35,889 nucleotides of DNA. It comes from a virus. Under the pieces are notes generated by a model. The model had not been told where the DNA came from, ran no database searches, and saw nothing but the letters and a program-made list of their open reading frames with translations. Positions 1 through 35,889 of the stretch are shown here, in pieces (within the stretch, counting starts at the first letter, position 1; the number at the start of each line of letters is the position of its first letter). Location: positions 1-35,889 of the IMG/VR virus record IMGVR_UViG_3300032893_000188; one strand, 5' to 3'. Position numbers and translations under genes: made by a program.

Positions 1-796
1 TAATTGCGGCCCTACCGTAAGCTTTTCAAATTCTGGGACAACATCTTTATTAAATGTAACCGACGGTTCTGCGAATACGATAATCGGCTTAAATGCAGGT
101 TCATCTTCTACTATTAGCGGATCAACAAATACAGGTTTAGGACATTCTTGTTTCAATGCACTCACTAGCGGATCGAGTAATTTGTGCTTAGGTAATGGAG
201 CTGGTCTTCATATAGATGTAGGTTCTAACAATGTATTTTTAAATTCTGCATGTCAAGTAACTTCCGGAAGTAATAACATATGTATAGGTAATAATGCAGG
301 ATTCAACTACACATCTTCCGAAGGAAGTAACATCGTAATTTCTACTTCAAGCCCAGAAACAACAGGTGAAAGCAATGTAATAAGAATTGGAGCTCAAGGA
401 TCTAGTGCTGGTCAACAAAATGCTTGCTACATAGCAGGGATTGCTGGTGTTACCGTTACATCCAGTGCAGCAGTGCTGGTTAATACAGGAACCGGCCAAT
501 TAGGAACCGTTGTTTCTTCAGCCAGATTCAAGCAAGACATTGTAGACATGGCTGATTATAGCAGCTCAATCTATAATCTTCGTCCCGTACAATTTGTCTA
601 TAAATCCCATCCAGAAATGGGTCAGCAAGTGGGATTGATTGCAGAAGAAGTAGAGCAAATCATGCCTAGATTAATTTGTAGAGATAAAGAAGGATTGCCT
701 TCATCCGTGCAATATCACGATCTTCCCATACTACTCCTTAACGAATTGAAGAAGCTAAGAAAACGAGTTGACGTTCTGGAAGGGAAAAATGGTTAA
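1..796 (+). CDS. Tail fibre protein, 3' part, with C-terminal peptidase S74 chaperone domain
   Basis: The frame is open from base 2 and enters from the left edge. It is the continuation of the gene that starts at 35531, since the window closes on itself, giving about 382 residues in total. The visible part begins with Gly/Asn/Ser-rich beta-roll repeats of the kind 'NTIIGLNAG' and 'NNICIGNNAG'. A short module ending '[11 protein letters not shown]' follows. The last ~95 residues are an intramolecular chaperone of the S74 family: 'SSARFKQDI' (self-cleavage is expected at the Ser here), 'LRPVQFVYK', 'GLIAEEV' and a C-terminal coiled segment. Known S74 domains trimerise fibres and then cut themselves off. 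It is the last of the large fibre genes and overlaps the next small gene by 8 bases. The TTG at 182 is not a real start. I am confident of the domain; the receptor is unknown. Confidence 0.9.
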   Translation, partial: NCGPTVSFSNSGTTSLLNVTDGSANTIIGLNAGSSSTISGSTNTGLGHSCFNALTSGSSNLCLGNGAGLHIDVGSNNVFLNSACQVTSGSNNICIGNNAGFNYTSSEGSNIVISTSSPETTGESNVIRIGAQGSSAGQQNACYIAGIAGVTVTSSAAVLVNTGTGQLGTVVSSARFKQDIVDMADYSSSIYNLRPVQFVYKSHPEMGQQVGLIAEEVEQIMPRLICRDKEGLPSSVQYHDLPILLLNELKKLRKRVDVLEGKNG

Positions 797-902
797 AAGT
801 ATTCTGCTCGTATTTCTAATTCATTCGTCAATTTTATTTTGCGAAGAAAAAGATCAAATGCCATCATCAACTCCAACTCACACAACAATTTTAAGGTGGT
901 AA
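789..902 (+). CDS. Tiny putative secreted or membrane peptide (37 aa)
   Basis: ATG at 789 overlaps the end of the fibre gene. The product is MVKSILLVFLIHSSILFC followed by a polar tail ending ILRW. The N-terminus looks like a short signal peptide or single membrane helix with a cysteine at its end. That is not a good lipobox, because Phe precedes the Cys. The stop is one base before the start of the next gene, so all three small genes here read as one transcript with the fibre. Function is unknown. A lysis-related (spanin-like) role is possible from position, but no sequence feature proves it. Confidence 0.5.
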   Translation: MVKSILLVFLIHSSILFCEEKDQMPSSTPTHTTILRW

Positions 903-903
903 A

Positions 904-1098
904 ATGTCCGCAAAGATTTTTGAAGTAGCAGAACAACACATTATCGCACTCTTAGACGCAGCTTACAAAGCTGGTGGAATGGCAATCCGTCCAATGGCAG
1001 AGCAATTTATTAGCAACTTGGTATTAAAAGCTGAATGTGATATCAATCAAAAACTCGATGTAAAAGGGGATTCTTCCTCACAGTCAGCACAAAGTTAA
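904..1098 (+). CDS. Small hypothetical late protein (64 aa)
   Basis: It starts at ATG 904 behind a good ribosome site (aaggtgg, 891..900 region), directly after the tiny gene at 789. The protein is mostly amphipathic helix ('HIIALLDAAYKAGGMAIRP') with a Ser/Gln-rich tail (DSSSQSAQS). There are no cysteines and no membrane segment. It resembles small conserved phage proteins encoded beside fibre or virion genes, but I do not recognise a family. The position at the end of the late operon suggests late expression. Confidence 0.75.
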   Translation: MSAKIFEVAEQHIIALLDAAYKAGGMAIRPMAEQFISNLVLKAECDINQKLDVKGDSSSQSAQS

Positions 1099-1108
1099 AA
1101 GAGGTTCT

Positions 1109-1237
1109 ATGGCACACAAGAAAAAGCCAATGCTCAAAAAAGCTATGAGCAAGCACATCAAAGAAGAGAAGAAAGATCTCAAGAAGCTTGTTAAAGAAGA
1201 TCAGAGCATGAAAAAGAAGATGAAAAAAGGCTGTTAA
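1109..1237 (+). CDS. Very small lysine-rich protein (42 aa)
   Basis: ATG 1109 follows 'aaagagg' (about 5 bases spacing). The product starts MAHKKKPMLKKAMSKHIKEE and ends MKKKMKKGC. About half the residues are lysine, with interspersed Glu and Asp, so it should be a highly charged helix. Similar basic micro-proteins are common in phage late operons and may bind nucleic acid or virion parts. That function is inferred from composition only. It is the last gene before the terminator at 1258. Confidence 0.65.
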   Translation: MAHKKKPMLKKAMSKHIKEEKKDLKKLVKEDQSMKKKMKKGC

Positions 1238-1257
1238 TTAGTATTCTAATAAATAAA

Positions 1258-1282
1258 AGGGGCTTAGAAAGCCCCTATTCTT
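1258..1282. terminator. Bidirectional rho-independent terminator
   Basis: AGGGGCT (1258-1264) pairs with AGCCCCT (1270-1276) around a 5-base loop. T-rich sequence follows on the + side and A-rich sequence precedes it, which supplies T residues on the - side. It lies between convergent operons, and the stop codon of the minus gene (1275-1277) is inside the right arm. Confidence 0.8.
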
Positions 1283-1550
1283 TACATATAGATTCGTAGA
1301 AATCATCTGGAGATAATTGAGGAGCTGGAGGATCGTCACCTTTTCCTCCATCATCATCATCATCATTATGTATTTCTGCATGCCATCTTCCATCTACAGT
1401 TTTAATTTTAACATCTTCGCATCTGGAACAGATATATAAAAATGTTGTTTCAACCCTGAGAGGTAGAGGGGACGATTGATAATCGTAATATTTTGATACA
1501 CACGAATTTTTAATCTTGTAATCATGAAAAAACAAGCACTTCCAATTCAT
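1275..1550 (-). CDS. Small Cys/His protein with acidic run and C-terminal SPDDFYESI motif
   Basis: 91 residues. The N-terminus 'MNWKCLFFHDYK' and a later 'CSRC' could form a treble-clef or zinc-ribbon-like site. A run of aspartates (HNDDDDDGGKGDD) follows, then a Pro-rich stretch and the end 'SPDDFYESICKE'. Nearly the same ending, SPDEFYESI, closes the unrelated gene at 11577..11783, which suggests a shared short binding motif. It is the last gene of the minus recombination operon and overlaps its upstream neighbour by 4 bases. Function is unknown. Confidence 0.7.
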   Translation of the reverse strand: MNWKCLFFHDYKIKNSCVSKYYDYQSSPLPLRVETTFLYICSRCEDVKIKTVDGRWHAEIHNDDDDDGGKGDDPPAPQLSPDDFYESICKE

Positions 1551-1729
1551 GTAAAAATCTCGTTCAAGTATCTCTTAGCCGCCAATTCAGACCCGAAAAA
1601 CCATTGTCTCGGATCTTTATCTCCGTCAAACAAAATGCTCACACAAAACCTTCCATTAATCTCATCTACTTGAGCAAATCTTACCTTGCTCATATCTATC
1701 CATGTGCGATGAAGTCTTACAAATTTCAT
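1547..1729 (-). CDS. Small hypothetical protein (60 aa)
   Basis: I place the start at ATG 1729, behind GGAGG with about 8 bases spacing. This ATG overlaps the TGA of the exonuclease gene (ATGA), a normal translational-coupling layout. A TTG at 1744 would add five residues but lacks a ribosome site. The protein reads MKFVRLHRTWIDMSKVRF and then beta-strand-like segments ('RFCVSILFDG', 'RQWFFGSELAAKRYL'). It looks like a small single-domain phage protein of unknown function, probably made with the exonuclease. Confidence 0.7.
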   Translation of the reverse strand: MKFVRLHRTWIDMSKVRFAQVDEINGRFCVSILFDGDKDPRQWFFGSELAAKRYLNEIFT

Positions 1730-2646
1730 TCGGTTATCCTCCAACTTTCTATATCGTTGCCTCTATATTTATCCAAATCATCAATACCGTAGGCTTCAGC
1801 TAATTTCTTGACATCCACATTTCCCTTCCTAACCGTCATCTGCAATTTCAAATCCCCGATCTTCATTCTGGGATGAGGAGAGTTTTTTATCATAAACAGC
1901 TTTATTTCCGATTTTTCAGATTCTAGTTCATCAATAAGCCTAGACAACTCGGAATAGCGATGGGCTTTCACCAACATTTCCTCATCCGAGATGACAATCC
2001 AATCTTTGTCACTTGCATCTGGAGGGGTTTTATTCTGTATCATTTCTAAAAATTTATGCTCTTCTCTCACCAAAATTTCGCAGTATTTATCATCTCGTTT
2101 CACATTAACCATAACTCCCTCTCCATCGTAATAAGAGAGGTAAAGGATATGATCCGCGTCAACTAAATACATTTGGTGTTGCAATTGAGGCATATAGTAT
2201 TCCGGAACCCTTCCAGCTAACGCATCTCCGTGCGCTTGAATCCCAGCGCATTTTATTTCAAGCAAACATTCATTACCGTGACGATCAATGTAGAATCCAT
2301 CTAAGGAAGCTATAAAGTTTGGGTTAAAGATGCTTTGCACTACCACAGGCTTATAATTGACTCCAAGCCTTTTGTTAATCCAATCCCTAGCTTCCTCTTC
2401 CATGTCATTCCCTCTCTGCATGGCTTTTGTCTTAGGCTTTTTCTTATCAAAGACGACTTCCTCATACAGCTCTAGCTTAGTCTGCCAAGGATTAACTCCC
2501 ATGATTGTCCCAGCTATGCTGGCTGATATTTTCCCTTTTCTAAATTGAAGCCATTTATCGGATCCTTGTATAGACTCTTCACCTTCAATAATACAATACG
2601 GCTTTGCCAAAATGGTCTCATTTGTTACATTGATTTTGTTTTGCAT
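1726..2646 (-). CDS. YqaJ/lambda-exonuclease-type recombination nuclease
   Basis: 306 residues from ATG 2646 (GGAG 7 bases upstream; an upstream TTG at 2652 is unlikely). The PD-(D/E)XK nuclease core of the YqaJ viral recombinase family is visible: 'WLQFRKGKISASIAGTIMG' near residues 32-50, 'RGNDMEEEARDW' near 78-89, 'SLDGF' near 114-118 (metal Asp), 'LEIKCAG' near 129-135 (catalytic E and K), and 'MPQLQHQMYL' near 152-161. Family members resect double-stranded DNA 5' to 3' to leave tails for strand annealing. The SSB-like gene immediately upstream on the same strand is its probable partner, and RusA (4513) could resolve the resulting junctions. The C-terminal ~100 residues form a helical extension typical of phage versions. 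Confidence 0.9.
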   Translation of the reverse strand: MQNKINVTNETILAKPYCIIEGEESIQGSDKWLQFRKGKISASIAGTIMGVNPWQTKLELYEEVVFDKKKPKTKAMQRGNDMEEEARDWINKRLGVNYKPVVVQSIFNPNFIASLDGFYIDRHGNECLLEIKCAGIQAHGDALAGRVPEYYMPQLQHQMYLVDADHILYLSYYDGEGVMVNVKRDDKYCEILVREEHKFLEMIQNKTPPDASDKDWIVISDEEMLVKAHRYSELSRLIDELESEKSEIKLFMIKNSPHPRMKIGDLKLQMTVRKGNVDVKKLAEAYGIDDLDKYRGNDIESWRITE

Positions 2647-2667
2647 TTCCAATCTCCATCCGAAGTT

Positions 2668-2697
2668 CCCCCTCTCTCACCTAAGGGGGTTTTTATT
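2668..2697. repeat. C5T/AG5 hairpin in the leader of the exonuclease gene
   Basis: CCCCCT (2668-2673) and AGGGGG (2684-2689) form a 6-bp stem, followed on the + strand by TTTTTA. Read on + it has the form of a terminator, but no plus gene ends here. Read on - it lies between the SSB-like gene and the exonuclease ribosome site, so it could modulate that junction. A second small stem, CCATC/GATGG, lies near 2740-2753. Confidence 0.5.
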
Positions 2698-2759
2698 TAT
2701 AGAGAAGGTTCCACTATCCTAGTCACCTACAACCCGTGGCCATCTAAGGATGGGTATGG

Positions 2760-3524
2760 CTAAAACGGAACCTCTTCCTCAGCAAGAAGTTGTTCACGCT
2801 TATCATCAATCTTACGCATTACCATTGCATAAAACTTAGCAGGCAAGTAATCGAAAGAAACGATCTTAAACTCTTTAAGAACGCTGTCTCTCCATGAGGG
2901 GTCTACTGGCTTAACATGCACTTCAATGGCGTTATCAATAGCGAAAACCTGTTCTTTACTGATGTTTCCGCCACTTATCGCATTGCTGCTACCCACTGCC
3001 GCTTCACTTTCCCAGAAAGCCTTAGTCCTGCTTTCGTTGGTTGCACTAAATGGATCGGCTCCTGCAAACATTTGCTCCAGATCTATTGGGCGTTCGTAGA
3101 ACGCATCTTTGATCTTCTGGTCGATTGGTTTGTGCGCCAACGGCGTTACGGTATACTCCGTATCCATCTTCTGCCCTCTCTTAACGATCTTTAGATCATA
3201 ACCAAAAGGCTCCCCCCAATCGGAGTCTTTAGATAAGGCAGTTATCATTTTTTGGATAGACGCTTGTACCACTTGATAGATCATGATTTTGTTTTGCCCG
3301 TAATTCCATACTACAAATGCCCAAAAATGCCTTATCGGTCTTGATGGATCAATGGGCTTTTCTGGCTTTGCTTTGTAACGAAACCTTACTGGCTTTTTGT
3401 CTTTCCAATCTTCCCATCCCATAATTGGTTTGGTTAAAATACGTATCTTATTATCACCGGAATCTAGCCTCATGTAAGAGGAATTTCCTGTTGGTGGTTC
3501 GTAGTCATTTTCTAAAAAACTCAT
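2760..3524 (-). CDS. Single-stranded-DNA-binding protein-like (acidic EEEVPF tail)
   Basis: 254 residues from ATG 3524 with a strong AGGAG site. The N-terminal segment 'SGDNKIRIL' followed by Trp-rich strands ('GWEDWKDK', 'FWAFVVWNY') is typical of OB-fold phage ssDNA-binding proteins. The extreme C-terminus, LLAEEEVPF, is the acidic, Pro-Phe-ended tail by which SSBs recruit partner enzymes. It should coat single strands during replication and recombination, and it is cotranscribed with the YqaJ-type exonuclease. A strand-annealing role cannot be excluded. The assignment rests on motif pattern and context rather than full-length similarity. Confidence 0.75.
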   Translation of the reverse strand: MSFLENDYEPPTGNSSYMRLDSGDNKIRILTKPIMGWEDWKDKKPVRFRYKAKPEKPIDPSRPIRHFWAFVVWNYGQNKIMIYQVVQASIQKMITALSKDSDWGEPFGYDLKIVKRGQKMDTEYTVTPLAHKPIDQKIKDAFYERPIDLEQMFAGADPFSATNESRTKAFWESEAAVGSSNAISGGNISKEQVFAIDNAIEVHVKPVDPSWRDSVLKEFKIVSFDYLPAKFYAMVMRKIDDKREQLLAEEEVPF

Positions 3525-3536
3525 AAAGTTCTCCTT

Positions 3537-3695
3537 TTACCAGAATGATCTGGATTTTGTTGGTTCTTGGTTTTGAGCTATTTCTACTTTTATTTGCGAA
3601 TCCATCTCTTTTAGGCGTATTTCTTTGTAGCACATCATTGTGTACATAAGTATTGTAAAGCCCATTGTGTAGATTATAAGTTTTTGGTAGTCCAT
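3537..3695 (-). CDS. Small single-pass membrane protein (52 aa)
   Basis: Start chosen at ATG 3695, with GGAGG eight bases upstream. The upstream in-frame codons would run into the promoter. The protein has one hydrophobic helix near the N-terminus ('IIYTMGFTILMYTMMCY') and a charged tail ending TKSRSFW. It is the first gene of the minus recombination operon and is followed 12 bases later by the SSB-like gene. Function is unknown. It is probably an early inner-membrane protein. Confidence 0.65.
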   Translation of the reverse strand: MDYQKLIIYTMGFTILMYTMMCYKEIRLKEMDSQIKVEIAQNQEPTKSRSFW

Positions 3696-3709
3696 TTTGA
3701 TTTCCTCCA

Positions 3710-3747
3710 TTGACTTAAATGTACGAGTATAGCACAATTTATGTCAA
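3710..3747. promoter_or_regulatory. Overlapping, oppositely directed sigma70-type promoters
   Basis: On +: TTGACT (3710-3715), 17 bases, CACAAT (3733-3738), leading to the HTH gene. On -: TTGACA (3747-3742), 18 bases, TACATT (3723-3718), leading to the membrane/SSB/exonuclease operon. The two -35 boxes are inverted copies (TTGAC...GTCAA), so both polymerases would cover the same 38 bp and probably exclude each other. Confidence 0.55.
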
Positions 3748-3772
3748 TAAAAAGCAACAAATAGGCGTAGGT

Positions 3773-3967
3773 TTGACACTTAGAGAATGGCTTAAATCCA
3801 TCCGATTACACATCACCATGTTTGCCATCCTATTAAAGGTGGAGAGGACTTGTATTTACAGATGGATGAAAGGATCATGCAAGCCCCACCAAAGAATGAT
3901 GGAAAGGATCAAAGAAGTTTCGGATGGTAAAGTAACACAATTAGAGGACAAGAATGAAAAAATATAA
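3773..3967 (+). CDS. Small helix-turn-helix regulator (Cro/C1-like)
   Basis: The helix-turn-helix reads 'MFAILLKVERTCIYRWMKG', matching the pattern of Cro/C1 and YdaS-like regulators in which the recognition helix ends IYRW. I choose TTG 3773 as start (MTLREWLKS, about 64 aa). The ATG at 3719 would lie inside the promoter of this gene and adds residues unlike the family. The start remains uncertain. It faces the recombination operon across the overlapping promoters at 3710-3747, so it is a natural candidate to regulate that switch. Its end overlaps the next gene by 14 bases. Confidence 0.7.
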   Translation: MTLREWLKSIRLHITMFAILLKVERTCIYRWMKGSCKPHQRMMERIKEVSDGKVTQLEDKNEKI

Positions 3968-4268
3968 GGTTGGAGCTTTGATAAATGGAAAGCTAGAAGA
4001 GTTTTTCGTTAGCTGCGATTATTTTGACACCCAAGATTCCCTTACAAGGTTTTATTTACAGATAGGGGAAGAAGAGATTTTAGGAGCTTTGGTAGAAAAT
4101 GTTGTTTGGGCTTTTCTTCAAACAGAAGAAAAAGAGAACAAAAACAAATCATTTATGGAAGAGTTAGAGAAAATAAAACAGGTAGGAAACAAGAAAGATT
4201 TCCCTCCCAATTGGGGTAGGGTAAATCCTCTAAACCCTCCTTACCACCTTACTTGCCGCGGTTGCTAG
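3954..4268 (+). CDS. Hypothetical protein (104 aa)
   Basis: ATG 3954 lies within the end of the HTH gene (4+ overlap). The N-terminal half looks like a small alpha/beta fold ('[18 protein letters not shown]', '[19 protein letters not shown]'), followed by a Lys/Glu-rich helix and a Pro-rich tail. The last 20 bases overlap the convergent DUF6496-type gene, so the tail residues (HLTCRGC) may be accidental. No family is recognised. Confidence 0.65.
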
Positions 4269-4407
4269 GCTTCTTAATCTTAGCGCCCGACTTTCGGGCT
4301 TGGTTCAGTGAAGCGGCGACCGCTTGCTTAACTGGGTGTCCCGACCTTACCATCTCACGTATGTTGGAACTTATAGTTTTTTTACTCTTACCTTTTTTCA
4401 ATGGCAT
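4249..4407 (-). CDS. DUF6496-type small basic phage protein (52 aa)
   Basis: This short gene reads [20 protein letters not shown] then '[20 protein letters not shown]'. That is the well-known pattern of small phage proteins annotated DUF6496 (MPLKKG..KK.IS.NI.E.....P.KQAVA.AL..A). GGGAG lies about 8 bases before the ATG at 4407. It starts two bases after the stop of the 35-residue membrane gene and belongs to the RusA operon. Its molecular job is unknown in the family. The high positive charge suggests nucleic-acid or capsid contact. Confidence 0.85.
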
Positions 4408-4408
4408 T

Positions 4409-4516
4409 TCAGCAACTCCCGGGAGGAGGCGGAGGAAGATTGTTCATATAGTTTATGAAATAGACGCAAGCAGTAATTAACATTGCTGCTGCAACTCCAA
4501 TGATGACTAGTGTCAT
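4409..4516 (-). CDS. 35-residue membrane protein with polyproline tail
   Basis: ATG 4516 overlaps the TGA of the RusA gene (ATGA), and the stop is two bases before the DUF6496-type start. The peptide has one hydrophobic helix ([20 protein letters not shown]) and ends [11 protein letters not shown]. The tight coupling on both sides and the clean membrane helix support real translation despite the small size. Function is unknown. A small inner-membrane or lysis-accessory protein is possible. Confidence 0.65.
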
Positions 4517-4908
4517 TCAATCACCTGTAAATTTATAACGGTTTTAGGCTCTTCACCGTACCATTTGGCGACTCTACCGTCTACAATTTTCTTGTCATTC
4601 TTTATCACAATCCCTTGCAAAAGATCCTCGTAAAACTTTGAAAGGTTGGTTCTGTCTCCACCAGATTCGGGTCTAATTTTACCATCAATCATCATCTGTC
4701 TTTTCTTTTTAGATATTGATTTAGGAATAGGCATGTAGAAAAAAAGATCCACCCAAAAATAGCCATCAAGAACTGGCCCATCGTATTGCTGACGGATTAA
4801 AGACTTAATGATTTTAGCCGCCTCATATCTGGGGCTGAAAGCCCCATGAGTGCCAACGTAAGGCGCTTTCCATGGAAGAGGAACCCCAGGTATTATGATT
4901 CTAATCAT
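4513..4908 (-). CDS. rusA: RusA-family Holliday junction resolvase
   Basis: 131 residues, the usual length for RusA (about 120). Family signatures are present: 'IPGVPLPWKAP' near the N-terminus, 'FFYMPIPKSISKKKRQ' around residues 56-71, and the catalytic region 'GDRTNLSKFYEDLLQGIVI' (84-102) with 'NDKKIV' (104-109). These supply the acidic residues (Asp85, Asp95, Asp105) expected to hold metal. RusA dimers cut four-way junctions, so this enzyme should resolve recombination or replication intermediates before packaging. It follows its upstream gene with a 4-base overlap and is coupled to two tiny genes downstream. Confidence 0.9.
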   Translation of the reverse strand: MIRIIIPGVPLPWKAPYVGTHGAFSPRYEAAKIIKSLIRQQYDGPVLDGYFWVDLFFYMPIPKSISKKKRQMMIDGKIRPESGGDRTNLSKFYEDLLQGIVIKNDKKIVDGRVAKWYGEEPKTVINLQVIE

Positions 4909-5171
4909 TCCCCCTCCGCCAAATTCAAATCATCTTCTCCCCTCGCAATTTCCCGCATCTCCAAAAGCGCATCCTCAATCCTGTCTATTCCGGATGCAAT
5001 ACCAACTAAAAATGCTTCTTTCTCTTCCTGATCTTTTTTCATAAACCAAGAGATGATGTCGTCTTTGATAATGGATCGGTTTTCTGTAAAAATTTCATGA
5101 TCCAGCAAATTGTCTGCCAACACCGCTAAACGTCCCAAATCTTCTGTTCTAACTCTTGCCATAATTAACAT
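4905..5171 (-). CDS. Hypothetical helical protein (85-88 aa)
   Basis: The protein is predicted mostly helical and acidic: 'EDLGRLAVLADNLLDHE', 'FLVGIASGIDRIEDALLEM'. It ends GEDDLNLAEGE. Start is either ATG 5171 (AGAGG only two bases away) or ATG 5162, which gives MARVRTE and has the same purine run 11 bases upstream. Neither spacing is ideal. It is the first gene of the RusA operon and overlaps rusA by 4 bases (ATGA). No domain is recognised. Confidence 0.7.
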   Translation of the reverse strand: MLIMARVRTEDLGRLAVLADNLLDHEIFTENRSIIKDDIISWFMKKDQEEKEAFLVGIASGIDRIEDALLEMREIARGEDDLNLAEGE

Positions 5172-5231
5172 AGCCTCTTGTTATTCGTAGGACAATCACT
5201 TATAAACCTAAAACAAAATTAAAGGAAATCC

Positions 5232-5420
5232 ATGTCTGCGAAAAGAAATACCAAAACCAAAAGGCTATTTCTCCCATTAAGAAAAGATTGCTGTCCTTTT
5301 TGCGCAACTCACTTTAAGAAAAAGAGGACAAAACTTCTGTGGAATGATGTGGTGGAATGTCTTTTCTGCGGGAGTATTTGGGCTTTGTACGATAAAGAAA
5401 TTTATCTTAAGTGGACATAA
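5232..5420 (+). CDS. Small zinc-ribbon protein (62 aa)
   Basis: ATG 5232 has AAAGGAAA just upstream. 'CCPFCATHF' and 'VECLFCGSIW' give two CxxC knuckles about 22 residues apart, a classic zinc-ribbon arrangement. The N-terminus is very basic (KRNTKTKR). Such phage proteins often bind DNA or RNA or host transcription proteins; here this is inferred. It begins the plus operon that leads to the primase-helicase. Confidence 0.75.
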   Translation: MSAKRNTKTKRLFLPLRKDCCPFCATHFKKKRTKLLWNDVVECLFCGSIWALYDKEIYLKWT

Positions 5421-5470
5421 AATATTTACTTGCTGTATATCAAAATATTGACTCAACACAGGAGGAATTC

Positions 5471-5842
5471 ATGGAGTCAATGAAGATTATGGATGCGTGC
5501 AGGTTTTTAGGAATAAGCAGAGCTGCTGTCTATATAGCAGTGAAAAAAGGAAGGCTGAAAGCCGAAAAGAAAGATGGCAGGTATTCTTTTTACCTCAAGG
5601 ATTTAGAGGCATACAAGGAGACCAAATACACCCGAAAATTTATGAAAGATAAGGATGGGAATTTTCTTTATTCCGATCAATTTCTTAGTATCACAGAATC
5701 CGCTATTTTATTAGGATTGCCAGAACAAAGAATTTACTATCTTACAAGAACCAATCGCATCCCTCACAATAAATATGGATGCCACGCAATCATTTCAAAA
5801 AAAGCATTGGAAGATTATAGAAAAAATTTTCTTGATAAGTAG
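5471..5842 (+). CDS. Double excisionase/MerR-like HTH DNA-binding protein
   Basis: I take ATG 5471 (AGGAGG five bases upstream), giving 123 residues. An ATG at 5411 lies in the previous gene and has no such site. Two winged-HTH units of the excisionase (HTH_17) type are seen in tandem: 'IMDACRFLGISRAAVYIAV' followed by 'YSFYLKDLEAYK', and 'LSITESAILLGLPEQRIYY' followed by 'IISKKALEDYRKN'. Proteins with this fold act as excisionases or transcription and replication accessory factors. No integrase is encoded, so a regulatory or origin-binding role is more likely. The gene precedes the replication gene by 161 bases. Confidence 0.8.
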   Translation: MESMKIMDACRFLGISRAAVYIAVKKGRLKAEKKDGRYSFYLKDLEAYKETKYTRKFMKDKDGNFLYSDQFLSITESAILLGLPEQRIYYLTRTNRIPHNKYGCHAIISKKALEDYRKNFLDK

Positions 5843-5854
5843 AATAAAAAAAGA

Positions 5855-5886
5855 ACCCTTGGTTAAGTTATAGCCTATCCAAGGGT
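5855..5886 (+). repeat. 8-bp hairpin ACCCTTGG/CCAAGGGT
   Basis: Perfect 8-bp inverted repeat (5855-5862 and 5879-5886) with a 16-base loop, just after the HTH gene. There is no T-run after it, so it is either a weak terminator, an RNA stabiliser or an operator for the upstream HTH protein. Confidence 0.5.
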
Positions 5887-5899
5887 AAAGGAAATCAAT

Positions 5900-5953
5900 A
5901 TGAACAGATCCCAGTATATGCAATCCTTTATTTTTATCTCAATGGATAGCTAA
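5900..5953 (+). CDS. Possible 17-residue leader peptide
   Basis: ATG 5900 with AAGGAA six bases upstream encodes MNRSQYMQSFIFISMDS and stops 50 bases before the primase-helicase start. The good ribosome site is the main support. It could be a leader that couples or tunes primase translation, or simply chance in a 161-base gap. Confidence 0.3.
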   Translation: MNRSQYMQSFIFISMDS

Positions 5954-6003
5954 CGATATCTGTCTTATTCGATTTCCTCCCAATATTTAAGGAGAAAATC
6001 CGC

Positions 6004-7647
6004 ATGACAACAGCGTTGTTAAATCACATGCAAGAAGCAGGTCTTCCTTGCAACCAAGAAATACTCATTGATGGAGAAATCCATAGATATTCAGCCAAAG
6101 GAGGGAGAAGCAAGGACGAGTGGTACGTTTGCTATCCTTTACCGGAAGGACAGTTCCTCTGTGTTTATGGGAGTTGGAGAGAATCTTGCGAGGGAAAACA
6201 TATATTTAAATCGTGGAGCGATGATACGGAGTTGAGTTACCTGGACGATCAGTATGAAGAGACGCAAAGAAAGATCCAGGAGAAACTGGCTTTAGATGCC
6301 ATTGAAGGGGTTAAAACAGTAAAGAGCTACTGGGAGTCGTCTCAACCAGCGTTAGAGCATCCTTACCTATCCAGAAAAAGGATTAAGCCATATGGAATAA
6401 AGGTGTTTAACGACAATCTTCTCATTCCGGTTTATGGGACGGAAGATCAGTTAATCAGCCTTCAGAAAATCTCTCCAGATGGAACCAAGAGATTTGCTTA
6501 CCATACTAACACCAGATTCGGGCGCTACATTTTAGGAGAGGTAGCATCAGCCAGGAGAATTTTGGTTTGCGAGGGATTTGCTACAGGTGCTTCAATCCAT
6601 GAAGCTACGGGGGAATGTGTTGCAGTCGCTTTCTCTGCTTCAAACACCTGGAAGGTAGGACATGCCTTACAAGAAAAATATCCAGGGAAATCAATATCTC
6701 TTTGCTCGGATTTGGGAAAAGCGGGAGAGGAATCAATCCGAAAGTGGAAAGAGATTGTAAACGAAGCTGTCTACATTCCTAATTTCCGAGGAAAAGGGAA
6801 AGAGACGGACAAAGACTATAATGACATGTTTTGTCACCCAGAATTGGGAAGCAGAGAGGTTTTGTCTCAGTTGTCACCAATATTAAAGACCAAAAATCTA
6901 AAAGAGATGTTTGATGAAATAAAACCAGTTGATTGGCTTGTGGAGAATCTGATCCTTAGAGGTAGCATAAACATGATATACGGCCCAGGAGGGGCCGGAA
7001 AAAGCTCTATATGTCACAGTTTAGCCTTCTCCTGTTCTCAAGGGTTGCCGTTTTGGATGTACCACCCCAAGAAATGCAAAGTTCTATATGTCGACGGAGA
7101 GCTTTCCCAAATGGAAAACCAATCCAGATTAGGATCGGTGATTGATAGATGGAAAAATATTATAGAAGAGGTGGACGAAACCTCTTTGGTTTTTCTAACT
7201 CCAGAAATGATTTATTCTGGGTTTGAACAGCCAATAGATCTTTATTCTAAAGAATGGCAAAAAAGAGTTGATCCATTAATTGAGAAAAGTGATTTAATTT
7301 TTCTTGATAATGTAAGTACATTGACTGGAGCTAATGCAGATCCAGAATATGAAAACAAAGCAGCTTCCTGGATTAATATTGGAGATTGGTTGAGAAAATG
7401 GAAAATGCTAGGGAAAAGTTTCATTGCAGTTCACCATTCAAATAAGAACGGAGGATTTCGTGGAACTTCCAGAGTCTCAGTTGACACCATGACTCAAATC
7501 CGATTAGAACCAAAAGAAAATTCTGATCCTTTAGTTGAGATCCATAATAAAGTGATATTTGAGAAGAGAAGAGAGATCCCAGGGAAATGGAAACTTCCAT
7601 TTGAAGTGATGCTAAGAAATAACCAGTGGGAAATTTTCTTGTCCTAA
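6004..7647 (+). CDS. Primase-helicase: TOPRIM domain plus RepA-type AAA ATPase
   Basis: 547 residues; AAGGAG precedes ATG 6004. The N-terminal region (1-180) matches the DNA-handling segment of phage/plasmid TOPRIM proteins. A TOPRIM domain spans about 185-260 ('RILVCEGFATGASIHEAT', Glu190). A RepA-like hexameric helicase domain follows: Walker A 'GPGGAGKSS' (327-335), 'YVDGELS' (362-368), Walker B 'LIFLDN' (431-436) and 'AVHHSNK' (475-481). It should unwind DNA at the origin and may prime synthesis. The second TOPRIM motif is SDLGKAG rather than the usual DxD, so priming activity may be altered. No polymerase is present, so host polymerase is presumably recruited. A strong terminator and a structured repeat follow. 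Confidence 0.88.
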   Translation: MTTALLNHMQEAGLPCNQEILIDGEIHRYSAKGGRSKDEWYVCYPLPEGQFLCVYGSWRESCEGKHIFKSWSDDTELSYLDDQYEETQRKIQEKLALDAIEGVKTVKSYWESSQPALEHPYLSRKRIKPYGIKVFNDNLLIPVYGTEDQLISLQKISPDGTKRFAYHTNTRFGRYILGEVASARRILVCEGFATGASIHEATGECVAVAFSASNTWKVGHALQEKYPGKSISLCSDLGKAGEESIRKWKEIVNEAVYIPNFRGKGKETDKDYNDMFCHPELGSREVLSQLSPILKTKNLKEMFDEIKPVDWLVENLILRGSINMIYGPGGAGKSSICHSLAFSCSQGLPFWMYHPKKCKVLYVDGELSQMENQSRLGSVIDRWKNIIEEVDETSLVFLTPEMIYSGFEQPIDLYSKEWQKRVDPLIEKSDLIFLDNVSTLTGANADPEYENKAASWINIGDWLRKWKMLGKSFIAVHHSNKNGGFRGTSRVSVDTMTQIRLEPKENSDPLVEIHNKVIFEKRREIPGKWKLPFEVMLRNNQWEIFLS

Positions 7648-7682
7648 AAATAATCCATAAAATTTTAACAAACCATTGCAAG

Positions 7683-7708
7683 GAGGGGTTTACACCCCTC
7701 TTTTTTTT
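7683..7708 (+). terminator. Strong rho-independent terminator after primase-helicase
   Basis: GAGGGGT (7683-7689) pairs with ACCCCTC (7694-7700) around a 4-base loop, followed by eight T residues (7701-7708). It ends the zinc-ribbon/HTH/primase transcript. Confidence 0.9.
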
Positions 7709-7710
7709 GA

Positions 7711-7764
7711 TGTAAAGCGGCTTTACATGAAATCCGGAAAAATCTATAAATCCTGGCTTTACAT
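7711..7764. repeat. Iteron-like repeats (GGCTTTACAT)
   Basis: GGCTTTACAT occurs at 7719-7728 and 7755-7764 as direct repeats 36 bases apart. The first copy also forms a perfect palindrome with TGTAAAG (7711-7717) around CGG. Repeats like these beside a replication initiator or helicase gene are typical of origin-binding sites. The assignment as origin is inference. Confidence 0.5.
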
Positions 7765-7771
7765 TGGTGTA

Positions 7772-7906
7772 TTTAGGCACTTTTACTTGAAGCGGCGTAC
7801 CCCCTTCCAGGGGTTGGGCGGCGGGGACAGCGATAGCTGTTTACCCTCGCGCACCAACCGTAGCTTCGCTACGGGAAGCGTGTCGCTTCAAGTAATTATG
7901 CCTAAA
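7772..7906. repeat. Large structured inverted repeat, cloverleaf-like (candidate origin or structured RNA)
   Basis: Outer arms are TTTAGGCA (7772-7779) with TGCCTAAA (7899-7906), then a 3x3 loop, then TTACTTGAAGCG (7783-7794) with CGCTTCAAGTAA (7884-7895): 20 perfect pairs. The 89 enclosed bases are much more GC-rich than their surroundings. They fold into further stems: CCCC/GGGG near 7801-7814, GGTTGG/CCAACC enclosing GCG/CGC, GGG/CCC and ACAGC-GATA-GCTGT, and GTAGC-TTC-GCTAC near 7860-7872. It lies between the primase terminator and the next gene. It could be a replication origin, a REP/MITE-like insertion or a folded RNA. It does not match a tRNA. Confidence 0.75.
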
Positions 7907-7939
7907 ATAACAATACTGTCAAGAGGAGAAAATAAGGCT

Positions 7940-8548
7940 ATGAAACTGAGAAACTTGAGAAAAGATAAATTGAAAGAAGTAGCTAATTCTATGGATATCC
8001 AAGCTACCAAGGAAAAAATTTGTTATGATAAACAAAATTCTTTGGATAACAGAGTGCCGCTCAAAAATCCTTGGGAAGAGAAATGTACGTTAACTGAAAT
8101 AGTTCACTGGATGTCTATTCCAAAAAACGCTTTGACAGACGAAGAGGTGAGTGAGATGAGGAAGAATTCCGAATTAAACACTCCCGAACTTGAAATGCCT
8201 TACAAAGAATTTATCCAAATGCAGGTAAGGAATTTCCTGGAAATTAACCGCAACCATCCAACTCTAGTCATCCAAAGAAAAATTATAGACCTCTACAAAG
8301 ACCGAAAATTCAAGCTTCGCAAACAAGTTACCTTTGGATCTCTTTGCTGGAAGAAAGGTTCTATCGGATTTACTCTGGATGCAGCAAGTTTAGGCAAGCT
8401 TCCTACACAAGCCATAGAACTGCTTGAAAAGCAGCTTCAGAAGCCCGATGTTTCGCTTTGCTGCCTGGATGAATACATCTACACCCTTCCAAATGAGTAT
8501 TTGAATTTTGGCAAGGAAGAAGAGGAAGGGGTTATGGGTTTATTTTGA
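7940..8548 (+). CDS. Hypothetical protein (202 aa)
   Basis: Start placed at ATG 7940. Purine-rich GAGGAGAAAATAAGG precedes it, and further upstream lies the structured repeat, which should not be coding. The protein is helical and charged, with 'YKEFIQMQVRNFLEINR', 'RKIIDLYKDRKFKLR' and a compact C-terminal part ('GSLCWKKGSIGFTLDAASL'). It ends with a Glu run and GVMGLF. I see no known domain. Position after the replication gene and candidate origin hints at DNA metabolism. Confidence 0.7.
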   Translation: MKLRNLRKDKLKEVANSMDIQATKEKICYDKQNSLDNRVPLKNPWEEKCTLTEIVHWMSIPKNALTDEEVSEMRKNSELNTPELEMPYKEFIQMQVRNFLEINRNHPTLVIQRKIIDLYKDRKFKLRKQVTFGSLCWKKGSIGFTLDAASLGKLPTQAIELLEKQLQKPDVSLCCLDEYIYTLPNEYLNFGKEEEEGVMGLF

Positions 8549-8688
8549 GGCAAACTTTTAAATGGTTGTTTTTTGATGGCAAATTTTGGAGGCAAAAAAC
8601 GACGTTTATTTTTTGTGTAACACTACTTATCTAGGTGGTATTCTGTTGCAGATGCGAAGGAAAGTAGAGTTTAAAAGGAGATAAATTT

Positions 8689-8928
8689 ATGAATTCTAAA
8701 AATTTAGAACTTTATTCCAAATTTCAGGATTTATTTTTAGAAACTCATATAGTCGTTCCTCCACAAGAAAAAATAGAACATTTTTCGTGTGAAGATGGGA
8801 GATTGGATTTGAGCAAATTTGTGGATTTGTTTAGTGAAGCTAATGGTATTGATAGAAAAGAATGCATGAAGTGGTTCCTGTCCAATATGGGAGTTAAATT
8901 CCAGGATTTGTCTGATAGTGGGAAATGA
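8689..8928 (+). CDS. Small hypothetical acidic protein (79 aa)
   Basis: AAAGGAGATAAATTT precedes ATG 8689, a near-ideal ribosome site. The product is helical and slightly acidic ('LDLSKFVDLFSEANGIDRKE', 'CMKWFLSNMGVKF'). The 140 bases before it hold AT-rich sequence with no clear promoter. It is the last gene of the plus early block and converges on the minus accessory operon at 8951. No family is recognised. Confidence 0.7.
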   Translation: MNSKNLELYSKFQDLFLETHIVVPPQEKIEHFSCEDGRLDLSKFVDLFSEANGIDRKECMKWFLSNMGVKFQDLSDSGK

Positions 8929-8950
8929 GTGTTATATTGGCAATTCAGTG

Positions 8951-9256
8951 TTAAGAATACCTCACACTTGAAGTCGAATACCTTCTCACAGGCTCCCCCT
9001 CCGCATTAACCACGTAGGAACGACCCGCAATCGGGTCTAATTCGGGAGATCGTGGCAATATGCGTTCTGGTCTGGGTCGGTGGATGTGTTCGTGGTATAT
9101 CTCAGTTACGCGTGCCTGTACAGTGCTGACACTTTCAGAGGTAGCACGTTCTTGGGGTGGTTGTTGGATTTCTTCTTTGGCTTTGGTTTTAAGGCAGCAC
9201 CAATTACAAGAGTCGTTTACTTCCACTTTGACTGTGGGATTGACTGGGGGTGCCAT
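8951..9256 (-). CDS. Hypothetical protein with Cys motif and Arg/Pro-rich tail (101 aa)
   Basis: AAGAGG four bases before ATG 9256. The N-terminal part contains 'CNWCCLK' (a possible metal knuckle with only three cysteines). The rest is polar and low in hydrophobics: 'HEHIHRPRPERILPRSPE', 'GRSYVVNAEGEPVRR'. It appears largely disordered. It is the last gene of the minus accessory operon. Function is unknown; plus-strand frames over this stretch look like shadows. Confidence 0.65.
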   Translation of the reverse strand: MAPPVNPTVKVEVNDSCNWCCLKTKAKEEIQQPPQERATSESVSTVQARVTEIYHEHIHRPRPERILPRSPELDPIAGRSYVVNAEGEPVRRYSTSSVRYS

Positions 9257-9274
9257 ATGGCCTCTTATTTGTTT

Positions 9275-9514
9275 TCAGTCTATCACCTTCTCGTAAGTTT
9301 TTTCAAATATATCGGGTTTGCAGGGATATTTTTCTCCGTTTATTCCTGTTATGATCCAATCTCCTTCTCTCACAATCATTCTTCCTTCTAAGGTTTCAAT
9401 ATGTGGGAAAACATGAGTAATGCCAAAATCTTGGCCGTAGTGAAGCCCTTCAATTTCCTTTCCTATAAACCACTGTTCTGCTTCAACAACAACCGGTTTT
9501 TTCCTGAATTTCAT
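9275..9514 (-). CDS. Conserved small phage protein (MKFRKKPV... type, 79 aa)
   Basis: MKFRKKPVVVEAEQW at the start, 'GDWIITGINGEKYPCKPDIF' (residues about 51-70) and 'FEKTYE' at the end are the signature of a small protein found in very many tailed phages, usually annotated as hypothetical. The family's role is unknown. It is probably a compact beta fold. It sits in the coupled minus operon with a GGATGAAG ribosome site. Confidence 0.85.
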   Translation of the reverse strand: MKFRKKPVVVEAEQWFIGKEIEGLHYGQDFGITHVFPHIETLEGRMIVREGDWIITGINGEKYPCKPDIFEKTYEKVID

Positions 9515-9547
9515 TTCTTCATCCTGCTTACTCTTTATCTTTTTCCG

Positions 9548-9979
9548 TCATTTTCCCTCCGGCGGAGTTGGGAGAGGCATCCAGTGAGTAACATGTACAT
9601 CTTTATCCCCACAAAAGGGAAGATCCCATCCCCATGATCGAATAAATCTTCCCTCGAAAATTCTTAACGAAGGCGTTTGTTTTAATGGGCTTTCTATATG
9701 GAAGAAAAACCCTTTACATAACACCAAAACCCAATCTTCGTTTGGGGGAAATCTGTCTTCAACGCCAATCCACTCACTCTTAGGAAACTTCTTTTCGCAA
9801 ACGCATCTCCCGCAGTCTTTGCAACGAGTTTCTAGGTTTCGGCACCCAGATTCAGTGCATTTGGTTAGTGATTTGTAAATCCATCCCCGCCATTTGCAAC
9901 ATTCACAAAACAAAGATCCTTCATCGAGGATTAATAAGTTTGTGCAAAAAGGACATCTGGCTTCCTTACATTTGTTCAT
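9548..9979 (-). CDS. Cys-rich protein with DUF551 domain
   Basis: 143 residues. The N-terminal half has three zinc-knuckle pairs: 'CPFC' (9-12), 'CECC' (25-28) and the 'CKDCGRCVC' cluster (53-61), so one or two zinc ribbons are likely. The C-terminal half is DUF551: 'WIGVEDRFPPNEDWVLVLC' (70-88) through 'VTHWMPLPTPPEGK'. DUF551 is frequent in phage accessory operons and its function is not established. The fusion of zinc ribbons to DUF551 is worth noting. It overlaps its upstream neighbour by 4 bases. Confidence 0.85.
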   Translation of the reverse strand: MNKCKEARCPFCTNLLILDEGSLFCECCKWRGWIYKSLTKCTESGCRNLETRCKDCGRCVCEKKFPKSEWIGVEDRFPPNEDWVLVLCKGFFFHIESPLKQTPSLRIFEGRFIRSWGWDLPFCGDKDVHVTHWMPLPTPPEGK

Positions 9980-10371
9980 TCAACCGGTCTCCATCCCGAT
10001 ATATTAATCATATGGCGCCCTTCTTCATCATCACAAAGAAAAAATTCGCCATAAATATCGAACCAGGACATGTCTGGTTTCCATGAATGAACTCCTAATT
10101 TGAATACGCATCTACAAATTTGTTCTTCATCCATGTCTTCTTCGCAGCAAATAGTAGGATTCCCACTGACATATACAATTGCATTGTTTTTTGGTTGGCA
10201 AACGTTAAAATCAAACCATTTATCCATTTTATTGTTTACGTTCATCGAATTACATTCACCGCACACACTTCCTCCGTACAAAATTTCCTTATAGTTGGTA
10301 GATGTTACACCAGTCCCGTCCAAACATCCTAAAAGACCGGCTTCTTCAAGCATTTTCATGCGCTCGCTCAT
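9976..10371 (-). CDS. Hypothetical acidic Cys-containing protein (131 aa)
   Basis: Starts MSERMKMLEEAGLLGC with an ATGA overlap on the previous stop, and GAGGTAAA supplies the ribosome site. Later segments include 'CGECNSMN', 'ICCEEDMDEEQICRC' and 'FFLCDDEEGRHMINISGW'. The many cysteines (about 10) could bind metal, but the spacing matches no family I know. The organisation as a small globular protein of the accessory operon is clear; the function is not. Confidence 0.65.
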   Translation of the reverse strand: MSERMKMLEEAGLLGCLDGTGVTSTNYKEILYGGSVCGECNSMNVNNKMDKWFDFNVCQPKNNAIVYVSGNPTICCEEDMDEEQICRCVFKLGVHSWKPDMSWFDIYGEFFLCDDEEGRHMINISGWRPVE

Positions 10372-10592
10372 TTTACCTCTTCACCTGTCTCAGAGCATTT
10401 CCCCAACCATAGATCATCCAAAAGAGAGTGTACGTCTCCCATTATAGATCTAGGAAGTGGCCCCGCGTCGGAATGAAGATCTCCTTTGTAATTTATTATT
10501 CTGGCTTGTTTAATAATTTCTCTAGCATGTTCCCGAATGATCTTCATCTCGGGTTCGATTGCGCTGTCGCTGATCCAACAAAAACACGGCAT
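10368..10592 (-). CDS. Hypothetical protein (74 aa)
   Basis: ATG 10592 lies after GAGGTGAAATA. It begins MPCFCWISDSAIEPEMK, has a basic helix ('IIREHAREIIKQARIINYK'), and ends in 'LLDDLWLGKCSETGEEVK'. Its stop overlaps the next start (ATGA). No family is recognised. Confidence 0.65.
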   Translation of the reverse strand: MPCFCWISDSAIEPEMKIIREHAREIIKQARIINYKGDLHSDAGPLPRSIMGDVHSLLDDLWLGKCSETGEEVK

Positions 10593-10605
10593 TATTTCAC
10601 CTCTT

Positions 10606-10833
10606 TCAAATAAACACTAAATTCCCATCATCCGCTCTCTGAAATCGAGTTAGGGATATTTCCTCCAACACCTCTTTCATAAAATCGGCGTTACTTGATT
10701 GAATCCTTTGAGCCCACATGTCGGTTTCATCCGACTCCTCAATTATTTCCTGGAAGCATTCCACAATAGCCCCAAAAACTTCCCTTTTTTCTTCCTCGTC
10801 TAGGTCTTCGAAAGTTAAGTTAGCTTCCATCAT
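10606..10833 (-). CDS. Small acidic helical protein (75 aa)
   Basis: I place the start at ATG 10833 (MMEANLTFEDLDEEE). It overlaps the TGA of the upstream gene (ATGA) and has GAGGTG five bases ahead. The longer form starting MGRGEM is unlikely. The protein is strongly acidic, with 'EEKREVFGAIVECFQEIIEE' and 'NADFMKEVLEEISLTRFQ'. It may be a DNA mimic or partner-binding helix bundle, which is inference from charge only. Confidence 0.65.
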   Translation of the reverse strand: MMEANLTFEDLDEEEKREVFGAIVECFQEIIEESDETDMWAQRIQSSNADFMKEVLEEISLTRFQRADDGNLVFI

Positions 10834-11213
10834 TTCACCTCTACCCAATCTGTGGCCTCAAAATTTTCTAATGAAAGTACTTGCATGGATGGGTCAAACC
10901 CTTTCCCTTGTAAATAAATGCACTTGTCAAATGCAATATTCCAATCTCTCCAATTCTTGTGCTTATACTTGTTCCCTTCTCTTAACCCCCTAACCACGTC
11001 CATAAAGCAATAAGTCTTCTCGGGTTCTTCGTATAGTTCCCATTCTTTGTAAAAATCTGCGCAGTTAAACTCTGTTTTTAAGGAAAAACAAGATTCCCGA
11101 AAGTACTGCCTAAGCTCATCATTTATTTTTACTAGACAATATGTCTTTTCCCAATCTGTCCTTCTAACCGCTTTGCCTTCTTCAAGGGCTTTTATTGCTG
11201 CTGAGAATTTCAT
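10830..11213 (-). CDS. Tandem DUF2829-like protein (Tad2-related fold?)
   Basis: 127 residues made of two similar halves. Half 1 has 'FSAAIKALEEGKAVRRTDW' (3-21) and ends 'ADFYKEWELYEE'. Half 2 has 'CFMDVVRGLREGNKYKHKNW' (69-88) and ends 'ENFEATDWVEVK'. The pattern F..A...L.EGK.VRR..W ... WE/DW is that of DUF2829-type phage proteins. Some DUF2829 proteins (Tad2) counter Thoeris defence by sequestering cyclic ADP-ribose signals. Whether this divergent double version does so is open. It is embedded in the accessory operon, overlapping both neighbours by 4 bases. Confidence 0.65.
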   Translation of the reverse strand: MKFSAAIKALEEGKAVRRTDWEKTYCLVKINDELRQYFRESCFSLKTEFNCADFYKEWELYEEPEKTYCFMDVVRGLREGNKYKHKNWRDWNIAFDKCIYLQGKGFDPSMQVLSLENFEATDWVEVK

Positions 11214-11566
11214 TTCTTCATCATCCTTTCTATTACATAAAGTTTAGGAGCGCATTTTGCTTTGATTGCTCTTGAAGGATTTTCGCAAATTCCAATTACT
11301 ATGGGAATAATAGCTATAAGAGAAATAACCCCTGGAACAACCAAAAAAGGCTGAGCTTCTCTTTCTATCCTGTCAAAATTTCTAAAAATCCATAACCAAC
11401 CCAAAGATATTCCTAAAAAGGCTAACATAGATAAAGCGGACAGAAAAACTGCCTCATAAAACCCATACGTCGCAATTTCTTGTATAAATTTAGGGAGTTC
11501 CTCGCTTGTTACAGATTCAATGGAGGACATCCATTGGAGGATTTTTTGGTTTATTTCTTCAGTCAT
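11210..11566 (-). CDS. Two-helix membrane protein (118 aa)
   Basis: Start chosen at ATG 11566 (MTEEINQKILQW; AAGGGA seven bases upstream), not the longer upstream frame. Two membrane helices are clear: 'FLSALSMLAFLGISLGWLWI' (about 44-63) and 'VVPGVISLIAIIPIVIGI' (about 79-96). The polar end 'KAKCAPKLYVIERMMKK' resembles the 'APKLY(V/I)(I/L)E' ending of small phage membrane proteins. Topology fits a holin-like protein, but it lies in the accessory operon with no endolysin nearby, so the assignment is only a possibility. Confidence 0.7.
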   Translation of the reverse strand: MTEEINQKILQWMSSIESVTSEELPKFIQEIATYGFYEAVFLSALSMLAFLGISLGWLWIFRNFDRIEREAQPFLVVPGVISLIAIIPIVIGICENPSRAIKAKCAPKLYVIERMMKK

Positions 11567-11576
11567 TATCATCCCT

Positions 11577-11783
11577 TTAATTACCGATCGATTCATAAAA
11601 TTCGTCTGGTGATTCTGGTGTCTTGGGAGCATCCATCCTAAAAAATGACACCCACTCTTTTATGCACCAACTCACATCATTGTTTTCGTTGTAGAAATAC
11701 AATATTCCATCGACTATGCAAAAGTGGTGAGCTTGTAAGTTGTAATCGATTGAACTAGAGGTTCGGACGTAATATGAATTCAT
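11577..11783 (-). CDS. Small protein with C-terminal SPDEFYESI motif (68 aa)
   Basis: MNSYYVRTSSSIDYNLQ at the N-terminus, a hydrophobic strand region ('HHFCIVDGILYFYNE'), and the end 'APKTPESPDEFYESIGN'. That ending nearly copies the end of the gene at 1275..1550 (QLSPDDFYESICKE), although the bodies do not match. The shared tail suggests a common partner. ATG overlaps the preceding TGA. Function is unknown. Confidence 0.65.
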   Translation of the reverse strand: MNSYYVRTSSSIDYNLQAHHFCIVDGILYFYNENNDVSWCIKEWVSFFRMDAPKTPESPDEFYESIGN

Positions 11784-11998
11784 TTATCTACTTCTTCCCC
11801 AAGAAAATTTTTTAAACACTCTAAATTGCAAAAATCCAAATCATGATCTAGGTGAGGTTTTACATATATTGCGTAAAGACTCGTGCCCACATGGGGGATA
11901 GATCTATTCGCGACCCTTATAGAGTAGGCGGTTAAATCCCATGTTTTTGTTAAATCTTTTTGGCACATATCACAAATCACTTTTCTGCATTCGCTCAT
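11780..11998 (-). CDS. Small zinc-finger-like protein (72 aa)
   Basis: 'CDMCQKDL' near the N-terminus and 'CNLECLKNFL' near the C-terminus make a split CxxC...CxxxC metal site, as in host-encoded small 'FYVE/MYM-like' knuckles. The central part contains strands ('TAYSIRVANRSIPH', 'LYAIYVKP') and a His-rich loop. The start is immediately after the upstream stop. No specific family is assigned. Confidence 0.7.
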   Translation of the reverse strand: MSECRKVICDMCQKDLTKTWDLTAYSIRVANRSIPHVGTSLYAIYVKPHLDHDLDFCNLECLKNFLGEEVDK

Positions 11999-12298
11999 CT
12001 ATAAAGTCCTTTTCCCATTAATATTATTTACGATTTGCGACAACTCTTTAATCATTATTTCAATGTCACTCATGCAAATATTGAGGCAATCTTTTGGATT
12101 TACTATCTTTTTTATCGCTTCCAATTCGTCACCTTCTCCATAGTCACAACTGTCAACCCATTCAATGTCATGCATAGCCTTTGCTGCTAGTCTCATCCAA
12201 TCCCCAAAAGAACGTCTATAAATGCATTTTTCAGTTAACAGATTTTTTGCTGCATCTTCCATTTTGTAACAAAGGTAATCCCAAGATCCTCCGCTCAT
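11999..12298 (-). CDS. MSGGSWDY-type conserved small protein (99 aa)
   Basis: Start placed at ATG 12298 (MSGGSWDYLCYKMEDAA; AGGA nine bases upstream) rather than TTG 12304. 'MSGGSWDY' together with 'MHDIEWVDSCDYGEGDE' (about 61-77) marks a family common in phages and bacteria and annotated as hypothetical. It is mostly helical. It is the first gene of the minus accessory operon and faces the 12476 gene across a 177-base regulatory gap. Confidence 0.8.
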   Translation of the reverse strand: MSGGSWDYLCYKMEDAAKNLLTEKCIYRRSFGDWMRLAAKAMHDIEWVDSCDYGEGDELEAIKKIVNPKDCLNICMSDIEIMIKELSQIVNNINGKRTL

Positions 12299-12346
12299 AC
12301 CCAAAATCCTTTTACTGAAACTTCATTCTGTCATTTATCAAAAACA

Positions 12347-12368
12347 TGATGGTAAAAAAATGCCATCA
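12347..12368. repeat. Dyad TGATGG/CCATCA in divergent intergenic region
   Basis: A 6-bp inverted repeat (12347-12352 and 12363-12368) with a 10-base A-rich loop lies just upstream of the minus accessory operon. It may be an operator for that operon. The rest of 12299-12403 shows no convincing promoter hexamers on the minus strand. Confidence 0.4.
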
Positions 12369-12403
12369 AACACACCCCAAAAACCATTGGGAATGCTCCT
12401 GTT

Positions 12404-12435
12404 TTGTTGTCAACAATCATAGGGATATGTATATT
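12404..12435 (+). promoter_or_regulatory. Sigma70-type promoter with overlapping operator-like palindrome
   Basis: TTGTCA (12407-12412), exactly 17 bases, then TATATT (12430-12435), about 40 bases before the GTG start at 12476. The perfect dyad TTGTTG-T-CAACAA (12404-12416) covers the -35 box, so repressor binding there would block the promoter. This should drive the terminase small-subunit operon. Confidence 0.65.
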
Positions 12436-12475
12436 TTAAGGCAAATCAAATGTTGCATTTAATCAGGAGAATTTT

Positions 12476-12622
12476 GTGCTAAGCAAGAAAGTTACAGCTT
12501 CGTTAATCTGTACCCTTCTGGGAGCTAGTATAATGCTAGTTATTCAAGGAAGGTCAGATCTAGCAGTCTTGGTCTGTTTCTGGGCCAGTTTAATTAGTTC
12601 GTTATATTGCATTTACCAATAA
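12476..12622 (+). CDS. 48-residue membrane protein with two hydrophobic segments
   Basis: GTG 12476 lies 6 bases after AGGAG and downstream of a good promoter. The product is MLSKKVTASLICTLLGASIM, a short polar turn (QGRSD), then 'LAVLVCFWASLISSLYCIY'. The two helices would make a small hairpin membrane protein, as in many minimal holins. That role is inferred only from topology. It is the first gene of the plus operon leading to the terminase small subunit. Confidence 0.65.
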   Translation: MLSKKVTASLICTLLGASIMLVIQGRSDLAVLVCFWASLISSLYCIYQ

Positions 12623-12648
12623 GAATGCGTTTGCTACATTGATCGTTT

Positions 12649-12861
12649 ATGACGAGAATCTGTAAAAGCGATCCCAAAGACACCATCTCAGTTTTCTATT
12701 CCTATAATCATGGTGATGGATCAGATTGCATTGCGTTCCATTATAAAGACAGGAGAGGAGAAGAGTTCCTTGTTGAATTAGATGCGACAGAAGCTTTGGA
12801 ATTGGGGGCTGTATTACAGAATTTGGGGAAAGAGTTTAATCATCATGATAAGAGTTTTTAA
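12649..12861 (+). CDS. Small hypothetical protein (70 aa)
   Basis: ATG 12649 has no clear ribosome site, so expression may depend on coupling to the upstream membrane gene. The product looks like a compact alpha/beta domain: 'TISVFYSYNHGDGSDCIAFH', 'GEEFLVELDATEALELGAVL'. Its stop overlaps the next start (TAATG). Small proteins of this kind next to terminase genes are common but uncharacterised. Confidence 0.6.
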   Translation: MTRICKSDPKDTISVFYSYNHGDGSDCIAFHYKDRRGEEFLVELDATEALELGAVLQNLGKEFNHHDKSF

Positions 12862-13082
12862 TGGATAGCTCAGGCAAAGATTTTACTGAATTCAAAGTGG
12901 TAGTTTCAGATGATGAGCAAAAGCTGACACAAAAGTTCCCTCTATATCATGATGGAATCCGAATTTCTCATGATGATGAAACGTTAAGTCGGATGGTTAA
13001 TGAAACTAAATTGAAGTTTAAAGGGTCTCCAACTAAGATTGAAGTTTATATGAAGTACATATGGGATGAATATCATGGCTAA
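12861..13082 (+). CDS. Small hypothetical protein (73 aa)
   Basis: Coupled to the previous gene by a one-base TAATG overlap. The sequence contains strand-like segments ('DFTEFKVVVSDDEQKL', 'KIEVYMKYIWDEYHG') and an acidic centre ('ISHDDETLSRMV'). No family is recognised. Its end overlaps the following basic gene by 8 bases, indicating one translational unit. Confidence 0.65.
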   Translation: MDSSGKDFTEFKVVVSDDEQKLTQKFPLYHDGIRISHDDETLSRMVNETKLKFKGSPTKIEVYMKYIWDEYHG

Positions 13083-13266
13083 AAAGATGTGGATTAAAGA
13101 CGCTATCAAGAAACCTGGCGCACTTCACAAATCTTTAAAAGTTCCTGCCGGAAAGAAAATCCCAAAGGCAAAAATAAAGAAAGCTGAACATTCCAAAAAC
13201 CCCCTTCTCGCAAAACGTGCTAGATTAGCCGAAACTCTCGGTAAAATGCACAAAAAAGGTAAGTAA
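13075..13266 (+). CDS. Conserved basic phage protein (KKPGALHKSL type, 63 aa)
   Basis: Start at ATG 13075 (MAKKMWIKDAIKKPGALHKS). The nearby upstream ATG at 13066 adds only MNI. 'KKPGALHKSL' followed by 'HSKNPLLAKRARLAETLGKM' is characteristic of a small basic protein encoded beside packaging or virion genes in many phages, usually without known function. Its high charge suggests DNA contact. It lies three genes before terminase. Confidence 0.8.
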   Translation: MAKKMWIKDAIKKPGALHKSLKVPAGKKIPKAKIKKAEHSKNPLLAKRARLAETLGKMHKKGK

Positions 13267-13422
13267 ATGAAAAAGAAAACGGTCAAAAAAGCCGTAAAAA
13301 AGTCTCGTCGATTAGTCGATGATTTTAGTATTAACGATAAAGGTCAATCCAGAGCTATGAATTTGGATGACAAAAATCCAAAGTTAGCTAAATTGGCTGA
13401 AAGAAAAGTAAGAGCTAGATAA
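13267..13422 (+). CDS. Small basic protein (51 aa)
   Basis: ATG 13267 follows directly after the previous stop. The product begins MKKKTVKKAVKKSRRLVDDF and ends 'DDKNPKLAKLAERKVRAR'. It shares the 'KNPxLAK.A.......AR' pattern with its upstream neighbour, so the two may be diverged duplicates. The stop TAA overlaps the ATG of the terminase small-subunit frame (TAATG). Confidence 0.7.
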   Translation: MKKKTVKKAVKKSRRLVDDFSINDKGQSRAMNLDDKNPKLAKLAERKVRAR

Positions 13423-13945
13423 TGCCACGTAAAAAAAAAGCAATATTTCTCTTTATCCAGATTTAGATCCGAAGACAAGTACAGATCAAAACACTGAAAA
13501 TAAAACACCTCAAGAAAATCCATCTAAAAGACCTAGCCGAAATCCTAGAGGCGTTCCTCCAAAAGTAATAGATTGGGACGCTGTAGGGAATGCTCTTGTG
13601 CAAGGTTGTAATGCTACCCAAATTGCTGCAAGTATGGGGATTTGCGTAGATACATTGTACAACCGATGCCCCGATGAGCATGGGGTAAGCTTTTCAGTTT
13701 TTGCGCAACAAAAAAGAGCGGTTGGAGATGAATTAATTCACAAAAAGCAATTTCAAAGAGCAATTAAAGACGGAAACATACAAATGCTTTTGCACCTCGG
13801 TAAATACAGACTAGGGCAAAAAGATACAGATCTTGAAGATCTAACCAAGAAAAACACATTGGTTCAGGCTTTGCTGGATGAGATTATGAGGATGAAGAAC
13901 CCGAAGGAAGAGGCGCAGGTTGAACAGAAAGATGAGACCACATAG
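13422..13945 (+). CDS. Terminase small subunit candidate, split by a one-base frameshift in an A9 run
   Basis: The ATG at 13422 (MPRKKK) is coupled to the preceding stop. The nine A residues at 13431-13439 are one short of keeping it in frame with the long downstream frame, which is open from about 13433. With one extra A, or -1 slippage, the product would be about 174 residues: a basic/Pro-rich N-terminus ('SKRPSRNPRGVPPKVIDWD'), an HTH ('CNATQIAASMGICVDTLYNR') and a helical oligomerisation part ('QFQRAIKDGNIQMLLHLGKY'). This is the organisation of small terminases that recognise the packaging site. Without the slip, the best start is GTG 13598 (115 aa), which would lose the N-terminus. The 3' end overlaps the opposed HNH gene by 62 bases. 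Confidence 0.7.
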
Positions 13946-14573
13946 AGCCGTTTTTTATTAAATATATGAGCGATTGACTTACTGAAAATTTTTCAGCGAT
14001 TTCTTTTACTCGAACTCCTTTGTGTATCATTTTTTTTATATCCAACACTTTTTTTTCATTTAGTTTGCACCAACTACAATTTATCCCTTTTCTAATTTTG
14101 CTGAGTAATATTTTTTCTCTTTCTATATTTTTCCAAGATCTTTTTTTTAGAATGTTGTAAATTAGACCAGGTGTTACTCCGTATTCTTTTGCCAATGAAG
14201 TTCCTGTTTCTCCTTTCCCGCACCTATAAATTATTTCGATCACATTTTTCTTTGTCAGTTTTGCTGATCCGTGTTTTTCTTCATGAGGATGGCGTGATTT
14301 TAAAACCGAGTCTCTTTTATTTTCCGCAGGAGTTCCAAGGAAAAGATGATCTGGATTTACACACCCGCAATTATCGCATTTATGACAAACACAAATGCCT
14401 TTAGGGATTTCTCCTTTATGAATCAAATAAGAATATCTATGAGATTTTGTGTTTCTTCCACAGATTCCGTAACCATATGAATCTTTACATCCAGTCCATT
14501 CCCAGCATCCAGATTCTGAAACATAATAATGTTTTCTAAAGTTCCTTTCTCGTCTGAGTGAATGGTCAGGCAT
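13884..14573 (-). CDS. HNH homing endonuclease with two HTH repeats
   Basis: 229 residues. The HNH nuclease domain (about 22-88) shows 'CWEWTGCKDSYGYG', 'HRYSYLIHKGEIP', 'CVCHKCDNCGCVNPDHLFLG' (zinc cysteines plus the H-N-H residues) and 'ENKRD'. Two DNA-binding repeats follow: 'LTKKNVIEIIYRCGKGETGT' and 'LNEKKVLDIKKMIHKGVRVK', each ending in an SLIY/GLIY-type recognition helix. The last ~20 residues (SVQPAPLPSGSSSS) lie inside the antisense end of the terminase gene and look like read-through. This indicates insertion at that gene's 3' end. It probably cuts intron- or insert-free copies of the neighbouring packaging region. Confidence 0.9.
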   Translation of the reverse strand: MPDHSLRRERNFRKHYYVSESGCWEWTGCKDSYGYGICGRNTKSHRYSYLIHKGEIPKGICVCHKCDNCGCVNPDHLFLGTPAENKRDSVLKSRHPHEEKHGSAKLTKKNVIEIIYRCGKGETGTSLAKEYGVTPGLIYNILKKRSWKNIEREKILLSKIRKGINCSWCKLNEKKVLDIKKMIHKGVRVKEIAEKFSVSQSLIYLIKNGSMWSHLSVQPAPLPSGSSSS

Positions 14574-14611
14574 TAAAAGCTCATATGTTTTTAGAAAACA
14601 TATTACCCAAT

Positions 14612-15292
14612 TTATTTTATTTTTTGGTAGGGATATCTTCCTAATTTTATTAGATTATAGAAAGCTGCTCCCATAGATGGGTTTTTATTTTTAAACCAAA
14701 ATCCGTGTTTATTTCTTCCTGAAGTGCGGCATGTTCCTGCGCCTTTTGCAAATAAATCGTTTACTATTTCTGGAACTCCCGAATATTTGTAAACGCTTCC
14801 ATCTTGAAAGCGAACACGGAGCGATTTTTGCAATCTATCATATCTAGTCCCAAAAATGTTGCTACTCTTCAATGGCGCTTGCGGTATCCCATCAACAGGC
14901 GAACCCAAAACTTCCGTCTGCGTATTGTTTATCTGGTTCATCAATAGATTCAACTGCGCAGGATTTGCGGCAATTCTTTGCAGCTCCTCATTAGGGTAAG
15001 ACCTTGCGTAAGCCGTGAATACATCTGGATTACCTCTTGCCAGAGCCCACAGCTCTCTTGCTATTCCAGGAACGGTAGATTGTATTGCCTCAGCGCCCGG
15101 AGGAGTTGGCGGTTCTTGAGGAGGAGCTGCCGCTTTTTCTCTTTCGTACTGTTCTACAATTCTTTTCCCCTTCTCAATAAATATCCGAGCCACCTTCTCA
15201 TATTCGCCTTTCAGCTCTTCTGGAGCGTGTTGATATAAGTACGCTACTCTCAACAAAACATCTCTCAAATTATGAATGCCTAGGCTCATCAT
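14612..15292 (-). CDS. KTSC-domain protein with helical N-terminus
   Basis: 226 residues. The C-terminal domain (about 142-212) is KTSC: 'KSSNIFGTRYDRLQKSLRV', 'FQDGSVYKYSGVPEIV' and 'CRTSGRNKHGFWFKNK'. KTSC domains are small beta-rich modules, often fused to nucleic-acid enzymes or found in phages; their role is poorly defined. The N-terminal ~130 residues are helical with a Pro-rich linker (AAPPQEPPTPPGAE). Its start overlaps the end of the phosphoesterase gene by 23 bases, so the minus block terL, phosphoesterase, KTSC, HNH reads as one operon. Confidence 0.8.
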   Translation of the reverse strand: MMSLGIHNLRDVLLRVAYLYQHAPEELKGEYEKVARIFIEKGKRIVEQYEREKAAAPPQEPPTPPGAEAIQSTVPGIARELWALARGNPDVFTAYARSYPNEELQRIAANPAQLNLLMNQINNTQTEVLGSPVDGIPQAPLKSSNIFGTRYDRLQKSLRVRFQDGSVYKYSGVPEIVNDLFAKGAGTCRTSGRNKHGFWFKNKNPSMGAAFYNLIKLGRYPYQKIK

Positions 15293-15980
15293 CGTTCTTT
15301 AGTTCAATTCTTATTGGTTTGTTTATTGCTCTGTATCTCTCATCCATCTGAGCTGCATTTACAAATGTAGTAACGGGAGAATGATATACAACACTATCAA
15401 CCATTTCTTTCATAGGTTTGAACCATCTCTTTTTTTTCATTCCATATGAATGATGGATATGTCCAAAAACGTGCAGGTATGGTTTTATTTGTTTAACCCG
15501 ATGTAGCAGAGTATCGCTTCCACATCTTTCTCCCTTAAATCCATCTTCATCTAAAATTCCATATGGAGGGCAATGTGTTATTAATATGTCGGTTTCATCC
15601 GGTATAAGATTCCATTTCTCTTCTAACTGGCTCTCTAATGGCAATGAAAAAGCTGTGCAGTTTGGGTTCTGCCCTACAAATTGTTTTTGCCAAGGGCTTC
15701 CCCATATCTTGAAACCCTCAAATTCAATTCCCGAATCGCACAAGTAATCGAATTGCTTTCCTTGTGGGCCTTTGTAATTTTCTTCCTCTATGAACATGTC
15801 ATGGTTCCCTGCAACCACAATCTTTTTCCTATAATTTTGCTCCTCGATCCAATCAAAAATATCAGAGTATTGACTGTAGGCATTACTGGCAGTCAGATCA
15901 CCAGCAATAATGAGTAAATCTCCGCCTTCCAGTTTGGGTTTGTATCCATGTAAATCGCTTATAAGAGTGATAGAAATCAT
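15270..15980 (-). CDS. Calcineurin-like metallophosphoesterase
   Basis: 236 residues. All five metal-binding motifs of the family are present in order: 'SDLHG' (8-12), 'AGDLT' (26-30), 'AGNHD' (57-61), 'ITHCPPYGILD' (134-144) and 'FGHIHHSYG' (172-180). The enzyme should hydrolyse phosphomonoesters or phosphodiesters with Mn or similar metals. The substrate is not predictable; in phages it could be nucleotides, cyclic signals, RNA 2',3' ends or DNA ends. It begins one base after the terL stop, which suggests coupled expression with packaging genes. Confidence 0.92.
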   Translation of the reverse strand: MISITLISDLHGYKPKLEGGDLLIIAGDLTASNAYSQYSDIFDWIEEQNYRKKIVVAGNHDMFIEEENYKGPQGKQFDYLCDSGIEFEGFKIWGSPWQKQFVGQNPNCTAFSLPLESQLEEKWNLIPDETDILITHCPPYGILDEDGFKGERCGSDTLLHRVKQIKPYLHVFGHIHHSYGMKKKRWFKPMKEMVDSVVYHSPVTTFVNAAQMDERYRAINKPIRIELKNDDEPRHS

Positions 15981-15981
15981 A

Positions 15982-17259
15982 TTATCTCAAGTTCATATCC
16001 AACATTTCACTAATCGAATAATCGCGCATTTCTCTCTTCCATTTATCTACCGTCCAGCTATGGCGATCATCATCTGTTTCTGCGTCTGGGAATTCGCTAT
16101 ATAGTAGGTATTTTAATGCGTCAGCGCCATGGTCATCTTCTTTCTTTGGCTTGTCTTCACCCTTATCTGCTGCTTTGCTATCCCAAATGTATGAATGTAG
16201 GCTGTCGATCAAATTTGTACATTCTTTATTGATTACAACCTGCCTATTGTAAAGCATAGAGCTGACTACTTTAATTCCATTTAACACATCGTTATCCGCA
16301 TCCTCTACAGGCAATCCCTTCCTGTCCAGCTCAATCTTAAAGCTCAAAGCACTAGGGTCTACATATACGGTTCGTAGATTGGAATAGCTTTTTAGCATTT
16401 GGTATATGTCAAGTGCTAATTCCGAGTCTGTTTTCGATCTTCCTCTTGCTCTTGAATCATAGTAATACTCTTTGACAATTCGTACCTTTGTAAATCCTTT
16501 TGGATAGACTCCGGCCAGCAAGCAACACGTCGCATTGCTAGTTCCATAGTCAATTCCTGCAATGTAGTAGGCTGGCGGGAAGTGATCTCCCTCATACAAA
16601 TTCTCCTCGCAAAAATGGTCATATACTAATCCATCGGCAACCGACCATTCACCAAGAATTAGCCTTTTGTACCAAACCCCCGTGTATTCTTTTTTGATAT
16701 TCTCTATGTATTTCTTGTCCAGAGAAGGGTTGTCATCCAATATAAACTTAAAGTGCTTCAAATCTAAATGGCGGTCATCCAAATATTCTTTCTTAAACCA
16801 ATGGTTTGGCCCTTCTGGGTTTCCGGTTCCGAATATCTTTGCTCCTGGGACTGAGCATCTTCCTTGCAGCATCTTAAAGAACTGCTTGGGTATCTTTACA
16901 ATTTCATCCACATAAGCTAAAGCAAGGGTTGCCCCTTGAATTACAGCCACAGCGCGTTCGTCTTTCGCTCCTACGTAATAAACTCTCCTACCATAAACCG
17001 TGGAGTACATCCTGTTTTCATTTGGCTCTGGAAACTCCATCAATTCAAATAACTCTTTCAATATGTTACGCTGGATTGTAGTCCTTGACACACCCACAAT
17101 CATCGCATCTCCAGGAGGGCCATTCTTTAGCCAGTAGATAAAAGCCAGCAAAGATGCGAAAGTCTTTCCTGCTCTAATGCTCCCAATCCAGAAATTCATT
17201 CTGGCATCACACTCTTGTATTGACCGGATTTGTTTTGGGCTTAATTTGTTGCTAGACAT
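15982..17259 (-). CDS. terL: Terminase large subunit
   Basis: 425 residues from ATG 17259. A TTG at 17277 would add six residues and is less likely. ATPase motifs: Walker A 'GSIRAGKTFAS' (about 26-36), 'AYVDEI' Walker B, and 'GTGNPEG' (coupling motif). The RNase H-like nuclease half shows 'AGIDYGTSNATCCLL', 'VYVDPSALS' and 'KKEDDHGADALKYLLY', carrying the acidic metal ligands. The protein pumps DNA into the prohead through the portal and cuts concatemers. Unusually, it is on the strand opposite both the small subunit and the virion genes, separated from the small subunit by the HNH, KTSC and phosphoesterase genes. Confidence 0.95.
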   Translation of the reverse strand: MSSNKLSPKQIRSIQECDARMNFWIGSIRAGKTFASLLAFIYWLKNGPPGDAMIVGVSRTTIQRNILKELFELMEFPEPNENRMYSTVYGRRVYYVGAKDERAVAVIQGATLALAYVDEIVKIPKQFFKMLQGRCSVPGAKIFGTGNPEGPNHWFKKEYLDDRHLDLKHFKFILDDNPSLDKKYIENIKKEYTGVWYKRLILGEWSVADGLVYDHFCEENLYEGDHFPPAYYIAGIDYGTSNATCCLLAGVYPKGFTKVRIVKEYYYDSRARGRSKTDSELALDIYQMLKSYSNLRTVYVDPSALSFKIELDRKGLPVEDADNDVLNGIKVVSSMLYNRQVVINKECTNLIDSLHSYIWDSKAADKGEDKPKKEDDHGADALKYLLYSEFPDAETDDDRHSWTVDKWKREMRDYSISEMLDMNLR

Positions 17260-17275
17260 GTATTGAGAATATAAC

Positions 17276-17317
17276 AACTCTATATTAAGATGTGAATTGT
17301 AGAGTTTAGCTGACTCT
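17276..17317. promoter_or_regulatory. Repeated ACTCTA boxes between terL and capsid gene
   Basis: AACTCTA (17276-17282) is inverted as TAGAGTT (17300-17306) and repeated again at 17312-17318 (GACTCTA). The three boxes sit in the divergent gap between terL (-) and the capsid gene (+), where promoters must lie. They are operator candidates. No hexamer pair is convincing enough to call a promoter. Confidence 0.35.
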
Positions 17318-17321
17318 ATTT

Positions 17322-17435
17322 ATGGTTGTACCGCCTCTCGCCAAGGCAACTAACGATACTAAGGTTAGCGACCAAGGCATATGGGTTTTGCCCCCCAGGT
17401 ATCAAAGAGTAAAGCATCATTGGGTACAACCATGA
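17322..17435 (+). CDS. Possible 37-residue upstream frame of capsid gene
   Basis: ATG 17322 opens MVVPPLAKATNDTKVSDQG and ends at a TGA that overlaps the ATG at 17432 (ATGA), an alternative start of the capsid gene. It has no ribosome site of its own. If translated it would couple to capsid synthesis. More likely it is a chance frame, since a capsid start at 17381 lies inside it. Confidence 0.2.
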   Translation: MVVPPLAKATNDTKVSDQGIWVLPPRYQRVKHHWVQP

Positions 17436-17734
17436 CTACAGCTACTGGTATTACTACCATTGCAAATAATAGTCCTGAGCTACCATTGCAAGCCTCGGAC
17501 TTTTTCCTTTCAACACCACAATTTAACCTGATTCACAGCTTTGGTGCGCAAAAGCACTATGCCAAAGCGTTTATCGGTAAAACTACTCGGCTTAGCCGAT
17601 TTGCGCCTCTTTCATTAGTTGGTGGACAACTTGATGGATCTGGAATAGATCCCGCTCCTGAAGTTCCAGTTAGAACTGATATTGATGCAGATATGGAAAT
17701 ATTTGCTAAATCAATAATTGTAAATGAACAGGTT
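17381..17734 (+). CDS. Major capsid protein, 5' exon (N4-gp56 family)
   Basis: Exon 1 encodes about 118 residues ending 'AKSIIVNEQV'. Start is ATG 17381 (AAGG three bases upstream); ATG 17432 (MTTATGITT) is an alternative. The region 'LIHSFGAQKHYAKAFIGK', 'RFAPLSLVGGQLDGSGIDPA' and the sequence up to 'VNEQV' matches the N4-gp56-type HK97-fold capsid, in which the 'NEQV/DKV' segment is followed without gap by about 17 residues and then L-x-G. Joining base 17734 to base 18531 restores this exact spacing (NEQV-DLWSNRGTLAKYMQLMG). The unspliced frame would run into the intron and stop at 17794. Confidence 0.85.
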
Positions 17735-18530
17735 AGAGGAAAAATTGACCTGTATAAACCCGATATAATTGACTTGGAGTTCCTCGCTGCATAAGCAGAC
17801 GGATAACAAGGCGGAAGCAATTAAGAGAATTTATGATTAGAGTAACCACGAACATGAAGAGCCTTCAGAGTCTCCCACAAATGAATTCGCTTTTTAACGA
17901 TTTCATCGGGAAGTGCTGCGGCTCCTGGTTTACCTTTAACTCCTCTGTAATGGATAGAAAAAGTCTTTCTCATCTCAATGAGAACGGCCGCTTGTTCTTT
18001 CTTTTCGGTAAGGTATGGGTAAATCACTTCAATGATGTGGTCAAGTCTGTATCCAGTTGCTTGCCATTTGTAAGCCATTTTTCTAGAGTTTTTGGGGGTT
18101 TGTTTTTGGGTGTAAGTGGTAATAGAACCACCAAACACGCCAACAATCCATTCAATTATTTTAGGAGTGGTGCTTGTAATGGTAATGTAGGTCTGGAAAT
18201 CCCTTCGTTTGGGATAAGCAATGACAAGAGAGCCTTCGCCATCAACGAGGCCAGCCATATAGGCACATTGTTCAACAGAATATTCTTTTCTAACATAAGC
18301 AACCCATTTTCTTGGTTTAGACATTTTTCACCTAATGTTTACTCTCACGTTAATGATAGCACATATTCAATTAATGGGCACCGTGATCGACTAAATTTTT
18401 GGGATTTTTTTGTACAAGCAAAGAAATATGCGATAGTCAAGCCTCAATAGAAATATTGAGAGGGAAATCCGAAGAGGTTTCCCCGCCCGTATGGGTCAGT
18501 AGGCAATAGACAGCCGAAAGTAATAGAACG
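17735..18530 (+). ncRNA. Group I self-splicing intron in the major capsid gene
   Basis: P1: exon end ACAGGUU pairs with GACCUGU (17746-17752), 7 bp ending in the obligatory U-G at the 5' splice site. P10: AAAUU just before the guide pairs with the first five bases of exon 2 (GAUUU). P7: the R-type motif 'atcGACTAaa' (GACTA 18389-18393) pairs with the S-type motif 'gcgaTAGTCaa' (TAGTC 18434-18438). The intron ends in G (18530). CTGC-ATAA-GCAG in the 5' part and strong hairpins at 18441-18500 are peripheral helices. Splicing yields an in-frame capsid protein of about 338 residues. The endonuclease gene fills the middle on the opposite strand, leaving 86 and 206 bases of ribozyme. Confidence 0.85.
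17821..18324 (-). CDS. LAGLIDADG homing endonuclease, antisense within the intron
   Basis: 167 residues on the strand opposite the capsid gene. One LAGLIDADG helix is present: 'AYMAGLVDGEGSLVIAYP' (about 21-38), followed by 'YITITSTTPKIIEWIVGVFG' and 'WQATGYRLDHIIEVIYPYL'. A single motif means it should act as a homodimer, cutting an intronless capsid gene at or near the exon junction to spread the intron. Ribosome-site sequence upstream (AGGTGAAAAATG on -) is good. The plus-strand frame across this region is a shadow. The antisense orientation keeps the nuclease out of late capsid translation and requires its own promoter. Confidence 0.92.
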   Translation of the reverse strand: MSKPRKWVAYVRKEYSVEQCAYMAGLVDGEGSLVIAYPKRRDFQTYITITSTTPKIIEWIVGVFGGSITTYTQKQTPKNSRKMAYKWQATGYRLDHIIEVIYPYLTEKKEQAAVLIEMRKTFSIHYRGVKGKPGAAALPDEIVKKRIHLWETLKALHVRGYSNHKFS

Positions 18531-19193
18531 GATTTATGGTCTAACCGCGGCACCCTTGCAAAGTACATGCAATTAATGGGGCAATGGATGCGTAACAAGG
18601 AAGATATCCTTATGCGTGACCTTTTTGCCTCTTCCGTATCTTATACAGACGCGGTAGGCGGGGGTAACGGCGATGTTCCCAGTAACCCATCATACGAAGA
18701 CTTCTTGAACAAAGAAGGTGTCCTTAACACAAATGACACCCAAACCGTTCTCGAAAGTGTGATGGCTACTGACCAATTTGGAACATCTCCGCGCATGGAC
18801 TCTTACCTTGGCCTGATCCATACGGATCTTACCGCAGCTATGAACTTGACTGAGAACTTTGTTCTTAAATCAAGCTATCCTGGTCGCGGAGAAAGCGTGA
18901 AGAAAGAGGAATACGGTTCTGTTGGACGTTTCCGCTTCTTCATCTCTTCCAAAGGTCAAGTAATTCCTAACGCATCCGATAAAGGTAACAACGTTTACCC
19001 AATCCCTCTCTACGGCATTGAAGCTATCGGTAAGATTGAGCAAACACGCTACACACACCGTCTTGGCACTCGTCCTGACTGGGTTGTTTCTAACGTAGCT
19101 CAAAACTCTGGCCTATACGCTAAATTTGCTCTAGCTAGATGCGTACAAAACCAAAGCTGGATCACTGGCTTAAACGTAACAGCGCAGGTGTAA
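18531..19193 (+). CDS. Major capsid protein, 3' exon (N4-gp56 family)
   Basis: Exon 2 begins GAT TTA TGG (DLWSNRGTLAKYMQLMG) and supplies about 220 residues. It carries 'KEDILMRDLFASSVSYTDAV', which aligns with the 'TxDxLxRDxLAS' region of N4-gp56 capsids, then the long C-terminal part with 'YGSVGRFRFFISSKGQVIP' and 'YPIPLYGIEAIGKIEQTRY' and the end 'WITGLNVTAQV'. An ATG at 18567 inside the exon is not the start. The next gene starts one base after the stop, so the capsid and decoration-like proteins are cotranslated. Confidence 0.85.
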   Translation, partial: DLWSNRGTLAKYMQLMGQWMRNKEDILMRDLFASSVSYTDAVGGGNGDVPSNPSYEDFLNKEGVLNTNDTQTVLESVMATDQFGTSPRMDSYLGLIHTDLTAAMNLTENFVLKSSYPGRGESVKKEEYGSVGRFRFFISSKGQVIPNASDKGNNVYPIPLYGIEAIGKIEQTRYTHRLGTRPDWVVSNVAQNSGLYAKFALARCVQNQSWITGLNVTAQV

Positions 19194-19194
19194 T

Positions 19195-20199
19195 ATGAGT
19201 ATTTCATTAGTTCAAGGTGGTTCATTCGTTTCCACAGGTGCGGGACAATACATTCCTGTTCCAGGCGGAATTAATTATTTTCGTGTACTGAACCTTACAC
19301 AAGCAGCAGCTCAAACAAATGGAGTTGGTTTCAATTTCGAATGGTTTGCAGACAGAACACCGATAGGTGGTGCCGAGCTTACATCATTCATTTCATATGC
19401 TACTACTCCAGCAGTTTTGGCTAACCTAACTTCTGTAGAAACTTCTGGCGGATTTGTCTACAATCCAGGCCCAGGTTCTGTATCCTATCCTATACAAACA
19501 GGAACAGCGATTACAGCAGCTGGCCCGGCTGTGGCAACTGCAACAAACACTCTCTCCAACGGAGATAGGGTTCGGTTGACAGGCGTTAATAACATGACGC
19601 AGATCACAGGTATTGTAGCTACCGTTTCTTCTGTTTCTGGTAGTAACTTCACGTTGGCAGGTTTAAATACCACTGGATTTACAGCTTCAACGGCATTCAA
19701 GTTCCAAAAGATTGGGCCTTTCGAGCCAGTTCTCCCAGAGTACGCGATTATCACAAACATTTCTAATGCTACTAATGGTGTGATCACACTTTCCGCGATC
19801 ACCAACTATCAGCCTGGCATGAAGATTCGTTTGGCTAACACTACTAATTACAACATGCCATCTATAGAAGGTGCAGAGGCTACTATTCTATCAGTGGGAA
19901 CATTCACCACTTACGGAACGTACACTCTCACCACAGACCTTAATACATCCAGCGCAGGAACATGGACATGGCCAGCAAGTGGTCTTGCTCCTACTGTGGC
20001 TAGATTTGCTACGGTAGCTCCTGACGGACAGCATGCATATTATGATCCAGTGGCAAACATCCAATACGGTTACAACGTGACGCAAGCACCTTTCCAGTCT
20101 GCTTACCCAACGCCAACGATGTATCTGTATCCTGGTGCTTCTGGTCCTGCTGGGCAAAACGGCGATGTCATAGAGTGGATGGCCTTTAGATACGAATAA
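19195..20199 (+). CDS. Virion protein with FCCH-like beta domain, possible capsid decoration
   Basis: 334 residues. The N-terminal 'MSISLVQGGSFVSTGAG' and 'NYFRVLNLTQAAAQ' look like an anchoring strand set. In the centre, 'NGDRVRLTGVNNMTQI' through 'SGSNFTLAGLNTTGF' (about residues 120-160) has the ubiquitin-E1 FCCH-like pattern that recurs in phage head and tail proteins. The C-terminus is Pro/Tyr/Gly-rich ('YPTPTMYLYPGASGP'). Position directly behind the capsid gene suggests a decoration or head-fibre protein. This is contextual inference. A terminator follows. Confidence 0.7.
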   Translation: MSISLVQGGSFVSTGAGQYIPVPGGINYFRVLNLTQAAAQTNGVGFNFEWFADRTPIGGAELTSFISYATTPAVLANLTSVETSGGFVYNPGPGSVSYPIQTGTAITAAGPAVATATNTLSNGDRVRLTGVNNMTQITGIVATVSSVSGSNFTLAGLNTTGFTASTAFKFQKIGPFEPVLPEYAIITNISNATNGVITLSAITNYQPGMKIRLANTTNYNMPSIEGAEATILSVGTFTTYGTYTLTTDLNTSSAGTWTWPASGLAPTVARFATVAPDGQHAYYDPVANIQYGYNVTQAPFQSAYPTPTMYLYPGASGPAGQNGDVIEWMAFRYE

Positions 20200-20213
20200 A
20201 GCATTTTAGTTTT

Positions 20214-20243
20214 CCCCCTATGGAAACGTAGGGGGAGATTTTT
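20214..20243 (+). terminator. Rho-independent terminator after capsid operon
   Basis: CCCCCTA (20214-20220) pairs with TAGGGGG (20229-20235) around TGGAAACG, followed by AGATTTTT. It separates the highly expressed capsid/decoration pair from the tail genes, as in many phages. Confidence 0.85.
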
Positions 20244-20266
20244 AACAATAAACAAGGATTAAAATT

Positions 20267-20677
20267 ATGATGAAGATGATGACAGCAAATGGTATCGAAC
20301 ACGGACTTATCCACACGCTCATCAATCAAGTACCAAAATCAAAACGTTTCAAGAACGTAGATCCTAAGAAAAGAGAAGAGTTAGAAAAGAAAATTAAAGC
20401 TGATTCCGAACTCGTAGAAGTTCGCTACCTTAATCACAAGAACCAAGAAAACGGCAGCCTTTCCAAAGATTATTACGCTGGCGCAGGTGAGCCTTACTAT
20501 CTATTTCATTTCCTCCACGATCATGTCTACAAAGTGCCTAAAGGTCTTGTGGCGCAAGTAAACGATGAAAATCGCATGATCCAGAAACGCGAAGGAAGCA
20601 TTGATGCCAACGGTAATCCAATCACCAAAGACGGCCCAAAGAAAAGAATCCATCACTTCGTACTTGATGTAACCTAA
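20267..20677 (+). CDS. Hypothetical protein between capsid and tail genes (136 aa)
   Basis: AAGGATTAAAATT precedes ATG 20267 (MMKMMTANGIEHGLIHTLIN). The protein is basic and helical, with 'KKREELEKKIKADSELVEVR', a central 'YYLFHFLHDHVYKVPKGLV' segment and the end 'KKRIHHFVLDVT'. The stop overlaps the next start. Proteins of similar size at this position may be head completion factors, but I do not recognise the family. Confidence 0.65.
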   Translation: MMKMMTANGIEHGLIHTLINQVPKSKRFKNVDPKKREELEKKIKADSELVEVRYLNHKNQENGSLSKDYYAGAGEPYYLFHFLHDHVYKVPKGLVAQVNDENRMIQKREGSIDANGNPITKDGPKKRIHHFVLDVT

Positions 20678-21747
20678 TGAGTGCAGTAACTCCGGCCAAT
20701 TACACAGTAGCGGCGATTGAAGCAGAGGCAAGAGAATACATTGGGATATCATCTACCCTTATCTTGCCTTCTTCTACTATTCAGGAAGAGATAAATTACT
20801 TCTACACAGCCAACATCCCTGAATCAATAAAACTAGATCAGCTACGCACGGTCTATACGATCTACACTCTTCCATATGTAGATCGATACCCGGTTGATGT
20901 AAACCAATACCAATCTCTGCGAGATCCTGTTTTTATTGATAGCGGAATCCGCATGACCTTGTACAAGGATAGAACGCAATTCTATGGATGGTGGCCTAAT
21001 GTACCAACTTACACGCAACCTGCCGTTGGTGACGGAACGAATAAGACATTTAGCTTCATCTTGCCTACTTCTCCCACTTCCCCGATTGGGAGAACCACTT
21101 TCGTTTGTTCAGTTCCAGATACAACCGGATATCAACTCATATGCGCAGATGATGGAGGCTACCAACAACTCGTTGGGAATTTGCTGCTTGTCACTCGGAA
21201 TAATGTGGGTAATTTAGTTCCTCCATTCCCGCAACTATCTCCTCTTCCGCCTAACCCACTCCCGAACCCTCCTTATAACAACATTGTAGGGCAAATAAAC
21301 TACCTCACTGGTCAGGTAACAATCACATGGCCGACAGCTCCCGCAGCAAATGCAACTCTTCAAGTGCAATACTTCCAGGCTTCATGTGCTAGACCTACCT
21401 CTCTACTCTATTGGAATAACGAAATCGTAATACGCCCAATTCCTGCAAAAACACATAAGATCACTCTGGAAGCCTATATGACTCCTGTCCAGATGCTGAA
21501 CTCTACAAATTCTCCATTCCTTAACAACTTCAAGCGCTACATCTCTCTAGGAGTGGCCATAAACATTCTGGATCGCATCGGGGATAATGACCGTAAGATG
21601 CAATTAATCCCCATGTTTGAAGCAGCAGAGGGTAGAGTCCTAGAAAGGCAAGCAAACGAAGAGATAGGCCAAGCAAATGCCACCATATTCAATCAGCAAG
21701 GGCCATATGCTTCTCAACAGTATCCTTACGGAGGATATTGGTATTGA
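20677..21747 (+). CDS. Tail/adaptor structural protein candidate (356 aa)
   Basis: The N-terminal part (about 1-115) and C-terminal part (about 235-335) look helical and surround an inserted beta domain. The insert includes 'VGDGTNKTFSFILPTSPTSP' and 'INYLTGQVTITWPTAPAANA', resembling the small beta modules in the next gene. The C-terminal helix set 'FKRYISLGVAINILDRIGDN' and the Tyr/Gly-rich end ('YPYGGYWY') fit a head-tail adaptor or tail-tube protein of podoviruses (P22 gp4 or T7 gp11 position). That assignment comes from gene order with the nozzle candidate. The end overlaps the next gene's TTG start. Confidence 0.6.
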   Translation: MSAVTPANYTVAAIEAEAREYIGISSTLILPSSTIQEEINYFYTANIPESIKLDQLRTVYTIYTLPYVDRYPVDVNQYQSLRDPVFIDSGIRMTLYKDRTQFYGWWPNVPTYTQPAVGDGTNKTFSFILPTSPTSPIGRTTFVCSVPDTTGYQLICADDGGYQQLVGNLLLVTRNNVGNLVPPFPQLSPLPPNPLPNPPYNNIVGQINYLTGQVTITWPTAPAANATLQVQYFQASCARPTSLLYWNNEIVIRPIPAKTHKITLEAYMTPVQMLNSTNSPFLNNFKRYISLGVAINILDRIGDNDRKMQLIPMFEAAEGRVLERQANEEIGQANATIFNQQGPYASQQYPYGGYWY

Positions 21748-24068
21748 GCGCGCAACCATTAACCATTGACAAATTTTCTACTGGACTTGTTCAGTATCAG
21801 CCAAATCAAATATTGGCGGACGATGCTTTTCCCCAATCTCTAAACACTTTCACTTACCTCAATACAGTACGAAGAAGAGCGGCATGGAATCTAATCGGAA
21901 GATTAGCCAGGACTCTTACCTCAGCATCTCTAGGCACCTCTTCCGCATCTCCATGGAAATTTACAATTTACTCTCAATTAGCATCTCCAATAACAGGAGA
22001 GCCTAATGCGGCGATTGATATTGGTTCGGTAGTAATTACGGTAGGCACTGTTGTTTTTACGGATCAGGGAGATGGGAAATTAACTAGCTCGACTGGTGGT
22101 AATAGTGGAGTAATAAACTATGCCACGGGAGTTGTCACCCTTACCACAACCGAACCAGCCACCACAGCAGCCTCTATTACATTTACCTATTTTCCGTCTC
22201 TTCCTGCTATGGGAATTTTCGATCGTTATGCGAATGATGGCTCTATTCAAAACATCTTCATGGATACCAAATATACCTATCGTTATAACGCCAATGTCTT
22301 TCAAGAATTCCCTACGGGCACCACATGGAATCTGAGCGACTACAATCTTCCTTATTCGCAGAACTATTACTTTGATAACAGCAATAACAAAGTATTTTGG
22401 ATCACCAACATACAGGGAGCAGATTCATTATCTCAGCCCATTAAGTATTCTAACTGTATCGGTTCTGCGGTTTGGTATTCATTTTCTCCTCCGGTAGATA
22501 CTACAGAAGCAACTTCACCAACTCCCCCTCCTACAAATGTTCAGCGTCTATTCCAGGCATCATTCCTGATACCTTTTCGCGGAAGGTTATATGCCTTCAA
22601 TACTTGGGAGGGAGAAACTATTTCATCCATTGTAAATTACCCTAATCGGATTAGAGCGTCTGCTGCAACAACTCCCTTTGTCTATCCATCTGCAATCATA
22701 ACGGCAGTCAATCCAAATGCGTGGAATGACACCATTCCTGGCCAAGGATATACGCAAGATCTTCCTACCAACGAACCTATTGAGGGTGTCTATAGTGTGA
22801 TGAATCAAATCATCATAAAGACAACCACAAAAACATATGTTCTTACCCATACTGGAATGAACATCGCTCCTTTCAAAGTAGACCTCGTAGATGACAACGA
22901 AGGAACACAATCCGGATTTAGCGGCGTTAATATGGGTTCTTACGTGCAGAACATAGGAACCCGTTCAGTAGACAACACAACTCCCATTTCTGTTGATGCC
23001 ATAGACAAGAAGATCATCAACTTCGTATTTGACATTTCTAGAGACAATGAAGGTCTAGCCAGAGTCTATGGCATTCGGGACTACATACTTCGTTGCAACT
23101 CTTATATTTTCCCTTATCAAGCAGGTCGATTCCCCACTATTTACCCTAATCGACGCTTAATCTACAACTACGAGAATAATACATGGGCAATGTATGAGGA
23201 TTCTCTAACTTGTCTTGGGTATTTCAGAGAAACACAGTCTATCACCTGGGCGCAAGCGTCATTCCCTTGGGAGCAGTCTGATTTTACCTGGAAAGCTGAA
23301 ACGGCAGGACAGCCATATATTTGTGGAGGAAATCAGCAAGGGTTTATTGGTTATCTCGATTCAGGAGTGCAACAGGAAATATCTTTGCAGATTACTAATA
23401 TAACCAAAGTTTCTGGAAATAAAGCGTGTGTATTCACATCGCCATCTCACAATATAGAAAATCTCACCATCGTAATGATTGATGGGATTGTAGGAGATTG
23501 GAGTTATCTTAACCAGACAGTTGGTCAAGTAAACCCGATTAATGCAAACACATTCACTCTTTACTCACTCAATCCTGCCAATAACCAATTTACCATTCCT
23601 GTCATTATCCCCAATTCTGATATGGGCGAATACATTGGGGGTGGACTGATACAGGTTCGTTACAATTTCTTCCTAATGACAAAAGCTTTCAACCATCTGC
23701 GAGAAGGGCAATCCATACACGTTCCATACATAGATGCTTTAGTAAATGTAAATCAAGGCGTGAATGTAAAGCTATCGGCGTACTCATCTCTCAACACAAG
23801 CAATCCTACTAATTTTCCCCCAGACAATACCAATACCGACGCTATTTTCGGGGGCTACTTATCACTGGGCAATCCTACATCTTATTTGCTAAGTCAGTCA
23901 AATAACCGCGCTCTAATGAACCAGAGATCTAACATGGTTTCATTTAGTTTTTCTCTTGATAACGCAACCATGGCTTCCGATGACTTCTACACTCCATTCT
24001 CAATGAGTTCATTGACTATATGGAATAGAAAGGCAGGAAGGCCGCTTAATCCTTTAGGAGGTGGCTAA
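21744..24068 (+). CDS. Large tail protein, nozzle-like candidate
   Basis: Start is TTG 21744 (overlaps the previous TGA; GGAGG nine bases upstream), giving 774 residues. Beginning 'PLTIDKFSTGLVQYQPNQI' with early 'SLNTFTYLNTVRRRAAW' resembles podovirus tail-tube nozzle proteins, and the many repeated beta segments ('FLIPFRGRLYAFNTWEG', 'IIIKTTTKTYVLTHTGMNI', 'KKIINFVFDISRDNEG', 'RRLIYNYENNTWAMYEDSLT') suggest a beta-propeller. An FCCH-like unit 'GDWSYLNQTVGQVNPINANT' lies near residue 590. It would form the distal tube through which DNA leaves (P22 gp10/T7 gp12 role). This is supported by size, composition and position, not by a sure sequence match. Confidence 0.6.
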   Translation: MSAQPLTIDKFSTGLVQYQPNQILADDAFPQSLNTFTYLNTVRRRAAWNLIGRLARTLTSASLGTSSASPWKFTIYSQLASPITGEPNAAIDIGSVVITVGTVVFTDQGDGKLTSSTGGNSGVINYATGVVTLTTTEPATTAASITFTYFPSLPAMGIFDRYANDGSIQNIFMDTKYTYRYNANVFQEFPTGTTWNLSDYNLPYSQNYYFDNSNNKVFWITNIQGADSLSQPIKYSNCIGSAVWYSFSPPVDTTEATSPTPPPTNVQRLFQASFLIPFRGRLYAFNTWEGETISSIVNYPNRIRASAATTPFVYPSAIITAVNPNAWNDTIPGQGYTQDLPTNEPIEGVYSVMNQIIIKTTTKTYVLTHTGMNIAPFKVDLVDDNEGTQSGFSGVNMGSYVQNIGTRSVDNTTPISVDAIDKKIINFVFDISRDNEGLARVYGIRDYILRCNSYIFPYQAGRFPTIYPNRRLIYNYENNTWAMYEDSLTCLGYFRETQSITWAQASFPWEQSDFTWKAETAGQPYICGGNQQGFIGYLDSGVQQEISLQITNITKVSGNKACVFTSPSHNIENLTIVMIDGIVGDWSYLNQTVGQVNPINANTFTLYSLNPANNQFTIPVIIPNSDMGEYIGGGLIQVRYNFFLMTKAFNHLREGQSIHVPYIDALVNVNQGVNVKLSAYSSLNTSNPTNFPPDNTNTDAIFGGYLSLGNPTSYLLSQSNNRALMNQRSNMVSFSFSLDNATMASDDFYTPFSMSSLTIWNRKAGRPLNPLGGG

Positions 24069-24682
24069 TGCCATTCAACGAATCAATCCCGCAACCCAAT
24101 GATCTTCTCTCCGATTCGCAGGGAGATTTACTAAATAATAACGGGTTCCTTAACGCCAGTTTTGGAGTAGACCATTACGCATTCAATGATGCCACCTCTA
24201 ACAACGGAAAGCATCAAGTCATACAAATGCCTGTGCAATCCGCCATTCCTGTTACAACCACTGATCCAGTAGCTTTTTCTTTCCAGCAAGCTTCAGGCAA
24301 CCAAGGCATCTTGCAATACCTTTGCGGCCCCTCTGGTGTAGTTGCCTCTCCGATCCTACCATTGCAATCCTCTGCATCGGGGATAACTCTCCCTCCCAAT
24401 ACTCCAGAGACTATTTTTGATTTCACAAATTCTTTGTATTGCTTTGGAGAGATAATTGGATCCGGACTTATAGCCACTACACCTTTATCTACTCCAACCG
24501 TATGTTATGGTGTATTTTTTTATAGTGGATCTCACGGAGTGGTAACAACTTTGACTGATCCTAATTCGATTGCATTCCAATTTTCTGGAAATCTTTTACA
24601 GGCAATTACGCCAATGGCATTTGCTAACGTATCTCAGTTTGCCTGGACACTCTCGTTTAAAAGGATATTCACTCCCACATGA
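24068..24682 (+). CDS. Tail-associated beta protein (204 aa)
   Basis: ATG 24068 overlaps the previous stop. The N-terminus 'IPQPNDLLSDSQGDLLNNNG' followed by 'ASFGVDHYAFNDATSNNGKH' is a pattern I associate with minor tail proteins of metagenomic podoviruses. The remainder is Ser/Thr/Gly-rich beta sequence ending 'AWTLSFKRIFTPT'. It probably forms part of the tail apex or a fibre base. Overlap with the next gene is 4 bases. Confidence 0.6.
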   Translation: MPFNESIPQPNDLLSDSQGDLLNNNGFLNASFGVDHYAFNDATSNNGKHQVIQMPVQSAIPVTTTDPVAFSFQQASGNQGILQYLCGPSGVVASPILPLQSSASGITLPPNTPETIFDFTNSLYCFGEIIGSGLIATTPLSTPTVCYGVFFYSGSHGVVTTLTDPNSIAFQFSGNLLQAITPMAFANVSQFAWTLSFKRIFTPT

Positions 24683-25164
24683 GCAATGATGTAAATACTA
24701 CATTCGTTGATTACTTTGCAGAGTTTCGAAACATACCCGAGAAGTGGGAAGAAGCTCGAAATTTCTTCAATTGGTACCTCACTCAGACAACCAATTTTCT
24801 TAACTCTAAATCCATTGGAATTTACTCAAATCAAATCATACCATCGGGGAAACAAATCTATGTTAGTTCCCAAAGCTATGATGTTCTTAGAACTACTGTC
24901 GTTTTTGGTAGCTTGCCAAATGCAGCTACTAAATCTATGGCACATAATCTTAGCGTCAATTCATCGTTTAGGATATTAAATCTTTATTTAGCAGCTAATA
25001 ACACAACAGATCTGAAATATTTCTGCTTGCAGTATTATTCAATAGCTCCTGGTGATATAGTTCTGTCTATGGATGCGACTAATGTAATTGTCACTACGGC
25101 GAGTGATTATTCTTCTTACAACCAGTGCTTGGTAGTTATCGAATTCGCAGTTGGGGTTAGCTAA
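24679..25164 (+). CDS. Tail-associated protein (161 aa)
   Basis: 'FVDYFAEFRNIPEKWEEARN' and 'FFNWYLTQTTNFLNSK' form an N-terminal helix pair, and the remainder is beta ('SSQSYDVLRTTVVFGSLPN', 'DIVLSMDATNVIVTTASDY'). It is coupled to the previous gene (ATGA). It has the look of a small tail fibre or needle component; function is not established. An HNH gene follows after two bases. Confidence 0.6.
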   Translation: MSNDVNTTFVDYFAEFRNIPEKWEEARNFFNWYLTQTTNFLNSKSIGIYSNQIIPSGKQIYVSSQSYDVLRTTVVFGSLPNAATKSMAHNLSVNSSFRILNLYLAANNTTDLKYFCLQYYSIAPGDIVLSMDATNVIVTTASDYSSYNQCLVVIEFAVGVS

Positions 25165-25166
25165 CA

Positions 25167-25667
25167 ATGAAAAGCTTTGTAGGTCACCCTAAATACATAG
25201 AATTCATGAAATATAGACTACAGACATTTTCCAGTAAAAATGAAAATGGATGTTGGATTTGGCAAAGAGCAAAACATAGACAGGGGTATGGGTATATCAG
25301 CTTTGAAAAGAAAAATATACTAGCTCACCGTCTATCATGGAAATTATTTAGAGGAGAACTAGACCCTAAAATTCTTGTTTGCCATCGGTGCGACATGCCT
25401 TCTTGTATAAATCCGGACCACCTCTTCTTGGGAACTTACAAAGACAATAATTCAGATGCAAGGATGAAAAAAAGAAATGTTTCTAAACCTCACGCGTATA
25501 AAAGGAAACTTAAATATGAACAAGTTCTCCAGATTATAGAATTATCCAAACAAGGGGTTTCTCGCAAAGAGTTAGAAAAAAAATTTAACGTTGGTCAAAA
25601 CTGTATTTCAAAAATCCTGATAGGGAAATCTTGGCTAATAAATTGGGACAATTTAGGAGGCGTTTAA
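25167..25667 (+). CDS. HNH homing endonuclease between tail genes
   Basis: 166 residues. HNH motif residues are seen in 'CWIWQRAKHRQGYGY' (29-43), 'AHRLSWKLFRGELDP' (53-67), 'VCHRCDMPSCINPDHLFLG' (71-89) and 'KDNNSDARMKKRN'. A helical DNA-binding end follows ('KYEQVLQIIELSKQGVSRKE'). It resembles the nuclease at 13884..14573 but is on the plus strand. It was inserted between two tail genes; its stop overlaps the next ATG (TAATG), so it uses the late transcript. It is not inside an intron here, so it is a free-standing mobile nuclease. Confidence 0.9.
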   Translation: MKSFVGHPKYIEFMKYRLQTFSSKNENGCWIWQRAKHRQGYGYISFEKKNILAHRLSWKLFRGELDPKILVCHRCDMPSCINPDHLFLGTYKDNNSDARMKKRNVSKPHAYKRKLKYEQVLQIIELSKQGVSRKELEKKFNVGQNCISKILIGKSWLINWDNLGGV

Positions 25668-26251
25668 TGGCATCTCAATCTGGGTTTAGCAACTTCTTAT
25701 TCGGAACTCCTGGACAATTCGATCAAAGATCCATATTAGGCCCAGCTCAGCAAACCGGATTGCAGAATCTCATCAACGCAGGAAATACAGCAGGTGCAGG
25801 TGGAGGGATTGGTCAAGTAGCAGACTACTACCGCTCTCTTCTTAATGGTGGAGACTATCAAGCATTAGCAGCTCCAGAGATTCGTCAGTTTCGTCAGCAA
25901 ACTTTACCTGGCATAGCAGAACAATTCTCTGGATTGGGAGCAGGGGCATTAAACTCTTCTGGGTATCGTAACGCAGTCTTACAAGCTAATACGGATCTAG
26001 GAGAAAGACTAGCATCTCTAAGAGCTAACCTAAGAGAGAGAGGAGCGCAAGGTCTTTCCAATATCGCAACTCAAGGTCTAGGTAACTTCTATCAAAATAC
26101 CTACATGCCGCAAACGCAAGGCTTTCTCCAAGCTCTAGCCCCAGCATTAGGCCAGGGACTGGCCGCAGGTGCTACAGGTGGGCTTTCTAGCCTGATTCCT
26201 TTCTTGCAAAGTTTACTTAAACCACAAGCCAATCAAACGGGGATAAGTTAA
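25667..26251 (+). CDS. Ejection/internal virion protein-like (194 aa)
   Basis: Start at ATG 25667 (AGGAGG upstream, MASQSGFSNFLFGTPGQFD). The earlier frame continuing into the HNH gene is not used. 'FLFGTPGQFDQRSILGPAQQ', 'EIRQFRQQTLPGIAEQFSG' and 'GAGALNSSGYRNAVLQAN' form the pattern of small Gln/Ala/Gly-rich helical virion proteins encoded before portal genes. The end is hydrophobic and Gly-rich ('ALGQGLAAGATGGLSSLIPF'), consistent with membrane interaction during DNA ejection. The role is inference. Confidence 0.65.
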   Translation: MASQSGFSNFLFGTPGQFDQRSILGPAQQTGLQNLINAGNTAGAGGGIGQVADYYRSLLNGGDYQALAAPEIRQFRQQTLPGIAEQFSGLGAGALNSSGYRNAVLQANTDLGERLASLRANLRERGAQGLSNIATQGLGNFYQNTYMPQTQGFLQALAPALGQGLAAGATGGLSSLIPFLQSLLKPQANQTGIS

Positions 26252-27474
26252 TGGGAATTCAAGTTTTGCCAGAAGGCCAGGGAGGATTTGCCAGTTCTTT
26301 TGGCAATGCATTGGGACAAGGAGTAGCTCAGCAACTACCGGAAGAAATCAAAAGATATCGTCTTAAATCTGGTCTAGAGAATGTAGCGACTAAAAACATA
26401 CAAGACCCCTATCAACTCATCTCTCAATTAGCTACAGTTCCTGGTTTAGATCCAGGTTTGCTAGGTGTGTTGGCTCCAGTACTACAATCTCAGATTGCAC
26501 GCAATCAAGCCATACCTCCTGGAACCCCTTTCCCGAATGAAAATAGTCCGTCTGGTATTCCAAACCCTGTTTCACCTTCACCAAAATTATCTCCACAAGG
26601 TTCAGCCGCTCCCGAAGTAGAGCCGCTCAATGAGCTGGCGACCAACCTTCTTCGTTATCAGCCTTTAAATTACCCAAACATCCAAACAGCTACAGCCGAA
26701 GCAGAAAGAAGAATTGGGAAACTAGAATCGGAATTAGAGAAGCAATTTTCTAGTTTCTTACAAAAGGGAAAGGAACTTCAAGAAGGGGAAATAGGTGGAG
26801 AAGTTCTGGATTTAATGCGACAGAAAGCAATCCAGGAATTAGCAACTTCAGGTGCTTCAGAGAGATCCATCGCACAGAAATACGCTAGGATGGGTAAGGA
26901 AATAGCTAAAGAATACGGAGCAATTAGAAAAATTCATTCCGATACCGGAATCTGGAATAGATCTGAGCAAAAAACTATCAATTCTCTCCGAGATAGCTCT
27001 AAAAAATTATCTAACCTAGGAGTTCCTGAAGAGGAAGTTTTAGATAGGTTGCAGCACGACTTAAATATAAGTAGAGCGGCAGCTTCTTACATTTTTAACC
27101 CATTGGATGAGACAAAAGCTGGAAGGTTTATTCATAAGGCCCCAGGCAATCCTGCTTTAAATATTTTGAAGAATAAACTGCCAGGTAAATCATCTGACTT
27201 AAATTCTCCAGAAACAAAACTAGCAAAAGAAGTAGCGCCTCTCATCACAGATGAAGATTTGATAGGATCTCTGGCTTATATAGTTAGAAGCAAGGGTTAC
27301 GATTGGAAAAGATTTATATCAGCGTTGCAGAATGAACTTCCTGAAAACAGAGTCACTACCTCTCAAGCTAGAGATTTGAAAAACCAATCTCTTATTCCCA
27401 CATTTAGACCTTTAGATGAGATTGCCCTTTTAGGTTTTAGCGGAGAAACCAAAAAAGCGAGGCAATCAAAATGA
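26251..27474 (+). CDS. Ejection/internal virion protein-like (407 aa)
   Basis: It begins 'MGIQVLPEGQGGFASSFGNA', Gly-rich with 'LGQGVAQQLPEEIKRYRLK', followed by a Pro/Ser linker and long charged helices ('SELEKQFSSFLQKGKELQEG'). Together with its two neighbours it makes a trio of helical, Gln/Ala-rich proteins between the tail genes and the portal. That resembles the three ejection proteins of podoviruses (P22 gp7/16/20 type). No direct match can be claimed. Confidence 0.6.
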   Translation: MGIQVLPEGQGGFASSFGNALGQGVAQQLPEEIKRYRLKSGLENVATKNIQDPYQLISQLATVPGLDPGLLGVLAPVLQSQIARNQAIPPGTPFPNENSPSGIPNPVSPSPKLSPQGSAAPEVEPLNELATNLLRYQPLNYPNIQTATAEAERRIGKLESELEKQFSSFLQKGKELQEGEIGGEVLDLMRQKAIQELATSGASERSIAQKYARMGKEIAKEYGAIRKIHSDTGIWNRSEQKTINSLRDSSKKLSNLGVPEEEVLDRLQHDLNISRAAASYIFNPLDETKAGRFIHKAPGNPALNILKNKLPGKSSDLNSPETKLAKEVAPLITDEDLIGSLAYIVRSKGYDWKRFISALQNELPENRVTTSQARDLKNQSLIPTFRPLDEIALLGFSGETKKARQSK

Positions 27475-28160
27475 TCCAAGATTTTGACAAAGCCAAAAAG
27501 CTTTTTAATGCCGCAGGAACCTTAGGATCAGGAACTATCTTAAAAGCTTTGGAGAAATTCATCCCAGGAGTGGGGCAATTTACTTCCGGAGCATTTGCAG
27601 CAGGTTATGCAGCGGATCAAATCCTGGATTTCGTTAAAGACAAATTAGAAAACCCATCCGCAAGAAGAAATCGCCAGCAACTAGAATCCCGCGCAGATCA
27701 AGGAGTAGCGCGCCCAGATGAATTAGCCTCCCTTTCTCAAATGGAGCAGCAACGCGCTCCTTTAAATGTTTTGGGAGGGCTTGGCAAATTAGGCGCGCAA
27801 GCAGCGGGCGGAGCTATAACAGCCCGAGCAGGTGCAGAGCAAGCCGCTAATGAACAAGCGTTGCAGCAACAGCAATTGCAACTGCAACAAGAAGCTAATC
27901 AGCAAAGACAAGCACAGCAAGACCAAAATCTACAAAGATTAGCGCAGCAGGATCAGTTACAGGCAATCCGAAGACAACAGGAAGAGCAGAAAAGAAAAGA
28001 AGATCTGGGATTTAAGCAAAGAGCTGAAGAAAGAGCTATAGAGAGGCATAAGGCTTCCTTGTCAAAACCTGCTGTCTCATCTTCTCTTAAAAAGGAAATC
28101 CCACAAAATCATGCCGATGCACTTAGAGAATTGCACGAATTAATTAATAGGCTTCCATGA
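27471..28160 (+). CDS. Gln-rich ejection-like virion protein (229 aa)
   Basis: The N-terminus has hydrophobic, Gly-rich segments ('LFNAAGTLGSGTILKALEKF', 'SGAFAAGYAADQILDFVK'). The centre is a Gln/Arg/Glu-rich coiled coil ('ALQQQQLQLQQEANQQRQAQ'), and the C-terminal part is charged. The first part could insert in membranes. It overlaps both neighbours by 4 bases (ATGA), so it belongs to one late operon with the portal. Function as an ejection protein is inferred from context and composition. Confidence 0.65.
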   Translation: MIQDFDKAKKLFNAAGTLGSGTILKALEKFIPGVGQFTSGAFAAGYAADQILDFVKDKLENPSARRNRQQLESRADQGVARPDELASLSQMEQQRAPLNVLGGLGKLGAQAAGGAITARAGAEQAANEQALQQQQLQLQQEANQQRQAQQDQNLQRLAQQDQLQAIRRQQEEQKRKEDLGFKQRAEERAIERHKASLSKPAVSSSLKKEIPQNHADALRELHELINRLP

Positions 28161-29986
28161 GTTTTAACATTTCCCAAGGATACACGGATAGGAGTGATAG
28201 CGCTGGAAGTATCCTGGTTAAAAGATCGGAAGACTTTTACCAAATGCACGAACCTTTCATTTCTCCCATTTGGTCAGAGATGCAGATTGACATAAGGTTT
28301 GTGGCTGGCGATCAGCAACTCATGAATGTCCTCTATGATCCAAAAAGCCAGGTTAACAATCCGTTTGTCATTAATCTCATGCAGCGTTACATCGGGATGC
28401 TAACTGGCTTTCAAATAGACCATCGAAAATCTCTCATGATGATGCCCTTTCACGACGACACAGATCAGCTATGCGATGACTACAATGGATGTTTCAAATG
28501 GGCTGAGGAAAAGTCTAACTTCCAGGGCATCTTCTCTGAAAACTTTGAGTCTAGTTGTACTACAGGCATGGCCCTCATGCACGCTTACCCAGAGTATAAT
28601 TTAGATCCCTCCTCTCCAGATATTCAATGGTCCAACGTCACCGCAATGTGGGCAATGGTAGATTCTAATTTCCGCAAAAGGGATCTCACTGACTGCGAAG
28701 GTATTTTCACTCGGAAATGGGTGTCTAAGAAAAGAGCGATGAAACTTCTTCCTGGAAGAGATAAAGAGTTAGCCAATGTTCCTGTAGGCTGGGGACAAGA
28801 TGGAAAATTTCCAATCCAGCAAGCTCTCTTAGCAAACAAGATTGAATCTCTCATCCCATACGACGAATTCCATTACCTAACTACTAGAACAGCGCAAGTA
28901 ATCTTTGACCCTAACACCAAAGAATATGTGGAATGGGAAGATGAAAGAGATGCTGATAAGCAAGAGCTAAAATACATCAAGGAAGTGATGCCTTGGCTTG
29001 TGTTTAAGAAGATGGAAATACCGACGGTTAATTTAGGAATCCTCATTGCTGGAAAGCCTTATTACGATGGCCCTAATCTTCTCAATATTGACCGCTACCC
29101 TTTTGCTATGAATCTGTGCAATTACTATCCGGATTCCCCCACACCTCGTATGAGGATGCAAGGTTTTGCTAGATTAATGAGATCTCTCCAGTTTCTTTAC
29201 ACGCTTCGTAAGATGGCAGAGCTATCCATTCTTCAATCTCAAGCCAATACTGGATGGATCTACCCGGTAGACGCAGTAACCGATCCGAAAGCATTTAGAC
29301 AGACTTCAGATGGGATAGTAATTCCTCTCAAAAAAGGTCACTCAGCTGAGGAGGTTAAGAGAATAGAGCCTCCTGTAATTAATCCAGCGATCATAGAGCT
29401 TTCGAAACTCCTCAAGGATGATTTCTCGGCTGTTACAGGTATTACCGATGAACTAATTGGATCATCCGTCAAAGATACCTCCGGCATATTGGAAATGTTC
29501 CGCCAATCCGCAGGTATTGTAACTCTCAAAAAGATATTCGATGGTGCTGATTTTTGCCTCCGTCAATGCGGAGAAATTCTAAGAGATGGGATACGCAAGA
29601 ATTTCAGTAGGTCAAAAGTTCGTAACATCCTCAATAGAGATCCTGATCCTCGTTTCTTCAGCAACATAGTAAACCGTTACGGAATAGCAGTTGAGGAAGG
29701 TGCTTACTCTACCACACAAAGACAGATGGAACTACAGCAATACATCCACTTCAAACAACTTGGAATGAATGTAGCCGATAAGACTTTGTGGAGAGCTGCT
29801 ATCCTTACTAACAAACGAAAAGCAATGCAAGAAGCAGAAGAAGTATCGAGAGCGCAGCAACAACAACAAATGTTACAAGCAAAAACAGACGAAAATAAAG
29901 CTGAAGCTGATAATATGAAAAAGATATCAAGCGCTCAGCTAGATATAGCTAAAAGTGAAGAAACTTTATCAAGAATTGGTTTATAG
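28157..29986 (+). CDS. Portal protein (P22-type)
   Basis: 609 residues, the size of podovirus portals. Signatures include 'RFVAGDQQLMNVLYDPKSQV', 'LMQRYIGMLTGFQIDHRKS' and 'TDQLCDDYNGCFKWAEEKSN' in the N-terminal region, and 'SANTGWIYPVDAV'-type stem residues. The motif 'FSAVTGITDELIGSSVKDTS' (about 420-439) is characteristic of P22-like portals. The C-terminal end is Gln-rich and helical (barrel). The dodecameric ring sits at the capsid vertex and interacts with terminase. Confidence 0.88.
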   Translation: MSFNISQGYTDRSDSAGSILVKRSEDFYQMHEPFISPIWSEMQIDIRFVAGDQQLMNVLYDPKSQVNNPFVINLMQRYIGMLTGFQIDHRKSLMMMPFHDDTDQLCDDYNGCFKWAEEKSNFQGIFSENFESSCTTGMALMHAYPEYNLDPSSPDIQWSNVTAMWAMVDSNFRKRDLTDCEGIFTRKWVSKKRAMKLLPGRDKELANVPVGWGQDGKFPIQQALLANKIESLIPYDEFHYLTTRTAQVIFDPNTKEYVEWEDERDADKQELKYIKEVMPWLVFKKMEIPTVNLGILIAGKPYYDGPNLLNIDRYPFAMNLCNYYPDSPTPRMRMQGFARLMRSLQFLYTLRKMAELSILQSQANTGWIYPVDAVTDPKAFRQTSDGIVIPLKKGHSAEEVKRIEPPVINPAIIELSKLLKDDFSAVTGITDELIGSSVKDTSGILEMFRQSAGIVTLKKIFDGADFCLRQCGEILRDGIRKNFSRSKVRNILNRDPDPRFFSNIVNRYGIAVEEGAYSTTQRQMELQQYIHFKQLGMNVADKTLWRAAILTNKRKAMQEAEEVSRAQQQQQMLQAKTDENKAEADNMKKISSAQLDIAKSEETLSRIGL

Positions 29987-29994
29987 GAGAAACA

Positions 29995-30222
29995 ATGAAA
30001 GACAAGCGCGGAAGTGTTCCCCACATGAGGAATGAATTTGTGTCAGAAGGCCGAGAAGGTATCCATGACGAAACTATCAACATTAAAGACCACAGAGAGA
30101 TTGACGTTGGTACTTCTGAGTGTTGCGATGCGGTGTATCTGGGTGGTCAAGAGCCAGCTCAATATTCTAAAAAACAAGAGGACATGCTTGCACAAAACAT
30201 CCGAAGACATCGCGCTCCCTAA
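29995..30222 (+). CDS. Small hypothetical protein after portal (75 aa)
   Basis: ATG 29995 follows GGAGAAACA, a usable ribosome site. The product is polar: 'RGSVPHMRNEFVSEGREGIH', 'HREIDVGTSECCDAVYLGGQ', with a basic tail 'NIRRHRAP'. It seems little structured. Its last 35 bases overlap the TTG start of the next gene. No family is recognised. Confidence 0.6.
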   Translation: MKDKRGSVPHMRNEFVSEGREGIHDETINIKDHREIDVGTSECCDAVYLGGQEPAQYSKKQEDMLAQNIRRHRAP

Positions 30223-30862
30223 AACAGCTGGTGTGCTGCAAAACGAATTAGCTAAAAAAGAATCCGTTTCATGCACACATTTGGATTTAGGGTACGCATT
30301 TTCCGATGAGACTTATAAAGGTGTAATTGAATGCATCGAAAGGCATTGGGATGTCTTTGGCAATCATGTCACAAAGTTTTGTGTGGTTGCATTACTCACT
30401 CCTGGCGAAGGGACTTTAAAATATGTCATTCGTAGAAACTTTTACGCATGGCCTTATCTCCCCGATCCAACACCCAATCAATCTGTATGGTTGATAGATA
30501 AATCCGATCAGTCAGCTTTGTTCTTATGGTCACTCCCTACGCCAGAGAGAATGGTTGAACTTTCCGAAAGCTTTTTATTTCTGAGATCTGACACTAGGAC
30601 AAAAGCATGGTGTGATGCCTTCTACAAAGGGTATCCCGCTTTCTGGGAGTGTATAAGGAAGATGCATGGCATTGACTTCCTTTCAGAATCCGAGTTCAAC
30701 GCGAGAAACAGGGAAATGGGTGGTAAGTATGTCGGCGATGATGTTTTTGGACTTAACTCCAATCCCCTTTATCTTCCCGAGATGAGGATCAAGAAACTCG
30801 AAACAATGAGTAATATTGCACTCCTGCAACCTGGCCACAATTTTTTTAGGGAGGCCAATTGA
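30188..30862 (+). CDS. Conserved structural-region protein (224 aa)
   Basis: I place the start at TTG 30188, six bases after AAGAGG. The longer frame from 30032 would overlap the previous gene and reads as a shadow there. The protein has several Trp/Phe-rich segments ('ECIERHWDVFGNHVTKFCVV', 'RNFYAWPYLPDPTPNQSVWL', 'DAFYKGYPAFWECIRKMHG'). It looks like an enzyme-like globular domain or head-associated factor. I cannot assign a family. Its last 180 bases are antisense to an alpha-CTD-like frame. Confidence 0.65.
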   Translation: MHKTSEDIALPKTAGVLQNELAKKESVSCTHLDLGYAFSDETYKGVIECIERHWDVFGNHVTKFCVVALLTPGEGTLKYVIRRNFYAWPYLPDPTPNQSVWLIDKSDQSALFLWSLPTPERMVELSESFLFLRSDTRTKAWCDAFYKGYPAFWECIRKMHGIDFLSESEFNARNREMGGKYVGDDVFGLNSNPLYLPEMRIKKLETMSNIALLQPGHNFFREAN

Positions 30863-30958
30863 ATGGATAGGAACATTCATTTGCATAATAAGCAACCCTC
30901 GATTGTAACGATTAACAACCTCTGCGATTTTTAATTTAGGAATAGGTTTTTTACGCAT
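30683..30958 (-). CDS. Putative RNA-polymerase alpha-CTD-like HhH protein, antisense
   Basis: 91 residues. 'HSIGLPKKIVARLQECNIT' and 'LGKIKGIGVKSKNIIADIL' (about 32-78) follow the helix-hairpin-helix pattern of the RNA polymerase alpha C-terminal domain (L.LS....L...GI...L....L..I...G.KS..EI...L). The start ATG shares a CATATG palindrome with the start of the next plus gene, and AGGAG lies 12 bases upstream of it. About 180 bases overlap the plus gene at 30188..30862. If translated it could bind AT-rich promoter DNA or host transcription factors. The overlap lowers confidence. Confidence 0.45.
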   Translation of the reverse strand: MRKKPIPKLKIAEVVNRYNRGLLIMQMNVPIHSIGLPKKIVARLQECNITHCFEFLDPHLGKIKGIGVKSKNIIADILTTHFPVSRVELGF

Positions 30959-31693
30959 ATGACAGCAGAACTCCTACAAGATAGGGAAGAAAAACAAGAA
31001 AATATCACACAACAGCAACCTGTTGAACAAAAAAAAGAAACCGATGAAGACCGTAATTGGAAAGCTTTCTTAGAAAAGAGAAAGGAAGAACAGCGCCTAT
31101 TTGATGCGGAGAAAGAAAAAAATAAAAGACTAGAAGAAGAAAGAGCTAAAAGAGAGAAAGAAATTGAGGATCTTAAAACCGCTTTCCAGGTGATGCTAGA
31201 GAAAAAAGAATCAGGTAGCTCTTTTCCTGACGACGAACAGACGGATCATAAGAAATTTGTACAAGATGAGATCCAGCGCTTATTTAGAGAAGAGAAAGAA
31301 AAAAGAAAGGCGCAAGAAGAGAGCGAGAGAGCTTACAGAGACACAATGGCAATTAAGCAAGAGATGCCTGATCTGGTAGAAGTATGCTCGCAAGAGAATC
31401 TTGCTTATCTCGAATATTACCATCCAGAAATTGCTATCCCATTAGGGAAGATGCCCGACGGCTTGGAGAAAACCAAGCTTGCTTATCAAGCAATCAAGAA
31501 GCACGTGAAAATGGCAAAGAAAGAAAAAGAAAAAATCGAACAAAACTTATCAAAACCAAAGTCAGTACATTCATCTTACTCGAATGAAACTACATCAGAT
31601 AAAGAAAATTCATCTGGTGTTCTTTCAGATAAAAGAAGAAATGAAACCTGGCAAAAAATGCAGCGCTTAATAAGCGGCGAAGACGAGGAGTAA
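30959..31693 (+). CDS. Scaffolding protein candidate, charged coiled coil
   Basis: 244 residues, almost entirely helical and charged: 'EKNKRLEEERAKREKEIEDL', 'RLFREEKEKRKAQEESERAY' and, after a short non-helical middle ('LEYYHPEIAIPLGKMPDGL'), 'KKHVKMAKKEKEKIEQNL'. The terminal 'QKMQRLISGEDEE' is typical of scaffold-like tails. Phage scaffolds of this type guide capsid assembly and are then lost. The position close to the portal supports the assignment, although the capsid gene itself lies 12 kb upstream in this genome. An alternative is an ejection protein. Confidence 0.6.
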   Translation: MTAELLQDREEKQENITQQQPVEQKKETDEDRNWKAFLEKRKEEQRLFDAEKEKNKRLEEERAKREKEIEDLKTAFQVMLEKKESGSSFPDDEQTDHKKFVQDEIQRLFREEKEKRKAQEESERAYRDTMAIKQEMPDLVEVCSQENLAYLEYYHPEIAIPLGKMPDGLEKTKLAYQAIKKHVKMAKKEKEKIEQNLSKPKSVHSSYSNETTSDKENSSGVLSDKRRNETWQKMQRLISGEDEE

Positions 31694-31699
31694 TATTTT

Positions 31700-32782
31700 A
31701 TGGTTAACGCATCGAGTAACTATCCATTAGAAGGCTTCGCCGTAAGCCCATCACTTTTCCCCCAATACCTTAACTGGAATAGAGCGCCTACAGCTAATGA
31801 TATCAAGCCAGCTGGAACACGAATTCAAGACAATAGCGTTTCTCCTGCTCAAGTGTATTTTACTACGGGTGCTGGAACTTGGTATGCATCTTCTGAAAGT
31901 GGTCTAAGCTCAATTCTAGGGACAACTAACCAAATAACAGTTTCTACTTCTGCTGGAGTAGCAACTCTTTCTATTCCTTCTACATTTATTGCTCCTGGTT
32001 CAATTGCCTCCACCACTACAATTACAGCGGGAACAGGTCTTACCGTAACATCTGGCGGTCTAACCGTAACAGCAGGTGGTTTAGCCATAACAGGCACTAC
32101 CACAATTAATACTTCCGGTTCTGGTGTAACAACCATTGGGACGGGGGGTACAGGAGCTGTAAATATAGGAAATGCCACAGGAAATACGGCAGTTACAGGG
32201 TCTTTGACAGCTTCTGCGGGTCTTGTGGCTACAACTGGTGGACTTACTGTATCAGCTGGGGGAGCTGCCATCACGGGCACAACAAACATCAACACTTCAG
32301 GATCAGCCGTAACTACAATCGGTACAGGCGGTACTGGTGCGGTGAATATCGGGAACGCTACTGGGAATACAGCTGTAACAGGGTCTCTTACAGCTTCTAC
32401 AAGTCTAACAGCTACACTGGGAAACATTACGGCAACAAACGGAAACTTTGTTTCCTCAACAGCGGGTAATGGATTCCAGTTTACATCGACTACCGTATCA
32501 GGGACCACAACAGCTACCCTAAATGGTCGAGTAGGGCAGGTAACAATTACCACGCCTTCCATTGCCGCTGGTGCTACGTTCTCGATTACAATCTCCAACA
32601 CTTCAATTGCAGGCTCTTCAACGCAGTGCGGGTATTGGTTGACTGGTGGCACAACGGGAGCAGCTCTTACCATTCAATCGTATTCTAATACAGCAAACCA
32701 ATCCGTTGTTACGATTCAAAACGGGACGGGAGCAACTACCAACACTGCTTCTTTGATACTAAACTTCCTTGTCCTCAACTAA
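31700..32782 (+). CDS. Tail fibre with duplicated beta repeats
   Basis: 360 residues. The N-terminal ~65 residues ('PLEGFAVSPSLFPQYLNWNR') probably anchor to the tail. The middle is a Thr/Gly/Ala-rich fibre with a nearly exact duplicate: 'TTIGTGGTGAVNIGNATGNT' occurs twice, each followed by 'AVTGSLTAS'. The C-terminal ~120 residues are a different beta domain ('VGQVTITTPSIAAGATFSIT'). The strong antisense open frame over the repeats is a by-product of the repeat composition. It is the first of four fibre-type genes. Confidence 0.8.
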   Translation: MVNASSNYPLEGFAVSPSLFPQYLNWNRAPTANDIKPAGTRIQDNSVSPAQVYFTTGAGTWYASSESGLSSILGTTNQITVSTSAGVATLSIPSTFIAPGSIASTTTITAGTGLTVTSGGLTVTAGGLAITGTTTINTSGSGVTTIGTGGTGAVNIGNATGNTAVTGSLTASAGLVATTGGLTVSAGGAAITGTTNINTSGSAVTTIGTGGTGAVNIGNATGNTAVTGSLTASTSLTATLGNITATNGNFVSSTAGNGFQFTSTTVSGTTTATLNGRVGQVTITTPSIAAGATFSITISNTSIAGSSTQCGYWLTGGTTGAALTIQSYSNTANQSVVTIQNGTGATTNTASLILNFLVLN

Positions 32783-32791
32783 GGATTTGAA

Positions 32792-33049
32792 ATGAAAGTA
32801 AAAGATTTTAGCTTTCTAAATGTCCAAGGATTCGCTGCTCAATTCATGGAGATCCTCATCGACTATGATGGGGGCAGCAATCCCGTCTACATTGGGTATA
32901 ACCATACTCCTAGTGCCGATCAAGGGGCTAGCACTTGGTACATAGTCAAACTATCTTATTCCGGTGGAAATTTAGTTAGGCAGCAGTTAGGAAGCTTGGG
33001 AGTTACTTTTTCTTATGTATGGACTAACAGGGCAACATATTTCTCATAA
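32792..33049 (+). CDS. Small virion-associated protein (85 aa)
   Basis: Starts behind AAGGATTTGAA at 32792. 'NPVYIGYNHTPSADQGASTW' followed by 'YIVKLSYSGGNLVRQQ' and 'FSYVWTNRATYFS' is a pattern found in small tail-region proteins of many phages (PVYIG.A.PG....W.I.K). It is a short beta domain, perhaps a fibre adaptor. The ending 'TYFS' runs two bases before the next gene's ribosome site. Confidence 0.7.
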   Translation: MKVKDFSFLNVQGFAAQFMEILIDYDGGSNPVYIGYNHTPSADQGASTWYIVKLSYSGGNLVRQQLGSLGVTFSYVWTNRATYFS

Positions 33050-33058
33050 GGAATGTTT

Positions 33059-33571
33059 ATGACAACAATTCTATTTAATCCTCTTGGCCCTCCATTTGAT
33101 TTTTCTAATTCATCAGGAGGTGGTGGGACAGTAAACGATCTCATAGGAAATGATGGTGTAACTGTCAGCCCGTCGGCGGGTATAATTAATGTTGTCGGTT
33201 TAGGCATATCATCTAGTGGAGTTTCTTCTGCCGGAAATATTTACACCACTGGCTCAGGAAACACACTAACAATTAACGAAACGCAAGCTCAATTTCTTAC
33301 TAATTATAGGCAGGTAATACTCAGCTCTAATGTTGGCCCTACAGATTATGTAATTGGATGTACATCTTCAGGAATTACTATTACTCTGCCAGCATCCCCG
33401 ACAAGCAACCGGATCTTATGCATAAAGGATGAGAGCGGAAGTGCAATGTCTACTCCTATAACGATTGCGGGAAATGGACACAACATTGACGGATCAGCAA
33501 GCATAACAATTAATCAAAATTATGCAGCAGAAAACTTGTATTATAATGGAACAGACTGGTTTAGCTATTAG
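33059..33571 (+). CDS. Tail fibre/adhesin-like protein (170 aa)
   Basis: Start at ATG 33059, as AAGGA is correctly spaced (an ATG six bases earlier sits on it). N-terminus 'MTTILFNPLGPPFDFSNSSG' is followed by a Gly/Ser/Thr linker, then a knob-like beta domain: 'QVILSSNVGPTDYVIGCTSS', 'TNRILCIKDESGSAMSTPIT' and 'GNGHNIDGSASITINQNYAA', as in fibre tips of many phages. The ending 'LYYNGTDWFSY' is a common fibre-tip terminus. Confidence 0.75.
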   Translation: MTTILFNPLGPPFDFSNSSGGGGTVNDLIGNDGVTVSPSAGIINVVGLGISSSGVSSAGNIYTTGSGNTLTINETQAQFLTNYRQVILSSNVGPTDYVIGCTSSGITITLPASPTSNRILCIKDESGSAMSTPITIAGNGHNIDGSASITINQNYAAENLYYNGTDWFSY

Positions 33572-33579
33572 AGGTTAAA

Positions 33580-35529
33580 ATGTCCGATGTAGGTGTATAC
33601 CCAATGATCCCCATTAACGGGGGAACAGGAGTAAGAAATGCGAATATAACTGGCGTAGATTTGTCTAATCCTGCTGTAGGAAAGGTTTTGACAAGCGATG
33701 TAAACGGTTATTGCACTCTACAAGATCCTGCGGCTTCATCTGTCACTTTCACAGGAGACACAGGATCCCCTTTTTCTACAAATTCCGTAACAATTTTCGC
33801 CGATAACGTACTTAATCAATGCGGAGCCACGGTTATATTCAACGCTCAAACTCCAACTTTGTCTCTTAATGTTAGCGACCCGAATGGCAATACTATAATT
33901 GGACAAAGCTCGGGAATTGTTGGGACTACCGGAAGTTTTACTACCGCTTTAGGGGCCTTTTGTCTAAATGGAGGCCAAATATCGTATTCGACTGCCGTGG
34001 GATACGGAGCTTTGCAATCGGATGCAGCTGGTAGCAACGTAGGAATTGGCTATTTAGCGGGGAATAAAACTTCCTCTGGGGATAACGTTTTTGTTGGAAC
34101 TAATTGTGGTTTGAACGGGACAACCTTATTTCATAACACCATTATAGGTTCTCAGGCTTTCGCTAGCGTTACAGGTGCAGCGGGAGGAGCCTCCAATAAT
34201 ATTGTTATAGGCTACACAGCTGGAAGCGCGTGGGCTACCAACGAAAGCAATAATATCTGCATCGGCAGCCCAGGAGTAGTAACCGATTCAGCAGTTATGA
34301 GGCTTGGGAATCCTGCAACTCAAACCAAATGTTTCGTCGCTGCTATTTCTGGAGTTACAGTAGCAGCAAGCGCTCCTGTGGCAGTAGCGTCAACTGGGCA
34401 ATTAAGCAGTTTAGGATTTGGAACTTCTGGACAAGTTTTAACTAGCAACGGAGCAGGAGTTTCTCCCACTTGGCAAGCGGCATCATCTTCACCAATAACT
34501 TTTGCCTCGGATACAGGAACGCCATTTTCAACCAGTTCAGTTACAATTTTTGCAAATAATACCGGAAATGCTTGCGGTTCTTCAGTTCTATTTAACGCTT
34601 CAACGCCTGATATAACCCTTCAAGTTACCGACGGCAGTGGTAACACATTAATAGGAAGCGGTTGCGGAACTTCTTCCATTGGTGCATCTAATACAGCTTT
34701 AGGTTATCAAGCCTTGAATGGAGCTGGATCGGGAACTACCCAAAGCGTGGCTATTGGGTATCAAGCAGCTTTAATCGCAGCCAACTTTTCAAGTGCAGTA
34801 GCCATCGGATTTCAAGCATTAAACGGAGCAGGAGGAGGGGGTTGCACAGTCATAGGTTTTAAGGCAGGCCAGACAGCGGGGAATAGCTCTACAGCTTTGG
34901 GGCTCGAAGCTTTGATGACAGCAGAAGGTGGGAACAATTTAGGTCTTGGTTATCAAGCTGGTTTCACTTATGGGGGCGTACATAATGAAGCTAACAATAT
35001 CGTTATCGGCAATCTGGGAGTTTCTAATGACCAAAACGTAATCCGCATTGGTACTCAAGGTTCCGGATCTTTCCAGCAATCCACTTGCTATATTGCAGGC
35101 ATAGCGGGGGCATCTTTCACAGCAGGATCTCCTACACCTCAAGGTGTAATCATCGACACCTCAACGGGACAGTTAATTGCTAGCTCTTCATCTTACACTG
35201 CCTGGGTGGATCAAACCACAACGCCAGTGACGATGGTGACCAACACGGGCTACACTTCAGATGATGGGGCTACGCAAGTGGTATTTACTTTGCCCACAAC
35301 ATCTGCGATTGGAGATTGGATTGAGATTAACGGGAAAGGATCTGGTCTTTGGACAATCCATCAAGCAGTAGGCCAGCAAATCCAAATAAGCCCTACAGCT
35401 ACTACATTAGGAACAGGAGGGTCTCTGTCCTCTGTAAACCAATACGACTGCGTAAGGCTTAGGTGCGTGACAGCTAATACAATTTGGGTAGTAGTTTCTC
35501 AACAGTCATCAGGATTAACGGTGGTATAA
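33580..35529 (+). CDS. Large tail fibre with YadA-like beta-roll repeats
   Basis: 649 residues. Two long modules each start with '[20 protein letters not shown]' or '[20 protein letters not shown]', then CG-containing strands, then repeated left-handed beta-roll units ('[20 protein letters not shown]', '[20 protein letters not shown]') and a closing '[20 protein letters not shown]' or '[20 protein letters not shown]'. The C-terminal ~130 residues are a separate beta knob ('[20 protein letters not shown]'). It has no S74 chaperone, but the next gene does. It is probably a trimeric receptor-binding fibre. Confidence 0.85.
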
Positions 35530-35530
35530 A

Positions 35531-35889
35531 ATGGTTAAGATAAATGCAGTAGGAAATGGATTAAGCGGATCTACAGGCTCCGGAACATTTGTAGGGTCGA
35601 CTTCCCCCACACTCGTTACTCCCGCATTGGGAACGCCATCAAGCGGGTCTCTCGGAAGTTGTAGCGGATACAATGCAGCTAACCTTTCTGGTACTTCATT
35701 GCCATCCGCCATTCAGGTGGGAGTAAATAGTCTAAATAGCGGAACGAGTGCTTCTTCTTCTACGTTTTGGAGAGGTGATGGTACGTGGGCTGCTGCTTCA
35801 GGGTCTGGAATTACAACCATTGATGGAGATTCTGGAAGCATCACAGGATCAACAGTAAAAATTTGGGCAAATCAAGCAGCATTTAATTG
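35531..35889 (+). CDS. Tail fibre protein, 5' part (continues at window start)
   Basis: ATG 35531 starts one base after the previous stop. The visible 119 codons encode '[20 protein letters not shown]', a collagen-like/Gly-Ser segment ('[20 protein letters not shown]', '[15 protein letters not shown]') and the start of a third copy of the fibre module, '[20 protein letters not shown]'. The gene runs off the right edge and resumes in frame at base 2. The whole has about 382 residues including the C-terminal S74 chaperone. Confidence 0.85.

Follow-up and report, generated by a model that had tools for sequence, protein, structure and literature searches.

Known group I introns of phages apparently prefer genes of nucleotide and DNA metabolism, a preference that a recent survey termed mysterious (PMC12350094). 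Capsid genes have also been found interrupted. In mycobacteriophage LittleE the capsid gene contains an intron of about 819 bp that harbours a LAGLIDADG gene in antisense orientation. Splicing of this intron was established by RT-PCR and N-terminal sequencing, and the paper that describes it also refers to an intron in a capsid gene of phage Tuc2009 (PMC3706429). Multi-intron phage genes are likewise known, from Twort and from the DNA polymerase and terminase genes of Bastillevirinae (PMC11878797), and the gp210 intron endonuclease of phage PhiPA3 can act on a co-infecting relative (PMC11620839). Since LittleE provides an experimentally spliced precedent, an antisense LAGLIDADG gene within a capsid intron is not new. 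What is new in the locus described here is the intron family, and not the local arrangement; searches of the open-licence literature turned up no description of an intron family with a preference for capsid genes.

The window, that is, the whole stretch of 35,889 nucleotides analysed from IMG/VR virus record IMGVR_UViG_3300032893_000188, was confirmed at the sequence level to carry a predicted group I intron at positions 17735-18530, within an N4-gp56 major capsid gene. This element is very probably a mobile group I intron, belonging to a wider family with a preference for major head genes. The features of the locus are as follows:

17432-17734, plus strand: exon 1 of the major capsid gene (residues 1-101, MTTATG...NEQV), delimited by gap-free intronless relatives, with the start set by protein conservation
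17735-18530, plus strand: predicted group I intron of 796 nt, from splice-site inference, family covariation and covariance-model match
17728-17734 (ACAGGUU) with 17748-17754 (GACCUGU), plus strand: P1, its 5' strand being the end of exon 1; from the sequence, P1 covarying in the family
17743-17754, plus strand: putative internal guide, from the sequence; 17743-17747 pairs with exon 2 (P10) and 17748-17754 with exon 1 (P1)
17759-17765 with 18397-18403, plus strand: P3, 5' strand first, with one U-U mismatch
17773-17810, plus strand: P4 (17773-17776/17807-17810) enclosing P5 (17781-17783/17801-17803), from comparison of the core with the family
17811-18384, plus strand: P6 (17811-17814 and 17817-17818 with 18378-18379 and 18381-18384), the loop of which houses the nuclease gene
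17821-18324, minus strand: LAGLIDADG homing endonuclease gene of the I-CreI/I-MsoI type, 167 aa, wholly within the P6 loop
18387-18439, plus strand: P7 (18387 and 18389-18393 with 18434-18438 and 18439), with bulged C18388
18405-18412/18419-18426, plus strand: P8, inside the P7 span, as is the 3' strand of P3 (18397-18403)
18443-18483, plus strand: P9 (18443-18449/18454-18460) and P9.1 (18462-18467/18478-18483), read directly from the sequence
18519-18530, plus strand: 3' splice region AGTAATAGAACG with terminal G18530, fitting the family motif GTAAYAG...G
18531-19193, plus strand: exon 2 of the major capsid gene (DLWSNRG...TAQV, stop), from the TIGR04387 match of the spliced protein and from relatives

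The initial annotation had proposed that the capsid gene is interrupted and resumes 796 bases later, and that splicing restores the gap-free spacing of the N4-gp56 family. Both proposals held. Exon 1 ends in ...GAACAGGUU, the intron runs from AGAGG to ...GAACG, and exon 2 begins with GAUUUAUGG, which gives the predicted spliced junction GAACAGGTT/GATTTATGG. Joining 17734 to 18531 links NEQV to DLWSNRG in frame and without a gap, and intron removal yields an uninterrupted capsid protein of 321 aa. The same protein is unbroken in three related loci (L002-L004), with 89% identity and zero gap across the junction, and both exons are conserved with relatives, free of stops and frameshifts. The spliced protein scores 63.6 bits against TIGR04387, above the curated N4-gp56 cut-off of 60, whereas exon 2 alone falls below it (50.3 bits). 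The start was placed at 17432, correcting an earlier reading, because the sequence further upstream is not conserved as protein. Given that the unspliced capsid frame meets an in-frame stop at 17792-17794, within the P5 loop, it follows logically that capsid yield would depend on splicing. A 91% identical capsid gene occurs on a 5.4-kb contig of a bog Deltaproteobacteria MAG, which is insufficient for naming a host.

Upstream of the gene, window positions 17321-17431 form a structured 5' leader of the capsid mRNA, whose closing stem (GGUUGUACC/GGUACAACC) stops just before the ATG. Its internal stem covaries, being GATAC/GTATC in the window, GATCCC/GGGATC in L005 and GATTCC/GGAATC in L022. Leaders of the wider family contain one to four tandem pseudoknot-like motifs of the form GGC-UGUA-S2-CUCG-CC-A-S2', in which S2 reached at least 4 bp in 153 of 179 motifs, against 61.5 with shuffled partners; by leader, the figure was 101 of 207, against 1.4% of background. 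No Rfam match for the leader element was obtained in the loci searched, and it is possibly a new cis-regulatory RNA.

Every core helix (P1, P3-P8, P9 and P10) could be placed in the window intron, with P1, P10, P8 and P9 read straight from the sequence. The splice-site pair of P1 is U17734.G17748, P10 joins AAAUU (17743-17747) to GAUUU at the start of exon 2 (18531-18535), and P7 pairs GACUA (18389-18393) with UAGUC (18434-18438), G18389-C18438 being the guanosine-site pair. The 7-bp P1 with U-G at the splice site, the 5-bp P10, the GACTA/TAGTC pairing of P7 and the terminal G had all been claimed previously and were recovered here, together with an outer P7 pair, U18387-A18439, that had been overlooked. 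All pairs of P4, P5, P6 and P7 and six of the seven of P3 are retained, while P8 is A/U-rich, unlike that of the family. A covariance model built from introns of other phages only matched the window from 17725 onwards (17725-17862, E=6e-4). This match is weak (26 bits) and split because the nuclease gene interrupts P6.

The assignment to group I, which had also been proposed before, is upheld by these retained core pairs, by the model match and above all by the relatives of the intron. Capsid and nuclease relatives were fetched and their gaps resolved by script, using U...G ends and the best fit to a capsid profile. A few divergent loci have visibly misplaced sites, and conclusions use sites with a P1 of at least 6 bp and the 3' motif; one family alignment misplaces the P1 columns, and P1 was therefore read directly. 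Ten capsid-gene introns without an ORF, of about 200 nt each, were aligned, and the alignment backs P1, P3, P4, P5, P6, P7 and P8. It contains 37 pairs, including the P3/P7 pseudoknot, which are 96.8% paired and of which 24 display double changes; none of 500 shuffles was as good, and slid partners were paired at less than 50%. In the family, one base of P7 is bulged (C or A), the G-C pair of the guanosine site is invariant, and two further pairs vary. Across 204 distinct core sites the outer variable pair was AU in 153, GC in 38, UA in 7 and CG in 6, and the inner pair AU in 155 and GC in 49, with zero mismatches in either; the search pattern dictated which side of the inner pair is a purine and which a pyrimidine, and left the outer pair wholly unconstrained. 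The same covariation is displayed by 126 further distinct sequences, in an alignment that was fitted to the model and leans towards it. Covariation across relatives places the class, as read from sequence, among the group I introns beyond reasonable doubt.

The Rfam group I search suggested in the initial annotation was run and gave no match for the window or for the ORF-less relatives, at gathering or relaxed thresholds. This result does not refute the intron, because Rfam is blind to the lineage while controls from T4 and LittleE were detected. In one run, RF00028 scored 40.3 bits for T4 td, 35.7 for T4 nrdB and 30.7 for LittleE, all below the gathering score, and left the introns of L195, L206, L384 and L385 undetected. 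Conversely, the covariance model of the ten ORF-less introns did not detect the T4 introns. The P7.1/P7.2 helices of group IA are absent, P7 being separated from P3 by no more than a few bases (GACUAA, then 18397-18403). Judged by these comparisons, the lineage is one of group I introns that the standard model fails to reach, LittleE taking an intermediate position.

The antisense gene in the P6 loop was correctly recognized as a LAGLIDADG nuclease. Its ORF matched phrog_5046 (7.6e-25), which is labelled 'HNH endonuclease' in that library, and a profile of 44 nuclease relatives matched I-MsoI (1.3e-22) and also I-CreI. The AlphaFold model (pLDDT 90) has LAGLIDADG topology with best Foldseek matches to I-CreI; model and PDB matches display the LAGLIDADG helix with its acidic residue and an alpha-beta-beta-alpha-beta-beta-alpha fold. 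The helix motif reads AYMAGLVDGEG, with D28 and E30 invariant in the 44 relatives. Against Pfam LAGLIDADG_1, the window nuclease scored 19.2 bits (cut-off 23.1), and 23 of the 44 relatives reached E<=0.001. Among the 80 best nuclease relatives, 76 adjoin N4-gp56-like capsid exons, every one of them antisense. A wider set contained 85 antisense, 5 same-strand and 16 without a capsid gene nearby, counts that come from related sequences and do not amount to 85 independent events. The initial annotation stated that this gene must have its own promoter; that inference is plausible, but a scan for sigma-70 promoters detected none upstream of the nuclease and gave no more than shuffled sequences did. 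Targets of homodimeric nucleases often have dyad symmetry, and none above background was found at the junction.

On the sense strand, an open frame of 205 aa (window 17833-18450, plus strand) mirrors the nuclease gene, has no family match and is probably a shadow ORF. The window also encodes free-standing HNH_3 endonucleases at 13884-14573 (minus strand) and 25167-25667 (plus strand); together with the intron nuclease, these give the genome at least three homing-type nucleases.

Relatives at or near the same site differ in what they carry. L022 has an ORF-less intron of 223 nt at the identical insertion nucleotide, and L025 an intron one base off the window site with an antisense nuclease 39% identical. 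The window and L022 agree in 20 of 20 bases right after the junction and 9 of 10 right before it, and in about 60% further out, a pattern that fits a nuclease or guide footprint, or co-conversion. At other codons, the capsid gene of L063 (1935-4109, capsid-sense orientation) consists of five exons and four introns. In each intron P1 measures 6-7 bp, with a U.G pair at the splice site, and the 3' end is of the conserved GTAACA...G form; removal of all four restores one capsid protein. The capsid gene of L206 contains at least four interruptions.

To examine the spread of the family over host genes, we used a gene-blind scan of viral contigs with a core pattern, which returned at least 120 loci at no fewer than 116 distinct sites; the pattern was derived from capsid introns, and many sites are related by descent. 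Among the matches listed (116 sites), 58 were in or beside N4-gp56 capsid genes. A further 53 flanking exons in these listed matches could be annotated, including 22 P22-type major head, 7 phrog_9953, 4 phrog_267 and 1 phrog_247 head proteins; genes for portal proteins (4), tape measure proteins (3) and ribonucleotide reductase (one or two) were also among them. Major head genes therefore host at least 92 of the 116 listed sites (about 79%), if the head-protein sets do not overlap. Across the entire length of 12 viral records (about 300 kb), chosen for their capsid genes, the model gave 30 matches, 29 of which fell in the capsid region; this within-genome comparison escapes some of the bias of the pattern scan. 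Capsid genes are interrupted at many different codons, and in the nearest clade 4 of 73 complete genes were interrupted, a sample taken with an N-terminal query anchored upstream of most sites. Such sporadic occurrence is what mobile elements would show. Searches ranked by capsid similarity were set aside for estimating prevalence, as the ranking favours uninterrupted genes. Together, these sequence data point to the window intron as a member of a wider, previously unclassified family favouring major head genes of several families.

Some members deserve separate mention. L027 (1348-2469) has a capsid intron at a different codon, with two adjacent antisense LAGLIDADG-like ORFs inside. In L385 (MW202674.1), the P22-type coat gene at 2192-3707 has been annotated as a pair of coat proteins flanking an unrecognised family intron. 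The cultured Roseobacter phage CRP-118 (L384, OR420741.1) carries a family intron at 2470-2614 (107.5 bits) that splits a ribonucleotide reductase gene, which is annotated as two genes. Across 38 introns, the first in-frame stop lies mostly 50-80 nt in, and in 95% within 90 nt; it falls within the initial 30 nt in 13% of them, against 49% in the other frames. An early in-frame stop may keep ribosomes off the P6-P7 core, although conserved core motifs could explain the stop position instead.

The mechanism that we propose follows group I chemistry. The late capsid pre-mRNA would fold, P1 and P10 holding its exons; exogenous guanosine, docked at the G-C pair of P7, would attack after U17734, and the freed exon 1 would attack after G18530, joining NEQV to DLWSNRG. 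By analogy with its family, the antisense nuclease would dimerise and cut, close to the junction, the intronless capsid alleles of co-infecting relatives, upon which double-strand-break repair would copy the intron into the cut allele. As the nuclease gene is on the opposite strand, the capsid pre-mRNA is not the template of nuclease-making ribosomes, which thus cannot unfold the ribozyme; this may be the reason for the antisense arrangement.

The U-U mismatch in P3 and the A/U-rich P8 could be taken as signs of decay, in which case the ribozyme or the nuclease would have degenerated and the capsid gene would be split and non-functional, or rescued by a host splicing factor. Such decay seems very unlikely to us, as the catalytic helices and guanosine site are all intact, the unbroken nuclease ORF is confidently modelled with a LAGLIDADG fold, and conservation extends over both exons. 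The annotators of MW202674.1, who named the halves of a split coat gene as two proteins, provide a model for reading the present locus as two capsid genes or as a frameshift or assembly artefact, the insert being no more than a nuclease gene that has landed in capsid coding sequence. We give this reading hardly any credence, given the exact restoration of the junction, the U...G ends with P1 and P10 and the family-wide covariation; the existence of an ORF-less intron at the same site further indicates that the insert is more than a nuclease gene. Group II introns and inteins both occur in phage genes, and LAGLIDADG genes are found in both, but the probability of either here is close to nil: an intein is excluded by the in-frame stop at 17792-17794 and by the opposite orientation of the nuclease gene, and a group II intron by the P3-P8 group I core, the terminal G and the U.G pair of P1.

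The mobile group I intron that we favour has implications beyond this phage. The head-gene preference of its family breaks the known pattern of nucleotide and DNA-metabolism genes, and the family evades the standard RNA library, which leaves its members unannotated, as in the split coat gene deposited as two proteins. It can put four ribozymes into one late gene, and, if splicing is complete as in LittleE, the most abundant protein of the phage depends on very efficient ribozymes. We also entertain, as a speculative and rather doubtful extension, that this is a capsid-specialised lineage in which antisense I-CreI-type nucleases would cut the capsid gene of co-infecting relatives as a competition weapon, successive invasions having led to up to five exons. 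The ORF-less members of 200 nt suit direct splicing tests.

Set against known systems, the window shares with T4 td and nrdB (group IA, RF00028) the group I core and chemistry and a homing endonuclease in a peripheral loop, but lacks the P7.1/P7.2 insertion between P7 and P3. The T4 introns interrupt genes of nucleotide metabolism and carry their nucleases in sense orientation, whereas the window has a capsid gene and an antisense nuclease. Its nuclease resembles I-MsoI and I-CreI in being a single-motif protein of about 165 aa with the same fold; it differs in its identity to solved structures (about 17%) and in its target, predicted to be a phage capsid gene rather than chloroplast 23S rDNA. 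Like PhiPA3 gp210 (PMC11620839), it is an intron nuclease in a phage gene, but the host gene and phage group are others. The product passes the cut-off of the N4-gp56 family (TIGR04387) and yet its gene is interrupted, members elsewhere having up to four introns. LittleE (JF937101) is like the window in its major capsid host gene, an exon 1 ending in U, an intron ending in G and an antisense LAGLIDADG gene; it is matched by the model of the ten ORF-less introns (E=0.0025) and has the GTAACA-type 3' end in common. Unlike the window, LittleE has a capsid of the HK97/Omega type and a nuclease located 3' of P7 rather than in P6, only remotely related to the window's (26% identity over 90 residues), and its intron is detected by RF00028, unlike the tested members of the family described here.
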